DNA of 64,000 bases. It comes from Parabacteroides goldsteinii DSM 19448 = WAL 12034 (GTDB lineage Bacteria; Bacteroidota; Bacteroidia; Bacteroidales; Tannerellaceae). Positions 1 to 64,000 of this stretch are shown piece by piece. How positions within the stretch are numbered: the stretch's first letter is position 1; the number at the start of each line of letters is the position of its first letter. The DNA is taken from positions 62,001 to 126,000 of the forward strand of contig NZ_KQ033912.1 of NCBI RefSeq assembly GCF_000969835.1. The letters are read 5' to 3'. The notes below the pieces were generated by a model. It searched no databases. It saw nothing but the letters and a program-made list of their open reading frames with translations, and was not told the origin of the DNA. The position numbers and the translations under genes are program-made.

Positions 1-612
1 GCCGTCTTCACGCTCCTGTTCTGGAACGGGGTACTCGGAAGGCTGGAAGGTTGTTTCTTTTTAGCGGGCATCATTATTTATACGGTTTTCAGCCTGTACT
101 ATTCACGCAAACATGAAAAGAAAGTGGAAGAACAGATCGGGGAGTTGGAGAAACAACCTGAACCCTGGTATAAAGATGTCCTGTATATCGTGGGCGGCCT
201 GGTGATCCTGATCTTCGCCTCCAACCTGCTGGTCAACAATGCCGTATCCATCGCCCAGGAACTGGGTGTCAGCGAAGCGGTCATCGGACTGACTATCGTT
301 GCCGCCGGAACAAGCCTGCCGGAACTGGCCACCTCGGTCGTGTCGGCCCTCAAAAAGAATCCCGATATTGCGATCGGAAATATTGTCGGTTCCAACCTGT
401 TCAATATCCTGGCTATAGCGGGAACCAGTTCTGTGGTAAGTCCGATCGCTGCCAAAAACGTCAATTACGTCGACCTGCTGGTTATGCTGGGATTAACCCT
501 GCTCCTGCTTCCACTGGTGAAAAGCGGACAAAAGATTTCACGTGCCGAAGGGTGGGCGCTTATACTTGTGTATTTATGCTACCTGGCATGGCTGCTCAGA
601 GATCTGATCTAA
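1..612 (+). CDS. Sodium/calcium exchanger family protein (C-terminal part)
   Basis: The reading frame is open from the first base of the window, so the start lies upstream; about 203 residues of the C-terminal half are present. The family (CaCA, YrbG-like) exchanges cations such as Ca2+ for Na+ or H+ across the inner membrane. The visible part opens with a transmembrane segment and a charged loop rich in Lys and Glu. The alpha-2 repeat follows, with the family signature GLTIVAAGTSLPELATSV and GNIVGSNLFNILAIAG, which carries the ion-binding polar residues, and then further hydrophobic helices. Family assignment is firm from the signature; ion specificity cannot be read from the sequence. Confidence 0.9.
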   Translation, partial: AVFTLLFWNGVLGRLEGCFFLAGIIIYTVFSLYYSRKHEKKVEEQIGELEKQPEPWYKDVLYIVGGLVILIFASNLLVNNAVSIAQELGVSEAVIGLTIVAAGTSLPELATSVVSALKKNPDIAIGNIVGSNLFNILAIAGTSSVVSPIAAKNVNYVDLLVMLGLTLLLLPLVKSGQKISRAEGWALILVYLCYLAWLLRDLI

Positions 613-618
613 TCGTGT

Positions 619-653
619 AAAAGCAGGGCTTTTTTGAAGGTCTTGCTTTTTTT
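619..653 (+). terminator. Possible intrinsic terminator after the exchanger gene
   Basis: AAAAGCA at 619-625 pairs with TGCTTTT at 644-650, followed by more T. The inner part is imperfect and the element overlaps the promoter of the next gene, so this is tentative. Confidence 0.4.
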
Positions 654-662
654 ATACCTTTG
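633..662 (+). promoter_or_regulatory. Bacteroidota-type promoter for the 693 operon
   Basis: TTTG at 633-636 and TACCTTTG at 655-662 match the Bacteroides -33 (TTTG) and -7 (TAnnTTTG) consensus with an 18-base spacer. It lies 30 bases upstream of the start codon at 693. Confidence 0.65.
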
Positions 663-692
663 TGGCTTCCATACATATTTTAAACGATCAGA

Positions 693-1394
693 ATGAGAAA
701 GTTTTTTACCCTAGCAGTCCTATTACTTGCCGTTTTCTGTGGGAAAGCGCAAAACGTTCAGTTACATTATGATTTCGGAGGCGCCTTGTACGACAAGGAC
801 CTGGACGGGCGTCCGGCACTGACCTCCACTGTGGAAATGTTCAAACCGGATAAATGGGGAAGCACCTATTTTTTCGTGGATATGGACTACAAGAGCAGCG
901 GGGTCGCTTCGGCTTACTGGGAGATTGCCCGCGAACTGAGTTTCTGGCAACCGCCTTTTTCCATCCACGTAGAGTATAACGGCGGACTGATGAAGGGAGC
1001 CTCCTACAACAATGCTTACCTGGGCGGTGCCACCTATACCTATAACAGCAAAGATTTCAGCAGGGGAATCACTTTCACCGCCATGTACAAATATATCCAG
1101 AAGCATAAAACACCCAATAATTTCCAGCTGACAACCACCTGGTATCTTCATTTTGCCAAGAACGGCTTGTGTACTTTCAGTGGCTTTGCCGACTGGTGGC
1201 GGGAAAAGAACGACCACGGGAACTTTATTTTCCTCTCCGAACCGCAGATATGGGTAAACCTGAACAAGATAAAAGGCGTAGACGAGAAATTTAAACTGAG
1301 TGTGGGCAGTGAAGTGGAGTTAAGCCATAACTTCGGAGGACGGAACGGCTTCTATACTATTCCGACACTTGCTGTAAAATGGACATTCGATTAA
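693..1394 (+). CDS. DUF5020-like (Tsx-like) outer-membrane protein
   Basis: The 233-residue protein has a signal peptide ending near residue 19 (CGKAQ) and then alternating, aromatic-rich segments typical of a small outer-membrane beta-barrel, ending in Phe-Asp. The pattern resembles the Bacteroidota DUF5020 family, which I recall as related to the nucleoside channel Tsx; that relation is from memory, not tested. The stop codon is 10 bases before the start of a purine/uracil-type permease, so the pair is very likely one operon. A nucleoside or nucleobase channel feeding the permease is the natural inference. It could also be a barrel of other specificity. Confidence 0.65.
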   Translation: MRKFFTLAVLLLAVFCGKAQNVQLHYDFGGALYDKDLDGRPALTSTVEMFKPDKWGSTYFFVDMDYKSSGVASAYWEIARELSFWQPPFSIHVEYNGGLMKGASYNNAYLGGATYTYNSKDFSRGITFTAMYKYIQKHKTPNNFQLTTTWYLHFAKNGLCTFSGFADWWREKNDHGNFIFLSEPQIWVNLNKIKGVDEKFKLSVGSEVELSHNFGGRNGFYTIPTLAVKWTFD

Positions 1395-1404
1395 ATAAAC
1401 CGGC

Positions 1405-2700
1405 ATGATACAAAAACTTTTAGGGTTTGATAAACAAACCATGAGAATCCGTACGGAAGTTATCGCAGGTATAACCACATTCCTGACAATGAGTTATATC
1501 CTGGCTGTGAACCCATCCATCCTGGGAACTACCGGTATGGACAAAGGAGCAGTTTTTACGGCCACGGCTCTGGCTTCCGCAATTGCCACCCTGCTCCTCG
1601 CCTTTATGGCCAAACTGCCGTTCGCACAGGCACCTAGCATGGCGCTGAACGCATTTTTTGCTTTCACGCTGGTACAGGGCATGGGATATTCCTGGCAGAC
1701 GGCGATGACGGCGATGTTTGTCGAAGGGGTGATATTCATCCTTATTACTTTTCTGAATATCCGGGAGATCATACTTAACAGCATTCCCATGAACCTGCGG
1801 TATGCCATATCGGCTGGGATCGGCATGTTCATTGCATTCATAGGGTTGAAGAATGCGGGGATCATTGAATCCAACCCTGTCACCTATGTGATGTTCGGGG
1901 CCTTTACGCCGTCTTCGGTCCTGGCGATGGTCGGGATATTGTTAAGCGGCATACTGATTGTCAAAAAGGTGAAAGGCGCATTGTTCTACAGTATCCTGAT
2001 CTGTACCCTGATCGGCATCCCGCTGGGGGTGACGGAAATACCGGAAGGATTTCTTCCTGTCTCCATGCCCCACTCGATGGAACCGACATTCTGTAAGTTC
2101 GATTTTTCCGAGTTCTTTACACTGGATATGGCAGTAGTGATCTTTACCTTATTGTTTATGAATATATTCGATACGGTAGGGACATTGGTCGGCCTGGCTT
2201 CGAAGACCGGGATCATGGGAGAAGACGGGCATATCCCGCATGTGAAAGAGGCGATGATGTCCGACGCGATAGGTACTACGATCGGGGCGATGATGGGAAG
2301 TTCCACCATAACGACGTATGTGGAGAGTGCCTCGGGTATTGCGGAAGGAGGACGTTCGGGTTTCACTTCACTGATAACCGGACTGCTGTTTATCCTGGCT
2401 TTGTTTTTTGCGCCGTTGTTCCTGCTGATTCCCAGTGCAGCCACAAGCGGGGCGCTGGTGCTTGTCGGCGTGTTTATGATGGATTCGATCTCCAAAATCG
2501 ACATGGAGGATATGTCGGAAGCACTACCGGCTTTTATCACCATCATTATGATGATCCTCACCTACTCCATTGCCGACGGGATGGTGTTGGGACTGCTCTG
2601 CTATGTATTGGTAAAGCTGTTCTGCGGCAAGCACAAGGATATCAGCATCACCATGTATATACTGGCAGCCTTGTTTATACTGAAGTTCATCTTTGCGTAA
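1405..2700 (+). CDS. NCS2-family purine permease (AzgA/PbuG-like)
   Basis: A 431-residue inner-membrane protein with about 12 hydrophobic segments. The family imports adenine, guanine or hypoxanthine by proton symport. It shows the AzgA-branch features: an N-terminal ITTFLTMSYILAVNP block, QAPSMALNAFFAF around residue 75, NIFDTVGTLVGLASK near residue 255, and SSTITTYVESASGI near residue 300. Length is normal for the family. It is translated 10 bases after the Tsx-like barrel gene and ends at a strong hairpin, so the two form a short operon. The exact base transported is not readable from sequence. Confidence 0.88.
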   Translation: MIQKLLGFDKQTMRIRTEVIAGITTFLTMSYILAVNPSILGTTGMDKGAVFTATALASAIATLLLAFMAKLPFAQAPSMALNAFFAFTLVQGMGYSWQTAMTAMFVEGVIFILITFLNIREIILNSIPMNLRYAISAGIGMFIAFIGLKNAGIIESNPVTYVMFGAFTPSSVLAMVGILLSGILIVKKVKGALFYSILICTLIGIPLGVTEIPEGFLPVSMPHSMEPTFCKFDFSEFFTLDMAVVIFTLLFMNIFDTVGTLVGLASKTGIMGEDGHIPHVKEAMMSDAIGTTIGAMMGSSTITTYVESASGIAEGGRSGFTSLITGLLFILALFFAPLFLLIPSAATSGALVLVGVFMMDSISKIDMEDMSEALPAFITIIMMILTYSIADGMVLGLLCYVLVKLFCGKHKDISITMYILAALFILKFIFA

Positions 2701-2722
2701 AAGCGATATTCAGAGATATAAA

Positions 2723-2761
2723 AAGGAGGTGTAGCAAAAGCCTGTTTTGCTACACCTCCTT
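2723..2761. terminator. Bidirectional terminator hairpin
   Basis: A perfect 17-bp stem (2723-2739 with 2745-2761) around a 5-base loop, between the convergent permease gene and the M13 peptidase gene. Its A-rich left and T-rich right flanks suit termination on both strands. Confidence 0.8.
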
Positions 2762-2781
2762 CACATTATATATTCTATGTA

Positions 2782-4824
2782 TTACCAGATAACTACCCGT
2801 TCGGCAGGCAGCATGTACATCGGGTCGCCTTCTTTAATATCGAATGCCGAATAGAAGGTGTCGATATTACGCAAAGCGGCATTTACACGCCATTTACCCA
2901 ATGAGTGCGGGTCGATCTTTGTCAGCAACAGGATTTCTTCAGGACGGATATTTTGTCCCCACAAGGTTGCATATCCCAGGTAGAAACGTTGTTCGTTTGT
3001 GAATCCGTCGATCGGAGCCGGAGTTTTACCTTTCAGGGAATTCAGGTAAGCCAGGTGAGAAACCAGCAAACCGCCCTGGTCAGCGATGTTTTCTCCCAAT
3101 GTATAACGTCCGTTCGCATGAACACTGTCTGCAACGATAATATTGTCGTACTGCTGAACCAGACGGTCGGCACGTTCCGTAAAGAGGGCTGCATCTTCGG
3201 GAGTCCACCAGTCGGCCAGGTTACCGTTTTTATCGTAATTACGTCCCTGGTCGTCGAACCCGTGTGTCATTTCATGACCGATCACCACACCGATAGCACC
3301 ATAGTTAACGGCATCGTCAGCTTCCGGGTTAAAGAAAGGAGGCTGAAGGATAGCTGCCGGGAAGCAGATTTCGTTTGTTGTCGGGTTGTAGTAGGCATTT
3401 ACAGTCTGCGGTGTCATTCCCCAGCGGGCTTTGTCGACCGGTTTACCTGCTTGTTCCAGCTGGTACTCCATATCGAAGATATTCGAACGGCACACATTTG
3501 CCCAGTAAGAATCATCCTTGATCTCCAAAGCGCTGTAGTCACGCCATTTATCAGGGTAACCGATCTTTACGATAAAAGCAGACAGTTTTTCCTGCGCTTT
3601 CGCTTTTGTCTCATCGCTCATCCATTCCAGACCTGCGATACGTTCCGACAATGCTTTCTGCAGGTTTCCTACCAGCTCAAGCATCTTTTCCTTGGAAGAA
3701 GCCGGAAAGTATTTAGCCACATACATTTGGCCGACAGCTTCGCCCAAGGCACTGTTCACTGTAGACAGCGAACGTTTCCAACGCGGTTTCTGTTCCAGCT
3801 TTCCGGACATCACTTTTCCGTAAAAGTCAAATTCGGCTGCCACAAAATCATCACTCAGGTAAGGAGCAGCCGCATTCAAGAGGTTAAAAGCCAAGTAGTA
3901 TTTCTGTTCGTCGATAGAAACATTTTTCATGAATTCGCCCAACGCTTCATAGAACGGAAGTTGTTTGGCATCGAGATATTCAATTTCCATCAAGCCCATG
4001 CTTTCAAAATAAACATCCCAGTCGAGCGGGTTGTTGTTTGCCTTGAACTCCTGCAACTTGATCTTATTATAGTTCTTCTGGCTGTCGCGCAGGTCTTCAC
4101 GACTGAAAGAACTTTTGGCGATGCCTGTTTCTATTTTCATTACGGCATTGACAGCAGCTTCGGCCTGCTCAGGAGAAGCACCGGTCAATGTGAACAACTG
4201 GTTGATGAATTGTTTATACGCATCGCGCATTTTTACGGAGGCATCGTCTTCCACCAGATAATAATCGCGGTCACCCATACCGAGACCTGCCTGATACAGC
4301 TGTACGATATTCATAGAACTGTTCTTCTCATCGGCATCGACGAACAAAGCGAAGAAAGGAGCCATTCCTTCTTTATGCAAGGTTGCCACCATTTTGGCAA
4401 CATCCGCTTTCGTTCCCAGACGGTTAATTGCATCCAATTGTTCCTTGACGGGAGCCAACCCTTCCGTATTCAGTTTTACACTATCCAATCCCATTTCATA
4501 GAGCATGCTGATCTTCTGAGCAACGCTTCCGGCTTCCTGGGGTTTGGAATCCAGCTCTGTGATAAGCGTACGCAATTGTTCCTGATTATTCTCAATCAAC
4601 TGATCGAATGTGCCGAAGCGGGAATATTCCGGCTTCAGAGGATTGTTCTTTATCCAGCCTCCGCAAGCGTACTGATAGAAATCTGTACCGGGAGCCACTG
4701 TCGTGTCCAGATTTGCCAGGTTGATGGCATCATTTTTTGCAGTTTCCTTCACAGGTGACTGACTGCATCCCGACATTGTTATCATACCGACAGCAACCAA
4801 CGGAATCATCATTAACTTTTTCAT
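2782..4824 (-). CDS. M13-family zinc metallopeptidase, lipoprotein (PepO/neprilysin-like)
   Basis: The 680-residue product starts with a lipoprotein signal peptide (MSGC, Cys20), so it should be anchored in the periplasm or outer membrane. Residues 45-430 form the M13 N-terminal domain and the rest the catalytic domain. The zinc motif HEMTH is at residues 517-521, preceded by NAYYNPTTNEICFPA and followed by the ENIADQGG motif that supplies the third zinc ligand. The C-terminus ends in Trp, as is usual for the family. M13 enzymes cut oligopeptides up to a few kDa. It stands alone, convergent with the permease gene and with its own promoter at 4855-4862. Confidence 0.93.
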   Translation of the reverse strand: MKKLMMIPLVAVGMITMSGCSQSPVKETAKNDAINLANLDTTVAPGTDFYQYACGGWIKNNPLKPEYSRFGTFDQLIENNQEQLRTLITELDSKPQEAGSVAQKISMLYEMGLDSVKLNTEGLAPVKEQLDAINRLGTKADVAKMVATLHKEGMAPFFALFVDADEKNSSMNIVQLYQAGLGMGDRDYYLVEDDASVKMRDAYKQFINQLFTLTGASPEQAEAAVNAVMKIETGIAKSSFSREDLRDSQKNYNKIKLQEFKANNNPLDWDVYFESMGLMEIEYLDAKQLPFYEALGEFMKNVSIDEQKYYLAFNLLNAAAPYLSDDFVAAEFDFYGKVMSGKLEQKPRWKRSLSTVNSALGEAVGQMYVAKYFPASSKEKMLELVGNLQKALSERIAGLEWMSDETKAKAQEKLSAFIVKIGYPDKWRDYSALEIKDDSYWANVCRSNIFDMEYQLEQAGKPVDKARWGMTPQTVNAYYNPTTNEICFPAAILQPPFFNPEADDAVNYGAIGVVIGHEMTHGFDDQGRNYDKNGNLADWWTPEDAALFTERADRLVQQYDNIIVADSVHANGRYTLGENIADQGGLLVSHLAYLNSLKGKTPAPIDGFTNEQRFYLGYATLWGQNIRPEEILLLTKIDPHSLGKWRVNAALRNIDTFYSAFDIKEGDPMYMLPAERVVIW

Positions 4825-4854
4825 TTTTGTTCAACGTTTACTTGAATTATGCCG

Positions 4855-4862
4855 CAAAGGTA
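4855..4862 (-). promoter_or_regulatory. -7 element for the M13 peptidase gene
   Basis: Read on the minus strand this is TACCTTTG, an exact TAnnTTTG match, 31 bases upstream of the start codon. No clear -33 TTTG is seen. Confidence 0.55.
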
Positions 4863-4980
4863 CATAAATTCAGTAAAATAGAACCGATTTTAATTCAATA
4901 TGACCGATTATTATACCTGTATTTTCTTTTCTTTTATCTACTTTTACCATCGGAAAATATTTATAAACTTAATTTTTATC

Positions 4981-7320
4981 ATGAATCACTTTATGAAGAC
5001 CGTATCACTCCTGATGGTCATGTTGATTTGCGTACTGAGCGGATGTAAAAATCAGTCCGGCAGCAACGGCACTTTTGAAATCGGTGACAAAACATTTCTG
5101 CTAAACGGCAAGCCTTTCATTATAAAGGCCGCCGAAATCCATTACACCCGAATCCCCGTAGAATATTGGGAACATCGTATCCAGATGTGCAAAGCGTTGG
5201 GCATGAATACGATTTGCATCTATGCGTTTTGGAATATCCATGAACAGAAACCGGGCGAGTTCGATTTCAGCGGACAAAACGACATTGCTGCATTCTGCCG
5301 TCTGGCTCAGAAAAACGGTATGTATATCATGCTCCGTCCCGGCCCGTACGTTTGTTCCGAATGGGAAATGGGAGGCCTGCCTTGGTGGTTATTGAAAAAA
5401 GAAGATATACAGCTGCGTACAAACGACCCGTATTTCATAGAACGTACACGTATCTATATGAATGAGATCGGCAAACAACTGGCCGACAGGCAGATTACAC
5501 GGGGCGGTAATATTATTATGGTACAGGTTGAAAACGAATATGGTTCTTATGCGACCGATAAGTCGTATATTGCCAAAAACCGGGATATCCTGCGCGAAGC
5601 CGGGTTTACCGACGTTCCCCTGTTCCAGTGCGACTGGAGTTCCAACTTCCTGAACAATGCACTCGACGATCTGGTATGGACCGTTAATTTCGGTACCGGA
5701 GCCAATATCGACGAACAATTCAAAAAGCTGAAAGAAGTACGTCCGAACACCCCGCTAATGTGTAGCGAGTTCTGGAGCGGCTGGTTCGACCATTGGGGAC
5801 GGAAACATGAAACACGTGATGCGGAAACAATGATTGCCGGACTCAGGGACATGCTGGACCGCAATATTTCTTTCTCCCTCTATATGACCCACGGAGGTAC
5901 GACCTTCGGACATTGGGGAGGCGCAAACAGTCCGGCCTATTCAGCCATGTGCAGTTCATACGATTACGATGCCCCGATCAGCGAAGCAGGTTGGGCAACA
6001 CCCAAATATCACAAACTACGCGAATTCATGGCAAACTATATGGCTCCGGGTGAAGTACAACCCGAAATTCCCGACGCATTCCCGGTGATCGAGATACCCG
6101 AGTTTGAACTGAAAGAGACGGCTCTGTTATTCGAGAACCTGCCGGAACCTAAAACCAGCCGCGACATCAAACCGATGGAGCAGTTCGACCAAGGCTGGGG
6201 CAGCATCTTGTATCGTACCACCTTGCCGGCAGTCAAAGCAGGTACCACCTTATTAATAGACGAAGTGCATGATTGGGCACAGGTTTTCATCGACGGTAAA
6301 CTGATTGGCCGCCTGGACCGCCGCCGCGGAGAATTCACGATTAAATTACCGGCTACAGCTGCCGGCGCCCGACTGGATATCCTGATCGAAGCAATGGGAC
6401 GTGTAAATTTCGACAAGGCGATACACGACCGGAAAGGTATCACGAACAAAGTGGCACTGATCACCGAATCCTCATCCGACGAACTGAAGGACTGGCAGGT
6501 ATATAATCTCCCTGTAGACTATTCATTTGTAAAAGATAAGAAATATACACCGGGTAAAAAGGTTGAAGCGCCTGCTTATTACCGTGCTACTTTCAATCTC
6601 GAAACTCCCGGCGATGTATTCCTGGATATGCAGACCTGGGGAAAAGGTATGGTATGGGTAAACGGAAAAGCCATGGGACGTTTCTGGGAAATCGGCCCTC
6701 AGCAAACATTATTTATGCCGGGTTGCTGGCTTAAAAAGGGAGAAAACGAAATTATCGTTCTCGACCTGAAAGGACCGGAAAAAGCATCTGTCAAAGGCCT
6801 GAAAACACCGATACTCGACATGTTGCGTCCGGAAGCACCGCTTACCAACCGCAAAGAAGGGCAAAACCTGAACCTGAAAAACGAAAAGCCTGTGGGACAA
6901 GGTTCTTTAAAGGCAGGAAACGGTTGGCAGGAGGTAAAATTCGATGCTCCTGTACAGGCCAGTCATTTCTGTCTGGAAGCTCTCAACGCCCAGGATGGAA
7001 AAGACAACGCTGCCATCGCCGAGTTTTATCTGCTGGATGAGAACGGCAAACCGCTCAGCCGCCAGCATTGGAAGATCGCTTATGCAGACAGCGAAGAAAC
7101 TTACGGAGGTAATTTTACCGCCGATAAAATATTCGACTTGCAGGAATCCACTTACTGGAGTACGGCCAGAGGAGCCAAATACCCGCATCAGGTAGTCATT
7201 GATTTGCGCGAAAATGTAACAGTCTCCGGCTTCCGTTACCTGCCGCGTGCCGAAGAGGGCTATCCCGGAATGATCAAAGACTATAAAGCATATGCAAAAA
7301 TGACTCCGTTCAGTTATTGA
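4981..7320 (+). CDS. Glycoside hydrolase family 35 beta-galactosidase, lipoprotein
   Basis: A 779-residue exo-beta-galactosidase of GH35. I chose the ATG at 4981 (another is at 4993) because it gives a good lipoprotein signal peptide ending in LSGC; an upstream in-frame ATG at 4900 would add a poor N-terminus. The TIM barrel covers about residues 30-350. Catalytic residues by family pattern are the acid/base Glu186 in VQVENEYGS and the nucleophile Glu263 in CSEFWSGW. Beta-sandwich domains follow, and a discoidin-like C-terminal domain (near residues 640-770) may bind sugar. Substrate would be terminal beta-linked galactose on glycans. No SusC/D lies next to it. Its stop codon sits inside a terminator hairpin. 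Confidence 0.92.
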   Translation: MNHFMKTVSLLMVMLICVLSGCKNQSGSNGTFEIGDKTFLLNGKPFIIKAAEIHYTRIPVEYWEHRIQMCKALGMNTICIYAFWNIHEQKPGEFDFSGQNDIAAFCRLAQKNGMYIMLRPGPYVCSEWEMGGLPWWLLKKEDIQLRTNDPYFIERTRIYMNEIGKQLADRQITRGGNIIMVQVENEYGSYATDKSYIAKNRDILREAGFTDVPLFQCDWSSNFLNNALDDLVWTVNFGTGANIDEQFKKLKEVRPNTPLMCSEFWSGWFDHWGRKHETRDAETMIAGLRDMLDRNISFSLYMTHGGTTFGHWGGANSPAYSAMCSSYDYDAPISEAGWATPKYHKLREFMANYMAPGEVQPEIPDAFPVIEIPEFELKETALLFENLPEPKTSRDIKPMEQFDQGWGSILYRTTLPAVKAGTTLLIDEVHDWAQVFIDGKLIGRLDRRRGEFTIKLPATAAGARLDILIEAMGRVNFDKAIHDRKGITNKVALITESSSDELKDWQVYNLPVDYSFVKDKKYTPGKKVEAPAYYRATFNLETPGDVFLDMQTWGKGMVWVNGKAMGRFWEIGPQQTLFMPGCWLKKGENEIIVLDLKGPEKASVKGLKTPILDMLRPEAPLTNRKEGQNLNLKNEKPVGQGSLKAGNGWQEVKFDAPVQASHFCLEALNAQDGKDNAAIAEFYLLDENGKPLSRQHWKIAYADSEETYGGNFTADKIFDLQESTYWSTARGAKYPHQVVIDLRENVTVSGFRYLPRAEEGYPGMIKDYKAYAKMTPFSY

Positions 7321-7331
7321 ACGGGGTCATT
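7299..7331. terminator. Terminator hairpin overlapping the GH35 stop codon
   Basis: A 14-bp stem with one G-T pair (7299-7312 with 7318-7331) spans the stop codon at 7318-7320. It serves the convergent GH35 and AI-2E-family genes. Confidence 0.65.
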
Positions 7332-7336
7332 CCCCT

Positions 7337-8341
7337 TTATTTATCCAAATACTCTTTTTTGAACATCGAAAAGCAAAGTATAAAGACAGAGATCAGGAGC
7401 GGACCGAATATAATTCCCATAAAACCAAACAGGGACAAACCGATTATTACTCCGAAAATCGTGATCAGCGGATGGGTATCCGCCATTTTTTTCTGTAAGA
7501 TAAAACGAATCAGGTTATCCACGTTAGTGATAACGATCAGTGCATAGGCTGTCAAAGCCAGCGCATTTACCCAATCGCCGGTCAAAGCCATGTAAACGGC
7601 AAGAGGCAGCCACACCAAAGCAGTTCCCACAACTGGAATAATAGTCGCAAAACAGGTCAGAAAACCGAATAAAAACGGGCTAGGCGCATTAAACACCCAA
7701 TATCCGATCATCGCGATAACACCCTGGATGATTGCCAGCAGAGGGATACCGATCGCATTGGAGGTAACGATCATATTGATCTCTTTCAGTACTTCGCGTT
7801 TATTTTCTTTGCTGAAGGGCAGGATTTCATAAATGTATGTTTCCATCTTACTCCCTCCGATCAGCATAAAATAAAGGATAAGAACCAGAACTGCCACATT
7901 CACTGCAAAACCGCTGATACCTCCCATCAGGGCCTGTCCGATCTTAGGCAGGACAGAGACAATAGATGAGATATTATCTTTTTCCAATACATCAAAGCCG
8001 GTCTTCTCCCTGACCAGGTCAGCGATATGCTCAAAAGAACTGATCAGTTCGGATGGGTTCAGGTTTATATTCTGAAGTTTATTAACGAACAACCAGACAG
8101 CCAGAGACAATGGTATCAGAAAACACAAGATGGTTTCAAGTAATAGCAATATGGCAACCAGGCTACGGTTCCAATGTCTCTTCTCTGTCAGGTACTGCAG
8201 TTGCTTTCGCAATAATATATAAATGGTACATGCACCGAGTATTCCTCCCAGAAACGGAGTAAATTCGATAAAAAGTATGATTCCCATTACCAGAATGATA
8301 GTGATCAGGGAATATTTCCAGTACGACTCTTTCAAGCTCAT
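7337..8341 (-). CDS. AI-2E family transporter (YdiK/PerM-like membrane protein)
   Basis: A 334-residue inner-membrane protein with about seven to eight hydrophobic helices. The usual family layout is visible: paired N-terminal helices, a soluble stretch around residues 90-150, and a C-terminal membrane core with the motif GVIIGLSLFGFMGIIFGP. The PurR-regulated permease/AI-2E exporter family (UPF0118) includes TqsA and several Na+/H+ antiporters, so the name does not fix the substrate. It is monocistronic and convergent with the GH35 gene. Upstream lies a long non-coding region. Confidence 0.85.
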   Translation of the reverse strand: MSLKESYWKYSLITIILVMGIILFIEFTPFLGGILGACTIYILLRKQLQYLTEKRHWNRSLVAILLLLETILCFLIPLSLAVWLFVNKLQNINLNPSELISSFEHIADLVREKTGFDVLEKDNISSIVSVLPKIGQALMGGISGFAVNVAVLVLILYFMLIGGSKMETYIYEILPFSKENKREVLKEINMIVTSNAIGIPLLAIIQGVIAMIGYWVFNAPSPFLFGFLTCFATIIPVVGTALVWLPLAVYMALTGDWVNALALTAYALIVITNVDNLIRFILQKKMADTHPLITIFGVIIGLSLFGFMGIIFGPLLISVFILCFSMFKKEYLDK

Positions 8342-8783
8342 ATTTGTTTATAATATAACATTCAACATCCTGTTTACAGTCATGACCTCCGGTCATTTGT
8401 ATATAAAACAAATTATCTGCCACAGTTGTTAAGATTATCATATCAAAATATCAAAATGATAATTTAAGTACTTAATTACCCGGATATAACGCCCCAGGAT
8501 CTTACAAGGAGATTTTTATGCAATTCTCCGGACATTCGATTTTACCATATTGACCCAAGAAAAGAAGAAAAAAGGTCAATTTTAAATAATACACCTATAT
8601 ATTGTAACTATTTATTCCCAGATCTCCGATTTTACAAGACTTATTAAAAACCATTTCATCCAACCACCAGAGGCCTTCTGTAGAAAAAACATGCCTAAAA
8701 ACATAAGATTTGGAACTAAAAGATGAGCAACCCTATCAAGGAGAAAGCATATTTAACATATTTTTTTACTGCAATAAACTTAA

Positions 8784-8823
8784 ATCTCATTTAAAACGAA
8801 TTTTTTTTCGTTTTAAATGAGAT
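8784..8823. repeat. 17-bp perfect inverted repeat with T-rich loop
   Basis: Arms 8784-8800 and 8807-8823 are perfect reverse complements around six T. The element is not next to a gene end on either side, so an ordinary terminator role is not obvious unless a small RNA is made here. Confidence 0.75.
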
Positions 8824-8837
8824 GAATTTTTGTTTAA

Positions 8838-8854
8838 ACCAAATTGAATTTGGT
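8838..8854. repeat. Short perfect palindrome, operator-like
   Basis: ACCAAATT-G-AATTTGGT, 8-bp arms around one base, 15 bases after the longer hairpin. This size suits a dimeric regulator site, but no regulator gene is adjacent. Confidence 0.45.
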
Positions 8855-9143
8855 AAGAAATTCGAGAACAAAAAAGGTAATTGTTAAATAATGTATTAAA
8901 CACATCTCTAAAACACCTATCCAGAGCAATATATACGTAAGCTGTTTTGAGTATTTCAAATCCATTTAATACAAATACACAGGATTAAGCATCTATTTGC
9001 CAAAAGTTTTTTTTAGCAGTACGCTCCGTTTTCGAATATAATCAAGTTCAATTATAACTACAGACACAAATTCTAAGTCCTTTCTTAGTCAACTTTTCCA
9101 CGTACAGTCCGGAACCCTCCAATTCATTATTTAAACGGTTGAC

Positions 9144-9151
9144 TATATTTG
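9144..9151 (+). promoter_or_regulatory. -7 element for the NVEALA gene
   Basis: TATATTTG matches TAnnTTTG exactly and lies 27 bases upstream of the start codon at 9179. Confidence 0.6.
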
Positions 9152-9178
9152 CATCGTTGAACAACAAAACGATCAGTC

Positions 9179-9595
9179 ATGAAAAAAACTATTCTAAAAC
9201 TACCCCTGGTGATTTGCCTAATTACAGCAAGTTGCTACCTCTATTTACAAAAAGACAACGACCTCAATAATTTGGTCATTAAAAACATCGAAGCATTAGC
9301 CGAAGATGAATATTATGAGGTAGTAATAGCAGCCTTGGCTGCTATAAATGTGAATCTTGCATTCAATAGTGAAGAATCTGTCATTGATTTGTCTTTGACA
9401 AGTATAATGGCTCTGGCAAGGGGAGAGACTGATATTTGTTCGATTTGCGGTAATGATGTTAATACTTGTAATTGCGATGATTATGGTATCACATGTGACC
9501 ATGGTAGTTGTGACGGAAAAGTATGTCATAAAAACACGGATAATTGGTCTTGTCGATGTGCGGCAAATGGGAATCCATATTCTTTTTGTATATAA
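9179..9595 (+). CDS. NVEALA-family cysteine-rich small protein with a doubled leader-like region
   Basis: 138 residues. A hydrophobic N-terminus (residues 5-23) is followed by NIEALAEDE (36-44), a variant of the NVEALA motif that marks a family of small Bacteroidota leader proteins. A second hydrophobic stretch (48-62) and a second motif-like LTSIMALARGE (73-83) follow, as if two leaders were fused. The C-terminal 55 residues hold ten Cys (87, 90, 97, 99, 106, 111, 116, 125, 127, 137), with pairs such as CSIC and CNC that suggest disulphides or metal binding. Function is unknown. A hairpin with a T-tract separates it from the beta-propeller gene downstream. Confidence 0.75.
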   Translation: MKKTILKLPLVICLITASCYLYLQKDNDLNNLVIKNIEALAEDEYYEVVIAALAAINVNLAFNSEESVIDLSLTSIMALARGETDICSICGNDVNTCNCDDYGITCDHGSCDGKVCHKNTDNWSCRCAANGNPYSFCI

Positions 9596-9603
9596 TACAC
9601 AAA

Positions 9604-9638
9604 AGAAGTCCGGCTATTTTTTCCGGACTTCTCTTTTT
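9604..9638 (+). terminator. Terminator or attenuator inside the NVEALA operon
   Basis: AGAAGTCCGG (9604-9613) pairs with CCGGACTTCT (9623-9632), followed by CTTTTT. It lies between the NVEALA gene and the beta-propeller gene, so it probably gives more NVEALA transcript than downstream transcript. Confidence 0.75.
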
Positions 9639-9662
9639 GGACTTTTTAATCAGATTGAAAAA

Positions 9663-10793
9663 ATGAAGAAACTATTTATACTGTCTTTTTTGATATGCTT
9701 TACTATGTGTACCCCTAAGCCACAAACTAGTGATGCTATTTTCGTTGATTTGGATCAACCGGAGGAAGCCTCTTTATTCAATTACTTTCGTTCTATAGAA
9801 TTAATTCCATTGGAAACATCTTCGGAGGTTCTTATTAAGGGCATTACGAAAATAATTGTCCACCAAGATCGTTATTATGCATTGGACAAACCTCTATGCC
9901 TTATTTTTGTATTTGACAAAACTGGGAAATTTCTTTTTAAAATAGGCACAAAGGGACAAGGTGCCGGAGAATATTCATTTATCCAGGATTTCACTTTAAA
10001 TTCCTTTTCAGGTAATCTGGAAATACTCGAACCTTATGGAAGAATACATGTTTACGATTTATCCGGCAAATTTATCGAAACAAAACGAATTGATTATCCA
10101 GGTTTTAAGGTCGCACACTCGCTGGCTGCTTTAGATAGTACCATCTATGTATCTCATTCGATGTTTGAACCTAAAAAGATTATTTATTTTAATCTTGATA
10201 AGCAAAAGTTGTTACATGAAGAATTTGAAGAGGATATGTCTCTTGGTAGTTACTCAAATATTCCTTATCAGTATCAGGATAACTGGTTCTTTTTCCGACC
10301 TGTCCATCCTGTTGTTTATAAATTGGGAAAGAAACGGCTTGAAGTCGCTTTTCAATTCAATTTTGGGAAATATACTAATGATGGTAGAACTGCTGTTCTT
10401 TCAAAAGAAGCAGAAAGAGATTTCGCTAAAAACAAAAAAGAAATGTTTGATCAATTTTCTTATATGATACAGTCTGTGAGACATAACAATAAATATATAT
10501 TCGCATCACTTTTCTGGAAAGATCAAAATCATAGGGCAAATATAATACATGACAAATCTACCGGAAAAACAAAATATATCCTTGATTTTAAAGAAAAAGT
10601 ATGGTTTAACTCCTATCGTGGGGAAGAAATAATAGTTACAGACGAATATGCCTTGATGCCTATCCAATGGGTTGATTTAGAAAAACGCATTACAAAAGAA
10701 ATGCTGGATGACAAGCAAAAAGAAATTCTTGAAAAATTATTGCAGGCTGACATGGAACAAAATCCGATATTAATTAAATACTGGTTCAAATGA
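9663..10793 (+). CDS. 6-bladed beta-propeller lipoprotein
   Basis: 376 residues from the ATG at 9663, chosen because it gives a lipoprotein signal (ICFTMC, Cys near 15); upstream in-frame ATGs do not. After the signal the protein shows repeated beta-propeller blades, for example FVFDKTGKFLFKIGTKGQG-GEYSFIQDF and IHVYDLSGKFIETKRI, as in the Bacteroidota 6-bladed propeller family (DUF5128/DUF4934 type). These proteins are often found next to NVEALA genes; their role is not established. The stop overlaps the next start by four bases (ATGA), so the downstream redoxin-like gene is translationally coupled. Confidence 0.82.
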   Translation: MKKLFILSFLICFTMCTPKPQTSDAIFVDLDQPEEASLFNYFRSIELIPLETSSEVLIKGITKIIVHQDRYYALDKPLCLIFVFDKTGKFLFKIGTKGQGAGEYSFIQDFTLNSFSGNLEILEPYGRIHVYDLSGKFIETKRIDYPGFKVAHSLAALDSTIYVSHSMFEPKKIIYFNLDKQKLLHEEFEEDMSLGSYSNIPYQYQDNWFFFRPVHPVVYKLGKKRLEVAFQFNFGKYTNDGRTAVLSKEAERDFAKNKKEMFDQFSYMIQSVRHNNKYIFASLFWKDQNHRANIIHDKSTGKTKYILDFKEKVWFNSYRGEEIIVTDEYALMPIQWVDLEKRITKEMLDDKQKEILEKLLQADMEQNPILIKYWFK

Positions 10794-11405
10794 AAAATAA
10801 ATCAACACAAATAGTTTTAAAATGTACTCTAGCAGGTTTTCTGCTATTCAATATCGGTTTGTTATTTTTGAATCAACAGTATAAAAATAAATTAAATAGC
10901 ACAAAACAGAAATTAGAACACTTGGAAAACATTGAAATCATGTTTGAAGTATCCAAAGAAACAACTGTCACAAGATTCAAATACGAACAATGCAACATAG
11001 GTAATTCAACTATCTATTTAGGCTCTGATAACAAAACCCTCATCCCTGCCCTATCCATCACCGATCGGCCCAAATTGGTGATAGGCTTGAATCAGAATAT
11101 GTGTCGACCATGTGTTGAAGGAGTATTTGCTCACATTAAAGAAGTTTTTCCTGATTTTGAATCAAATCCGGATATTATATGCAGCCGATATTGAACAACG
11201 ATTCAAAGACGATTATTACGGCAAAAAAGTAGTAAGCTTTCATCAAAAAGAAGATTATCCTTTGTATGAAATAGAAACAACGCCATACTTTTTTATCCTT
11301 GATAAAGACTTATGTGTTAAATTATTATTTATTACTGATACAACAAGCCCTGAGCTAACAAAAGAGTATCTGAAAATCATTAAAGATCGTTATATGGTAA
11401 ATTGA
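10790..11405 (+). pseudogene. Thioredoxin-like (redoxin) membrane-anchored protein, frameshifted
   Basis: The first part (10790-11194) has one N-terminal membrane helix (residues 11-28), a coiled linker and a thioredoxin-like segment with CRPC at 105-108. It then stops early after ESNPDIICSRY. The rest of a redoxin-like domain (AADIEQRFKDDYYGKKVVSF through YFFILDKDLCVKLLFI) continues in the next forward frame up to 11405. One base has apparently been lost, or two gained, between about 11112 and 11192. The gene overlaps the propeller gene by four bases. The break may be a real mutation, a programmed shift or a sequencing error; no slippery heptamer is evident. The intact protein would be an anchored periplasmic redoxin of about 205 residues. 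Confidence 0.7.
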
Positions 11406-11494
11406 AATTCATCCCTAACACTGAATAAAAAAACATGATTATCAGATTACTAATTACATCTGCTGTTTTGATGCCTTTTGAGTGATAGAGTCAG

Positions 11495-11532
11495 GAAAGG
11501 GGAGGGTTCAAAATTTTGACACCTCCCCTTTC
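11495..11532. terminator. Bidirectional terminator hairpin
   Basis: GAAAGGGGAGG (11495-11505) pairs with CCTCCCCTTTC (11522-11532), with an inner palindrome TCAAAATTTTGA. It separates the convergent redoxin gene and sialidase-family gene. Confidence 0.75.
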
Positions 11533-11547
11533 TTACATCCACTTTTA

Positions 11548-12657
11548 TTACAGTTTCACGTCTGTTTCATCCAATTTGAAACGGACTTCCACAATGGAAT
11601 GTTTCGCTTTTCCCGGACTCATTTTAATATAAGTAATTGCTATAATAGTCCCGTCCGGTAATATTTCTAACCCCGGATAACCACAGTCCGAACCGGCATA
11701 ACTATGCAGCAGTTTGATCTTATATTGGCCGGAAGTTCCTTCACGCAAGTCTTTTTCATGTCCTACCCAGGCTACAAAATGACCTTTGGTCGGACTGCCG
11801 GGCGCCATATCGCGGAAGACGGCAACCAACCGCCCATCGGGAGCATATTTGATGACATGCCGGTCTCCCGTCAGTCCCCAGGGCGTTTCCTGCAAGGCGC
11901 TCCAGGTTTGTCCTTCATCCGTCGATACCATCATTAAAGAGTTTCCGACACGCTTATTTTCACGAGCAATGCAAATCAGACGTTTACCGTCTTCCGAACG
12001 GATCACGCAAGGTTCGCAGGGAGCACGGCCTTCCATCTCTCCTACTAAAGTCGATTCCTCCCAGGTCAGACCGCCATCATGGGATATCGATTGCCACAAA
12101 GTCAACGGGGGACGGTCCTGGTCATTCAGTCCACGATGGTATAACCCCAGATAATCTCCATTTTTCAATTGGATAATACTGGAAAAAGCCATCACACAGG
12201 GTTTACCCAACCTCTTGACCGGACTCCAGCTTTTTCCGCCGTCTTCACTGTAAGTCATAGGCATATCCGGCTGGCCGCAAAAGACAAATAAGCGTTCTTT
12301 ACCTTTCTTATCCTTCAGGTTGTATATACTCGGACAGTTCCGCATAGTCGACCAGTCCTCGGGAACCGCCTGTTTGGTCCAGGTCAAGCCCGAATCTTTA
12401 CTGACTGCCAGTAATCCGGCATCACCTCCGTGATCGAAGCTCCATGTACAATAAATCGTTTTATTGTCATCGAGCATCACAGTGGTAGGATGCCCGTTAT
12501 ACAACTCAGGTGTTCCTTCTGAGAGGACGATCTGGCGTCCCCTGTCAGAAGAGATATCCACCCAGGGTAAATTTGGTTTTACCTGCTGTGCCATTACAGG
12601 CAATACAGAACCGAGCAATAACGTCTGAAACAATAATAAACCCTTTTTCATCTTCAT
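11548..12657 (-). CDS. Sialidase-family (BNR/Asp-box) protein of the sialic acid operon
   Basis: 369 residues with a cleavable signal peptide (ending PVMAQ near residue 24), so periplasmic or secreted. Four Asp-box repeats are visible: SKDSGLTW, SEDGGKSW, SHDGGLTW and STDEGQTW, which mark the six-bladed sialidase propeller. I find no F/YRIP motif, which most GH33 sialidases carry near the N-terminus, and the protein is shorter than typical NanH (about 540). It is the last gene of the minus-strand operon, 35 bases after SusD. Family membership is clear; true sialidase activity is inferred from the nanA/nanM context and the missing motif is a caution. Confidence 0.78.
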   Translation of the reverse strand: MKMKKGLLLFQTLLLGSVLPVMAQQVKPNLPWVDISSDRGRQIVLSEGTPELYNGHPTTVMLDDNKTIYCTWSFDHGGDAGLLAVSKDSGLTWTKQAVPEDWSTMRNCPSIYNLKDKKGKERLFVFCGQPDMPMTYSEDGGKSWSPVKRLGKPCVMAFSSIIQLKNGDYLGLYHRGLNDQDRPPLTLWQSISHDGGLTWEESTLVGEMEGRAPCEPCVIRSEDGKRLICIARENKRVGNSLMMVSTDEGQTWSALQETPWGLTGDRHVIKYAPDGRLVAVFRDMAPGSPTKGHFVAWVGHEKDLREGTSGQYKIKLLHSYAGSDCGYPGLEILPDGTIIAITYIKMSPGKAKHSIVEVRFKLDETDVKL

Positions 12658-12692
12658 ATATTTTAGAATTCAATAGATATTATTCCTGCGAA

Positions 12693-14159
12693 TTATCTTT
12701 GTACATCCGATTCATATCCGTCAGTTTGTTTCAACTGATCATTCAATACCATATCATTATAATTGATCGGCCAGTATAACGGAAAGTCCGGCTTATCATT
12801 CAGATTTGGTACTTCATTATAAATATTAATCGCTCCTCCTGAATGGAAACGAACCAGATCGAACCATCTTTTCTGCTCGATAAAGAGCTCTCTCAGACGT
12901 TCATCACAAAGTTCCTTCTCCACACTCGCCTTGTCGGCCGGACCAGCATAATTATCCAAGCCGGCACGCTGTCTGACGGCATTCAGGTCAGATAAAGCAT
13001 CCTGTATCTTATTCAACGCGGCATTTGCTTCTGCACGTAACAAAAGTAAATCACCCCAACGATACACAATCAAATCATCATCAAAATAACGGTCATCCGT
13101 ATAAACTTTTCCTCTGAACTTATTGGTCTGTGTCAAAATCAGGTTGCCATCCTTATCAACAAGATCGATCATAGCTGATTGGTAACGTTTATCTCCCGGA
13201 TACTTCAAATAAAGCACCCTGGTCTTCTCACTTGGAGCATAGACATGGCGACTCTGATTCGGAGACGTTGCCGCCTCATCCAGATTAACAGCCATCGACA
13301 AGTTATCGGTTCTCGATGTCGTATTCGTCGCAATGGAAAGATTGCCCGTTTCATAACGTTCAAAATACAGGGAGAAAATAATCTCCGCATTTCTTTTATT
13401 TGCATTATTAAAAACAGAGGCATACTCAGGAAGAAGTTCCACACCACTCTTCTCCACTTCGTTAATTGCATTAACCGCTTCATTCAGATCGGAGTCCCCT
13501 CCACTCAACACTTTAGCTTTCCATAGCAGTGCATCCGCTTTCAAAGCATAAGCGGCGGGCTTGGATGAATAGTTCTTGTTTACAAAGCCTTCCTCCGGAA
13601 ACAAAGATAATGACTGTTCGATATCCGACAAGATTTGTTTCATCACCTCTTCCTTCGGGGAACGGGGTTTCAGTTCGATCTTATCAGAAAGAACAGGATC
13701 CAGCAGAATAGGCACATCTCCCCATATACGTACTAAAAAGAAATATGTCTGGGCACGCAAATAATAAGTTTCCGCTTTGATTCTGTTTTTATCCGCTTCA
13801 TTTGTAAAACTCAAACCGTCAATCTTGTACAACAGAAGATTGGTATGATGTATAATGTTATAGGCATCCCGGTAAGAAGGGGCATTGTTTTCAAGCAGAT
13901 TTTGAGCCCATGCATTTGTGGAAGGTCCGATCTCTCCCACTTTAAAGGCATCTCCCCTGTCTTCTCCATATAAAGAAGTATTATTTAACGCGCGTACTTT
14001 ATTATATATACCTGTCAGATATGCTTTCGCATCTCCGGAGTTTTTCCAGAATGACTGTGATGTAATTGTAGAGACAGGTTCCACTTCCAGCAAACTGCAA
14101 CTACTATATAAAGCACAACACACAATCCATAAAAATATCCATATCTTTTTCATTTTCAT
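12693..14159 (-). CDS. SusD/RagB-family lipoprotein (NanU-like)
   Basis: 488 residues with a lipoprotein signal (YSSC), so on the outer-membrane surface. The SusD fold is recognisable from the N-terminal tetratricopeptide-like helices (AETYYLRAQTYFFLVRIWGDVP) and the C-terminal RWGDLLLLRAEANAALNKI and LRELFIEQKRWFDLVRF blocks. It pairs with the SusC-like gene six bases upstream. In Tannerella forsythia and Bacteroides the equivalent NanU binds sialic acid and passes it to the NanO pore; the same role is inferred here from the operon. Confidence 0.9.
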   Translation of the reverse strand: MKMKKIWIFLWIVCCALYSSCSLLEVEPVSTITSQSFWKNSGDAKAYLTGIYNKVRALNNTSLYGEDRGDAFKVGEIGPSTNAWAQNLLENNAPSYRDAYNIIHHTNLLLYKIDGLSFTNEADKNRIKAETYYLRAQTYFFLVRIWGDVPILLDPVLSDKIELKPRSPKEEVMKQILSDIEQSLSLFPEEGFVNKNYSSKPAAYALKADALLWKAKVLSGGDSDLNEAVNAINEVEKSGVELLPEYASVFNNANKRNAEIIFSLYFERYETGNLSIATNTTSRTDNLSMAVNLDEAATSPNQSRHVYAPSEKTRVLYLKYPGDKRYQSAMIDLVDKDGNLILTQTNKFRGKVYTDDRYFDDDLIVYRWGDLLLLRAEANAALNKIQDALSDLNAVRQRAGLDNYAGPADKASVEKELCDERLRELFIEQKRWFDLVRFHSGGAINIYNEVPNLNDKPDFPLYWPINYNDMVLNDQLKQTDGYESDVQR

Positions 14160-14165
14160 ACCAAT

Positions 14166-17100
14166 TTAAAAAGTTAATCTTGCACCGAAATTGAATTGTA
14201 TCGGAATAAAATACTCACCTGTTTCCTGTCCGTCATACTGTTCCGGGTTCAAACCGTCAAAAGCAGTGATATAACCCAGGTTATTTGCACCGGCAGTCAG
14301 GGATATCCCCTGCATTTTCAATTTAGAGCAAATAGAACGAGGCAGGTCGTAGCTTAATGAGATTTCACGGAAACAGAGGTAATCACCTTTAGAGTAATAC
14401 GCCGTATTATCTGCGTTTCCATTACTGTTCATACCGGCATAAGCGATGGTACGCATGTGGTTACGATATCCGTTATCCCAGTCAGAAGCCACATCGTAAC
14501 GAGGATATTTAGCAGTGGCGGCATCTCCCTGACTCCACCAGATATTACCGTTCGTTACGTCGGTTGTCGTAACAATCGCATTACGGGCATTGGCGTTGGC
14601 ACGGCATCTCCACACATTTGCTATCGAATGGCCCAAGGCATAATCGACCACAAAACGGAACGTAAACCCTTTATAACCCAATGTGTTTATCAATACTCCC
14701 TTTTTGTCCGGGTTAGCCCAACCGATAAACACGATATCCTTATCGTCGATAACTCCGTTTCCATCCATATCGGCCCATATGGCATCACCGGCTACTTTGT
14801 TTTTGCCTATTTTAGAACCGGAGACTTTTGTATCTTCAGGAGCCAGTGCAGCCGCCTCATCGGTATCATAAACACCCAGGTATTTATATCCCCAACGTCC
14901 GCCGATCCGTTCTCCTTCAGCCAGGCCTCCGGCTTCAATATATGTTCCGCTCTTCGTATCCCAGATCAGACCACCCTGTACACGATTCTTATCGCGTCCG
15001 TTATCAGGAAGTTCTTTCATATAAGTACGGTTCATGGCAAAAGTAGCTGTAATATCCCAACTGACAGGACCTCCGGACAATGGACGGGCAGTCAATGACA
15101 GTTCAATACCCTTGTTCTGTACAACACCCAAATTAGCCTTTATAGAACTAAATCCGGTCTGGGCAGGGAGCGATTTATCATACAACCGGTCGGAAGTCAG
15201 CTTGTTATAGCCGGTAAAAGAAAACTCGATACGATTGTTCAGAAATCCGGCATCGAAACCATAATCCACATTTGAGGTAGTTTCCCAAACCAGGCTGTTA
15301 TTCGCCAGAACACTATTCAGGACACCCGGATTCCCGCCATACAAATAAGAGGCATATTCACCCTGTGTATTTGAATATGACAGTTTGTTATTACCGGTCT
15401 GGCCCCAACTGACTCTCAGTTTTAAACGGCTGGCAATTTGTTTCGGGAACCACTCTTCATAATGCATATTCCAGCCGCCGGAGAATGCGGGGAACAAAGC
15501 AAACTTATGATCTTCAGCAAACTGAGAGGCTCCGTCGTAACGTAAAGAGGCAGTCAGCAGATAACGGCGGTCGTAATCATAATTCACACGGGTAAAGAAA
15601 CCGACAAGTATTTCTTTTTCCAGCGTAGATGTTGTCCGTTGTTCTGTCGGTTTCGTCGGGGCAAGTGTCGGGATATAATCGGTCGGAGCTTCCGAGCCTG
15701 TTCCTTTCAGAAAATAATTATCATTCTTCGTGTAATTCATACCCAACAGTGCGTTAATCGTATTCTTCTTAAACTTCTTGTCATAAGTGAATACGGCATC
15801 TGCCATGATTTGTTTGCGTTGGTCATGTCTCTCCAAGGTTTTGCGCCCTTTGTTGAAATCATTGTATTTTTCAAAAAAACGATAAATGTTTTCCTGCATA
15901 TAATAAGATGCCGACGGTTTGAAATGCAGTCCCTCAATGATTTCCCAATCCAATCCCAGCCGGAATGTATTACGATAGGCTTTATCTGTAATATCCTGAT
16001 AATACAGTTCATGCAAACGGTTTCGCGGAGAACCGCCGGATTCGCCGATACCCGGTGTCCCGTCATCATAATACAAACGGAAAGTTGTCGGATAGCGGGA
16101 AGAACGGTCCAGAGTGCTGGTCCCTGAATTTTCAGGGTCTGTCGATTTATTGGCTATTGTTGAATGTTTGAGGCCGACCGACAGGCTTATATGATCCTGC
16201 AACTTATAATTACCGTTAGCGGTCAGGCTAAACCGGTCATATCCTGTTCCCAGAACCATACCCTCGGCATCGATGTAACCTAAACTGACGTAATAGTTCG
16301 CACGATCATTCCCTCCGGAAGCATTCACATCATAATTATGCGTCAGTCCCGTTTGGAAAAGTACATCTTTCTGATAGTTATTATCTTTAAAAATAAGGGT
16401 TTTACCTGAATAAGGGTCTTTCATTGTCTGATATCCCTGATTACCTAGCAGGTCATCGACATAAGATTGTCCCATATTATTGACCAGGTCATCCATGTAT
16501 TCTGTCGTAAAGCGGGAATATCCGTAACCGGTCAACGAACCATTTTTATAATTTATATTCCCTGTTGAATACGGATAGGCTCCACCTTCCAGGCGGCCGG
16601 TCACGTTTGCATCGTTTATTCCCCTCGCTCCTGCCAGACGGGAAGCATATAAATAATCCTCTGCGTTTGAAAACGGATAATGTGTACGAATACGTTCTAT
16701 TCCCAACCGATAAGAGGCGTTAATTGTCGCTTTTCCATCTTTTGAAGAGCCTTGTTTTGTAGTTATCAGAATAATACCATTCGCCGCCTTTGCTCCGTAG
16801 ATTGCTGCTGACGCCGCATCTTTAAGAACCTCCATTGACTCGATATCTTCCTGGTTGATACCGTTCATATTGTCGCGTAAGACACCGTCTATAACGAACA
16901 GCGGAGTATCCTTGGACGGATCTGTCGAACCGCCACGGATCAGGACAACAGGTTGCGCCCCCGGCTGACCGGTCGTCTGACGGATATCCAGACCTGCCAC
17001 TTTCCCTTGCAAATTATTTAGTGGAGATGCAGAAACGGAACTCAGCAACTCTCCTTTCTTTACGGAAACGACGCCGGAAGTTACTGTGGCTCTGGATTGG

Positions 17101-17465
17101 GTTCCATAACCAATAGCGACGACTTCATCCAGTGCAAAAGACTCGTCTTTCAATATAATTTCGTAAAAAGTTTTATCCGTTACTTTCACCTCCGCGGTTG
17201 TCATACCAATAAAAGAAACGTCCAGTTGTGATTTTTTCGGCACTCTGAGTGTGAATTTACCATTCAGGTCTGTTGTCGTACCAATTGTAGTATTTTTGAC
17301 AATAATAGCCGCTCCTAAAACAGGCTCACCTGTTGCATCTTTCACTATGCCACTGATTTCCATTTCTGTCTGTAAACTGCTTTGTTGTGCAACTACAGAA
17401 CTAATCGTCCCAAAAATTGTCAACAAAACAATAAAAAGGCATTTAAATCCATCTAATTTTCTCAT
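14166..17465 (-). CDS. SusC/RagA-family TonB-dependent transporter (NanO-like)
   Basis: 1099 residues: signal peptide, a carboxypeptidase-D-like domain (about 35-115, ISGIVKDATGEPVLGAAI), the TonB-box/plug region (DEVVAIGYGTQSRATVTSGV; LFVIDGVLRDNMNGINQEDIESM; KAANGIILITTKQG) and a long beta-barrel ending in Phe. It is the outer-membrane pore of a SusCD pair and needs TonB energy. Lying between nanA and a sialidase-family gene, it most likely imports Neu5Ac or sialyl-oligosaccharides. The gap to nanA upstream is 83 bases, and SusD follows after 6 bases. Confidence 0.93.
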   Translation of the reverse strand: MRKLDGFKCLFIVLLTIFGTISSVVAQQSSLQTEMEISGIVKDATGEPVLGAAIIVKNTTIGTTTDLNGKFTLRVPKKSQLDVSFIGMTTAEVKVTDKTFYEIILKDESFALDEVVAIGYGTQSRATVTSGVVSVKKGELLSSVSASPLNNLQGKVAGLDIRQTTGQPGAQPVVLIRGGSTDPSKDTPLFVIDGVLRDNMNGINQEDIESMEVLKDAASAAIYGAKAANGIILITTKQGSSKDGKATINASYRLGIERIRTHYPFSNAEDYLYASRLAGARGINDANVTGRLEGGAYPYSTGNINYKNGSLTGYGYSRFTTEYMDDLVNNMGQSYVDDLLGNQGYQTMKDPYSGKTLIFKDNNYQKDVLFQTGLTHNYDVNASGGNDRANYYVSLGYIDAEGMVLGTGYDRFSLTANGNYKLQDHISLSVGLKHSTIANKSTDPENSGTSTLDRSSRYPTTFRLYYDDGTPGIGESGGSPRNRLHELYYQDITDKAYRNTFRLGLDWEIIEGLHFKPSASYYMQENIYRFFEKYNDFNKGRKTLERHDQRKQIMADAVFTYDKKFKKNTINALLGMNYTKNDNYFLKGTGSEAPTDYIPTLAPTKPTEQRTTSTLEKEILVGFFTRVNYDYDRRYLLTASLRYDGASQFAEDHKFALFPAFSGGWNMHYEEWFPKQIASRLKLRVSWGQTGNNKLSYSNTQGEYASYLYGGNPGVLNSVLANNSLVWETTSNVDYGFDAGFLNNRIEFSFTGYNKLTSDRLYDKSLPAQTGFSSIKANLGVVQNKGIELSLTARPLSGGPVSWDITATFAMNRTYMKELPDNGRDKNRVQGGLIWDTKSGTYIEAGGLAEGERIGGRWGYKYLGVYDTDEAAALAPEDTKVSGSKIGKNKVAGDAIWADMDGNGVIDDKDIVFIGWANPDKKGVLINTLGYKGFTFRFVVDYALGHSIANVWRCRANANARNAIVTTTDVTNGNIWWSQGDAATAKYPRYDVASDWDNGYRNHMRTIAYAGMNSNGNADNTAYYSKGDYLCFREISLSYDLPRSICSKLKMQGISLTAGANNLGYITAFDGLNPEQYDGQETGEYFIPIQFNFGARLTF

Positions 17466-17548
17466 CTTTGTATTGCTTTTAAAGAATATTTTAAAGTAAG
17501 ATCAGGGGTTATAAGCCGGCCAAAGTTTATCTACCCCTTTTCTTTTTT

Positions 17549-18463
17549 TTATTTTTTGTCAAAGAAGCTGATTTTCATCAAGTCTTCTTTTAGTGTTTTA
17601 TATTCCTCATCGCTGAATGGGGCGATGGGTAACCGGCAGCTTCCACAGTCAATGCCGATCAAATTCATAATAGCTTTTCCTCCTCTTACACCTCCTCCGT
17701 ATTTAATAATTATTTTTACTACTTCTATCGATCTCATCTGCAATTTTCTGGCAGTCTCCAGATCGCCAGACTCCATTGCTTTCATAATTCCAAGATACAC
17801 ATCCGACAAATAGTTGTAGGTACTGCCTACCCCTGCTTCAGCACCGAACACCAGTCCGGAAATCAGAATTTCGTCATATCCGTGCAGAACTTCAAACTCT
17901 CCATTATTTAATGCCAGGCATTCACCCATTTCCATCAGGTTGTTATGGGTAAATTTTGTTCCGGCTAAATTGGGTATACTCTTTTTTCCTTCTACCAAAA
18001 ACTCTGCCACCGGCAACGATACTCCCGTCATCGAAGGCATATTGTAATAGTAAAAAGGAAGCTCTCCGGCACTTTTTGCTATCGGGGCAAAAAAGGCGAT
18101 CAGCTCTTTAACCGTAGCCGGTTTGAAGAAACAAGGTGCCATTGCCGCAATCGCATCTGCTCCCGATCCATAAGCATGTTTCGCCAAATCCATCGATTCA
18201 AAGAGGGAATCGCTCCCGACATGGGCTATAACCTTAAACCGGCCATCGGCAGATTTCACCCATTGTTCCAGGATATTTTTCCGCTCTTCCACGGTCAACG
18301 ACAGCGATTCACCGGTCGTACCGCAAACAAACACTCCAGTCATTCCTGACTTTGCCATCAGATCGGCATACTTACCGATCACAGGCAGATTAACCTTTCC
18401 TTCCGCATCCATCGGAGTAAAAGATGCGGCAATCAGTCCTTTCAGACGTTGATAATTTTTCAT
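17549..18463 (-). CDS. nanA: N-acetylneuraminate lyase
   Basis: 304 residues, a cytoplasmic aldolase of the DHDPS/NAL family that splits Neu5Ac into ManNAc and pyruvate. Family landmarks are GTTGE at 48-52, the YYYNMPSMTG segment at 138-147 with the catalytic Tyr, and the Schiff-base Lys170 in LAGTKFTH. The YYYNMPSMTGV pattern is characteristic of sialic acid lyases rather than dihydrodipicolinate synthase. It sits between the NanM-SSS fusion gene and the SusC gene. No nanE (ManNAc epimerase) or nanK is visible in the window, so the next step must be encoded elsewhere. Confidence 0.88.
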   Translation of the reverse strand: MKNYQRLKGLIAASFTPMDAEGKVNLPVIGKYADLMAKSGMTGVFVCGTTGESLSLTVEERKNILEQWVKSADGRFKVIAHVGSDSLFESMDLAKHAYGSGADAIAAMAPCFFKPATVKELIAFFAPIAKSAGELPFYYYNMPSMTGVSLPVAEFLVEGKKSIPNLAGTKFTHNNLMEMGECLALNNGEFEVLHGYDEILISGLVFGAEAGVGSTYNYLSDVYLGIMKAMESGDLETARKLQMRSIEVVKIIIKYGGGVRGGKAIMNLIGIDCGSCRLPIAPFSDEEYKTLKEDLMKISFFDKK

Positions 18464-18611
18464 TTGCTTTTGTTTTTTATTTGGATAATACTTTATAGAT
18501 TGTCAGATGATCTATATTTTTCCTATCACCCGGAAACAAACAACTGACCAGATAGCCTATAACGAAACAGGAGACAAAACCGGTTGTTGTATATAATAAG
18601 AGATGAACGGT

Positions 18612-21044
18612 CTAAAAATGTATCATTGTCAACTGCACCATAATACTTCCAATGATACCACACAAAGCCCCTGTCGCATTAGCTCTTCGTGTAATCATTC
18701 CGAGCAAGAACAATCCTCCCAGACTGCCCAAAATGATTCCCAGTATTTTATTGAATTCATCCCATAACGAGTTAATATCCCAGGTAGCCATCAGGTAAGC
18801 GAAAAAAATTCCGGCCGCTCCCAATAACATCGTAGCAATCTTAGCCACCTTCAAATCGACCTTGTGGTGATTTATTTTTGAATGAATGTCGGTCACATAG
18901 GCTGTCGCTGCTGAATTCATGCTACTGCTCAATGTTGACATGGCAGCAGCTAAAATCCCGGAAACCAACAGACCGACCACTCCCTGCGGTAACTCGGAAT
19001 AAATATACCAGGGGAGAATCGCATCTCCGTCAGAAACAGTTATGCTGAGTTCTAGCGGGTTGTGTTTATAATAAACATATAATACCGTCCCGACAAAGAA
19101 AAACAGCAATGTGGCAGGAATAGTCAATACGGCATTTGTCAATACACTTTTCCGGGCCTGCTTTTCCGTTCCGGTTGTCATATAACGCTGAACCATCGTT
19201 TGATCGGTACCATAAGTCGTCAGGTTTGTAAAAAATGTAGCAATCAAAACCGTCCATAATGTAGATTGTTTCAAATTGAAATCAAAACTGCCCAGAGAGA
19301 ATTTGTTATCGACAGCGGCTTCACGGACAATACCGGAAAATCCTTCCGGGATATTAAATACCGCCACAATCACAACCAATATCGCCCCTCCCAACAGGAT
19401 CACCACCTGCAAAGCGTCTGTCCAGACCACCGCTTCGATGCCGCCTATCATCGTATAAATCAGACTTAAAACACCCATCAAACCAATACATAAAAATATA
19501 TTGAAACCGGTTATCACATTCAATGCTATTGCAGGAAGATACATGACAATCCCCATTCGACCGACCTGAAACAAAATGAAAGCAAGGCTACAAATTACCC
19601 GGATCAACGAATTAAAACGTAATTCCAAATATTCATACGCTGTCGTAACATTCAGTTTACGATAAAAGGGAATGAACAAATAGAGTATCACCGGTACGAC
19701 CATTAATATACCGACATTAACCAGCATATAACTCCAATCGGAAGCATAGGCTTTTGCCGGTATCGACATAAATGTTATCGCACTCAGACTAGTACCGAAA
19801 ATACTCAATCCCACCGCCCACCAAGGCAATCGTCCCCCTCCTTTAAAATAATCTTCCGTATTTTTCTGCCTCTTTGAAAAATAGTAACCGATCCATGCCA
19901 ACAATGCAAAATAGATACCGATCACTGCAATATTCAAAAATCCCAGCTTTTTCTCAAACGGGATAATTTCCCCTTGTACTATTTCAGGTGTACGGATTCC
20001 CGGTTTCACTTCACCGCTTGTAATATAAAAAGCGTTATCTTTTTTTGCAATACTGGTCGTTACCGGAAGAATATAAGGAGATATTTCTCTTTCTACCAAT
20101 GTATTTGTAATCGTATGATACAGCCTTACCCTGTTATCAAAACCGGGATGATCGGCAGAACCGGGAATCAATTGCGGAACACCTCCAAACAATAGGATAT
20201 GATTAATCCCGGTTGGCAAAGCAGTCCCAGCCATCACAGGAAACTGCCGGTCTAATTTCTTCCAGCTTTTCATCCGCGGATTATAAACGAATCCGTCAGT
20301 CAGCACTTTCACTGTTCCGTCTGTCTGGTAGTTTCTGCCGCTGAACAGATAAAAACATTTATCAAACCCATCACTCTGTACGGCAGATACAGCGTAACCT
20401 CTAGGCTCTCCCGGCCATGTAGCAAGTTCCTGCCATCCTTTTTTCAGGTCTGAAAGATCTAATTTATAAAAATGGCCGGTTGCAGCCTGTTCTTTCATAC
20501 TGACTTGTCCCCCTGCCACATAGATACAGTTATTTAAAAGGGCACCGGTCGCATTTGCCAAAGGGACAGGCAACGCAGGCCAGGATAATGACAATTCTAT
20601 TTGCCGGTTCTTTTTCCGGATAAGAAAAACATCCTTATAACACTGAATGGAATCACATCCACCGATGCACAGCAAACCTCCCGGTAACTCGACAGACAGA
20701 CCATAAGCCCGGGAGTCTGGTAAGACCTCTTCTGCTATTTCCCATGTAGCAGATGAATCTTTTGCATCAATATAATAGATGGTATTCCACCATTCCTTCG
20801 TTCCTCCCTCCCAGGGCATCGCTTCCGGAAAATTAGCACCGCCTGCAATGACTAACGTATTTCCAATAAAGCCGGAAAAAGCACCTGCCACTCCGATATT
20901 GGGTTCATTATCGACAGCAGGAAGGCACAAAGAGTTACTCCATTCTATCTTATCACGGGATAGAGGGGATAATGCCAAAACCTGATGAGAAACAGACAAG
21001 CAAAATAAAAAGAAAATGAGTTTTTTTATAGTATCGTAGATCAT
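18612..21044 (-). CDS. NanM-like mutarotase fused to a sodium:solute symporter
   Basis: 810 residues. After a signal peptide (residues 1-24), residues 25-365 form a kelch-type propeller of the cyclically permuted N-acetylneuraminate mutarotase family (blades such as LVIAGGANFPEAMPWEGG, and GGVPQLIPGS). From about residue 375 comes a sodium:solute symporter (SSS) domain with GYYFSKRQKNTEDYF, GLSIFGTSLSAITFMSIPAK and about 13 membrane helices. The kelch part should sit in the periplasm, converting alpha-Neu5Ac to the beta anomer right at the mouth of the importer. It lies 21 bases after the GntR gene and 148 bases before nanA. The fusion is coherent, with no frameshift. Confidence 0.88.
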   Translation of the reverse strand: MIYDTIKKLIFFLFCLSVSHQVLALSPLSRDKIEWSNSLCLPAVDNEPNIGVAGAFSGFIGNTLVIAGGANFPEAMPWEGGTKEWWNTIYYIDAKDSSATWEIAEEVLPDSRAYGLSVELPGGLLCIGGCDSIQCYKDVFLIRKKNRQIELSLSWPALPVPLANATGALLNNCIYVAGGQVSMKEQAATGHFYKLDLSDLKKGWQELATWPGEPRGYAVSAVQSDGFDKCFYLFSGRNYQTDGTVKVLTDGFVYNPRMKSWKKLDRQFPVMAGTALPTGINHILLFGGVPQLIPGSADHPGFDNRVRLYHTITNTLVEREISPYILPVTTSIAKKDNAFYITSGEVKPGIRTPEIVQGEIIPFEKKLGFLNIAVIGIYFALLAWIGYYFSKRQKNTEDYFKGGGRLPWWAVGLSIFGTSLSAITFMSIPAKAYASDWSYMLVNVGILMVVPVILYLFIPFYRKLNVTTAYEYLELRFNSLIRVICSLAFILFQVGRMGIVMYLPAIALNVITGFNIFLCIGLMGVLSLIYTMIGGIEAVVWTDALQVVILLGGAILVVIVAVFNIPEGFSGIVREAAVDNKFSLGSFDFNLKQSTLWTVLIATFFTNLTTYGTDQTMVQRYMTTGTEKQARKSVLTNAVLTIPATLLFFFVGTVLYVYYKHNPLELSITVSDGDAILPWYIYSELPQGVVGLLVSGILAAAMSTLSSSMNSAATAYVTDIHSKINHHKVDLKVAKIATMLLGAAGIFFAYLMATWDINSLWDEFNKILGIILGSLGGLFLLGMITRRANATGALCGIIGSIMVQLTMIHF

Positions 21045-21065
21045 TTAAAGGTTGTTTTTCAAATG

Positions 21066-21779
21066 CTATACTCTATTATTCATAAATATTTTATACACGG
21101 CAAAATGTTTCTCCAACGCCCTACGGAAACCTTCTTCATCTTTTTTCTTTATAAACTCAAGCAGATCTTCATGAGTCACAATCTCTCCTTTTTCCTTCAT
21201 CTCTATATTGATCGGCTCTAACAGGTCTTTGAATTTATCTTTTACAAAGACCATCACAGGGTGAATAATTCCCTGAAATTCAGAAATAGTTCTATTTCCT
21301 GTTATCTCATAAAGTTTTGCATGAAAAGTAAATTCGCTGACCGGTGCATATTCATTATTTTCAAACATTACTCCCATCTTCACGATCTCTTCAAGCTCGG
21401 CTATATCTTCAGAAGTTATATTTCTGAAAAGGTCACTACAAATACCTATTTCCAAAGCTATTCTAAAACCCAATATATCAAACAAAGATTCTTCACTTAA
21501 AATACGAGGATCGACGACCCGTTTCATTCCTCCCAATATGGAAGGTTCTGTTAAAATCATCCCACGCCGTGTGCGTGATTCAATCATACCCATCATTTTC
21601 AGACGACTGAGTGCCTCTCTCAACACATTACGGGCTACACCTAAAGTAGCCGCCAACTCTAATTCGTTAGGGATCGGATCACCTGTACGCAAATCATTGT
21701 TCTTAAAGTAATTAAGCAACTTATCTTCTACCTGATCCACCAGAGTTACAGATTGATTGTATATTTTTAGTTTGTCCAT
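21066..21779 (-). CDS. GntR/FadR-family (FCD) regulator, NanR-like
   Basis: 237 residues. An N-terminal winged helix (about 10-80, ELAATLGVARNVLREALSRLK) is followed by an all-helical FCD domain (about 90-230) with the Asp/His residues that bind a metal and effector in this family (EFTFHAKLYEITGN; HEDLLEFIKKKD). It is the first gene of the sialic acid operon, so it likely represses the operon and itself until sialic acid or a catabolite binds. A palindrome fitting the FadR-type operator rule lies 36 bases upstream of its start. The effector is inferred from context only. Confidence 0.85.
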   Translation of the reverse strand: MDKLKIYNQSVTLVDQVEDKLLNYFKNNDLRTGDPIPNELELAATLGVARNVLREALSRLKMMGMIESRTRRGMILTEPSILGGMKRVVDPRILSEESLFDILGFRIALEIGICSDLFRNITSEDIAELEEIVKMGVMFENNEYAPVSEFTFHAKLYEITGNRTISEFQGIIHPVMVFVKDKFKDLLEPINIEMKEKGEIVTHEDLLEFIKKKDEEGFRRALEKHFAVYKIFMNNRV

Positions 21780-21815
21780 ATATATTAATTTGAGGTTTAT
21801 AATACTATTAATCCT

Positions 21816-21830
21816 ATTTGTCTGACAAAT
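21816..21830. promoter_or_regulatory. Candidate operator of the sialic acid operon regulator
   Basis: ATTTGTC-T-GACAAAT is a perfect 7-bp palindrome around one base. Its core TTGTCTGACAA fits the TnGTnnnACnA rule of FadR-subfamily GntR operators. It overlaps a -7-like element on the minus strand (TTAATTTG, 21826-21833), so binding would block transcription of the operon. Confidence 0.6.
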
Positions 21831-22127
21831 TAATGTATTATTTATTTAACAAACAAACATAAATTATCATTTAACTATATTTTACTACATATTACATTAC
21901 TCAAACACTTACATCCCTATAGATTTTCATTACAACATTATGACAATATCATATATAACAATACAACTTTCTCATATATTATGATATAACATTCTCATAA
22001 TATATGCGATTATAATATCATAACATATGATACTTTTATAAATAAGGAACAAACTGTACGGAACCCTTTACTCCCGTTTTTTAGCATTATAAATACAGGA
22101 TTTTTCCATATAGTAAAGAAAATAACG

Positions 22128-22135
22128 TATCTTCG
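22128..22135 (+). promoter_or_regulatory. -7-like element for the DUF308 gene
   Basis: TATCTTCG differs from TAnnTTTG at one position. It lies 33 bases before the ATG at 22169, which argues against the upstream in-frame ATG at 22136. Confidence 0.4.
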
Positions 22136-22168
22136 TTGTTATATAAAGAAAAACAAAAGAATATCCAT

Positions 22169-22687
22169 ATGAAAAGAATCAACAACTCAGTCTTACGCAG
22201 TGCGTTTGCCATGATTTTAGGATTTGTATTGGTCTTATGGCCGGAAGCAGCTGTCACCTATCTGGTTATTACTATCGGTATCTGCTTTATTATACCTGGT
22301 ATATTTTCTCTACTGAATTATTTCACCCGGGAAAAGGTAGAAGGGGAACCCTCCCCCATGTTTCCGATAGACGGAGCCGGAAGCATTTTGTTTGGGGCAT
22401 GGCTTGTTATCATGCCGGAATTTTTTGTTAATATATTAATGTATATCCTGGGAGCCTTATTAGTAATTGCCGGAGTCCAGCAAATCGCGATGCTTGTTTC
22501 AGCCCGCAAATGGAGTATGGTGCCGTTCGGCTTCTATGTAATGCCGGCCCTGATCTTACTGACAGGCATCATGATCATTGCCTATCCGTTCGGGGCCGCC
22601 GCTAATACATTTGTGATCTTTGGCGTTGCCAGCATTTTCTATGGTATAATAGAATTAATCAACTGGTATAAATTCCGCCAAAGATGA
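22169..22687 (+). CDS. DUF308/HdeD-family membrane protein
   Basis: 172 residues with six hydrophobic helices in three pairs, the pattern of the DUF308 (HdeD) family. Typical elements are FAMILGFVLVLWPEAAVTYLV and the repeated GAWLVIMPEFFVNILMYILG and GIMIIAYPFGA. HdeD helps acid stress survival in Escherichia coli, but most family members have no known function. I take the ATG at 22169 because the likely promoter leaves no room for the upstream one. It is convergent with the AraC gene, with only six bases between them and no terminator. Confidence 0.75.
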   Translation: MKRINNSVLRSAFAMILGFVLVLWPEAAVTYLVITIGICFIIPGIFSLLNYFTREKVEGEPSPMFPIDGAGSILFGAWLVIMPEFFVNILMYILGALLVIAGVQQIAMLVSARKWSMVPFGFYVMPALILLTGIMIIAYPFGAAANTFVIFGVASIFYGIIELINWYKFRQR

Positions 22688-22693
22688 AAAGAA

Positions 22694-23596
22694 TCAGGAT
22701 TTGCGGTATTCCATCGGGGAAATACCCATATGCTTCTTAAAGAATTTTCCAAATGTAGACTGATCGGAAAAATGCAGCATATCGGCTACCTGTTGCACGG
22801 TCGCCTGCGGGGCTTTCAGCAGGATCTTTGCTTCGACGATCAACGCATCGTCAATCCACTTATTAGCAGATTTTCCGGTCAGTTCCTTTAATATCAAGGA
22901 CAAATATTGCGGAGTTATAAACAGTTTTTCCGCATAGAATGTAACTACATGCTGCTCTTTGCAATGTTCGAACAACAATTGAAGGAATTGCTCGAACAGT
23001 TCCTCCTTTCGGGAAAGGGCAGGCATCAGCAAACCATCCTTCTTGCCCATGAAAATGTTGGCTATTTCCAGCAGAAACCCGACAAACGCATTCTGCATTA
23101 CCTCTTTCTGAAAAAAATGCGTCCGGTTCTTTATTTTACTTCTCAACAATTCTATGTAATTATCTACCAGTTCTGTCTCCTGGGCTTCAAAAGTCGTACA
23201 TGGATTCTTCCTTAGCTGCATATAATTAGCCATCGAAGGACTGCGCTTGGCCGTGTTGCATTCATCCAGAAACTCACGTGAAATAACCAGTAACTTTCCT
23301 TTAAATCCTTTGCTGACCTTGTTAAGCTGTATCGTATGCGTCGGCATAATGATAGTAAAACTATTCGCTCCAATAGTATAAGGAACATAGTCGAGGGCTA
23401 TTTCCGAAGAGCCTTCCAACACCAATACCATCAACAATGCATCCAACCGCATCGGCATCGTATGATCTTGTACATCCTGATCGTCCAATTCACTGTGTCC
23501 GTCAATATCTGCGATCAAAAAAATATCCTGGAAGCTGTCGCGGATGATGATACCTTTATTCAATTCCGCAAACTTTATTAAAGGAAGATTCTCCAT
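22694..23596 (-). CDS. AraC-family transcriptional regulator
   Basis: 300 residues. An N-terminal cupin-like sensor part (about 1-170) precedes the double helix-turn-helix of AraC/XylS regulators (about 200-300): AEKLFITPQYLSLILKELTG for the first helix-turn-helix and VADMLHFSDQSTFGKFFKKHMG for the second. It is divergent from the TetR gene and convergent with the DUF308 gene. A -7 element (23630-23637) is well placed. The ligand and targets are not evident; the neighbouring efflux operon is one candidate target. Confidence 0.88.
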   Translation of the reverse strand: MENLPLIKFAELNKGIIIRDSFQDIFLIADIDGHSELDDQDVQDHTMPMRLDALLMVLVLEGSSEIALDYVPYTIGANSFTIIMPTHTIQLNKVSKGFKGKLLVISREFLDECNTAKRSPSMANYMQLRKNPCTTFEAQETELVDNYIELLRSKIKNRTHFFQKEVMQNAFVGFLLEIANIFMGKKDGLLMPALSRKEELFEQFLQLLFEHCKEQHVVTFYAEKLFITPQYLSLILKELTGKSANKWIDDALIVEAKILLKAPQATVQQVADMLHFSDQSTFGKFFKKHMGISPMEYRKS

Positions 23597-23629
23597 AATT
23601 TTATATTTTACTCATCATTATAGTCACCA

Positions 23630-23637
23630 CAAAGATA
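23630..23637 (-). promoter_or_regulatory. -7 element for the AraC gene
   Basis: On the minus strand this is TATCTTTG, an exact TAnnTTTG match, with a TTG-containing -33 candidate near 23657-23659 and the start codon 33 bases downstream. Confidence 0.55.
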
Positions 23638-23765
23638 AGTATTGTTTATAATTCCACAAGAGATATGTTTCATTTTTTACCAATATAGACATCTTCTCCA
23701 CCTAAAAGACTTTGTTTTTTAAAAGCATCTTTCGTTTCAGACCAATCCTGTAACAGAATAAACCT

Positions 23766-23795
23766 TTTGAGTTTTCTAAAATAGACAGACCTTTG
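23766..23795 (+). promoter_or_regulatory. Promoter of the TetR-efflux operon
   Basis: TTTG at 23766-23769 and GACCTTTG at 23788-23795 (one mismatch to TAnnTTTG) are separated by 18 bases. The TetR start codon follows 37 bases later. Confidence 0.5.
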
Positions 23796-23832
23796 TCACC
23801 GAGCATAGTACAGATGATTCAAAAAAATATAT

Positions 23833-24450
23833 ATGACAAAGGAACAAGTAATGACGACGGCATTGGATATGTTCTCACAATACGGAATAAAAAGTGTGAG
23901 CATGGACGATATTGCCCGGAATACAGGTATTTCAAAGCGAACGATTTATGAATTCTTCGAAGATAAGGAGACTTTATTGCAGGAAGCGATAAAGTACCAC
24001 AACAACACTATGCGGAAAATACTTAGTGAACTGGAAAAAGGACCGTTTACGGCTCTTGACGTTTTCGTCCTTTTTTACGAAGAATTCATGAAACATCCCC
24101 GCTGGTATATCAAAAGATATTACGATGATCTGAAACGCTATCCCAAAGCAGTGGAACAGGCAGAAAAAGACAAAGCCGATTTTACAACAAGATGCATCAA
24201 GCTCCTGAACCGCGGCGGAAAAGAGGGTGTTTTCCAGAAAGACCTGAATATCGAGATATTGGCTTTGCTGGCAAAAGAACAACTGAAAATGATCCAACCG
24301 TCAAAAGCGTTTGTAAACCATTCGGTGACAGAAGTATTCCAGACGGTACTGTTTACTTTTCTCCGGGGTATCTGCACAGAGAAAGGTATGGTGATTTTAG
24401 AGCGTTACGCCTTGAAACATTCGTACGATATGTTGTCAAGAAAGGAATAA
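23833..24450 (+). CDS. TetR/AcrR-family transcriptional regulator
   Basis: 205 residues. The N-terminal DNA-binding domain is typical (ALDMFSQYGIKSVSMDDIA, then TGISKRTIYEFFEDKETLL, about residues 8-52); the C-terminal ligand domain is not recognisable by sequence. It is followed after 32 bases by a TolC-type gene and then by the membrane-fusion and RND genes, so it is almost surely the local repressor of that pump. The steroid-modifying genes further down the same strand make a bile acid or steroid ligand plausible, but this is inference. Confidence 0.88.
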   Translation: MTKEQVMTTALDMFSQYGIKSVSMDDIARNTGISKRTIYEFFEDKETLLQEAIKYHNNTMRKILSELEKGPFTALDVFVLFYEEFMKHPRWYIKRYYDDLKRYPKAVEQAEKDKADFTTRCIKLLNRGGKEGVFQKDLNIEILALLAKEQLKMIQPSKAFVNHSVTEVFQTVLFTFLRGICTEKGMVILERYALKHSYDMLSRKE

Positions 24451-24482
24451 TACAGAATTATATTCAAATCAAATCTATTTAA

Positions 24483-25892
24483 ATGGAACGAGTATTTATT
24501 AGCAAAAAGAGGATGTGGATGGTTGTGATGTTGCTACCTTCTCTATTCTTTTCCACCGTCAAAGCACAGGAAGTCCTGACGCTCGACCTGGAAAAAGCAC
24601 TGGAGATTGCGCTGAGTGAAAACCCGACCGTGAAAGTCGCAGACAAGGAAATCGAAAAGAAAAAGTATGCACAGAAAGGTTCCTATGCTGCTCTGTTCCC
24701 TCAGGTCAGTTTTACAGCTGACTACACCAGGACATTGAAAAAACAGGTAATGTATATGGACGGTTTCGATATGGGCAGTGGTGAAGGTTCAGGAGAAACA
24801 GGAGGAGCCGGAGGATCAGCCGGTATGGAAAGTATCGATATGAGCAAAGGTATCGAAGTGGGCCGTGATAACAACTGGACTACCGGTTTCAACGCATCCA
24901 TGCCGCTTGTGAACGCAACATTATGGAAAAGCCTCAGCATCTCAGCATTAGATGTGGAATTATCTATCGAACAGGCACGATCTTCCAAAATATCTATGGT
25001 AAATCAGGTTAAGAAGAGCTTCTATGCCGTGTTACTGGCAAACGATTCTTACCGGGTTTTCAAGGAAAGCTACGATAATGCCATGGAAAACTACCTGGAT
25101 ATTAAGAAGAAGTATGAACAGGGAACAGTGGCCGAATATGACCTGATTCGTGCAGACGTTACAGTCAAGAACAGCGAACCGAATATGCTTCAGGCTGAAA
25201 ACTCGCTGGTACTGGCCAAGTGGCAGTTGAAAGCTCTTATGGGAATGGACCTGGAGCAAGAGATCGATTGTACAGGGCAATTAGCCGATTTCGAATCGGT
25301 CCTTTTTGCCGATTATATAGCAACAGACACGACACTGACTGCCAACTCTGATTTGAAACAGATCGATCTGCAAGCACAACAATTGAAGAAAACATTGCTC
25401 ATGCAGAAATTCGATTATCTGCCGACGTTATCACTGACAGGCATGTATCAGTGGAATGCCATGAACAACGATTTCAAATTTAAGAATTACAACTGGACTC
25501 CCTATTCGATCATAGGTGTATCGCTTTCAATTCCGATCTTCTCCGGAGGTAGTAAATATCATACTATCAAACAGACGCAAGTGTCCATCCACCAGATGGA
25601 TCTGCAACGAGAAGACACGAAACGTAACCTGCAATTGGCTGTAAAACAGTATCTGGATAACATGAAAACCTGTGTAAAACAATTCGATGCCGCCCAAAAG
25701 GGAGTCGAACAAGCCAACAGAGGATATAAGATTGCCCAGAAACGTTACGACACCGGCGGCGGTACATTGCTTGAAATGAATGATGCAGAACTGGCGCTGA
25801 CACAGGCGAAATTGAATCTTAACCAGTCCATCTATAATTATATGGTCGCTAAATCGGATATGGAAAAAGTCTTAGGTCAAGAAACGTATTAA
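24483..25892 (+). CDS. TolC-family outer-membrane efflux protein
   Basis: 469 residues with a cleavable signal peptide (VKAQ, residue 29) and the two repeated coiled-coil/beta halves of the OEP family (for example SFYAVLLANDSYRVFKESYD and KQYLDNMKTCVKQFDAAQKG, ending near TLLEMNDAELALTQAKLNL). It forms the outer-membrane tunnel of the tripartite pump with the next two products. A Gly/Ser-rich insert at about residues 98-116 lies where the first extracellular or barrel strand region is expected, which is unusual. No lipobox is present. Confidence 0.9.
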   Translation: MERVFISKKRMWMVVMLLPSLFFSTVKAQEVLTLDLEKALEIALSENPTVKVADKEIEKKKYAQKGSYAALFPQVSFTADYTRTLKKQVMYMDGFDMGSGEGSGETGGAGGSAGMESIDMSKGIEVGRDNNWTTGFNASMPLVNATLWKSLSISALDVELSIEQARSSKISMVNQVKKSFYAVLLANDSYRVFKESYDNAMENYLDIKKKYEQGTVAEYDLIRADVTVKNSEPNMLQAENSLVLAKWQLKALMGMDLEQEIDCTGQLADFESVLFADYIATDTTLTANSDLKQIDLQAQQLKKTLLMQKFDYLPTLSLTGMYQWNAMNNDFKFKNYNWTPYSIIGVSLSIPIFSGGSKYHTIKQTQVSIHQMDLQREDTKRNLQLAVKQYLDNMKTCVKQFDAAQKGVEQANRGYKIAQKRYDTGGGTLLEMNDAELALTQAKLNLNQSIYNYMVAKSDMEKVLGQETY

Positions 25893-25931
25893 GAAACAAG
25901 TATGAGTACAAAAATAAAAACAGTTTACAAT

Positions 25932-26954
25932 ATGAAAACACGTGAAATGCTGAAAGTTATCCCACTTATTACATTAGCCCTGCTGATGTCATGTTCGGGT
26001 GAAAAGAAGGACGCAGCGACAGATACCCATGATGAAAAAGTAAAAGTGAAGATAGAGCAGGTATCCTCTCAGGATGTAGACCAGATAGCAGATTTTACTG
26101 CAACAGTAGAGGCCAATATAAAGAATAATATCGCACCTCAGTCGCCGGTTCGTATTGCGAAGCTGTTTGCCGAAGTTGGCGATCATGTAAAAGAGGGTCA
26201 GGTACTTGTCAAAATGGACGAAACAAACCTGCAACAGGCAAAGATCCAACTGGACAACCAGGAAATCGAGTTCAACCGTATCGACGAACTTTATAAAGTA
26301 GGCGGTGCCTCCAAATCGGCCTGGGATGCCCAGAAAACTCAGTTGGACGTAAGCCGTGCCAGCTATAAGAACTTGCAGGAGAACACACAGCTGTTAAGCC
26401 CGATAAGCGGTATCATCACTGCCCGTAATTATGACAGCGGCGATATGTACAGCGGTGGAGAACCGATCTATACGGTTGAACAAATCCGTCCGGTCAAACT
26501 ATTTGTAAACGTATCCGAAAGCTATTTTACAGATGTAAAAAAAGGAAACGAAGTGGACATCAAACTCGATGTATACGGTGACGAAGTATTCAAAGGCAAA
26601 GTAAGCCTGGTCTATCCGACCATCGACGCTTCAACCCGCACCTTCCCTGTTGAGATCAAGATTGTCAACACTGATGAGCGCGTCCGCCCGGGAATGTTCG
26701 CCCGTGCAACCATGAACTTCGGTACACTCAACCACGTTGTTGCTCCGGATCAGGCGATTGTTAAACAATCCGGATCAGGCGACCGCTACATCTATGTGTA
26801 CAAAAACGGAAAAGTATCCTATCAAAAGATAGAATTGGGACGTCGTATGGGTAACAAATACGAAATCGTATCAGGCGTAGAAAACGGAGACCACGTGGTA
26901 ATTACCGGTCAGAACCGTTTGACTAATGGAATGGAAGTTGAAATTGACAAGTAA
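25932..26954 (+). CDS. RND efflux periplasmic adaptor (membrane-fusion protein), lipoprotein
   Basis: 340 residues from the ATG at 25932, chosen because it gives a lipoprotein signal (ALLMSC); an in-frame ATG 30 bases upstream gives a poor signal. HlyD/AcrA layout: lipoyl-like halves (FAEVGDHVKEGQVLVKMDE and the later LLSPISGIITARNYDSGD), a short helical hairpin between them, a beta-barrel domain (VKLFVNVSESYFTDVKKG) and a membrane-proximal domain. It bridges the RND pump to TolC. It lies 40 bases after the TolC gene and 13 before the RND gene. Confidence 0.9.
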   Translation: MKTREMLKVIPLITLALLMSCSGEKKDAATDTHDEKVKVKIEQVSSQDVDQIADFTATVEANIKNNIAPQSPVRIAKLFAEVGDHVKEGQVLVKMDETNLQQAKIQLDNQEIEFNRIDELYKVGGASKSAWDAQKTQLDVSRASYKNLQENTQLLSPISGIITARNYDSGDMYSGGEPIYTVEQIRPVKLFVNVSESYFTDVKKGNEVDIKLDVYGDEVFKGKVSLVYPTIDASTRTFPVEIKIVNTDERVRPGMFARATMNFGTLNHVVAPDQAIVKQSGSGDRYIYVYKNGKVSYQKIELGRRMGNKYEIVSGVENGDHVVITGQNRLTNGMEVEIDK

Positions 26955-26967
26955 GAAATAAAAGTAT

Positions 26968-29900
26968 ATGAGCTTATATGCAACAGCGGTAAAAAAACCG
27001 GTGACCACCGCCCTCGTGTTCGTGGCTGTGGTGATCATGGGTCTTTTTTCCTTAACCCGATTATCAGTCGACCTGTTCCCGGAGATTGAAACCAACATGA
27101 TCATGGTCATGACGGCCTATCCCGGTGCCAGTGCCAGTGATATTGAAATGAACGTCTCCAAACCGTTGGAGAACGTACTGAATAGTGTGAGTGACCTGAA
27201 ACATATCACTTCGCAATCCAGAGAAAACATCTCTATCGTAACTCTCGAATTCGAATACGGGACCGATATAGACGTGGCAACCAACGACGTTCGCGACAAG
27301 TTGGACGTCGTGGAGTCGTCCCTTCCCGATGATGTGGAAAATCCTATCATCTTCAAGTTCGGTACCGACGACATTCCTATCCTGTTGCTATCCGTGACAG
27401 CGGAGGAAAGTACCAACGCCCTTTACAAGATTCTGGATGATAAAGTATCCAACCCGCTGGCCCGTATCAGCGGCGTAGGTGCCGTATCCATCTCAGGAGC
27501 CCCGGTCCGTGAAGTGCAAGTGTATTGCGATCCTTACAAGTTGGAAGCCTATGGCCTGACAATCGAAGGGATTTCAAATATCATCGCACAGGAAAACCGG
27601 AATACCCCGGGCGGTAGCATCGATATCGGTTCGAATACCTACACACTGCGTGTACAAGGTGAATTCACCGATGCCCGCCAGATGCTCGACCTCGTAGTAG
27701 GAAGCAGCAACGGCAGGAATGTTTATCTGCGCGACGTAGCGGACGTAAAAGACTACGTGGAAGAACGTGCACAGGAAACCTTCAACAACGGCGGCCGCGG
27801 CGGTATGATCGTTATCCAGAAACAGTCGGGCGCCAACTCGGTGAACATCGCCAAAAAGGTACACGATAAGTTACCCGAAATACAGGCCAGCCTGCCTTCC
27901 GACGTAAAATTAGGTGTGATCGTGGATACATCCACCAACATTTTGAACACGATCGACAGTTTGAAAGAAACGATCATGATCACCTTCATTGTCGTAATGT
28001 TCGTGGTATTCATCTTCCTCGGACGCTGGAGAGCGACGTTCATCATTATCCTGACAATCCCGATTTCTCTGATAGCCGCCTTCGCTTATCTGCTGGCTTC
28101 AGGAAATACGCTGAATATTATCTCACTGAGTTCGCTTTCTATCGCCATCGGTATGGTGGTGGATGATGCGATCGTTGTATTAGAAAACGTAACGACCCAT
28201 ATCGAGCGGGGTAGCAAGCCGAAGCAGGCTGCCGTACATGCGACCAATGAGGTAGCCATCTCCGTTATCGCTTCTACGCTGACCATGCTGGCCGTGTTCC
28301 TGCCGTTGACGATGGTAACCGGTATGGCAGGTATCCTGTTCAAACAGTTGGGTTGGATCGTTAGTATCATTATGATCGTATCGACAGTAGGCGCTTTGAC
28401 GCTGACTCCGATGCTTTGTTCACAGTTGCTGCGCCTCGATCCGAAGAAAGGTCGTTTGTACGTGCTATTCTTCACTCCGATCGAGAAAGCATTGAATGCG
28501 CTCGATGTAGCTTACGCACGCTTTCTGAGTTGGGCCGTACGCCATCGTAAAACAGTCATCTTCGGTGCCATGCTGATATTCGCAGGGAGCATGATGCTGG
28601 TTCCGACCGTCAAAACGGAGTTTTTCCCGACACAGGACAACGGCCGCGTCGGTATCACGATCGAACTGCCGATCGGTACCCGTCAGGAAATCACCCGCGA
28701 TCTGGCTTTGCGCATCGACAAACAGTTCCGCGAAAAGTATCCGGAAATAGATGTATTGAACTTCAGCGAAGGACAGGCTGACACCGACAATACCTTCGCA
28801 CAACTTAGCGACAACGGTTCGCACATCATCGAAATGAATGTCGGGTTAAGCAGCGTGGGAGACCGCGAACGCGGATTGATCGAGATTTGCGACCTGATGC
28901 GTAAAGACCTGGCTCAATATTCGGAAATCAAGGAATATAAAGTACTGGCCGGTGGTTCTTCCGGCGGTGCAGGTGGCGAAACGACCGTCGATGTGGAAAT
29001 CTATGGTTTCGACTTCGAAAAGACCGATATCGTAGCTGCCGAACTGGCCCGCCGCCTCGAAACCCTGAAAGGTTGTTCGCAGGTGAACATCAGTCGTAAA
29101 GATTATATCCCGGAATATCAGGTAGACTTCGACCGCGAAAAGCTGGCGATGAACGGCCTGAATGTAACTACGGCCTCCACGTATCTTCGTAACCGTATCA
29201 ACGGCTCCACCGCTTCAAAATATCGTGAAGATGGCGACGAATATGATATAAAGGTACGTTATGCCCCGGAATTCCGCCAGTCGGTAGAAGATATCGAAAA
29301 TATCATCATCTACAACAGTGCCGGACAAGGCGTTCGTATCCGCGACGTGGGTAAAGTTGTAGAACGTATGACCCCGCCGACTATCGAGCGTAAGAACCGC
29401 GAACGTATCATTACCGTTTCGGCCGTTGTAGCCCAGGGTGCCGCATTGAGTGACCTGGTAGAACAAACCCGTGCCGAACTGAAAAAGATGGATATTCCGT
29501 CTGAAATAAGCTGGCAGTTGGGTGGTACTTTCGAAGACCAGCAGGATACATTCACCGATCTGGGTATATTGATGGTATTGATCATCATACTCGTATTCAT
29601 CGTGATGGCCGCCCAGTTCGAGTCGCTGACCGACCCGTTTGTGATTATGTTCTCTATCCCGTTCGCCTTTACCGGGGTTGTTCTGGGATTGTCTATCACA
29701 CAAACGCCGCTGGGTGTAATGGCATTGATCGGTGTGATCATGTTGATGGGTATCGTGGTAAAGAACGGTATCGTGCTGATCGACTACACGATCCTTTGCC
29801 GCGAACGTGGAATGAGTATCCTGACAGCTGCTGTTACAGCCGGTAAATCCCGTCTCCGTCCGGTATTGATGACCACACTGACCACTGTGCTGGGTATGAT

Positions 29901-30093
29901 CCCGATGGCGGTCGGTACAGGTGAAGGTTCCGAAATGTGGCGTTCGATGGGTATGACGGTTGCCTGGGGGCTTGCCGTTTCGACCCTGATCACGCTGGTT
30001 ATCGTGCCGGTTGTCTATTGTACATTTGCCGGGAACGGGGTGAAACGCCGCCGCCGCAAAATTGCAAAACTGAACCAGCTGGAACAATTATAA
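26968..30093 (+). CDS. RND-family efflux permease (AcrB/HAE1-like)
   Basis: 1041 residues, normal for an AcrB-type trimeric inner-membrane pump. It has the N-terminal helix, two large periplasmic loops and twelve transmembrane segments. The proton-relay Asp pair is in SIAIGMVVDDAIVVLEN of the fourth helix, and the second half has GIVVKNGIVLIDYTI and RLRPVLMTTLTTVLGM. The sequence groups with hydrophobic/amphiphilic efflux pumps rather than metal pumps, since I see no metal-type signature, though sequence alone cannot settle this. It is third in the TetR operon. After it comes a 125-base gap with the 23-bp palindrome array. Confidence 0.93.
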   Translation: MSLYATAVKKPVTTALVFVAVVIMGLFSLTRLSVDLFPEIETNMIMVMTAYPGASASDIEMNVSKPLENVLNSVSDLKHITSQSRENISIVTLEFEYGTDIDVATNDVRDKLDVVESSLPDDVENPIIFKFGTDDIPILLLSVTAEESTNALYKILDDKVSNPLARISGVGAVSISGAPVREVQVYCDPYKLEAYGLTIEGISNIIAQENRNTPGGSIDIGSNTYTLRVQGEFTDARQMLDLVVGSSNGRNVYLRDVADVKDYVEERAQETFNNGGRGGMIVIQKQSGANSVNIAKKVHDKLPEIQASLPSDVKLGVIVDTSTNILNTIDSLKETIMITFIVVMFVVFIFLGRWRATFIIILTIPISLIAAFAYLLASGNTLNIISLSSLSIAIGMVVDDAIVVLENVTTHIERGSKPKQAAVHATNEVAISVIASTLTMLAVFLPLTMVTGMAGILFKQLGWIVSIIMIVSTVGALTLTPMLCSQLLRLDPKKGRLYVLFFTPIEKALNALDVAYARFLSWAVRHRKTVIFGAMLIFAGSMMLVPTVKTEFFPTQDNGRVGITIELPIGTRQEITRDLALRIDKQFREKYPEIDVLNFSEGQADTDNTFAQLSDNGSHIIEMNVGLSSVGDRERGLIEICDLMRKDLAQYSEIKEYKVLAGGSSGGAGGETTVDVEIYGFDFEKTDIVAAELARRLETLKGCSQVNISRKDYIPEYQVDFDREKLAMNGLNVTTASTYLRNRINGSTASKYREDGDEYDIKVRYAPEFRQSVEDIENIIIYNSAGQGVRIRDVGKVVERMTPPTIERKNRERIITVSAVVAQGAALSDLVEQTRAELKKMDIPSEISWQLGGTFEDQQDTFTDLGILMVLIIILVFIVMAAQFESLTDPFVIMFSIPFAFTGVVLGLSITQTPLGVMALIGVIMLMGIVVKNGIVLIDYTILCRERGMSILTAAVTAGKSRLRPVLMTTLTTVLGMIPMAVGTGEGSEMWRSMGMTVAWGLAVSTLITLVIVPVVYCTFAGNGVKRRRRKIAKLNQLEQL

Positions 30094-30117
30094 AACAGAC
30101 AAACCGGGAAGTGGGAC

Positions 30118-30186
30118 TTCCCAGTACCAGGAAGAAGGTATTCCCAGCATTGGGAACGATCTCTTCCCAGTACCGGGAACCACCCG
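30118..30186. repeat. Array of three 16-bp palindromes with 23-bp period
   Basis: Units start at 30118, 30141 and 30164. Each has TTCCCAG, a short centre, and GGGAA or AGGAA, followed by a 7-base spacer. The middle unit is TTCCCAGCATTGGGAA. A partial TTCCGG follows at 30188 and a lone CCGGGAA half at 30104. It lies between the RND and PII-like genes and could fold as three hairpins in RNA or bind a protein. Confidence 0.85.
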
Positions 30187-30218
30187 CTTCCGGATATAAC
30201 ATTAAAATATAAAGAACA

Positions 30219-30512
30219 ATGAAAGCTATATTCATATCATTCAATCAGGCCTATTACGAAATGATCCTCAGTATCATGGACCGTAATAATATCCGGGGGT
30301 TCACCTACTGGGAAGAAGTGCAGGGACGTGGCAGCAAGAACGGCGAGCCCCATTACGGCAGCCACGCCTGGCCTACCCTCAATTCTGCCATACTGGCAAT
30401 GGTCCCGGACGAAAAGGTAGACCCTTTCCTTGACCTGCTGCATAAGATGGATTTACAGACAGAAGCCCAGGGATTACGTGCATTCGTATGGAATATCGAG
30501 AAATCAATTTGA
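30219..30512 (+). CDS. PII-like small protein downstream of the RND pump
   Basis: 97 residues. The layout resembles the PII/CutA ferredoxin-like fold: MKAIFISFNQAYYEMILSIMD for the first strand and helix, a T-loop-like region with GRGSKNG at 36-42, then AILAMVPDEKVDPFLDLLHKM as the second strand and helix, matching the VPD..VD pattern of GlnB. The T-loop lacks the uridylylated Tyr context of classical GlnB. PII-like proteins of the PII-NG and DUF3240 type are known beside RND efflux genes, which fits. It is six bases before the STM3941-like gene. The fold is my reading, not a tested match. Confidence 0.6.
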   Translation: MKAIFISFNQAYYEMILSIMDRNNIRGFTYWEEVQGRGSKNGEPHYGSHAWPTLNSAILAMVPDEKVDPFLDLLHKMDLQTEAQGLRAFVWNIEKSI

Positions 30513-30518
30513 TAAGGT

Positions 30519-31076
30519 ATGGAAACACCTTCTGTAACCACATTCAAATTGAGCAGGCATAAAAAGAGAGGACTGTTTCTGACAACAATCCTCTCTGCCC
30601 TGATCGGTACCGGGGCCTTGTACGCAGCCAACGGACTCCAATACGGTGAAGGCCGTTTTGTTTTCATCGCTATCGGAGTATTCGCGTTGCTCACCACTTT
30701 CTTCTGTTTCATCAGTTATTCCTTTCTGACCCGGGAAAGTTTCAAAGCCATTTATATCTCTGAAGAAGGGATTAACGACATTTCGACCGGTAACCGGATC
30801 GGAACAATTTTATGGAAAGATGTTGATAGTATCAAAATAATGGACGATATTAGCAACCTGAAACGTAAATATATCGTACTGAAGGTCAGGAACCCGAACG
30901 AATATATTGACAGGGAGCCCACACGTAGTAAGAAGCGTTCGCTGGAACTGCGGCTTCAATACTACGGATCACCTATTTGTATTTCCAGCCGTGCGCTGGA
31001 TTGCACTTTTGAGGAATTAAAACAAGCCGTATTCGACAGATACGACCTCTATAAAGCCTCACATAAAGAGGCATAG
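30519..31076 (+). CDS. STM3941-family membrane protein
   Basis: 185 residues with two transmembrane helices (about 22-38 and 46-70) followed by a soluble PH-like domain (KAIYISEEGINDISTGNR, then ILWKDVDSIKIMDDIS). This matches the STM3941 family, whose function is unknown. It sits between the PII-like gene and the steroid 5-alpha-reductase gene, with gaps of 6 and 14 bases, and so belongs to the same transcription unit. Confidence 0.7.
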   Translation: METPSVTTFKLSRHKKRGLFLTTILSALIGTGALYAANGLQYGEGRFVFIAIGVFALLTTFFCFISYSFLTRESFKAIYISEEGINDISTGNRIGTILWKDVDSIKIMDDISNLKRKYIVLKVRNPNEYIDREPTRSKKRSLELRLQYYGSPICISSRALDCTFEELKQAVFDRYDLYKASHKEA

Positions 31077-31090
31077 TATATCAAGAAGAA

Positions 31091-31852
31091 ATGACACAGG
31101 AAGATTTTTCAATATTACTTATCATAATGGCGGTCATCGCCGCCATTGTTTTTGTTACCCTTTATTTCGTAGAAGCCGGCTACGGCATGTTATTCAACCA
31201 AAAATGGGGCGTGCCCATCCCCAACAAAATAGCCTGGGTATGTATGGAAGCCCCGGTCTTCATCGTAATGCTCGTCCTGTGGGCAGGATCGGAACGGCAA
31301 TTCGAAACAGTTCCCCTACTCTTTTTCCTGTTCTTCGAACTGCATTATTTCCAACGGGCCTTCATATTTCCACTGCTTATCAAAGGGAAAAGCAAGATGC
31401 CCGCCGGTATTATGACGATGGGGATCGTATTCAACCTGCTGAATGGCTATATACAAGGTATGTGGATATTCTACCTCTCCCCCGAAAATATGTATTCTAT
31501 CCAATGGCTGACTACACCGCAGTTCATCACCGGAACAATCCTGTTCTTTGCCGGCATGTGGATCAACTGGCAATCGGATTACATCGTCCGCCATCTCCGT
31601 AAACCGGGTGATACCAACCACTACCTGCCCAAAGGAGGTATGTTCAACTACGTTACTTCCGCCAACTATTTCGGCGAACTGGTGGAATGGTGTGGTTTCG
31701 CCATCCTGACCTGGAGTGCCAGCGGCGCCCTGTTTGCCTGGTGGACATTCGCCAACCTCGTACCCCGTGCCAATACGATCTGGCATAAATATAAAGCCAT
31801 GTTCGGGAAAGAAGTCGGCAGCCGGAAACGGATCATCCCATTCATTTACTGA
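31091..31852 (+). CDS. Steroid 5-alpha-reductase family protein (5AR)
   Basis: 253 residues with about six to seven transmembrane helices. The C-terminal half closely resembles vertebrate steroid 5-alpha-reductase: LPKGGMFNYVTSANYFGE and LVEWCGFA (residues 179-203), and a final RIIPFIY. In the human enzymes the NYFGE..EW region binds NADPH and substrate, and these residues (Asn192, Tyr193, Glu196, Glu199) are kept. The enzyme would reduce a delta-4 bond of 3-oxo steroids or 3-oxo bile acids to the 5-alpha (allo) form with NADPH. The next two genes match the 5-beta-reductase and 3-beta-HSDH reported with 5AR in gut Bacteroidales. Confidence 0.87.
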   Translation: MTQEDFSILLIIMAVIAAIVFVTLYFVEAGYGMLFNQKWGVPIPNKIAWVCMEAPVFIVMLVLWAGSERQFETVPLLFFLFFELHYFQRAFIFPLLIKGKSKMPAGIMTMGIVFNLLNGYIQGMWIFYLSPENMYSIQWLTTPQFITGTILFFAGMWINWQSDYIVRHLRKPGDTNHYLPKGGMFNYVTSANYFGELVEWCGFAILTWSASGALFAWWTFANLVPRANTIWHKYKAMFGKEVGSRKRIIPFIY

Positions 31853-31853
31853 T

Positions 31854-31861
31854 TATCTTTG
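31854..31861 (+). promoter_or_regulatory. Possible internal promoter before the 5-beta-reductase gene
   Basis: TATCTTTG matches TAnnTTTG exactly, just after the 5AR stop and 55 bases before the start codon at 31917. No clear -33 element is seen. Confidence 0.45.
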
Positions 31862-31916
31862 CATACTGATTATATAACTATACAACGAACAGATCATTGA
31901 AAACAGACTAAACATT

Positions 31917-33143
31917 ATGAACAAAGAATCTGTACTATTTACTCCGGCCACCATCGGCCCGCTAACACTCAGAAACCGTACGATACGGGCGGCAGCATTC
32001 GAAAGCATGTGCCCCGGCAACGCCCCGTCGGAAATGCTTTACAACTACCATACCTCCGTTGCTGTCGGAGGTATAGGTATGACAACCCTTGCTTATGCAG
32101 CCGTTACACAAAGCGGACTTTCCTTTGAGCGCCAGCTATGGCTTCGTCCGGAGATCATTCCCGGCATCAAAAAGATAACAGATGCCATCCATAAAGAAGG
32201 AGCAGCAGCCTCCATACAGATCGGACATTGCGGGAATATGTCCCATAAAAACATTTGCGGATGCACACCGATATCCGCTTCAACCGGATTCAACCTCTAC
32301 TCGCCCACTTTTGTCAGGGGGATGAAACAATCCGAAATCGTGGCCATGTCGAAAGCCTTCGGACAGGCTGTCCACCTGGCACGCGAAGCCGGAATGGATG
32401 CCGTAGAAGTACATGCCGGACACGGTTACCTGATCAGTCAGTTCCTTTCCCCTTACACCAACCACCGGAAAGACGAATATGGCGGAAGCCTCGAAAACCG
32501 TATGCGTTTCATGAAAATGTGCATGGAAGAAGTTATGAAAGCAGCCGGTTCGGATATGGCAGTCCTGGTTAAAATGAATATGCGCGACGGTTTTAAAGGC
32601 GGTATGGAACTGGATGAAACACTGGAAGTCGCCCGCACACTGCAAGACGAATGCGGAGTACATGCACTCATCCTCAGTGGCGGATTTGTCAGCCGTGCTC
32701 CCATGTACGTGATGCGCGGAGCTATGCCTATCCGCACGATGACCCATTATATGCCTTTCGGATGGTTGCCTATAGGAGTCAGGATGGCCGGCCGTATGAT
32801 GATACCGACCGAACCGTTCAAGGAGGCTTATTTCCTCGAAGACGCGCTGAAGTTCCGTGCCGCCCTGAAAATGCCCCTTGTCTATGTGGGTGGCCTCATC
32901 TCCCGCGAAAAGATCGACGAAGTACTCGGTCACGGTTTCGAATTTGTCAGTATGGCACGCGCCCTACTGAACGATCCGGCTTTTGTCAACCATATGAAAG
33001 AGAACGAACAGGCACGCTGCGACTGCGGACACAGCAACTACTGCATCGCCCGTATGTATTCGCTTGAAATGGCCTGCCACAAACATATGCAGAATCTACC
33101 GAAAAGTATTATCAAAGAAATAGAAGAACTGGAATATAAATAA
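31917..33143 (+). CDS. OYE-type flavin oxidoreductase, likely steroid 5-beta-reductase (5BR)
   Basis: 408 residues of the old yellow enzyme family: FTPATIGPLTLRNRTIRAA at the start, IQIGHCGN near 100, and EVHAGHGYLISQFLSP and TNHRKDEYGGSLENRMRF around 163-198, which bind FMN and substrate. It lacks the C-terminal iron-sulphur/FAD/NADH domains of BaiCD and BaiH (about 650 residues), so it must take electrons from elsewhere or bind NAD(P)H itself. A Cys-rich end (CDCGHSNYCIARMYS) remains and could be a relic or cluster site. The placement after 5AR and before an SDR suggests action on 3-oxo-delta-4 bile acids. The stop overlaps the next start (TAATG). Confidence 0.83.
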   Translation: MNKESVLFTPATIGPLTLRNRTIRAAAFESMCPGNAPSEMLYNYHTSVAVGGIGMTTLAYAAVTQSGLSFERQLWLRPEIIPGIKKITDAIHKEGAAASIQIGHCGNMSHKNICGCTPISASTGFNLYSPTFVRGMKQSEIVAMSKAFGQAVHLAREAGMDAVEVHAGHGYLISQFLSPYTNHRKDEYGGSLENRMRFMKMCMEEVMKAAGSDMAVLVKMNMRDGFKGGMELDETLEVARTLQDECGVHALILSGGFVSRAPMYVMRGAMPIRTMTHYMPFGWLPIGVRMAGRMMIPTEPFKEAYFLEDALKFRAALKMPLVYVGGLISREKIDEVLGHGFEFVSMARALLNDPAFVNHMKENEQARCDCGHSNYCIARMYSLEMACHKHMQNLPKSIIKEIEELEYK

Positions 33144-34027
33144 TGGAAAAAGGAATAGCCATTATCACCGGTGCAGACGGCGGAATGGGCCGGGAAATAA
33201 CGCTGGCACTCGCAAAAGAGGGCTTTCAGATCATCATGGCCTGTAAAGAGCCGGATAAAGCCCGTACTGTCTGCGATAAGATCAAAAAAGAAAGCGGGAA
33301 CGAGCGGATCGAAATACGACAGATAGACTTATCCTCACTGGCTTCGGTACGCTTATTTGCCGATAAACTATTAGCGGAAGGTCGCCCCGTCAGCCGGCTC
33401 ATGAACAATGCTGGAGTCCTGACGACAAATATCCGCCAGACAGCGGACGGCCTGGAAACGATCGTAAGTGTTAATTACGTAGGTCCTTACCTCCTTACCC
33501 GCCTGCTTCTCCCCCTGATGCAGCGGGGAAGCCGTATCGTTAATACCGTATCGTGCACATATGCCATCGGACGGATAGAATCCGACTTTTTCAGCAAAGG
33601 GAAAAACGGACGCTTCGCACGGATACCGGTATATGGAAATACAAAACTGGCCCTTTTACTCTTTACACGTGAGTTGGCAGAAAGAGTAAAAGAAAAAGGT
33701 ATCACCGTCAATGCTGCCGACCCGGGAATTGTCAGTACCAATATGATCACGATGCATGCCTGGTTCGACCCGCTGACGGACATCCTGTTCCGCCCGTTCA
33801 TCAAAACAGCGGCACAGGGAGCAGCTACTGCCATCTACCTGGCGCAATCGCCAGAAATAGACGGTAAAAGCGGAGGCTGCTACGCCAACTGCAAAGAGAA
33901 AAAGCTCCCGGAACGTATACTCCACCACCCTCTGCAACGCCGGCTTTGGGACGATACGGAAGCCCTGCTTCTCTCCCGTAACCTGCTGAACAGAAAAAAT
34001 ATCCCGGAGACAGTTGGAACGTATTGA
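33143..34027 (+). CDS. Short-chain dehydrogenase, likely 3-beta-hydroxysteroid dehydrogenase
   Basis: 294 residues of the SDR superfamily. The cofactor motif TGADGGMG is near residue 8, NNAG near residue 89, a catalytic Ser region NTVSCTY near 132, and the YxxxK pair at Tyr164/Lys168 (YGNTK). It begins on the last base of the 5BR stop codon. In the gut pathway from 3-oxo-lithocholic acid to isoallolithocholic acid, 5AR, 5BR and a 3-beta-HSDH are clustered, so this gene most likely reduces the 3-oxo group. Position specificity cannot be read from the sequence; the general fold resembles retinol dehydrogenase-like SDRs. Confidence 0.82.
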   Translation: MEKGIAIITGADGGMGREITLALAKEGFQIIMACKEPDKARTVCDKIKKESGNERIEIRQIDLSSLASVRLFADKLLAEGRPVSRLMNNAGVLTTNIRQTADGLETIVSVNYVGPYLLTRLLLPLMQRGSRIVNTVSCTYAIGRIESDFFSKGKNGRFARIPVYGNTKLALLLFTRELAERVKEKGITVNAADPGIVSTNMITMHAWFDPLTDILFRPFIKTAAQGAATAIYLAQSPEIDGKSGGCYANCKEKKLPERILHHPLQRRLWDDTEALLLSRNLLNRKNIPETVGTY

Positions 34028-34036
34028 TAAAAAAAT

Positions 34037-34044
34037 TACCTTTG
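34037..34044 (+). promoter_or_regulatory. -7 element for rplY
   Basis: TACCTTTG matches TAnnTTTG exactly, 81 bases upstream of the ATG at 34125, leaving a leader that could carry control. Confidence 0.5.
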
Positions 34045-34124
34045 CACCGCTTTTAACCCCCGTACGTGTGATGGGAAATTAGGAAGCATAAAAACTAATT
34101 TTGAGTAACACAAAAATTAAGAAA

Positions 34125-34715
34125 ATGAAGACATTTCAATTAGAAGGAAAAGGCAGAGAAGTAGCAGCTACTTCAGCCGATCAGAAAAGAGCTTTGAAAG
34201 CTATGCGTAAAAATCAGGAAATCCCTGCTGTATTATACGGTGGTGAAAAAGTAACTCACTTCACAGTAAATGTTGAAGGTGTACGCAAGCTGGTTTATAC
34301 TCCGGAAATTTTCGCTGTAGAACTGAACATCGACGGCAAAAAGACAATGGCTATCGTTAAAGATATCCAGTTCCAGCCGGTAACCGACGCTATCATGCAC
34401 ATGGACTTCATGGAAGTATCAGACAGCAAACCGGTAACAATAGAAGTTCCTGTTGTACTGACAGGTCACGCCGAAGGTGTTAAAGCCGGTGGTAAGCTGA
34501 CATTGCGTATGAGAAAGCTGAAAGTGAAAGCTATCTACACTCAGATCCCTGAAAAACTGACTATCAACGTTGATCACCTGGGCTTAGGTAAATCTATGCA
34601 GGTGGGTGCTTTACACTTCGAAGGTCTGGAACTGATGAATGCAAAGAACGCTGTTGTTTGCGCCGTTCAGTTGACTCGTGCCGCTCGTGGTGCTCAGGCT
34701 ACTGCTGGTAAGTAA
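34125..34715 (+). CDS. rplY: 50S ribosomal protein L25 (CTC form)
   Basis: 196 residues from the ATG at 34125 (MKTFQLEGKGRE), preferred over a TTG start at 34101. The N-terminal L25 domain binds 5S rRNA (RKNQEIPAVLYGG, FTVNVEGVRKLVYTP) and the C-terminal CTC beta domain follows (VEVPVVLTGHAEGVKAGG type). It is followed by a hairpin and then the pth gene, an order found in many bacteria. Confidence 0.95.
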   Translation: MKTFQLEGKGREVAATSADQKRALKAMRKNQEIPAVLYGGEKVTHFTVNVEGVRKLVYTPEIFAVELNIDGKKTMAIVKDIQFQPVTDAIMHMDFMEVSDSKPVTIEVPVVLTGHAEGVKAGGKLTLRMRKLKVKAIYTQIPEKLTINVDHLGLGKSMQVGALHFEGLELMNAKNAVVCAVQLTRAARGAQATAGK

Positions 34716-34744
34716 TCTGATAAAGAGAATACCAAATAACGTGA

Positions 34745-34778
34745 GGGAGGAATGTTCAGGAGAATGTTCTTCCCTTTC
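34745..34778 (+). terminator. Terminator-like hairpin between rplY and pth
   Basis: GGGAGGAA (34745-34752) pairs with TTCTTCCC (34767-34774), with one G-T pair, followed by TTTC. It is modest in strength. Confidence 0.5.
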
Positions 34779-34835
34779 TTATATTATACAATTTACGGAT
34801 ACGTCCGAACGTATCCCTGTAAAAATAGAATGACA

Positions 34836-35399
34836 ATGAAATATCTGATAACCGGACTTGGTAATATAGGCCCTGAATATTGGGGAACACGTCACAATAT
34901 CGGTTTTCGCGTCGTAAACGCATTGGCCGAAGATGCCGGAGCACCGTTCACGGAAGAACGTTACGGGGCGGTTGCACGGATGCGGGTAAAGAACTGTGAA
35001 TTGATCCTGCTCAAACCGAACACTTTTATGAATCTGAGCGGAAACGCTGTCCGTTATTGGCTACAAAAAGAAAACATTCCCGTGGAAAATCTGTTAGTCG
35101 TAGTAGATGACCTCGCTCTCCCCTTCGGCACCTTGCGTCTGAAACCCAAAGGCAGCGATGCAGGGCATAACGGCCTGAAGAATATACAGCAACTCCTGGG
35201 CACACAGGAATATTGCCGCTTGCGGTTCGGCATAGGAAGCGACTTTCCCCGTGGCGGACAGATCGACTATGTGCTGGGTAAATTTCCTTCCGAAGAGTTG
35301 GAGTTGATGCCCGAAAAGCTGAAACGCGCGATAGAGATTATCAAGAGTTTTTGTCTGGCAGGTGTACAGATCACCATGAACCAGTTTAATAACAAATAA
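34836..35399 (+). CDS. pth: Peptidyl-tRNA hydrolase
   Basis: 187 residues from the ATG at 34836 ([12 protein letters not shown]); an ATG two codons earlier is possible, and the longer frame upstream is not protein-like. Pth frees tRNA from dropped-off peptidyl-tRNA. Catalytic and binding residues are visible: the RHNIGFRVV block with the essential His, [21 protein letters not shown] and [13 protein letters not shown]. It lies after rplY and three bases before the S4-domain gene. Confidence 0.95.
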
Positions 35400-35401
35400 G
35401 T

Positions 35402-35836
35402 ATGAACGAAGTACGAATAGATAAATGGATGTGGGCAGTCCGCATCTTCAAATCCCGGACCATCGCAGTCGAAGCCTGCAAGAAGAACCGGGTGATGATC
35501 GGAGGCGTAAATGTAAAAGCATCGCGCATGATAAAGGTCGGTGATGTTATACAGGTCCGTAAACCGCCTATCACCTTTTCCTTTAAGGTGCTGGCATTAA
35601 CGGAACGCCGCATGGGAGCCAAACTGGTTCCCGATTATATGGAAAATGTAACGACTCCGGATCAATACGAAATCCTTGAAATGAGCCGTATCTCCGGTTT
35701 CGTAGACCGTGCACGCGGTCTGGGCCGTCCCACCAAAAAAGATCGCCGCGAACTGGAACAGTTCACCGATCCGGGCATGGCCGGAGATGGGTTTGACTTC
35801 GATTTCGATTTCGGATCGGAAGGTGATGATGAATGA
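35402..35836 (+). CDS. S4-domain RNA-binding protein (HslR/Hsp15-like)
   Basis: 144 residues. The S4 domain covers residues 3-60 (RIDKWMWAVRIFKSRTIAVE, KVGDVIQV). Hsp15 recycles stalled 50S subunits that carry peptidyl-tRNA, which fits its place beside pth. The C-terminus is strongly acidic (FDFDFDFGSEGDDE), longer than in Escherichia coli Hsp15. Confidence 0.87.
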   Translation: MNEVRIDKWMWAVRIFKSRTIAVEACKKNRVMIGGVNVKASRMIKVGDVIQVRKPPITFSFKVLALTERRMGAKLVPDYMENVTTPDQYEILEMSRISGFVDRARGLGRPTKKDRRELEQFTDPGMAGDGFDFDFDFGSEGDDE

Positions 35837-35853
35837 TGTTCTGTTATTATCAA

Positions 35854-35904
35854 AATTGAGCTATCTTGTCCCCGTGTCAAGCACGGGGACGGGATAGCTC
35901 AATT
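35854..35904. terminator. Long bidirectional terminator hairpin
   Basis: AATTGAGCTATC (35854-35865) pairs with the matching arm ending at 35904, and an inner GTCCCCGTG / CACGGGGAC stem continues it. It separates convergent genes. The outer arm recurs in the inverted repeat near 48775-48879. Confidence 0.75.
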
Positions 35905-35908
35905 ATTC

Positions 35909-36382
35909 CTAACTGTGCTTCTCTTCCGTCAACAAAACACCTTCATCATTCCATGTCCGCCAAATACCGCTTTTCTTGCCACGGGTATAGAACATTTCAA
36001 AACGCATGATGCCTTTGTCGTTCCAGATGCGCCAGGGACCGTCTTTCTCGCCATCTTTATAAGTGGCCAGGCCGATCAGTTGTCCGGTTTCATTGTAAGT
36101 ACGCCACTCACCATGAAAGATGCCATGATAATAAGAGCGGACCTCGGCAATTTTCCCGTCCGGATAATAGATCACATAGGTACCTTCGGGGCGTCCGTCT
36201 TTGAGGTAAAGCTCCATCTTCAACATGCCGTCATCGTAGAATTCGGTATAACGGCCGGTATACGGGGTTGTCTGTGTTTCATCCGTATAATACTGTCCCT
36301 CGCTGAGAACCAGGTCCTGTGCCTGTATAGCCAGAGAACTTCCGGCGATTAATGCAGATGCCAATAATAATTTCCTATTCAT
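35909..36382 (-). CDS. MORN-repeat protein (YwqK-like), secreted
   Basis: 157 residues with a signal peptide (ending AIQAQ near 21) and about five MORN-type repeats, for example YYPDGKIAEVRSYYHGIFHG and YNETGQLIGLATYKDGEKDG. Such proteins are often named YwqK-family antitoxins, but nothing here suggests a toxin partner. It is 20 bases downstream of the lipoprotein gene and is likely third in the operon begun by the TonB receptor. Confidence 0.78.
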   Translation of the reverse strand: MNRKLLLASALIAGSSLAIQAQDLVLSEGQYYTDETQTTPYTGRYTEFYDDGMLKMELYLKDGRPEGTYVIYYPDGKIAEVRSYYHGIFHGEWRTYNETGQLIGLATYKDGEKDGPWRIWNDKGIMRFEMFYTRGKKSGIWRTWNDEGVLLTEEKHS

Positions 36383-36402
36383 TTATTGTCGCTATTGTAG
36401 AA

Positions 36403-38037
36403 TCAATACACAGTATTCTGCGGATCCCAGTTTGTCCAACCTTCCGTCCAGTCGTTTGTTCCGTCGAAAGCACCTTTGTAAGTTACCTTTTCGAAGAAGC
36501 TATCGGCCAATTTAGAAAAGTCAGCACCTTTCACAGCATCCGCTACGACAGAAGAATAGTCACCGTCTTTCGCAATGATCTGCCGGGTATTTTCCAGAAC
36601 CGTATTATTGCCGGCACGGTTGAAGAAGTTTTCGCTCACCTTTTCGTCTTCGTAGAAGTTCTTCCACATACCGGCGAAGATCACATTTTCGATAGCGATA
36701 CCATCGTTAGCCTGCCCTTTCTTGTCTGTTGCACGCAGACCATAAGGCCATCCCGTAAAGACTGAGTTATATATATTCAAGCTTGAATTACGACGCAGGT
36801 GCATGGCAGCCTGGTATTTTCCGCCCTTGGCTCCGTTGGCTGCATCGGCAGTCTTGGCTTCCACTTCTGCCTGTGTCCTATCAGAAACCTTACCATAGAA
36901 CGGGCCGATCAGGGTTACGTTGGAGAATACCGGCTTGGTAAACGGTGTATTGGTAGAACCGTCACCGTCATTATCAGACTCAAAACCGTTGGAGTCGGAC
37001 GTATCGGCAATATCCTTGTCACGTACGCTCAACAGGAACTGTAGTTTACCCGTATAGCCGTAGTCAGTATCGAAATCATCATCCCAACCTTTATAAGCAA
37101 TCAGGTGTTTCGCATTCACCGTACCACCGAACCATTCGTAAGAGTCGTCATTCGAATAAGATACCTGAACAAATTCCACTTCCGTACCGCTACCTACGCC
37201 ACCGAATGTCAAACCGTTGATTTCCTTATCCGGCTCCAATGGATAACCGGCAAATTCGATACGTACATATTTCAGCTTACCGGAACTTTCGCCGTTAAAT
37301 TCATCAGAAGTCGTATTGCCATAGTGTGTGCCGGGGCCTCCTTCAATAGTCGGCTGGTTGGTCCGGTTTACGCGGGCATTACCACAGATAATCAAACCGC
37401 CCCAGTCACCGGTTACACGTTTGCCCGGTTCCTTGTCGGAAGTAAAGACGATCGGTTTGTCTACAGTACCTTCAGCGATGATCTTGGCACCCGGCTCGAT
37501 AATCAGGGAAGCCGCTCTCTCACCCGAAGCAACGGAAATACCTTTGATAACGGAACCTGCCTCGATAGTCAACGTAGCACCGCTCTTTACATAAACGAAA
37601 CCTTTCAGGAAGTTTTTGTTGGCAGCAGAAATGGTACGATCGGCAGTAATATTACCTTCCAGCGTATCTTCTATCACTGCCGGAGCATCTTCAGATACGG
37701 TTACGGTGCAAGTTGCCGTCTTATCTCCACTCTTCGTCGTTGCAGTAATAGTCGCGGTACCTTCAGCTACACCGGTCACCTTACCGCCATCCACGGTAGC
37801 CACCTTTTCATCGGAAGAGCTCCATGTAATTGTTTTATCTGTCGCATCCTCCGGAGTGACAGTGGCAGACAATGTGACTGTCGCACCCGGTTTAACTGCC
37901 GCTGTCGTAGGATTTACAGCAATTGCAGAAACGGCTATAGTACCCTCTTTTTCGTCATCATCACTACAAGATACAGTTCCAAACATCACGGCCAGTGCAA
38001 ACACAGAGGCCAAACCTTTTAATAGAAATCTGTTCAT
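36403..38037 (-). CDS. Surface lipoprotein with Ig-like (BIG2) domain and beta-helix
   Basis: 544 residues. A lipoprotein signal ends at TVSC, and the mature protein starts CSDDDEKEG, an acidic stretch like the export signal that places Bacteroides lipoproteins on the cell surface. Residues 35-115 are a bacterial Ig-like domain type 2 (VNPTTAAVKPGATVTLSATV, TWSSSDEKVATVDGGKVTGV). The rest looks like a right-handed beta-helix (NFLKGFVYVKSGATLTIEAG and similar). It lies 45 bases after the TonB receptor gene, a common Bacteroidota pairing, so it probably captures a ligand for that receptor. The ligand is unknown. Confidence 0.78.
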   Translation of the reverse strand: MNRFLLKGLASVFALAVMFGTVSCSDDDEKEGTIAVSAIAVNPTTAAVKPGATVTLSATVTPEDATDKTITWSSSDEKVATVDGGKVTGVAEGTATITATTKSGDKTATCTVTVSEDAPAVIEDTLEGNITADRTISAANKNFLKGFVYVKSGATLTIEAGSVIKGISVASGERAASLIIEPGAKIIAEGTVDKPIVFTSDKEPGKRVTGDWGGLIICGNARVNRTNQPTIEGGPGTHYGNTTSDEFNGESSGKLKYVRIEFAGYPLEPDKEINGLTFGGVGSGTEVEFVQVSYSNDDSYEWFGGTVNAKHLIAYKGWDDDFDTDYGYTGKLQFLLSVRDKDIADTSDSNGFESDNDGDGSTNTPFTKPVFSNVTLIGPFYGKVSDRTQAEVEAKTADAANGAKGGKYQAAMHLRRNSSLNIYNSVFTGWPYGLRATDKKGQANDGIAIENVIFAGMWKNFYEDEKVSENFFNRAGNNTVLENTRQIIAKDGDYSSVVADAVKGADFSKLADSFFEKVTYKGAFDGTNDWTEGWTNWDPQNTVY

Positions 38038-38082
38038 AATAAAAACATTTTGTTTGTAATAAGAATTATAGTCAATTAATCA

Positions 38083-40881
38083 TTAGAACTTTAAGGAGAC
38101 ACCCACATTGATATCCACTCCCGGACGATAGCTGCGGATCAGCTGTTCACGTTCGCGCTTCCCCCCGTTTTCATCCGTCAGCTTCACGAATTGTTTGTAT
38201 TCCACTTTCGAATTAAGCAGGTCCTGTACACCCGCCTTGATCTCCACGAACTTGCCGATCTTCTTCGAGAATGTCAGGTCCAGCGAGTTGCGGGGCATCT
38301 CGTATATATCGGGGATATCTTCACTTTCGTTCTGCATCGGGACACCGACCGACTCGATACGCTTCCCGATCCGGTTGTAAAGCAGTGAGGCAGAGATTCC
38401 CTTGTCGTCATGCTGATAGAACAATCCGGCGTTCACCAGGTAAGGAGATTGTCCGGCCAGCGGACGGTCACGCTCAGGAGCGCCATCCTCGAAACGCACC
38501 CGGCTATAGATATAAGCGGCATTACAAACCAGGCTCAGTCCTCTTAACCCGATAAAGTCGAGGTTTTTACGGATATCCAGTTCCACACCGAAAGCTTCGG
38601 CGTTCTTCGCATTATGATAGGTATATTGCAGGCCCGAACCGGCTTCGTTGTATGTCTCTTCGATCGGGTCTTTGAAACGTTTGTAGAAACCGCCCAGCGT
38701 AATCATCTCGCCGGTGGCCGGATAAAACTCATACCGTAAATCCAGATTGTCGGCATAGGCGTTCTTCAGGTCGACGTTACCTACGATATTGGCATCGCGC
38801 TCCAGATTGAAGTAAACGTAAGGCACTACCTCCCGGAACTCCGGCCGGTTGACGGACCGCCCGTAAGCGGCACGTATCAAATGTTTCTCCGTCAGATTAT
38901 AAGAGACATTGACCGAAGGGAAGAAATCGGTCGCATCGTTATCCAGATGTACCGGCTCGGTACCGTCGGAAGAATAGCCGTCCATCACCAGGTTGTAATA
39001 TTCCATGCGAACCCCGACCACGGCATTCAGCTTCTCGCCATAGTTCAGCTTTGCCGAAACGTAGGCGGCACCCAATTTACAGTTCGAAGTGTAAGAATCG
39101 TTATTCTTCGTTACCTCACGCATCCAGATACGGTCGGCAGAGATGTTATCGTCCGAGAATATCCCGGTATAATCCCAATCGGCATAACGGTCATAGCCCG
39201 TGCCCAACAGGTTGTAACCGAAGCGGCGGGCATCGAACGTACGGTCTTTATATTCTCCGTAGATACCACCGTTGAACACGGGGGCAAACATATCAGACAC
39301 GGCGAACTTATGCTCGTAGTTTGCCGCCAGCGAGGCACTGTGATCTTTCAGGTCCTGATAGTAACGCATCGGATCGGACACATAATAGTTCGGCTGCTCC
39401 GTCTTATTCTCATCCAGGATAGAGTTCACGATCTTGCGGTCGGGCTCCCGGTAAGAGGCGAAGGCATAGCCGGCCGTCCAATCCACCTTGTCGATATTCT
39501 CCCGCAAGGTATGCGTACCGCTCAACTGGCCGGAATAGGTTGTACGTCCGGTATAAAGCGATTCCCATTTGCGGATATCCTTATCGGAATAGTAGTTGGT
39601 CCCCTCCCGTTGCGTCAGGGCGGAAACACCGCGCTGGCTGAAGAAGTTACGAAATTCGTACTTATTGCCGCCCTTCATGAACGACCAGTTGAAGAGGGCA
39701 CCCAGCTTGGACGTATTCCGGTAGCGAATATCATTGTATTCGAAACGGGGACGGGAGACGTCGTTCGCCACATCATAGGTGATATAGTTGTTGTTCACCG
39801 TTTCCGAATAGTCATATTCCGTACTCCAGTTCACATTGGTGATATTTCCGATCTTCCAGTCGCCGATGTCGAACGAGCGGTGAGAGGTAAGCGAAATCTT
39901 CTGGTCGGGAATAGCCTTGAATGTATTGATCCCCCAGCGCTGGTTGATCTGCCGGGTGAAAGCGGCCGCCTCTTCCGTCGAATGATCTCCCAGATGGGCA
40001 GGAAAAAAAGCAGGCAGGCTTCGGGCACCGGCTCCGAATCCGAGATAATCTTTCCAGCTGCCTTCTGTCAGCCGGAAGTCGCGGAAGGTCGCATTCGTAT
40101 TGAAACCCATTTGATAAGAAACAGCAAAGGTATTCCCCTCCGGGATATTCTTCGTCATCACCTGCACGAAGCCTCCTGAAAAATCGGCAGGCACCTCTGC
40201 CGACGGACTTTTATAAACCATCATATTGTCGATCAGCGAAGAAGGCAGCACGTCAAAAGAGAAAGCCCGGCTATCCGTCTCGCTCGACGGTGTCGTGGCA
40301 TTGTTCAGCCACACATTATTATAACGTTGTGCCAGGCCACGAACAACAATGAAGCGGTCGTCCACGATCGTAATACCGGGTATACGGCGAAGCACCTCGG
40401 CAGCATCGCTGTCCTGCGTCTTGCTGATCTGCTGGGCGGATATTCCGCTCACTACGGGAAGGCTTTTGCGGACGGTATTCAATACGGCTGTTTCTGTCCC
40501 CAGTTTTCGTTGGGCCACAACCACAACGTTTTGCAGTTGGAGGTCGGCGTCCGATAGTTCGATACGCACGACTGCTTCCTGATGAGCTATCACAACCACA
40601 TCTTTTATGGTTTGCGTTTTATAAGATACATAAGAAGCGACCAGTGTATATTTTCCCGGTTGTACCTTTTCGATACGGAAATTTCCGTCTATATCCGTTA
40701 TAGCTCCGATTGTCGTTCCTTCGATAGAGACAGTGGCACCGATCAGTGGTTCCTTGAATTTAGCATCTGTCACGGTTCCGCAGATAACACCCGTTTGTGC
40801 CCGGGCCGTCAGCGCAAGAAAACTTCCAAACAGTAGGAGAACCAACATCAACAGTCCTCTCTTTTCACGCTTATTTCTCAT
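38083..40881 (-). CDS. TonB-dependent outer-membrane receptor
   Basis: 932 residues from the ATG at 40881. An upstream TTG at 40914 is excluded because it overlaps the -7 promoter element. A signal peptide (LTARAQ) is followed by a carboxypeptidase-D-like domain (VCGTVTDAKFKEPLIGATVS type) and a plug with VVVVAQRKLG and DSDAAEVLRRIPGITIVDD, then a barrel that ends in Phe. It lacks the SusC-specific plug pattern and no SusD follows, so it is a non-SusC receptor, perhaps for metals, vitamins, peptides or glycans. It heads a minus-strand operon with a surface lipoprotein and a MORN protein. Confidence 0.9.
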   Translation of the reverse strand: MRNKREKRGLLMLVLLLFGSFLALTARAQTGVICGTVTDAKFKEPLIGATVSIEGTTIGAITDIDGNFRIEKVQPGKYTLVASYVSYKTQTIKDVVVIAHQEAVVRIELSDADLQLQNVVVVAQRKLGTETAVLNTVRKSLPVVSGISAQQISKTQDSDAAEVLRRIPGITIVDDRFIVVRGLAQRYNNVWLNNATTPSSETDSRAFSFDVLPSSLIDNMMVYKSPSAEVPADFSGGFVQVMTKNIPEGNTFAVSYQMGFNTNATFRDFRLTEGSWKDYLGFGAGARSLPAFFPAHLGDHSTEEAAAFTRQINQRWGINTFKAIPDQKISLTSHRSFDIGDWKIGNITNVNWSTEYDYSETVNNNYITYDVANDVSRPRFEYNDIRYRNTSKLGALFNWSFMKGGNKYEFRNFFSQRGVSALTQREGTNYYSDKDIRKWESLYTGRTTYSGQLSGTHTLRENIDKVDWTAGYAFASYREPDRKIVNSILDENKTEQPNYYVSDPMRYYQDLKDHSASLAANYEHKFAVSDMFAPVFNGGIYGEYKDRTFDARRFGYNLLGTGYDRYADWDYTGIFSDDNISADRIWMREVTKNNDSYTSNCKLGAAYVSAKLNYGEKLNAVVGVRMEYYNLVMDGYSSDGTEPVHLDNDATDFFPSVNVSYNLTEKHLIRAAYGRSVNRPEFREVVPYVYFNLERDANIVGNVDLKNAYADNLDLRYEFYPATGEMITLGGFYKRFKDPIEETYNEAGSGLQYTYHNAKNAEAFGVELDIRKNLDFIGLRGLSLVCNAAYIYSRVRFEDGAPERDRPLAGQSPYLVNAGLFYQHDDKGISASLLYNRIGKRIESVGVPMQNESEDIPDIYEMPRNSLDLTFSKKIGKFVEIKAGVQDLLNSKVEYKQFVKLTDENGGKREREQLIRSYRPGVDINVGVSLKF

Positions 40882-40911
40882 TCCTTTACTTGTTGTTACA
40901 TTTATTTGCCG

Positions 40912-40941
40912 CAAAAGTAGAGGCGCAATGTTTCAGCCAAA
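40912..40941 (-). promoter_or_regulatory. Promoter of the TonB receptor operon
   Basis: On the minus strand, TTTG (40938-40941) and TACTTTTG (40912-40919) match the -33 and -7 consensus with an 18-base spacer. The ATG at 40881 lies 30 bases downstream. Confidence 0.7.
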
Positions 40942-41144
40942 TTTAAAAGAGATGACAATATGATAACAGTTATTACAATTCGTTGACAGAAAAAGTACAT
41001 ACATGCGCTCCGCCTGTCCTAACCGGAGGGGAAGATGGCTAAAGATTGTACACAACGCTTGTTTTTCTAAGCGAACAGGACAACCATGTCCGCTTTTTTA
41101 GTTTACTTTGCGATCACAAACAATCCTTACACCTTAGATACCGA

Positions 41145-42329
41145 ATGACGGAAGAAAACTTATTTATAATAACCTATTCACTGAACACAGTAGTCTGCCT
41201 CCTCGTAACAGCCGGACTACTGTTCCTTAAGCCGCTCCGAAACGTCAGAAACCGGAAATACCGTAACGCCTGCCGTATCCTCGCTTTTGCTTCCGCCATC
41301 GTCGGAAGCGGGCATCTGCTCACCTTGCTGGTGGGAGATAGCACACAGACCGATCTCGGACTGCTGTCTTTCCCCGTCATCGTGATCGGGGCTTCACAAT
41401 CGTTGCTGTTCACCTTTCTGTTGATCCTGTTGTTCCGGGAAGAATATGTCACACGGAAGAATATTCTGCTGCATGCCTCACCGGCCATCCTCCTGACGGT
41501 TTTCTATCTGGCAGCACGCTGTTTCTTCGAAGATCCGGCTGTTTATACGTTCAGCGAATGGGCTGCACAGACAGGTAATCCGGTACTGATGATCCGTACG
41601 GTTTTCGCTCTGGTCTATCTGGTGCAAATGGGCATTTACACCCATATATTCTTCCGCGAACGAGCCATCTACGATAAGAGCCTCAGCCACCTTCAGAAGA
41701 TACCCGAACGACTGGAACTGCGTTGGGTAACCCGTGTATTCCTCTATGCACTGGGGATCGGGGTACTCGCCCTCACGCTTTGTTTCTGCTTTTCTGTTAC
41801 GTATGAACTGACAGTCGTCTGTATCTTTACCGTCTTTTATCTGATGGTCGGCGCCTATTACGTGAATTACCATTTCACCTACGACTTCATGCGGGAGGAG
41901 CTTTTCAAGACGAACGCCGTTTTGCCGGAAGAGAAAGAGGAAAAAGCGGGTCTCGACACATTGGTCAACGAACTCGCACAGGCACAGGACAAGGACCTGT
42001 ACAACCGGGCGGAAAAGATGATGCGCGAAGACCTGCTTTTCACCAATCCCGATTTCAACCGCAAAGAATTTGTACAAGCCCTCTACACCAACGAGCATTA
42101 CCTGACCCGCGCCTTGAAATACTATACCGGTATGAGTTTCCAGGACTACATCGTCCATTACCGCATCGACTATGCCCATACCTGCCTGCTCATTCCCGAC
42201 GCGCGCTCGATCGAAGAGATTGCGCTCGCCTCCGGTTTCTCGTCTGTACGCAGTTTCAACCGCAACTTCTCCGAAGTGTTCGGCATGACACCCCACAAAT
42301 ACCGGAAAGAACATGCAAACAAAGCATAA
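41145..42329 (+). CDS. Membrane-anchored AraC-family regulator
   Basis: 394 residues from the ATG at 41145 (MTEENLFIITY); an upstream in-frame start gives a hydrophilic leader without support. Residues 5-270 hold about seven transmembrane helices. After a charged linker the last 100 residues are an AraC double helix-turn-helix: DFNRKEFVQALYTNEHYLTR and YRIDYAHTCLLIPDARS, then IEEIALASGFSSVRSFNRNF and FGMTPHKYRK. It is thus a one-component membrane sensor. A pair of 15-bp direct repeats 21 bases apart lies just after it and before the DUF4469 gene, and these suit an AraC protein. Confidence 0.85.
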   Translation: MTEENLFIITYSLNTVVCLLVTAGLLFLKPLRNVRNRKYRNACRILAFASAIVGSGHLLTLLVGDSTQTDLGLLSFPVIVIGASQSLLFTFLLILLFREEYVTRKNILLHASPAILLTVFYLAARCFFEDPAVYTFSEWAAQTGNPVLMIRTVFALVYLVQMGIYTHIFFRERAIYDKSLSHLQKIPERLELRWVTRVFLYALGIGVLALTLCFCFSVTYELTVVCIFTVFYLMVGAYYVNYHFTYDFMREELFKTNAVLPEEKEEKAGLDTLVNELAQAQDKDLYNRAEKMMREDLLFTNPDFNRKEFVQALYTNEHYLTRALKYYTGMSFQDYIVHYRIDYAHTCLLIPDARSIEEIALASGFSSVRSFNRNFSEVFGMTPHKYRKEHANKA

Positions 42330-42365
42330 TTTCGGTATTTGTCCATAATTTTTCGGTATTTGTCC
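42330..42365 (+). promoter_or_regulatory. Two 15-bp direct repeats, candidate AraC operator
   Basis: TTTCGGTATTTGTCC occurs at 42330-42344 and exactly again at 42351-42365, 21 bases apart (two helical turns). A -7-like TTCATTTG at 42388-42395 follows, so the second repeat would touch the -33 region of the promoter for the DUF4469 gene. Confidence 0.65.
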
Positions 42366-42387
42366 GGTCCTTTCCTCCATTCTTTTC

Positions 42388-42395
42388 TTCATTTG
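42388..42395 (+). promoter_or_regulatory. -7-like element for the DUF4469 gene
   Basis: TTCATTTG has one mismatch to TAnnTTTG, 29 bases upstream of the start codon at 42425. The weak match fits a promoter that needs an activator. Confidence 0.4.
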
Positions 42396-42424
42396 CCCAT
42401 TGTCTAATTCTAAAACAGAACAAC

Positions 42425-43198
42425 ATGGCAGAAAACAAAGAAGAACAAATCATCCTTCGTATCGAAACGTACGACAACATCCTGACGGAGAAGGAGGGCG
42501 ACTACACCGCGAAACCGATAGTGACCGGTTCGGTTGGCAACCCCCAGATCGCCAAACGGATCATGAAGGGCGGGCTGGAAGTCCGCGAAGAAACAATCCT
42601 CTACATCCTCGACATGGCCGACCAGGCGAAAGCCGAAGCCATTGCCCAAGGGATAAGTGTAAACGACGGCGTCGGCCAGTACCTGGTCAACACGCGCGGT
42701 TCGTTCGACGGCCCCTCGGCCGCTTTCAATCCCCAAATCCACTCACTGGGTGTAACCTATACGATAGGTAAGACACTTGCTGCTTTATTGAAGAAAATCA
42801 AAGTTGAAAATCGCGGTCTGGCATCGCTCGGCCCGGTAATTAATAAAGTTACCGACTCGACAACACTCAGCGAAAACGACGAGATCACTCCCGGCGCCCC
42901 CATCACCATCGAAGGCAAGAACATGCGCGTGATCGGTGAAGACGCTTCCGTAGGACTTTTCTTCACCCCCACCGCAGGCGGCGAAGCAAAGAAAGTGTCC
43001 CTCTTCGTTCAAAACGACCCGTCGAAGATCATCTGCGTGGTACCCGCGCTCAGCAACGGAACGTATACGATGAGTATCACAACCCAGGCGGGTTCGACCA
43101 ACCGTACGGTGAAAACACCGCGTTCCTGCACTTTCCCCGTCACCCTGCGTGTCGGACCGAAAGAAAGCGGTGGCGGCGACCGTCCGGAGATCGAATAA
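42425..43198 (+). CDS. HU-like DNA-binding protein with DUF4469 Ig-fold domain
   Basis: 257 residues. Residues 1-120 resemble the HU/IHF-like fold of Bacteroidota (IVTGSVGNPQIAKRIMKGGL, then GSFDGPSAAFNPQIHSLGV). Residues 130-240 match the DUF4469 Ig-fold domain (EITPGAPITIEGKNMRVIGE, NGTYTMSITTQAGS). There is no signal peptide, so it should be cytoplasmic and may bind DNA. It lies between a membrane AraC regulator and a surface-protein gene, and immediately upstream of the 23-bp palindrome array, which makes that array a candidate target. Confidence 0.75.
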   Translation: MAENKEEQIILRIETYDNILTEKEGDYTAKPIVTGSVGNPQIAKRIMKGGLEVREETILYILDMADQAKAEAIAQGISVNDGVGQYLVNTRGSFDGPSAAFNPQIHSLGVTYTIGKTLAALLKKIKVENRGLASLGPVINKVTDSTTLSENDEITPGAPITIEGKNMRVIGEDASVGLFFTPTAGGEAKKVSLFVQNDPSKIICVVPALSNGTYTMSITTQAGSTNRTVKTPRSCTFPVTLRVGPKESGGGDRPEIE

Positions 43199-43313
43199 TT
43201 CAAGCCTGCCTTGAAGCCCCTTTCAAGCGATCCTTGAAGCAGGCTTCAAGGCACCGTTGAAGCCTCGTTCAAGCACCCCTTGAAGCCTCGTTCAAGCGTG
43301 CCTTGAAAAAAGA
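43199..43313. repeat. Five-unit 23-bp tandem array of TTCAAG-N5-CTTGAA palindromes
   Basis: Units begin at 43199, 43222, 43245, 43268 and 43291, exactly 23 bases apart. In each, TTCAAG is followed five bases later by CTTGAA (GTTGAA in unit 3). Half-sites alternate in orientation with start spacings of 11 and 12 bases throughout. The array lies between the DUF4469 stop codon and the start of the leucine-rich surface-protein gene. Confidence 0.9.
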
Positions 43314-43355
43314 ACTTGCAAAAACAGACTAATAACCCATTAATACATATATAAC

Positions 43356-46268
43356 ATGAACAGATTTTTTACCAACAAGACTAAAGCAGCAAGTCTCCTC
43401 CGGGGCTTGCTGCTTCTTAGCATCATGATGCTAACGTCCGTAGGGACATGGGCACAGGAGGGAGAATCGGGCGATCCTCCGACGATAAGCGTTACCACCG
43501 CCGCCGAACTGAAAAACGCACTGGAAAGTACAACCGCTTCCACCATCAACATGACGGACGACATCACCCTGACGGAATTTGTAACCGCAGGTGCCACCCA
43601 TACCCTCTCCATCGCCAAAGACAAAACCCTCACATGCACCGGCGAAGGCGGGATCGGCTTATCATACAACGACAATATCAGTCTGACCATCCAGGGAGGT
43701 GAAAACAGCAAGTTGGTATGTGGGGAAACCACCAAGATGTCTACCATCACAAACGGTACCCTTACATTGAAGAACATCACCGTCGATATAACCTCGGGGG
43801 TCTTCGGCCCAACTAACCTGACCGTTGGCAACGGCGCAACCATCAACGTGGATGCAGCAGACCAGGACTCCCCACTACAAAGCTCCAACCTGACCGTCGA
43901 TAACGGCGGTACTATCAACATCAAGAAATTCACTAGAATCGGGATCAATATAGGGTATACCCTGACCATCAACAACGGCGGCACAGTCAAGGTTGGAAAT
44001 GGGACAGGCGATAACCGAGGGATTCTTATCTCGATAGGCGCGTCCATCGTTCTCAATGGCGGCACATTGGAAGGCACCGGAGAGGACAAGGGAGGTAACA
44101 TCTACCTGTTTCAAAACGCCAAAGTCACCGGCATGAGCGGCAAGATCGTCGACCAGGGAAATGACTTAAAAGAGAACGGAGAAGTTCCCGTAGTTGAAGA
44201 AAATGCCGACCCCTCCACCACCGGCCTCACCGAAGGGCTCTATACCTGGGACAAGAGCAGCAACAAGTTCGCCAAGCCAGACCTGAAAGAAGGCTATACA
44301 TTGTCGGAAAGCGGCGAACTGACCATCAGCAGTCAGATCGGAATGACGAACTGGGCGCAAAACGGACGGGGCAGCAACGGCAAAGACGTAAAGAGCGTCA
44401 AGATCACCGGTGATGTCACGGAGATCATAATGAATGCTTTTGCGAGCTGTTCCAACTTAACCCGGGTAACTATTACAGCAACCGGGATAACCGGTATCGG
44501 AGGGGCTGCCTTTCGAAACACCGAAAGTCTGACCACGATCGAAATACCGGCTTCAGTTACCACGATCGGAGTATTTGCCTTTTCAGGGTCGGGCATCAGC
44601 AAATTTACAGTAGCCGAAGGCAGCAACGACTTCAAAACGGACACTGAGGGCAAAGCCCTGCTGACTAACGAGGACAAAACATTGTTTGCCTTTGCCCCAT
44701 CTGCGACCGGCAGCTATACGATCCCCGGCGGGGTGGAAACAATCGACTCCTATAGCTTCTACAGCACTGCTCTCACCTCCCTTGAAATCCCGGGCACGGT
44801 AAAAACCATCGGGGAAGGCGCCTTCGAATCCAGTGCTCTCACCTCCCTTGTAATCCCGGAATCGGTAGAAACCATCGGGGAAACGACCTTCATGCGGAGC
44901 GCACTCACCTCCATTGTGATCCCAAGCTCGGTAACATCCATCGGGTATGCGGCCTTCAATATGAGCAGTGCTCTGACAACCGTCACCTTCGAAGGGGCAA
45001 CGGCTCCGACTATCGAAGAGGGCATCTTCGCCAATTGCCCCAACCTGACCGGCATCCTTGTTCCGGCAAACGCAACAGGCTACACCGGAAAACAAGCCAG
45101 CGAGAACTGGAAAACATGGGCAACGTATATAAAATCAGGACAAGCACAAGGACAAACTGACGGAAAAGATACAGTACCCGCCGACGGCACTCTGACAGGC
45201 GACGGCACGACCACGGCCACCCAAGTCACCCTACAAGGCAATGCCACCCTTGAGAATGTGAAAACGCAGAAAACGGTAATAGCCGACGGCACAACCTCCG
45301 TTATCACCCTGACCGGCACAAGCAATGACCTGGGCACCATCACCAACGCAGGCACTCTTACACTGAATGCCGATGAAAGAACGACCATCACAGTCGCCTC
45401 CGTAGACAACAGCGGCACCTTCATCGACAACACCGGTAGCGTGACAGTGGTAACCGGTGCTGCTTCCCTCGACCTCACCGGCTCCGGAGCCATGCCGTCC
45501 GACGAAACAGCCATAGGCCGGGTGACACTGACCGCGAAACCTGCCGTTGCCGAAGGCGCAGACGTATCCTATCAATGGCAAAAGCAGGGGAACGGAAACT
45601 GGACGAACGTCAGCAACCCGTACACCCGTGCCGCCGTTGCGGGCAGTCCGGACTTTACGACAAGCATATCGGGTACATACCGTTGCCGGATCACGGTCGA
45701 AAAGGGCAGTGTCTCCACTACCCTGCTCACCCTGCCCGCCACGGCTACGGTCAATTCGATACCCGATCCCGCCCCCGAGCCAACCTACTACACCGTCACC
45801 CTCCCGTCGGTGGAAGGAGCCGCGACCGACCCGGTAGCCGGCAGTTACGATGTCGAGTCGTCGGATAACTTCCGCTTCTACCTCACACTCGATGCGGACT
45901 ACAACCAGTCTGTCCCCGTCGTGACAACCAGCCGTGGCGAGACCATCACCCCGCGTACCAGCGACGGAGCCTACATCGTGAAATACGTCCATAGCGACCT
46001 CGTCATCTCGATCAGCGGCATCGCGAAGAACCCGCCTCCCGTTGCCAACGCCGAAATCCAGTCCGGCACCCGCATCTTTACCCGCGACGGCAGCCTCTTC
46101 ATCACCACCGACCGCCCGGCACGTGCGCAGGTAATCGCCCTTACCGGCCAGCTGATCCGTAGCCTCTCCCTCCCCGCCGGCACGACCCGCGTCGATGCCC
46201 TGGCCACCGGAGTCTATATCGTCCGGCTGGACGATGGCATGACACGGAAGGTGATCATAGGGAGATAA
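43356..46268 (+). CDS. BspA-like leucine-rich repeat surface protein
   Basis: 970 residues. The signal peptide ends at GTWAQ (about 34). Residues 50-310 hold many short Asn/Gly/Thr repeats of a beta-helix kind (TNLTVGNGATINV, NLTVDNGGTINI). Residues about 325-585 are BspA-type LRR_5 repeats, such as LTSLEIPGTVKTIGEGAFES and LTSLVIPESVETIGETTFMR. A second repeat-rich and Ig-like part follows (YQWQKQGNGNWTNVS). The C-terminal 75 residues resemble a sorting domain of the T9SS or DUF6383 kind (GVYIVRL..GMTRKVIIGR). BspA proteins in Tannerella bind host matrix proteins and help adhesion; here that is inference. Confidence 0.85.
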   Translation: MNRFFTNKTKAASLLRGLLLLSIMMLTSVGTWAQEGESGDPPTISVTTAAELKNALESTTASTINMTDDITLTEFVTAGATHTLSIAKDKTLTCTGEGGIGLSYNDNISLTIQGGENSKLVCGETTKMSTITNGTLTLKNITVDITSGVFGPTNLTVGNGATINVDAADQDSPLQSSNLTVDNGGTINIKKFTRIGINIGYTLTINNGGTVKVGNGTGDNRGILISIGASIVLNGGTLEGTGEDKGGNIYLFQNAKVTGMSGKIVDQGNDLKENGEVPVVEENADPSTTGLTEGLYTWDKSSNKFAKPDLKEGYTLSESGELTISSQIGMTNWAQNGRGSNGKDVKSVKITGDVTEIIMNAFASCSNLTRVTITATGITGIGGAAFRNTESLTTIEIPASVTTIGVFAFSGSGISKFTVAEGSNDFKTDTEGKALLTNEDKTLFAFAPSATGSYTIPGGVETIDSYSFYSTALTSLEIPGTVKTIGEGAFESSALTSLVIPESVETIGETTFMRSALTSIVIPSSVTSIGYAAFNMSSALTTVTFEGATAPTIEEGIFANCPNLTGILVPANATGYTGKQASENWKTWATYIKSGQAQGQTDGKDTVPADGTLTGDGTTTATQVTLQGNATLENVKTQKTVIADGTTSVITLTGTSNDLGTITNAGTLTLNADERTTITVASVDNSGTFIDNTGSVTVVTGAASLDLTGSGAMPSDETAIGRVTLTAKPAVAEGADVSYQWQKQGNGNWTNVSNPYTRAAVAGSPDFTTSISGTYRCRITVEKGSVSTTLLTLPATATVNSIPDPAPEPTYYTVTLPSVEGAATDPVAGSYDVESSDNFRFYLTLDADYNQSVPVVTTSRGETITPRTSDGAYIVKYVHSDLVISISGIAKNPPPVANAEIQSGTRIFTRDGSLFITTDRPARAQVIALTGQLIRSLSLPAGTTRVDALATGVYIVRLDDGMTRKVIIGR

Positions 46269-46297
46269 CCGTTTGACACCTTCATCTTCAACACCAG

Positions 46298-46338
46298 AAA
46301 GCCCCCACCCTAACATGATAGCAGGGATGGGGGCTTTT
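46298..46338. terminator. Bidirectional terminator hairpin
   Basis: AAAGCCCCCACCCT (46298-46311) pairs with the arm ending in TGGGGGCTTT (46323-46337) with one bulged A. It separates the convergent LRR gene and the DUF3791/DUF3990 module. Confidence 0.8.
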
Positions 46339-46362
46339 ACATAACATAGGGAAAACGTAGCT

Positions 46363-46593
46363 TTAGGCTATCCGCCCTGTAGTTATCTCTTTTTTAAGGA
46401 AGTCGTATACATACCCTGCACTCTGATAGTACAAGCCGGTAGCAGGATTACTCAATCGATCAAAAGTATCAGAGTTATAATATATATCCATAGCCTGCGT
46501 CATATCACAACCCCACTCTTCCATGAGCATCTGTATAATTTCGCTACTCAACTCCTCAATCATAAATTCTATTTGTCCGGCTGTCAGTTTCAT
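46363..46593 (-). CDS. Small protein of the DUF3990 module
   Basis: 76 residues, mostly helical and acidic, with the pattern EELSSEIIQMLMEEWGCDM, then DIYYNSDTFDRLSNPATGL and YYQSAGYVYDFLKKEI. I do not know a named family. It is the last gene of a three-gene set: its start overlaps the DUF3990 stop by four bases, so it is translated with the putative ADP-ribosyltransferase. A neutralising or substrate-binding partner is a reasonable guess. Confidence 0.65.
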   Translation of the reverse strand: MKLTAGQIEFMIEELSSEIIQMLMEEWGCDMTQAMDIYYNSDTFDRLSNPATGLYYQSAGYVYDFLKKEITTGRIA

Positions 46594-47069
46594 AATTTCT
46601 TCAGATAAGAAAGAGCACGCTCGGTGCCAAAATAATATTGTATAGTCAAACCTTTAGCATACTTCAGTTCCTCAATCAACTTATCCATAGGAATAACCCC
46701 CATACGAAACCGACGTAACTGGTAAGTAACACCGTCATCTGCTATCGGCCCAATAACGATATCATATGAATGAGCAGGATGCACACGGTCACGGTCACGA
46801 TTTACAAAAACAAACTCCGCCCATTCCTGACAATAATCATCAAAAAACTTCACCGTCAACTCTAAAGTATTCAAGGCCTCCTCATCAAACTCAAAAGTCG
46901 TCACGAAGGGAACACCTGTTAGTAATTGCTCTGTTTTCTGCTTAGCCAAAGCTAGTGCCTGTTCGTACCCGGGAGACAAATAAAAACCTTGTCCAAAGTC
47001 TTTGAAGGGTTTCGATCGGGACAAGTCAGGACAATCAATCTCCATATTTGAACCATGATAAAGTTTCAT
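46590..47069 (-). CDS. DUF3990 protein, ADP-ribosyltransferase-like (putative toxin)
   Basis: 159 residues. The start LYHGSN and the later DFGQGFYLSP resemble the H-Y-[E/D/Q] core of ADP-ribosyltransferases, with EWAEFVFVNR and SYDIVIGPIADDGVTYQLR further on, all typical of DUF3990. DUF3990 is placed near the ADP-ribosylation fold by my memory of family clans. No signal peptide, so it acts in the cytoplasm. Four-base overlaps (ATGA) join it to the DUF3791 gene before it and the small gene after it. The whole arrangement resembles a toxin with one or two antitoxins; no biochemical role is proven here. Confidence 0.72.
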   Translation of the reverse strand: MKLYHGSNMEIDCPDLSRSKPFKDFGQGFYLSPGYEQALALAKQKTEQLLTGVPFVTTFEFDEEALNTLELTVKFFDDYCQEWAEFVFVNRDRDRVHPAHSYDIVIGPIADDGVTYQLRRFRMGVIPMDKLIEELKYAKGLTIQYYFGTERALSYLKKL

Positions 47070-47290
47070 GCCAACTGCCCTCCGTTATTACGACATACCA
47101 TCACCAGACTTTCGATTACATCTTCAAACGATTGCGTATGCAATACTTCGTAATGCTTATGAAGGAACTGTATCCCTTTAAAACGGTTCAAATAGTTGAA
47201 CGCCTGTTTCTGCTTCAACTTATAAGCAGATGCAAACTCGGCTATCAAAGCAACAGTAAAATCCAACTTACTCTTTTCAGTCCGGGACAT
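47066..47290 (-). CDS. DUF3791 protein (putative antitoxin)
   Basis: 74 residues, helical, with the DUF3791 pattern YLNRFKGIQFLHKHYEVLHT, including the LHT element. It is the first gene of the module and overlaps the DUF3990 start by four bases. DUF3791 genes recur next to DUF3990 genes in Firmicutes and Bacteroidota, so an antitoxin or adaptor role is inferred. Confidence 0.7.
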   Translation of the reverse strand: MSRTEKSKLDFTVALIAEFASAYKLKQKQAFNYLNRFKGIQFLHKHYEVLHTQSFEDVIESLVMVCRNNGGQLA

Positions 47291-47322
47291 AGTACTCTCC
47301 TTTCTTCTTTTAATTATGAAAA

Positions 47323-47330
47323 CAAAGATA
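47323..47330 (-). promoter_or_regulatory. -7 element for the DUF3791/DUF3990 module
   Basis: On the minus strand this reads TATCTTTG, an exact match, 32 bases upstream of the DUF3791 start. Confidence 0.55.
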
Positions 47331-47437
47331 CAAGAAAACTCCTTTCCTCAACTCTTATCCCCCTTAAAATATCTTTTAACTGTCTTACGCATAATATACA
47401 CCATAAATCCGGTATGTCCATGTATACTTATTTTTCG

Positions 47438-47445
47438 TACATTTG
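47438..47445 (+). promoter_or_regulatory. -7 element for the DUF3843 gene
   Basis: TACATTTG matches TAnnTTTG and lies 38 bases before the ATG at 47484. This rules out the far upstream start at 47316. Confidence 0.55.
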
Positions 47446-47483
47446 CATCTTTATTAATCAAAAGCGTAAATGACGATTATAAG

Positions 47484-48749
47484 ATGAAGAACACTAAGAT
47501 TTTCCCAAAAGACTGGCTGCAACTGCATCCCTATAAACAATCAGGTCCGACCGACCTTTATTATACCCGTATTGCCAATCAGATACATGAAATGATGGAA
47601 CAGACCGACCTGGCGAACTCGTTCGAAAAGGAAGATGTCATCCAGATCAGTATGCGTATGGCGGCTTATTTCGAGGACGTGATATCCGGCCTGAACATAT
47701 GGCGTGCATTCATCACGGAATATAAGAAACAGACGGGCAACTATCTCCCTTTCTATACCGTCAGCGACCATTATTACGACGACGAGGCAAACTACGAAGA
47801 CGTCCGTTTCCTACTCTGGCACTATACCCAGCAGTACCACGGCGCCAAGAAAGGCACTTTCGTCAACCCCGACAACCCAGCCAACGAAGAGACGGCCCGC
47901 CTCATCTACCAACTGTTTTGCAAGGAATGGACTACCGCTCCCGAAAACACAAAGATGCAGGCTCTTTTCGCCCCGGAAACTTCTTACGAGGACCCGGAGA
48001 AACAGGCCGAACTACTCCACTGGTTCCACTACAACTCTTACCTGCTGACCGACTCTAACGTCGACCTGAGCGAAACGGTAAAAGAATACTGGCGCCAGAA
48101 CCCGAACGATCGGCAGAACACACAGGCTGTCATGGTTATCTACGACTCGCTGGCTCATATCAGCCGGACGCCACTCCTGGCCTACACGTCACCGAAATGG
48201 CTCTCGCTCATCATGCCGGAAACGCATCCGGACTATGCCGCCTTCGCCGATAAAGCGGAAAAAGCAGAATCCTTTGTCGACCCTGCCATCAAGGAACGGG
48301 AAGAAAGCAACAAGGCTGTCTACGATAAATTCACAGAAATCGCGGACGGCAAGTTATTATTCTATATGAAGAGCAAGCAGGATTTTATCGACTTCGCCAC
48401 CCAGCAACTGAAACTGGAGGAAAGCGAATATACTCCGCTGGCCGACTGCATCGAATTCAACAAGTTTGCCGTATATGCTTCTCCCCGTGAAGGCCTTCAA
48501 TTACTGGTAGACGGCATCGAATTCATCAAAGACGAACAAAACCCGTTCTATGACGAGAAAAAGGCTTCCGACCAGGGATTATCTTTCTTCATCGTCAAAC
48601 ATTGCAGCAAAGACCTGCTGAAAGCCCTCGAAGAACGCGGCATGCTCGCCGATGCCCAAACCAAGAGCCTGCTCAGCCCCGAACGCGGAAAAGATATCAT
48701 TCATGGGAATTGGGAATTCCTGGCGAAGTATTTTATCAGAGAGATTTAA
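47484..48749 (+). CDS. DUF3843-family protein
   Basis: 421 residues, mostly helical, without signal peptide or transmembrane segments. It opens with IFPKDWLQLHPYKQSGPTD and has a middle part rich in Trp and His. It fits the Bacteroidota DUF3843 family as I know it, whose function is unknown. The gene has its own promoter, divergent from the DUF3791 module, and is followed by a complex inverted repeat. No conserved catalytic pattern is visible to me. Confidence 0.7.
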   Translation: MKNTKIFPKDWLQLHPYKQSGPTDLYYTRIANQIHEMMEQTDLANSFEKEDVIQISMRMAAYFEDVISGLNIWRAFITEYKKQTGNYLPFYTVSDHYYDDEANYEDVRFLLWHYTQQYHGAKKGTFVNPDNPANEETARLIYQLFCKEWTTAPENTKMQALFAPETSYEDPEKQAELLHWFHYNSYLLTDSNVDLSETVKEYWRQNPNDRQNTQAVMVIYDSLAHISRTPLLAYTSPKWLSLIMPETHPDYAAFADKAEKAESFVDPAIKEREESNKAVYDKFTEIADGKLLFYMKSKQDFIDFATQQLKLEESEYTPLADCIEFNKFAVYASPREGLQLLVDGIEFIKDEQNPFYDEKKASDQGLSFFIVKHCSKDLLKALEERGMLADAQTKSLLSPERGKDIIHGNWEFLAKYFIREI

Positions 48750-48774
48750 AAGGATAGGTTCAATTATAGAATAA

Positions 48775-48879
48775 TTGAACTATCTGTTTAGTGACTGGTT
48801 GTAACTGGCTTTAACACACCCCCTTCCCCCTCTCCAGAGGGGAGCCAGTTACAACCAGTTGCTATAAAAGATAGCTCAA
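48775..48879. repeat. Nested inverted repeat element
   Basis: Outer arms TTGAACTATC (48775-48784) and GATAGCTCAA (48870-48879) match with one mismatch. Middle arms of 17 bases are perfect (48794-48810 with 48843-48859). An inner stem CCCCTCT/AGAGGGG (48827-48842) sits in the loop. The outer arms recur in the terminator at 35854-35904. Confidence 0.8.
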
Positions 48880-48896
48880 ACCTGATAAAAACCAAA

Positions 48897-49922
48897 TCAC
48901 CTGTCAGCCGGATAAACAACCCCCAACTGCCGGCGTATCTCGTCAATAATCTCCAATGTTATCAATGAATTATCATGGCTGTTAATAGCTGACTCGCGTT
49001 TACCGGCAAGAACCAGGTCTATAAATTCGGCCACCTCATAGTAATATTCGTCCTTGTCCGTCACTGCGCTGATATCCTGCGGCTCGGGAATGGCACTCTT
49101 GCCCGCTGCTGCGGCAATCCGGGGCAGATAAGTCACCTTGCTGATAATATTCACCCGGTCCAGAATGATGTTTCCTTCTTCCCCTTGTATCTCTGTCGGC
49201 AATGACGAGTTAGCTATCTTCGAATAAAGGATAGTCGCATTCATTCCTTTATACTGAAAGTTCACAGCCCCTTGTCCGTCCGCCCCCGAAGAAAGCACGA
49301 CACCTGTCGCCTCCACCTTCTCCGGCCGCCCGAACAAGACTACCATCGGATAAAGCGTATAGATACCGATATCCATCATTGCCCCGTTCGAGAGTTCCGG
49401 CTTGAAAGCATTCAGCACAATCCCTTCCTTAAACTTGTCATATCGCGACGAATACTGGCAATAGCAGGAGAAATAACGCCGTATCGTCCCCAGCCGGTGC
49501 AGATTCTCACGTACGGCACAGAAGTTCGGAGTCAGCGTCGGTTTCATCGCCTCCATCAGCGTCACATTGTATTTCCGGGAAGCCTCGATCATCTCCCCCG
49601 CCTCCCGTGCATTCGAAGCAAACGGCTTCTCACATAACACATGCTTGCCATGCTTCATGCAAAGAATACTCTGCGGAGCATGCAAGAAATTAGGAGAAGC
49701 AATATACACCGCATCTATCAACGGACTTTGGGCCATCTCCTCCAAAGAAGTAAATGTATAGGGAATCTGATGCCTGGCAGCAAATGCATCTGCCGTCTCC
49801 TGTGTCCGTGAATAGACGGCAACCAGTTCAAAACGTTCGTCCTGCCGTGCCCCGGCAATCACCCAATCTGTTATAAAGTTCGTTCCTACTACCCCGAAAC
49901 GTATTTTATTTGTTATAGCCAT
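48897..49922 (-). CDS. Gfo/Idh/MocA-family oxidoreductase
   Basis: 341 residues. The Rossmann NAD(P)-binding start (IRFGVVGTNFITDWVI) and the EKP motif (HVLCEKPFASNAREAGEM, about residues 94-111) are typical. The C-terminal half has the alpha/beta dimerisation fold. Members oxidise or reduce sugars, inositol or other polyols; the substrate is open. It lies 24 bases after comB and probably shares its transcript. Confidence 0.85.
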   Translation of the reverse strand: MAITNKIRFGVVGTNFITDWVIAGARQDERFELVAVYSRTQETADAFAARHQIPYTFTSLEEMAQSPLIDAVYIASPNFLHAPQSILCMKHGKHVLCEKPFASNAREAGEMIEASRKYNVTLMEAMKPTLTPNFCAVRENLHRLGTIRRYFSCYCQYSSRYDKFKEGIVLNAFKPELSNGAMMDIGIYTLYPMVVLFGRPEKVEATGVVLSSGADGQGAVNFQYKGMNATILYSKIANSSLPTEIQGEEGNIILDRVNIISKVTYLPRIAAAAGKSAIPEPQDISAVTDKDEYYYEVAEFIDLVLAGKRESAINSHDNSLITLEIIDEIRRQLGVVYPADR

Positions 49923-49946
49923 TTCTATGTTATCTTTGCTTTATTA

Positions 49947-50675
49947 TCAAATCGTCATCACCTTCTTCAATACCAAAGTCTCCCCTTCTATCACCAACTC
50001 CGGTACAACGACGACACTGTCCGGTGTCAGGCAAAAAGGCACGGCATCTTCCAGATGATTAGCTTTCAGGCGAGCCATATGGTCGGTCGGAGCGAGATAA
50101 GCGATCAGGTTCCTTTTATTATTCGTCCACATGTCGCGGGCAATGACTGCGGCATCCGTAGCCGGTCGGTATTTACCGGTTTTGGCAAGTACCTCTACCA
50201 AAGCCCCGCCGAACAAAGTATCTTCTATATTCACCTTGTCCTGCCAGCCGGAACATAAAACAACGACATCGCGTCCATGAAACAGACAATAGTCCGCAAC
50301 CGCCTGTAAATTAACAAAGGCCCCTGTAATAACACGATAAGCAGACTTTGCTATGGTGATAGCCCGGGTGCCATTGGTCGTCGTAAAGATCACATCCTTG
50401 CCGGCTACTTTCTCCGGCGTATAGTCGAACGGTGAATTTCCGAAGTCGGCAAAATCACATCGTTTCACATTACGTTCGGCACCGACCAGCCAGCCTTTTG
50501 CCTTATATTCCTGAGCTTCCTCAACCGTCGCTACCGGACGGATACTGCGAACGCCATTCTTGAAAGCAGCCGCCATCGTTGTCGTTGCCCGGAACACATC
50601 CACTACTACGACAATCGCTTCCTGGTTATGATATACCGGATACAGGGCCGGCGAAAAACATACATCAATCTTCAT
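49947..50675 (-). CDS. comB: 2-phosphosulfolactate phosphatase family protein (ComB)
   Basis: 242 residues. ComB landmarks are VDVFRATTTMAAAF, the AERN motif near 80 (VGAERN), NSPFDY, TTTNGTRAI and LCSGWQDKVNIEDTLFGG. ComB hydrolyses 2-phosphosulfolactate to sulfolactate in coenzyme M synthesis; gut Bacteroidota do not make coenzyme M, so the substrate here may be another phospho-acid. The gene leads a pair with the oxidoreductase and has a -7 element upstream. Confidence 0.85.
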   Translation of the reverse strand: MKIDVCFSPALYPVYHNQEAIVVVVDVFRATTTMAAAFKNGVRSIRPVATVEEAQEYKAKGWLVGAERNVKRCDFADFGNSPFDYTPEKVAGKDVIFTTTNGTRAITIAKSAYRVITGAFVNLQAVADYCLFHGRDVVVLCSGWQDKVNIEDTLFGGALVEVLAKTGKYRPATDAAVIARDMWTNNKRNLIAYLAPTDHMARLKANHLEDAVPFCLTPDSVVVVPELVIEGETLVLKKVMTI

Positions 50676-50707
50676 ATCTTCTCGTTTTAATCATCTGATA
50701 TTACCCG

Positions 50708-50715
50708 CAAATGTA
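50708..50715 (-). promoter_or_regulatory. -7 element for comB
   Basis: On the minus strand this reads TACATTTG, an exact match, 32 bases upstream of the comB start. Confidence 0.55.
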
Positions 50716-50911
50716 CAGGATAATTCGCTGAATACCTAGTCTGGTTACCCCGCAACTATCTATTATATAAAAGATTCTATAATAAAAATGAGGATTAACC
50801 AAATTAGCATGATAAAATGTTATAGTATCTACAATCATCTATTTGTTAGGAACCTTTTTTACTCATGCTTGTTCTTTTACTACATTTTGAAAACGTTTTA
50901 AACTAAATCGT

Positions 50912-51502
50912 ATGAAAAGAATTGTATCTTTTATCGTCGTTTTCACTCTTGTAATGGGGGGAATGACACATGTACAGGCTCAGAGTAAAGCCGTAGAAAA
51001 AGCAGAGAAAAAGTTAGAAAGAGAAGCTAAGAAAGAAGCAAGAGAAGCGAAGGATGCTATCATGGACGAACAGGAATTCAACACTGCCATGCAAGCTATC
51101 ACCAACCAGTCTTTTGTATTGGAAGCCAACTCCGTACAACCAATGAACGGACAGGTTTACTATGTAAACTCAAACACAAACTTCGTCTCTTTGAATGATG
51201 GCCAGGCAATGGTACAGATCGCATCCAACTCTCCGTACCCAGGTCCTAACGGATTAGGTGGTGTTACCGTACAGGGAAGCGCATCCAACATCCAAACCAA
51301 ACAGGACAAAAACGGTAACGTTTACCTGTCAATGAGTGTCCAGGGTGTTTTCATCTCTGCCACTGTAAACCTGGTATTAATGAACGGAAGCAACAAAGCA
51401 ACAGTTACCGTAGACCCGAACTTCTCAGGAAGAGACCTGACAATGACAGGAACATTAGTTTCATATGCCCAGTCAAACATTTTCCAGGGAACGACCTATT
51501 AA
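50912..51502 (+). CDS. DUF4251-family secreted protein
   Basis: 196 residues. A signal peptide (THVQAQ, about 24) is followed by a Lys/Glu/Ala-rich helical stretch (residues 25-60) and then a beta-rich DUF4251 domain (FVLEANSVQPMNGQVYYVNS, FVSLNDGQAMVQIASNSPYP). It is a periplasmic or outer-membrane protein of unknown function. It is monocistronic, with a clear terminator after it; a -7-like TACATTTT at 50881-50888 lies upstream. Confidence 0.78.
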   Translation: MKRIVSFIVVFTLVMGGMTHVQAQSKAVEKAEKKLEREAKKEAREAKDAIMDEQEFNTAMQAITNQSFVLEANSVQPMNGQVYYVNSNTNFVSLNDGQAMVQIASNSPYPGPNGLGGVTVQGSASNIQTKQDKNGNVYLSMSVQGVFISATVNLVLMNGSNKATVTVDPNFSGRDLTMTGTLVSYAQSNIFQGTTY

Positions 51503-51524
51503 TTTAGCATCAACATTAAACATG

Positions 51525-51559
51525 AAGAGCGCTTACCTGATGGTAAGCGCTCTTTTTTT
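51525..51559 (+). terminator. Intrinsic terminator after the DUF4251 gene
   Basis: A perfect 13-bp stem (51525-51537 with 51542-51554), 4-base loop, followed by T. Confidence 0.85.
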
Positions 51560-51576
51560 ATAGAAACAATTAAGTC

Positions 51577-53571
51577 TTATTTATCAAACGGGATCATATA
51601 CTGAACGAATGCTTCGATTGCTTCATAAGAAGCCAGACCCAGCTCCTTATACAGTTCGGCTGTAGCACGGTTACGGTCTTCGGCACGCTGCCAGAACAGA
51701 CGTTCGTCGTCACCCAGGAACGGTGCGCTTTCTGCCTGCGACTGGTGTTTCAGGATAGCATTACGTTTGAAGCGCAATTCTTCCGGACTGATAGGAACTG
51801 CCATTTCGATGTGGTCCATTTCCCATTCTGCCCATGCTCCGCGATACATCCAAACACGGCAATGTTTCAGCCATTCTTCGTCTTTCAGTTCATCAATGGC
51901 AGCCAGTACGGCATCCAGACAAACCTTATGTGTTCCGTGCGGGTCAGCCAGGTCACCAGCCACGAACATCTGGTCCGGTTTGATATCCTGCAACAGTTTC
52001 TTTACGATAGCGACATCGGCTTCACCCAGATCATTCTTCTTGACAAGACCTGTTTCATAGAACGGAAGATCCAGGAAGTGAACGTTTTCATCCTTCACAC
52101 CTGAGTAACGGCAACCGTGACGGGCTTCTTCACGACGGATAGTACCTTTCATGAACAGGACATCTTTCTTTTCCGGTTCCCCGTTTTCTACCTTTTCGAA
52201 ACGCAGGTATTTGATAATCTCTTCCGCTTTGTCTTTAACAGTACTGTCATTCGGAGAATATTTGTCGCAAACATCACGCAGATACTCGCAGTAACGGATT
52301 ACTTCATCATCCCCTACGGCAATATTGCCGGAAGTTTCATAAGCCACATGCACATCATGGTGCTGGTCGCACAAACGGCGCAAAGTACCCCCCATAGAGA
52401 TCACGTCGTCATCCGGGTGCGGACTGAATACGATCACTTTCTTCGGATACGGAGTAGCGCGTTCCGGACGATTGGAATCGTCTGCGTTCGGCTTACCACC
52501 CGGCCATCCGGTGATTGTATGCTGAATATCATTGAAAATCTTGATATTTACGTTATAAGCGGAACCATACAACGCTAAGAGTTCGCCCAGTCCGTGTTCG
52601 CTGTAATCCTTGTTTGTCAGTTTCAGGATCGGTTTGCCGGTCAACTGGCACAGCCAAACGATAGCACGACGGATCAGTTTATTATCCCAATCACAGTTGG
52701 TAACCAACCAGGGATGGCTGATTCTTGTCAGTTCGTAAGCGGCAGACAGATCGATCACCACCTTTGCATTCATATGAGTCTGCAAATAAGTAGAAGGAAC
52801 TGTTTCACTGACCTTGCCTTCAACCGTATTGGCGATGATACGTGATTTATCTTCACCCCAGGCCATCAGAATCACATTCTTGGCTCTCAGAATGGTTGAA
52901 ATACCCATTGTGATTACACTTGCCGGAACATTTTCAATCGATTTGAATGTACGGGCAGCTTCTTTGCGTGCATCGTTATCCAACAAAACCAGACGGGTTC
53001 CGACATTGGCAGATGATCCCGGACCGTTAAAGCCGATATTACTAGCATGCCCTACTCCCAACAGGATGTAGTCGATTCCGCCGAAATTCTGGATTTGCTG
53101 TTCATATTGTCTGCAAAATTCGAAGATATCGTCTTTCGGCATAGAACCGTCGGGTGAATAGATATTCTTCGGATCAATATCCACCTGGTCGAGGAATGAC
53201 TCCTTCAAATAAGCCAGATTACTGTTTGTTGATGCGCTCAGCGGATAGAACTCGTATACATTAAATACAATTACGTTGCGGAAACTCAATTGTTCTTCCT
53301 TATGCATACGGACCAATTCCTTAAATACACTCTGAGGGGAACGTCCACCTGACAAAGCGAGAACGAAAGGCTCTCCGGCTGCCTGTTTTTTACGTATTTG
53401 TGAGGCCAATTCTTTCGCGATCACGAAAGATCCTTCTTCAGCTGATTCGTAGATGTTTGTCGGAATCTTCTCCATACGAGTTAAAACTGATTGCTCGTAA
53501 GCGTTTTCCGGACGGTAATACCTGAGCGGTATACGCGTCAGGGTAATCTGAGAACTAAGGTTCGTCTTCAT
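51577..53571 (-). CDS. NagB-like/PIG-L fusion protein with degenerate NagB active site
   Basis: 664 residues. The N-terminal half (about 35-310) aligns along its length with glucosamine-6-phosphate deaminase, and the C-terminal half (about 370-650) is a PIG-L/LmbE deacetylase with the metal motif SPHPDDDVISMGG. In the NagB half the four catalytic positions of Escherichia coli NagB are replaced: Asp72 by Tyr106, Asp141 by Ala176, His143 by Asn178 and Glu148 by Gly183. So deaminase activity is doubtful, while the PIG-L motif is intact. Such deaminase-like fusions are known in Bacteroides. It sits next to two nagA genes with its own promoter, so amino sugar metabolism is likely, perhaps as a deacetylase. 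Confidence 0.85.
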   Translation of the reverse strand: MKTNLSSQITLTRIPLRYYRPENAYEQSVLTRMEKIPTNIYESAEEGSFVIAKELASQIRKKQAAGEPFVLALSGGRSPQSVFKELVRMHKEEQLSFRNVIVFNVYEFYPLSASTNSNLAYLKESFLDQVDIDPKNIYSPDGSMPKDDIFEFCRQYEQQIQNFGGIDYILLGVGHASNIGFNGPGSSANVGTRLVLLDNDARKEAARTFKSIENVPASVITMGISTILRAKNVILMAWGEDKSRIIANTVEGKVSETVPSTYLQTHMNAKVVIDLSAAYELTRISHPWLVTNCDWDNKLIRRAIVWLCQLTGKPILKLTNKDYSEHGLGELLALYGSAYNVNIKIFNDIQHTITGWPGGKPNADDSNRPERATPYPKKVIVFSPHPDDDVISMGGTLRRLCDQHHDVHVAYETSGNIAVGDDEVIRYCEYLRDVCDKYSPNDSTVKDKAEEIIKYLRFEKVENGEPEKKDVLFMKGTIRREEARHGCRYSGVKDENVHFLDLPFYETGLVKKNDLGEADVAIVKKLLQDIKPDQMFVAGDLADPHGTHKVCLDAVLAAIDELKDEEWLKHCRVWMYRGAWAEWEMDHIEMAVPISPEELRFKRNAILKHQSQAESAPFLGDDERLFWQRAEDRNRATAELYKELGLASYEAIEAFVQYMIPFDK

Positions 53572-53610
53572 GTTTAATTACGATTTAGTAGAACTTTTTT
53601 ACTTGAACTA

Positions 53611-53618
53611 CAAATATA
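53611..53618 (-). promoter_or_regulatory. -7 element for the NagB-like/PIG-L gene
   Basis: On the minus strand this reads TATATTTG, an exact match, 39 bases upstream of the start codon. Confidence 0.55.
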
Positions 53619-53684
53619 ACAATTCTCCGTCAATTAATGATTAAGGAAAGCTATCAAAAATATCTATTTACCTATAAGTTGGTA

Positions 53685-54851
53685 CTAAGCCAATGTATTC
53701 GTTCCTTCCACCAAATGTCCCATCGACCAGACAGAACGGACATTCAACTTACGGTCCAGAATAACGATATCGGCATCTTTACCACGTTGCAGAGAACCCT
53801 TACGATCGTCTACTCCCATCAGGCGAGCCGGCGTTTCAGAAGCCATGCGAACAGCGTCTGCCAAAGGGACTCCGGCATTTTGGGCCATCGTACGAACCAA
53901 TACATCCATTGTAGCGATACTACCTACCAATGAAGAATGGTCTGCCAGTTTACAAACGCCATCTTCTATGATAATCCGGGGATCATCAACGGGCTTTCCT
54001 TCATTGGCGGCATAAGCCAATGCATCCGTTGTCAGACAAGTACGTTCCACACCCTTCAGCTTGTAAACCAGACGCAGGATTGTTGAAGGCAAGTGACGGC
54101 CATCGGCAATCACCTCCACTGTCATATCATCTTCCAGGAACACACTCTCTACCGTTCCTTCATATTTATATTCACGACGCTTATGGAATCCGGGCATAGC
54201 ATTATAGAAATGAGCCGCATGCGTAAAACCGGCTTCATAAGCAGCTTTAATATCTTCAAATTCTGCCTCCGTATGAGAAACGGCTGCCAAAAGACCTTTC
54301 GAACGGACATAACGGGCAAAATCCAATGCCCCCGGTAATTCCGGACTTGCATCCCAACGTTTAATACAATTCGTACTTTCCAGTAACGATTTATATTCGT
54401 CCGGATCAGGATCTTTCAAAGCGTCTGTCAGTAAACTGCCTGCCATCTTCGGATTCAGATAGGGTCCTTCCAACTGTAATCCCAACACAGGACTGTTTTT
54501 CTCTGCCATCGCACTTTCACATAAGGCAACCCCTTTCCTGATTTCAGTCATGGGAAGCGGGGCCAATGTCGGAAAAATACAAGTCGCCCCATATTTCATG
54601 TGTGCGTTCACTGCCCCGTGGAAAGCTTCTTCTGTACATTCCTTAAAATCATATCCACCGCCACCGTGTATATTCATAGCAACGAAACCAGGAATAATAT
54701 ACATTCCTTTGGCATCTACCACCGTAGCCCCTATCACAGCCAGGTCACTATTTGTTACTTCCAGTATTTTACCATCACTGATCAGAACAGAACCGTCTTT
54801 TAACCAACCTTGCGGCGTCAGGATCTGTCCGTTTATTATTTGAGTTAACAT
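53685..54851 (-). CDS. nagA: N-acetylglucosamine-6-phosphate deacetylase, copy 1
   Basis: 388 residues of the amidohydrolase-fold NagA family, which removes acetate from GlcNAc-6-phosphate. Visible active-site elements are LQLEGPYLNPKMAG with the metal Glu, VSHTEAEFED, THAAHFYNAMPG with metal and substrate His/Asn, and LTTDALAYA with the catalytic Asp. In the N-terminal metal motif this copy has NIHGGGG, where copy 2 has HVHGGGG. It lies 34 bases downstream of copy 2 and 113 bases upstream of the NagB-like gene. The two copies share most of their sequence and arose by tandem duplication. Confidence 0.88.
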   Translation of the reverse strand: MLTQIINGQILTPQGWLKDGSVLISDGKILEVTNSDLAVIGATVVDAKGMYIIPGFVAMNIHGGGGYDFKECTEEAFHGAVNAHMKYGATCIFPTLAPLPMTEIRKGVALCESAMAEKNSPVLGLQLEGPYLNPKMAGSLLTDALKDPDPDEYKSLLESTNCIKRWDASPELPGALDFARYVRSKGLLAAVSHTEAEFEDIKAAYEAGFTHAAHFYNAMPGFHKRREYKYEGTVESVFLEDDMTVEVIADGRHLPSTILRLVYKLKGVERTCLTTDALAYAANEGKPVDDPRIIIEDGVCKLADHSSLVGSIATMDVLVRTMAQNAGVPLADAVRMASETPARLMGVDDRKGSLQRGKDADIVILDRKLNVRSVWSMGHLVEGTNTLA

Positions 54852-54885
54852 AACTTCTTCTCTATTTTATTCTTGTTCGATCCCG

Positions 54886-56052
54886 TTAAAACAACTTATT
54901 AGTACCTTCCACCAATTTACCCATAGCCCAGACAGCACGTACATTCAAATCTTTGTCCAAGACCATCAGGTCGGCATCTTTACCACGTTGCAAAGAACCT
55001 TTGCGGTCGTAAACACCCATGATACGGGCCGGTGTTTCAGAAGCCATACGAACCGCATCTTCCAAAGGTATCTCAGCTTTCTGTACCACCGTACGAATCA
55101 GGCGGTCCATCGTTGCAACACTACCGGCCAACGCTGAGCGGTCGGCAAGTTTACAAACCCCGTCTTCAATGATCACACGCGGGTCGAAAGCCACCTGGCT
55201 ATCGCTGGCCGCACAAGCCAAAGCATCCGTGATCAAACAAGTCCGTTCCACACCTTTCACTTTATATACCAGACGAAGGATTGTCGGCGGGACATGAATA
55301 CCGTCAGCTACCACTTCCACTGTCATGTCATCGATCAGATAGATACTTTCGACAGTTCCTTCATACTTATACTCGCGGCGTTTATGGAAACCGGGCATAG
55401 CATTGTAAAAATGGGTGGCATGTGTATAACCAGCTTCATAAGCCGTCTGGATATCTTCATACTCAGCCTGTGTATGGCCGACAGCCGCCAACACGCCTTT
55501 CGAAGTGATATACTTGCCGAACTGCATGGCTCCGGGCAATTCAGGCGCAGCGTCCCAACGCTTGATACAATTCGTCTCTTCCAGCAACGGGATATATTCT
55601 TCAGGGTCCGGATTCTTGATATTTTCAGGAATCTGGCCACCGGCCATCTTCATATTGAAATAATGGCCTTCCAAATGTAATCCGAGGATAGGACTGTCCT
55701 TTTCAGCCATCAACTTTTCAGTTGTAGCTGCCGCCGCACGGATCATCGGGATGGTTGAAGACGACAAAGTCGGGAAAATACTCGTCGTACCATGTTGCAT
55801 ATGCGCAGCCACGGCACCACGGAACGCATCTTCCGTACCTTCCATAAAGTCACGTCCGCCTCCGCCGTGAACATGGATTTCCACTCCGCCCGGAACGATA
55901 TACATTCCCTTGGCGTCAATCAGGTTTGCACCAACTATGGCAAGGTCACAGTTAGTCACTTCCAGAATCTTGTTATCACTAATCAGAACAGAACCATCTT
56001 TCATCCAGCCCTGTGGTGTCAGGATACGACCGTTAATAATTTGAGTTAACAT
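54886..56052 (-). CDS. nagA: N-acetylglucosamine-6-phosphate deacetylase, copy 2
   Basis: 388 residues, the same length as its neighbour. Active-site elements are HVHGGGG near residue 60, LHLEGHYFNMKMAG, VGHTQAEYED, THATHFYNAMPG and LITDALACA. Note His in place of the usual Pro after LEG (LEGHY). The duplicate is transcribed first, from a -7 element at 56135-56142. Possible specialisation of the two copies includes different acetylated substrates, but this is inference. Confidence 0.88.
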   Translation of the reverse strand: MLTQIINGRILTPQGWMKDGSVLISDNKILEVTNCDLAIVGANLIDAKGMYIVPGGVEIHVHGGGGRDFMEGTEDAFRGAVAAHMQHGTTSIFPTLSSSTIPMIRAAAATTEKLMAEKDSPILGLHLEGHYFNMKMAGGQIPENIKNPDPEEYIPLLEETNCIKRWDAAPELPGAMQFGKYITSKGVLAAVGHTQAEYEDIQTAYEAGYTHATHFYNAMPGFHKRREYKYEGTVESIYLIDDMTVEVVADGIHVPPTILRLVYKVKGVERTCLITDALACAASDSQVAFDPRVIIEDGVCKLADRSALAGSVATMDRLIRTVVQKAEIPLEDAVRMASETPARIMGVYDRKGSLQRGKDADLMVLDKDLNVRAVWAMGKLVEGTNKLF

Positions 56053-56134
56053 AATATTTTGTCTATAAATTAGGCGTTGTTATTTATCAATTAGTTCAAT
56101 CTCATGGTATGATAAACCGAAGTCTATCGATTGG

Positions 56135-56142
56135 CAAAAGTA
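56135..56142 (-). promoter_or_regulatory. -7 element for the tandem nagA genes
   Basis: On the minus strand this reads TACTTTTG, an exact match. It lies 82 bases upstream of the copy 2 start. Confidence 0.5.
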
Positions 56143-56187
56143 AATACTTTTTATTTAATGCAATCCTTCTTTAATCAATATATTTCA

Positions 56188-56219
56188 AAAAAAGCGCCAC
56201 CGGATCACCGGGACGCTTT
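56188..56219 (-). terminator. Terminator of the ABC-F gene, overlapping its stop codon
   Basis: On the minus strand AAAGCG and CGCTTT close a stem with an inner CCGG/CCGG pair, followed by a T-tract. The stop codon (56205-56207) lies inside the loop. Confidence 0.6.
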
Positions 56220-58151
56220 CTCATTCAATTCTTCTAATTCCATGGTCAACTCCGTCCATGTGTCCATTGTGTCGGACAACTCTTTTTTCAATGATGAATA
56301 GTCATTATATAAAGATGTATCGGATGCTCCTTCGGGAGTTGCCAGTCTGGCTTCAATGGCGGCTATGGAGTTTTCCTGTTCCGTTATTTTATTTTCCGCC
56401 TCGGCAACGGCTTTTTCTACTTTCTTAATCGCTTTGCTTTGTTCTTTACGTGCTTCGTAAGAAAGTTTGTTTTGTGTAGGCTGAACATCCGTATCCGCAG
56501 CCAAAGAAGCTGCCTGTGTGGAACGTTCCAGTTCACGCAAACTATCCATCTTCTTTTTTTCCAGGAATTCATAGATTCCTCCCAGATGTTCAACGACACG
56601 CTGATTACCGAATTCATATACCTTATCTACCAGACCATCCAGAAATTCACGGTCATGGGAAACGACAATCACGGTACCGTCAAACTCACGCAACGCATCT
56701 TTCAAGACATCCTTCGAACGCATATCCAAATGGTTGGTCGGCTCATCGAGGATCAGCAGGTTGACCGGCTCCAGCAACAGGCGGATCATCGCCAGACGGC
56801 TTCTTTCTCCTCCCGACAGGACTTTCACCTTCTTCTCGGATGCTTCGCCACCAAACATAAAGGCACCGAGGATATCGCGGATCTTGGTTCGTATATCACC
56901 CTGCGCTACATAATCGATCGTATCAAAGACCGTCAGGTTATCATCCAGCAACTGCGCCTGATTCTGGGCAAAATAACCGATCTTCACGTTATGCCCCAAT
57001 TGCAGTTTTCCTTCATAATCGATCTGTTCCATGATACATTTGACCAGCGTCGATTTACCTTCACCGTTCTTTCCGACGAAAGCGACCTTGTCCCCTCTGT
57101 TGATGGTCAATGTGACATCCTTGAAGATCAGATGATCTCCATAACGTTTAGCCACATTCTCCATAATCACAGGGTAAGAACCGGAACGGGGAGCCGGAGG
57201 AAATTTCAGGCTCAGCATGGCTGTATCTACCTCATCCACTTCGATACGCTCTACCTTTTCCAACTGTTTGATGCGTGACTGCACCTGAACGGATTTGGTC
57301 GCTTTATAACGGAACCGTTCGATGAATGCTTCGGTATCAGCCAGTTTCTTCTGCTGGTTTTCGAAGGCACGGAGTTGTTGTTCGCGGCGTTCCTTACGAA
57401 GCTCAACGTATTCTGAATACTTTACTTTATAATCGTATATGCTTCCCAACTCGATCTCGATCGTACGGGACGTGGTGTTATCAATAAAAGCACGGTCATG
57501 CGAAACCAGGATCACAGCATTGGCACGGGTCGCAATGAAATTCTCTAACCATTGGATAGATTCGATATCCAGGTGGTTGGTCGGCTCATCGAGCAACAAC
57601 ACGTCCGGACGGCGAAGCAATAACTTTGCCAACTCGATACGCATACGCCAGCCACCGCTGAACTCGGAAGTCGGACGTTCAAAATCACTGCGGTTAAATC
57701 CCAGACCGATCAAAGTACGTTCCAGTTCTGCATGGTAGTTGCTTCCCCCCATCAGCTGGAAATGTTCGGAAAGATGTGTTACCTTATCTATCAGCTTCTG
57801 ATACGATTCCGTTTCGTAGTCGGTCCGTTCAGCCAGTTCCAGATTCAGCCGTTCGATATCCTTTTCCATTTCTTGGATATGACCGAAAGCCTGTTCCGCC
57901 TCTTCACGGACAGTACGGCTATCGGTCAGCTGCATCTGTTGCGGCAGATAGCCGATCGTCGTCTCTTTGGGAATACTCACCGTACCGGATGTCGGAGACT
58001 GCAAACCTGCAAATATCTTCAACATCGTAGATTTTCCCGCCCCGTTCTTACCGACCAGTGCGATACGATCCTTCTTGTTTACCACAAACGAAACATCATC
58101 AAAAAGCGTAAATCCGCCAAATTCAACTGTTAGTCCTTCAACCGAAATCAT
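56205..58151 (-). CDS. ABC-F family ATPase
   Basis: 648 residues from the ATG at 58151 (MISVEGLTVEFGG). An upstream start at 58184 is ruled out because the -7 element (58172-58179) lies in between. Two ABC domains without transmembrane part: Walker A GKNGAGKST and GKNGEGKST, signatures SGGWRMRIELAKLLL and LSGGERSRLAMIRLL, each followed by LLDEPTNHLD. The linker between them and the C-terminal coiled coil (about 545-640) are typical of the Uup/YheS-type ABC-F group, which act on ribosomes. It is probably a housekeeping factor, not a drug-resistance one. Confidence 0.9.
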   Translation of the reverse strand: MISVEGLTVEFGGFTLFDDVSFVVNKKDRIALVGKNGAGKSTMLKIFAGLQSPTSGTVSIPKETTIGYLPQQMQLTDSRTVREEAEQAFGHIQEMEKDIERLNLELAERTDYETESYQKLIDKVTHLSEHFQLMGGSNYHAELERTLIGLGFNRSDFERPTSEFSGGWRMRIELAKLLLRRPDVLLLDEPTNHLDIESIQWLENFIATRANAVILVSHDRAFIDNTTSRTIEIELGSIYDYKVKYSEYVELRKERREQQLRAFENQQKKLADTEAFIERFRYKATKSVQVQSRIKQLEKVERIEVDEVDTAMLSLKFPPAPRSGSYPVIMENVAKRYGDHLIFKDVTLTINRGDKVAFVGKNGEGKSTLVKCIMEQIDYEGKLQLGHNVKIGYFAQNQAQLLDDNLTVFDTIDYVAQGDIRTKIRDILGAFMFGGEASEKKVKVLSGGERSRLAMIRLLLEPVNLLILDEPTNHLDMRSKDVLKDALREFDGTVIVVSHDREFLDGLVDKVYEFGNQRVVEHLGGIYEFLEKKKMDSLRELERSTQAASLAADTDVQPTQNKLSYEARKEQSKAIKKVEKAVAEAENKITEQENSIAAIEARLATPEGASDTSLYNDYSSLKKELSDTMDTWTELTMELEELNEKASR

Positions 58152-58171
58152 ATCTATTTCTTTTATGGCTG

Positions 58172-58179
58172 CAAAAGTA
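58172..58179 (-). promoter_or_regulatory. -7 element for the ABC-F gene
   Basis: On the minus strand this reads TACTTTTG, an exact match, 20 bases upstream of the ATG at 58151. Confidence 0.55.
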
Positions 58180-58380
58180 CACAAAAATCGCCTACCACTC
58201 CAAATTAGCAGAATGCAGTATCATAATATATGTCACAAAACCGGACAGTACCTTATCGGTAGAAAAAAAATAATTAGTAATATCAGGAAAAATACTCGGA
58301 GGATTAAAAATAGAAACGACTAAGTTCTGCTAGAACTATGATAACTTCAAAACTAGTATTAATTATCAATAAAAAAACAC

Positions 58381-61300
58381 ATGAACTACAGGTCTATTTT
58401 CAAGCAAAACAAACTCCCTTTGCTTCTAATCGCACTTGCTTTTCCTGTTTCAGTAACCACTTCTTCTTTGTATGCCACAACAACAGAAGTAACTATTACC
58501 CAACAGAAAAAAGCCATAAACGGAGTAGTCTTTGACGGTGGATTAAATGAACCACTAATTGGTGCTAACGTTGTTGTAAAAGGAACAACCAACGGTACTG
58601 TTACGGATTTGGATGGCAAATTCACTTTAGAAGCCGCTCCAAATGACATTCTAGTCATTAGTAGTATCGGATTTAAGTCATTAGAAATTAAAGCCTCTGA
58701 TGCAGCGAAAGGAAAAATCACACTACAAGAAGACACACAAGCGCTGGACGAAGTAGTTGTTGTAGGCTATGGCGTACAGAAAAAAGCCAATCTGACAGGT
58801 TCTGTGGCTCACATCTCGGCAGAAGCGATTGAATCGCGTAGTGTAGCAAGTGTTTCGGCAGCTTTAGCCGGACAAATTCCAGGTGTAACGGCAATACAAA
58901 GTTCCGGTGCCCCTGGATCGCAAACCGCAAGTATTACGATTCGTGGAACAAACTCTATCAACGGCGGTAGCCCGCTGGTAATTGTTGATGGTGTACCCGG
59001 CAGTATGAATACGATCGACCCGCAGGACATCGAGAGTCTTACCGTATTGAAAGATGCCGCTTCTTCTGCCATTTACGGTGTGCAAGCTGCTAATGGTGTT
59101 ATTTTGATTACCACTAAAAAAGGTAAAAAAGGTGACAAAGCCCGCATTAACTATTCAGGTTCCGTTGCCTGGTCATCACCGGTTGCATTATTAAAATTCC
59201 TGGGTGCCGGAGATTATGCCATGTTATACAATGAAGCTGTAAAAAATGAAAATCCTAATGCCATCCTCCCTTACACAGAAGAAGACATTCAAAACTATCG
59301 AAACGGAACACTCCCCGACACAGACTGGTATGATGAAACATTCAAAAAGAATGCACTGGAAACATACCATAACCTGTCTATCAATGGAGGTTCGGAAAAA
59401 ACCAGTTACAATGCCTCTATCGGTTATACACGCCAGGATGGTCTGATCGACGTCAATAAATACGACCGTTTCAACGGACGTATCAGCGTAGACAGTGACA
59501 TCAATAAATGGTTGACTGCCGGATTAAATGTTTCCGGTTACAGAGGAACTAAAAACGATGGCTGGGAAGGTTATGCTTCACTGCGCCAATATTGTAACCG
59601 ACTGGCTCCTATTTACCCTGTATACAATGACGACGGCAGCTTCTATTACAGCGGTCTGAACAATCCGGTTGCCCACCTCAACAATACAGGTTTCACACGA
59701 CAGGTCGACCAGCAGCTTAATACGACAGCCTATGCTAAAGTCAATATTTTACCGGAGTTGAATGTCAAAGCGTTATTCTCTGTCCGCAATGATACCCGAA
59801 ACAACGAAGGTTTCAAAAAACTGTTGGAATACGGAACCGGAAACAATACATTTAACTCCGGTCTGCGTGAAGGATACCAAAAATATTACGACTGGAACTG
59901 GTATACAACACAAGTCCTGGCCAATTACAACAAAACATTCGGTAAACATTCATTAACCGCATTAGCCGGTTTCGAACAAATCTATTACAATTACAAATAT
60001 ACCGAAGCTACCCGCAAAGGCGGTGGAAACGATGAATTAACCGAATCACTAAACACGCTGGATAAGTCTTCCCAGACAAATAAGAACGGAGGACACGAAA
60101 CTGCACGCCGTTCTTATTTCGGACGCGTTCAATATGATTTCAACAACAAATATTTATTTGAAGCGAACTTACGCGCGGATGCCTCTTCACGTTTCCCTAA
60201 AGATTCCCGTTGGGGTTACTTCCCTTCTGTTTCTGCCGGCTGGCGTATCACGGAAGAAAGTTTTGTAAAAGATGCCGATATCAAATGGTTGAGCAACTTA
60301 AAAATTCGTGCAGGCTGGGGACAAACTGGTAATGAAGAATTATCAGATAGCGATATCTATCCGTCGATAGCAACGTATGCGTATGGAAGCTATATGTTCG
60401 GAAACTCTCTTTATTCTACCGCCTACGAGACTCGTTATGTAAACTCCCAACTGAAATGGGCAACCGTAACAAACTACGAAGGAGCTATTGAAGCAGGTTT
60501 CCTGAATAACCGTTTAGGATTCGAATTAGCTGTCTATAAAAAGAAAACCAAAGATATGTTGTTGTATTTACCGGTACAGGGTGTTTTGGGTATGGACGCT
60601 CCTGCACAAAATGCCGGTAGTATGCAAAATACAGGGTTCGACCTGAGTTTATTCCATAACAATCGCATCAACAAAGATTTCAGTTATGCAGTCAACCTGA
60701 ATATAGCTTATGTAAAGAATAAAATTACAGACATGTGCGGAACAGAAGGAGAAAATCCGGACGACAGTAAATACTGGTATCTGGAAGGATATGCTTTAGG
60801 TTCATTCTATGGGTACGAAGCTATCGGTTATTTCAACACGGAAGAAGAATTAGCTAATGATGCAAAACGTACCGGAACAGAACAGTTAGGTGATATCAAA
60901 TACCGCGACTTGAATAATGACGGTAAAATCGATGCAGCAAACGACCGTAAAGTAATCGGTAAAGACAAACCGTCATGGACAGGTGGTCTGAACATCGCTC
61001 TTTATTACAAAGATTTCGACTTCTCAGCTTTCTTCCAAGGAGCCTTCGATGTATATGGTTATTATACAGGTGAATCTTCTTACGCGTTCTACAATAGCGG
61101 CAAAGTATTGGAACGTCATCTGGATCGCTGGACTCCGGAAAACCATAATGCTTCTTATCCGCGTATCACAAAAGATTCACAGATAAACTTCTCGACCTCT
61201 TCCTTCTGGTTGCAGGATGCTTCGTATGTTCGTTTAAAAAATATTTCATTAGGATATAATATTCCGTCTGTCCTTACTCAAAAAATAGGAATCGACAAGG

Positions 61301-61440
61301 TTAAAGTATATATTTCCGGTGAAAACCTTCTGACCTTCAGCGGTCTGGAAGGCATTGACCCCGAAGCTCCGGCTTCCAATCGTGGAGCTTATTACGGAAA
61401 CGTAAAAAAAGTATCATTAGGCTTAAAAGTATCATTCTAA
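58381..61440 (+). CDS. SusC/RagA-family TonB-dependent transporter (second system)
   Basis: 1019 residues: signal region (1-35), carboxypeptidase-D-like domain (NGVVFDGGLNEPLIGANVVV), TonB box/plug (LDEVVVVGYGVQKKANLTGS; SPLVIVDGVPGSMNTIDPQD; VQAANGVILITTKKG) and a barrel ending SLGLKVSF. It is the transport half of a SusCD pair, with SusD starting 20 bases downstream. No glycosidase, protease or regulator in the window accompanies it, so the substrate (glycan or peptide) is unknown. It is divergent from the ABC-F gene. Confidence 0.93.
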   Translation: MNYRSIFKQNKLPLLLIALAFPVSVTTSSLYATTTEVTITQQKKAINGVVFDGGLNEPLIGANVVVKGTTNGTVTDLDGKFTLEAAPNDILVISSIGFKSLEIKASDAAKGKITLQEDTQALDEVVVVGYGVQKKANLTGSVAHISAEAIESRSVASVSAALAGQIPGVTAIQSSGAPGSQTASITIRGTNSINGGSPLVIVDGVPGSMNTIDPQDIESLTVLKDAASSAIYGVQAANGVILITTKKGKKGDKARINYSGSVAWSSPVALLKFLGAGDYAMLYNEAVKNENPNAILPYTEEDIQNYRNGTLPDTDWYDETFKKNALETYHNLSINGGSEKTSYNASIGYTRQDGLIDVNKYDRFNGRISVDSDINKWLTAGLNVSGYRGTKNDGWEGYASLRQYCNRLAPIYPVYNDDGSFYYSGLNNPVAHLNNTGFTRQVDQQLNTTAYAKVNILPELNVKALFSVRNDTRNNEGFKKLLEYGTGNNTFNSGLREGYQKYYDWNWYTTQVLANYNKTFGKHSLTALAGFEQIYYNYKYTEATRKGGGNDELTESLNTLDKSSQTNKNGGHETARRSYFGRVQYDFNNKYLFEANLRADASSRFPKDSRWGYFPSVSAGWRITEESFVKDADIKWLSNLKIRAGWGQTGNEELSDSDIYPSIATYAYGSYMFGNSLYSTAYETRYVNSQLKWATVTNYEGAIEAGFLNNRLGFELAVYKKKTKDMLLYLPVQGVLGMDAPAQNAGSMQNTGFDLSLFHNNRINKDFSYAVNLNIAYVKNKITDMCGTEGENPDDSKYWYLEGYALGSFYGYEAIGYFNTEEELANDAKRTGTEQLGDIKYRDLNNDGKIDAANDRKVIGKDKPSWTGGLNIALYYKDFDFSAFFQGAFDVYGYYTGESSYAFYNSGKVLERHLDRWTPENHNASYPRITKDSQINFSTSSFWLQDASYVRLKNISLGYNIPSVLTQKIGIDKVKVYISGENLLTFSGLEGIDPEAPASNRGAYYGNVKKVSLGLKVSF

Positions 61441-61460
61441 TTTCTCATGACTAAACAAAT

Positions 61461-63104
61461 ATGAAAAAGAATATATTATCAGTTGCCATATCGGCCTTAT
61501 TATTATGTTTTTGTTCGTGCAGCGATTTTCTGGATCGTTACCCGAAAGAAGAGTTGTCTGACGGTAGCTTCTGGACAAAACCGGCCGATGCAGAAATGTT
61601 TGTAGCAGACATATATGGTATATTACCCGGTAGCGCAAATGGAGACATAGACGGAGATATCAACTCCGATAATGCAGTACACGGAATCAAATGGGCGGCA
61701 GGTGATGTGTCGAAAGGAATTTACGACCCGGCCGGATTTGGATGGAGCGGAAGTTATTCATCTATCCGGGCCTGTAACATCTTGCTCGAAAAAATCGATA
61801 TGATAGAAGACTATCCTGTTGCAGATAAAGAAGCGACTATCGGTGAAGCACGTTTTTTACGCGCTTACCTATATTTTGAGTTGATCCAACAATTCGGGGA
61901 TGTTCCTTATATAGAAAAGAGCCTTGCATTAGACGAGATGGAAGGTATTACTCGTACTCCCCGTGAAGAAGTATACAAAAAAGTCATGGAAGATTTCGAT
62001 TACGCCATCGAAAAACTTCCGGTACAGTGGCCCTCTGACAAATACGGACGAATCACAAAAGGTGCCGCCTATGCAATGAAAGCACGTGCCGCCCTGTATT
62101 ATGCCGATTGGGAAGTTGCGGCAAAAGCGGCAAAAGCTGTTATCGACTCAAATCAATACGAACTGTTCGATGCTGAAGGTACAGGCCGTTATGCCGAATT
62201 GTTCTGGGAAAGCCAAGAAGCTTGTAGTGAAGCCATTTTGATCCGCCAGTTCAATGCTCCCGATAACACAAACTACATCATCGGATGGGAATGTTTTCCT
62301 ACTAAAGGTTGGGGAGGTATCAATCCGACACAAAGCCTGGTAGACGCATTCGAATGTATCGACGGTGCTCCGATCAACAAATCTTCTTTATATGATGAAA
62401 CAGATCCATTTACCAACCGCGATCCGCGTCTGGAAGTCTGTGTATTGCATGACGGCGAAGAAATGTATGGAACGACTATTAAAGTAGCACCATTAAAATC
62501 AAGTGGAAACACCGGTATCGCACAACATGGCGATGCCACAGCCACCGGTTATTATCAACAAAAATGGTTAGATCCCAATATAGACCCTCAATCCACAGGA
62601 TGGGATATGGGAAAAGATTGGCATGTAATCCGTTTTGCCGAAGTCTTATTAACTTATGCAGAAGCCCAAAATGAAATAGCAGGTCTGGACGATTCAGCAT
62701 TCGAAGCGGTAAACCGTGTACGTCGTCGTGCCGGCATTCCCGAATTGCAAAAAAACGATGCGAGCAAACCGACCTATTGCGGAACACAGGATGAACTGCG
62801 CCAGCGTATCCGTAACGAATGGCGTGTTGAATTTGCACTGGAAGGAGGTAAACGCCAATGGGATATTCGTCGTTGGGGCATAGCCAAAGATGTACTGAAT
62901 GCTCCATTCCTGGGATTAAAATACAAATTAGTTGACGATCCGAATGCTCCTGCCGAAGACGGAGGTAAAAAGTGTATTCTCTATCAGGGAGAAAACATAA
63001 AACTGACAGGTAGCCGTTATTCCGATCATAATTATGTATATCCGGTTCCACAATCCGAAATCGATCTGAATCCGGCATTGACCCAAAACGCCGGTTATGA
63101 ATAA
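61461..63104 (+). CDS. SusD/RagB-family surface lipoprotein (second system)
   Basis: 547 residues with a lipoprotein signal (CFCSC) and the frequent SusD start SDFLDRYPKEEL. SusD blocks include EARFLRAYLYFELIQQFGDV, KKVMEDFDYAIEKLP, VIRFAEVLLTYAEAQNEIAG and EWRVEFALEGGKRQWDIRRW. It pairs with the SusC-like gene just upstream, forming the surface lid of the transporter. A perfect hairpin follows the gene. Confidence 0.92.
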   Translation: MKKNILSVAISALLLCFCSCSDFLDRYPKEELSDGSFWTKPADAEMFVADIYGILPGSANGDIDGDINSDNAVHGIKWAAGDVSKGIYDPAGFGWSGSYSSIRACNILLEKIDMIEDYPVADKEATIGEARFLRAYLYFELIQQFGDVPYIEKSLALDEMEGITRTPREEVYKKVMEDFDYAIEKLPVQWPSDKYGRITKGAAYAMKARAALYYADWEVAAKAAKAVIDSNQYELFDAEGTGRYAELFWESQEACSEAILIRQFNAPDNTNYIIGWECFPTKGWGGINPTQSLVDAFECIDGAPINKSSLYDETDPFTNRDPRLEVCVLHDGEEMYGTTIKVAPLKSSGNTGIAQHGDATATGYYQQKWLDPNIDPQSTGWDMGKDWHVIRFAEVLLTYAEAQNEIAGLDDSAFEAVNRVRRRAGIPELQKNDASKPTYCGTQDELRQRIRNEWRVEFALEGGKRQWDIRRWGIAKDVLNAPFLGLKYKLVDDPNAPAEDGGKKCILYQGENIKLTGSRYSDHNYVYPVPQSEIDLNPALTQNAGYE

Positions 63105-63117
63105 CAAACTCTAAAAG

Positions 63118-63168
63118 GGAAGATGTATCAAATGTCTCTGACTGTCTTTGATACATCTTCCTCTTTTC
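63118..63168 (+). terminator. Intrinsic terminator after the second SusD gene
   Basis: A perfect 15-bp stem (63118-63132 with 63147-63161), 14-base loop, followed by a T-rich tail. It would limit read-through into the DUF6057 gene. Confidence 0.8.
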
Positions 63169-63182
63169 CTGAAACATAAAAT

Positions 63183-64000
63183 ATGAAAAACACCTATTGG
63201 ATTCCATTCCTATGCCTGACCGGACTGTTTCTGTTTCTATTTTCCGACAGTATGGCTTACGTCATATCTTATCATGAACAGCAGGAACTATTTCTGTTCA
63301 GCCGTCCTTATCTGGAAAAGTATATTTATGAAATCGGTGGTGCAGGTCGGTATATCTCAAATTTCATCACCCAATTCTTTTATTTTCCCCTTGCCGGTAA
63401 ACTTATTTTTTCATTGTTATTGTCTTCTCTTTATCTGCTTCCCTGCTTAACCTGCCGGAAACTTACCGGTAAAGAAGACCCGCTACATATAGCTTTATTG
63501 ATGCCACTCCATCTGCTCATTCAATTCGAATCTGTTGATTTCAACTTTTACCATGCTTCAAATCTCTTTTGCTCTTTTCTTATATTATATCTTCTTTCTT
63601 TTTCCGGAAAAAAATATTTCTGCTATACCTTAATTCCTTTTTTATTAATAACAGTGTTCTGTCTGGGATATTCATCCCCTCTCCTGTCTGTCTCCATCCT
63701 CTTCGTCACGGGATTATCTGCGCGGTATTTAACACCTTATCTTACCAATAAAAAAAGATATTTCTACTGTTCTGCCATCTGTCTCTGTTTATATACCGGA
63801 AGTACATTTTATTCTTTTGTTATTCATTATAATATGAAAGAACGGTTACTGCTTGAGGCCGAGACTTATGTAATAAATAAAGAATGGGACAAAGTGCTAA
63901 TCTGCTCCGGTAAACTCCGCGGTAACAACCAACTGATGGAGTATTTCCGTAATATGGCTCTTTTTCATACCGGACGTATGCCCTACGACCTCTTGAAATA
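63183..64000 (+). CDS. DUF6057-like membrane protein (N-terminal part)
   Basis: The frame opens at the ATG at 63183 and runs off the window end, giving 272 residues without a stop. It has a hydrophobic N-terminus (YWIPFLCLTGLFLFLF) and about six membrane helices up to residue 215, then a soluble stretch (EAETYVINKEWDKVLICSGK) that looks like helical repeats. This resembles the Bacteroidota DUF6057 family (from memory). Function is unknown. It lies 78 bases after the SusD gene beyond a terminator. Confidence 0.65.
   Translation, partial: MKNTYWIPFLCLTGLFLFLFSDSMAYVISYHEQQELFLFSRPYLEKYIYEIGGAGRYISNFITQFFYFPLAGKLIFSLLLSSLYLLPCLTCRKLTGKEDPLHIALLMPLHLLIQFESVDFNFYHASNLFCSFLILYLLSFSGKKYFCYTLIPFLLITVFCLGYSSPLLSVSILFVTGLSARYLTPYLTNKKRYFYCSAICLCLYTGSTFYSFVIHYNMKERLLLEAETYVINKEWDKVLICSGKLRGNNQLMEYFRNMALFHTGRMPYDLLK

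Follow-up and report, generated by a model that had tools for sequence, protein, structure and literature searches.

Whether the efflux pump and the steroid reductases that lie end to end at this Parabacteroides goldsteinii locus form one system for bile acids or steroid hormones, or are neighbors with separate roles, is the question raised here. Within the window (the whole 64,000-nucleotide stretch that was analyzed), nine complete open reading frames follow one another on the forward strand from 23833 to 34027 (Table 1). Their identities, assigned with Pfam and NCBIfam profiles, confirm the order given in the first-pass annotation: TetR, TolC, adaptor, RND permease, PII-like protein, STM3941-like protein, steroid 5-alpha-reductase (5AR), OYE-type flavoenzyme (OYE) and SDR. 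This order is not a matter of chance, being kept in full or for the most part across many Parabacteroides genomes. Position 23766, previously taken as the start of the unit, is not a gene start and falls within the TTTTG of a promoter-like stretch ahead of TetR. The eight junctions measure, in order, 32, 9, 13, 125, 6, 14, 64 and −1 bases; the gaps of 6–14 bases claimed for most places therefore apply to four of them and not to those of 32, 64, 125 and −1, and the two largest, 125 bases before the PII-like gene and 64 before OYE, had gone unmentioned. These two gaps leave room for an uncoupling of pump and reductases in the window.

Table 1. Features of the pump-reductase locus (window positions)
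Feature	Position	Strand	Evidence
AraC-family regulator, divergent from the operon	22694..23596	-	HTH_18, 65.8 bits
Bacteroidales-type -7 box (TATCTTTG) for AraC, TTG 22 bases upstream	23630..23637	-	pattern scan
Direct repeat, copy 1, TTTCnTTTnnnACCAAT	23668..23684	+	repeat search
Direct repeat, copy 2, 62 bases after copy 1	23730..23746	+	repeat search
Promoter-like element upstream of TetR, TTTTG ... GACCTTTG	23765..23795	+	conserved in alignment
TetR-family regulator, 205 aa	23833..24450	+	TetR_N, 48.4 bits
TolC-like outer-membrane channel	24483..25892	+	OEP, 205.9 bits
Periplasmic adaptor	25902..26954	+	RND_mfp TIGR01730, 226.7 bits (cut-off 94.9)
RND permease, 1041 aa	26968..30093	+	ACR_tran, 850.7 bits (cut-off 28)
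Intercistronic hairpin, 125 nt, no U-tract	30094..30218	+	folding
PII-like PG0541-family protein	30219..30512	+	PG0541_fam NF045581, 123.7 bits (cut-off 45)
STM3941-family protein	30519..31076	+	STM3941_fam NF041635, 130.2 bits (cut-off 40)
Steroid 5-alpha-reductase (5AR)	31091..31852	+	Steroid_dh PF02544, 143.2 bits (cut-off 22.6)
Short OYE-type flavoenzyme, 408 aa, presumed 5-beta-reductase	31917..33143	+	Oxidored_FMN PF00724, 185.1 bits
SDR, presumed 3-beta-HSDH	33143..34027	+	adh_short PF00106, 115.2 bits
-7 box TACCTTTG, TTG 23 bases upstream	34037..34044	+	pattern scan

The first half of the locus is of a familiar kind. Permease, adaptor, TolC and PG0541-family protein stand in a row, which makes this an RND efflux operon of the PG0541 type. 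The pairing of pump and PII-like protein is in itself no novelty: NCBIfam labels the PG0541 family ‘transporter-associated’, and Bacteroides genomes commonly carry the two together. The permease has a 65–67% identical relative in three Bacteroides genomes and does not reach the NCBIfam RND_permease_2 subfamily cut-off (797.7 against 1250 bits). XepCAB of Porphyromonas gingivalis is likewise an RND pump (PMC4790292). The gene order PG0538-0541 would place a PG0541-family protein behind it as well; unlike XepCAB, the window has TetR in front and the STM3941-like protein and reductases behind. The bile-responsive RND pumps of B. thetaiotaomicron (BT2792-2795, BT1965-1967 and others), as far as the accessible parts of the sources go, are RND pumps from the same bacterial order (PMC10994844, PMC11078008, PMC12596196), and BT1964 appears as a TetR/AcrR regulator in the available portion of PMC10434189. 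At three Bacteroides loci a TetR-like gene of 34–36% identity precedes the pump orthologue, and, unlike in the window, no reductases lie behind the pump at the three Bacteroides pump loci examined. AhpC, AhpF and ribokinase neighbor BT2792-2795 in the available text of PMC10434189 and PMC12596196; motifs for these three, looked for as a sign that BT2792-2795 might be the orthologue of the pump, were absent from the 40 kb upstream of the pump in four Bacteroides genomes.

The second half carries the hallmarks of an A-ring reductase cassette. 5AR matches PDB 7c83 and 7bw1, and its E53 and Y86, which we take to be the counterparts of E57 and Y91 in SRD5A2, do not vary in any of the 94 rows kept, as befits an SRD5A-type 5-alpha-reductase with its catalytic Glu/Tyr pair. 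Equally unvarying are Y171 and Q175 of OYE (93/93 rows kept) and S137, Y164 and K168 of the SDR (42/42). OYE and SDR genes adjoin 5AR, as in the isoallolithocholate cluster that Sato et al. 2021 are said to have described. The proposed likeness to that cluster is borne out through a single review (PMC10382948), whose available portion places the same three gene types (5AR, OYE-type 5BR and 3-beta-HSDH) together in Parabacteroides and others; the window differs in that its cassette is tied to a pump operon, a link unmentioned in that portion. OYE shares its enzyme family with BaiCD and the steroid 5-beta-reductases, which reduce 3-oxo-delta4 steroids (PMC12238238). However, at 408 aa against a 642-position profile it scores 176.8 bits where the BaiCD NCBIfam cut-off is 825, matches mainly over residues 7–264, and has other active-site neighbors. 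A literature search covering titles and the starts of abstracts among the matches listed found no description of a pump-reductase link.

A comparison of relatives (three-digit L and G numbers denote our loci and genomes) shows how firmly the two halves are joined. Among 123 genomes of the family, RND was detected in 85 (E ≤ 1e-250), OYE in 37 (E ≤ 1e-100) and both in 22. By our reading of the coordinates, RND and OYE are adjacent on one strand in 19 of these 22, divided over two contigs in G026, and unlinked in G002 and G221; the synteny that the first-pass annotation had put forward as its own test is thus kept in most genomes with both. The OYEs of pump loci fall within a single clade (98/89). 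Spacings are short: −11 to +2 bases from OmpR-type regulator (RR) to 5AR at 11 loci (one of them pump-less), 2 bases from PII to 5AR (one locus, listed twice), 18–34 from PII to OYE at six loci, and a median of −1 from OYE to SDR at 16. On one contig, entered as both L008 and L156, 5AR and OYE lie 268 bases apart. The distance from SDR to the L25 gene is 69 to 213 bases at 13 of 14 loci and 1372 at the other. The overlaps between RR and 5AR in relatives make co-transcription likely, and TetR to SDR may be read as one transcription unit. No terminator-like site was found on the forward strand in any gap of the unit in the window, and the box at 34037..34044, assigned by what we assume to be the -7 consensus, is likely to be L25's own promoter and the unit's downstream border. 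An OYE promoter within the unit was also considered: a TATCTTTG box lies at 31854 in the 64-base gap, although the 36 bases ahead of it lack a TTG, and a like box occurs in one of the seven relatives shown (L154).

The same survey locates the cassette within what is probably an older arrangement. The Tannerellaceae pump locus has a divergent AraC gene and L25-Pth-S4 downstream, and the cassette sits between the pump end and L25. Seven of ten fetched pump loci lacking OYE (L174, L176, L178–L182) read pump-PII-(STM)-(RR)-L25-Pth-S4; in the other three (L170, L175, L177) L25 was not seen. Conversely, reductases stand beside AraC with no pump at L157, L158, L164 (L25 present) and L165 (L25 not seen), four loci set apart in the OYE tree. 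L143–L150 carry pump-PII-(RR)-OYE-SDR', where the SDR is a different one and 5AR is lacking. Pump linkage holds for 20 of the 37 family genomes with OYE (19 adjacent plus the split G026) and for 11 of the 20 5AR genomes in the genus, where the OYEs of two rows (L159, L161) group with Bacteroides, outside the pump-locus clade. Co-occurrence of pump and reductase shows no significant excess in the family (odds ratio 0.54, p 0.14) or the genus (odds ratio 5.4, p 0.17). The idea that Bacteroidales in general have the pump next to 5AR was rejected: in the best 80 of 554 candidate 5AR loci, none of the 71 not titled Parabacteroides has a pump (59 of them with more than 5 kb upstream). In Bacteroides the cassette often lies behind citrate synthase: at 15 of these 80 loci, each with a Bacteroides title, a gene for citrate synthase or isocitrate dehydrogenase stops no more than 0.9 kb upstream of 5AR. 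The ‘sense, modify and export’ unit first proposed is only partly supported, by conserved synteny and by overlaps in relatives, with bile acids or steroids as presumed TetR ligand and pump cargo. Its stronger form, a single integrated unit, is not supported, since each half occurs at the locus alone, about half of the reductase genomes are pump-unlinked, co-occurrence is not in excess, and TetR was not found at four linked loci (L147–L149, L155).

Several regulators are candidates for control of the locus. TetR as sole candidate regulator was rejected, because it was not found at those four loci and because AraC and the OmpR-type regulator, the latter inside the unit in most relatives and absent from the window, are further candidates. 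The divergent AraC gene was not in the first-pass gene list; it also adjoins pumps without reductases. Its -7 box, recognized by a Bacteroidales consensus that we assume, is kept or nearly kept in a six-locus alignment, and the element ahead of TetR has one mismatch to what we take to be the consensus, TAnnTTTG. All 30 listed pump-bearing AraC loci (one counted twice) have at least one copy of the direct repeat with at most two mismatches, and copy 2, which lies ahead of the promoter, may be where an activator binds; the absence of the repeats from three of the four pump-less loci retaining AraC weakens the case for them as AraC sites. A new element of this work is the hairpin at the RND-PII junction, which has a minimum free energy of −49.5 kcal/mol (z −7.8, with none of 200 shuffles as stable; z −6.7 in a second run). 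Strong hairpins, mostly unlike in sequence, occupy this junction in 19 of 24 gaps of at least 30 nt.

We tentatively favor a model in which a long-established efflux operon of the Tannerellaceae, composed of TetR, TolC, adaptor, RND and the PII-like PG0541 protein and in many cases also an STM3941-like protein and an OmpR-type regulator, gained a Bacteroidales A-ring reductase cassette (5AR, OYE and SDR) at the 3' end, directly ahead of L25. The two would now be read together for export and isomerization linked to bile acids or steroids. In many Parabacteroides the pump transcript would thus run on to the end of the cassette. Bile acids and other amphiphilic steroids may relieve TetR repression and/or work via AraC, the pump would then reduce their cellular level, and 5AR, OYE and SDR would isomerize the A/B ring of incoming 3-oxo bile acids or steroid hormones. 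The hairpin probably separates pump mRNA from the PII-reductase tail in amount or stability. In the available parts of the sources, bile induces seven RND clusters in B. thetaiotaomicron (PMC11078008), disruption of 5AR in P. merdae stops the formation of alloLCA derivatives, and the 5AR gene is grouped with those for an OYE-type enzyme and a 3-beta-HSDH (PMC10382948).

It is conceivable, if doubtful, that the halves are neighbors by descent only, the cassette having landed by chance behind a general multidrug exporter to which it is functionally unrelated, and keeping its own control. The occurrence of each half at the locus without the other, the non-significant co-occurrence and the different operon ahead of the cassette in Bacteroides all agree with this, but the overlaps and 2–34-base spacings retained in many relatives, and the adjacency in 19 of 22 genomes bearing both, argue against it. 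A dedicated Parabacteroides export-and-remodel operon for host bile acids or steroids seems unlikely: here one steroid-responsive switch, TetR and/or AraC, would drive the pump and, beyond a structural hairpin that sets their ratio, a PII-like sensor and the A-ring reductases, flat 5-alpha products would be made and pumped out together, and the hairpin would be a repeatedly arisen control element conserved in position and not in sequence. Less probable again is a cassette for other sterols or lipids, or a general ene-reductase role in which bile acids are incidental. The different SDR and missing 5AR of L143–L150 fit such a role, as do the sub-threshold BaiCD score and, in a by-eye alignment, OYE residues G170 and Q175, aligned with N166 and S171 of ci2350, where bile-acid enzymes have Tyr or Ser and Glu, respectively (PMC12238238); the intact Glu/Tyr pair of 5AR and the P. 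merdae result speak against it.

Micromolar levels of isoallolithocholic acid, a product of Parabacteroides and other Bacteroidota, inhibit Gram-positive pathogens, according to the available portion of PMC10382948, and in the literature examined neither the control of the enzymes nor the release of the product is described for the organisms that make it. The recurrent pump-reductase operon makes both directly testable by gene deletion, and it could help to explain differences between strains, in which 5AR is lost, the pump is lost, or both are broken.

The pump-reductase arrangement is real and widespread in Parabacteroides, and the literature searched, as far as its text was accessible, contained no description of it. 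In the window, nine complete genes encode a TetR regulator, the pump (TolC, adaptor and RND permease), a PII-like protein of the PG0541 family, an STM3941-family protein and the cassette, namely a steroid 5-alpha-reductase (5AR), an OYE-type enzyme (presumed 5-beta-reductase) and an SDR (presumed 3-beta-HSDH). The gaps from TetR to SDR measure, in order, 32, 9, 13, 125, 6, 14, 64 and -1 bases (negative values being overlaps), and a scan of the window found no plus-strand terminator-like sites in these gaps or between SDR and the downstream L25 gene. Also in the window, a sodium:solute symporter fused to a NanM-like epimerase domain, with a GntR/FCD regulator upstream, constitutes a sialic-acid type locus.

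Positions of features in and around the pump-reductase run
Feature	Position	Strand	Remark
Symporter-epimerase fusion	18612-21779	-	
AraC regulator	22694-23596		divergent from the operon
Nine-gene run, TetR to SDR	23833-34027	+	
RND-PII gap	30094-30218		125 nt
OYE	31917-33143	+	408 residues; within the nine-gene run
L25-Pth-S4	3' of the nine-gene run		
Promoter box of L25	34037		predicted; Bacteroidales-type

Judged from gene spacing, the nine genes are likely co-transcribed. Among relatives, an OmpR/PhoB-type regulator runs into 5AR with -11 to +2 bases between them in 11 loci, one of them pump-less, while PII is followed by 5AR after 2 bases in one locus and by OYE after 18-34 bases in six. 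The 5AR-OYE gap is 7 to 57 bases in 13 of 15 loci; a single contig, listed twice, has 268 bases here, which counts against coupling. OYE and SDR are -1 to 10 bases apart in 16 loci, and SDR and L25 lie 69-213 bases apart in all but one of 14 loci, the exception having 1372.

The window 5AR aligns with solved SRD5A enzymes, and invariant positions include its Glu/Tyr pair (94/94 rows), the Ser/Tyr/Lys of SDR (42/42) and Y171 and Q175 of OYE (93/93), counted after excluding rows below 93% query coverage or 50% identity (40% for SDR). Cysteines 105, 376 and 387 of OYE occur in every one of the 93 rows and Cys 370 in all but one; together they may be a variant set of iron-sulphur or active-site cysteines. 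OYE falls short of the curated cut-off for BaiCD. The cassette's tie to allo-bile acids comes from published work, as covered in the accessible part of a review (PMC10382948). In B. fragilis, an efflux operon that may or may not be this pump, PTOS_003611-3614, is highlighted in the deoxycholate response and as mattering for bile fitness, according to the accessible text of one study (PMC10197588).

Conservation of the link was assessed from both of its halves. Among the best 80 of 554 confirmed 5AR candidates, with neighbours scored at E<=1e-5 and query coverage of one quarter or more, RND, adaptor and TolC adjoin 5AR in eight Parabacteroides-titled loci and PII is present in a ninth, short one; the remaining 71 showed no pump genes at these thresholds. 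Judged by 5AR, the named relatives closest to the window come from P. faecis, P. goldsteinii and P. gordonii, with 89-91% identity. Across 38 genomes of the genus, 5AR occurs in 20, the pump in 20 and both in 11; coordinates place them adjacent in ten of the 11, and in the eleventh (G026) they are split by contig ends, with PII adjoining 5AR on the second contig. Across 123 Tannerellaceae genomes, RND occurs in 85, OYE in 37 and both in 22, these being adjacent in 19, split in G026 and unlinked in G002 and G221. The adjacent set includes G013, in which both RND and OYE are broken, and G212, with a stop inside OYE and TetR in two pieces. Seen from the reductases, 20/37 OYE genomes of the family and 11/20 5AR genomes of the genus are pump-linked. 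The synteny behind the first-pass annotation's proposed sense, modify and export unit for bile acids or steroids is thus kept where both parts exist, and fails outside the genus and in its remainder.

In G013 the RND match stops at residue 611, OYE starts at residue 186 and the intervening PII is gone, which looks like a single deletion. In G002 (titled P. gordonii) 5AR is kept beside the pump, OYE-SDR-L25 lies on a different contig, and the break of this rearrangement falls between 5AR and OYE. Besides its linked copy, G006 has another AraC-TetR-TolC-adaptor-RND-PII-STM3941 block, behind which lies an OmpR-type regulator and no reductases.

The simplest reading of this distribution is that the cassette would have been inserted once in an ancestor, just before L25, and that 5AR alone, the entire cassette or the pump would later have been lost repeatedly. 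Among ten retrieved pump loci that lack OYE, seven have PII, STM3941 or an OmpR-type regulator immediately before L25; no L25 was seen in the other three. Nine pump-bearing genomes lack 5AR and retain OYE (one broken) with a different SDR (SDR'). Among pump-less loci, three run from AraC through the reductases up to L25, one keeps AraC with L25 not seen, and four keep L25 with AraC not seen; since many of these genomes are drafts, a gene's apparent absence is uncertain unless the locus is contiguous. The OYE tree groups 28 rows, all of them Tannerellaceae, in one clade (98/89) that contains each pump-locus OYE used in the tree and also one sitting elsewhere (L169). In the RND tree, two cassette-bearing loci (L009 and L168) are placed among cassette-less rows. 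Four genomes assigned to the genus (G017, G022, G032 and G042) carry a more distant second cassette type at another site (5AR 59-61%), with neither pump nor L25 there; two of its OYE rows (L159 and L161) join Bacteroides rather than the 28-row clade. Three Odoribacter- and Alistipes/Rikenellaceae-titled loci have SDR' and the window-type SDR in tandem after OYE, an arrangement that may represent an ancestral four-gene cassette. The pump with PII is frequent in Bacteroides too, with RND in 85/149 genomes and PII in 88/158; at three loci examined there, a TetR-like gene precedes the pump and the genes that follow are unrelated.

The RND-PII gap of the window folds as a single long hairpin of -49.5 kcal/mol (z -7.8 against shuffled sequences; -6.7 in a second shuffle run). 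Counting the window and its relatives, 19/24 such gaps of at least 30 nt reach z <= -4, and a rerun with fewer shuffles and the window left out gave 18/23. In that rerun hairpins also occurred at SDR-L25 (5/9) and Pth-S4 (3/6), and none were found at TetR-TolC (0/22, most gaps <60 nt), SDR'-L25 (0/8), L25-Pth (0/6), PII-OYE (0/3) or where the OmpR-type regulator, STM3941 or PII precedes L25 (0/7); the RND-PII signal is strong, but not unique to that junction. An Odoribacter locus has a hairpin there; relatives with gaps <30 nt and three Bacteroides loci (gaps 11-18 nt) have none there. The stems share a position and are mostly dissimilar in sequence by eye (L002/L154 and L144/L145 are alike), and no clear U-tract follows them. 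Our guess is that the element divides expression in part or stabilises the mRNA; more mundanely, the junction may simply tolerate palindromic insertions.

The sequence TTTCnTTTnnnACCAAT occurs as a direct repeat 165 and 103 bases upstream of TetR, 5' of a conserved promoter-like element. With up to two mismatches, at least one copy is found in each of the 30 listed AraC loci that have the pump (one is counted twice), in one of four pump-less AraC loci and in none of four Bacteroides and Odoribacter pump loci, against a background of seven equally good matches on both strands of the 64-kb window, the two repeats included. Most AraC loci without the pump also lack the repeats, which weakens the case for AraC as the partner of the repeats. 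An OmpR/PhoB-type regulator (Response_reg and Trans_reg_C domains in the L002 copy) precedes 5AR in 10 of 14 pump-plus-5AR loci compared, the exceptions being the window, P. faecis, L008 and L168.

Pump and cassette may be chance neighbours, the cassette under its own control and the pump a general exporter. Each half occurs alone at the locus, and co-occurrence shows no significant excess in the family (odds ratio 0.54, p 0.14, both parts in 22 genomes) or the genus (odds ratio 5.4, p 0.17, both in 19). In Bacteroides the cassette comes after TCA genes: citrate synthase or isocitrate dehydrogenase ends at most 0.9 kb upstream of 5AR in 15 of the 80 best 5AR loci, and several (L016, L024, L025, L044 and others) run aconitase, isocitrate dehydrogenase, citrate synthase and 5AR-OYE-SDR on the same strand, the enzyme names being read from the sequences.

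This chance-neighbour explanation, doubtful but a serious contender, has gained some weight. Both functional readings are weakened by two facts: roughly half of the genomes with reductases lack the link, and no TetR was found in four linked loci (L147-L149 and L155). A dedicated export-and-remodel operon, with one steroid-responsive switch and a ratio-tuning hairpin, is unlikely. Our leading reading, held tentatively at a little under an even chance, is that an old pump operon acquired the cassette and the two now share one transcript for bile-acid or steroid export and remodelling; an integrated bile-acid function of pump and reductases is plausible.
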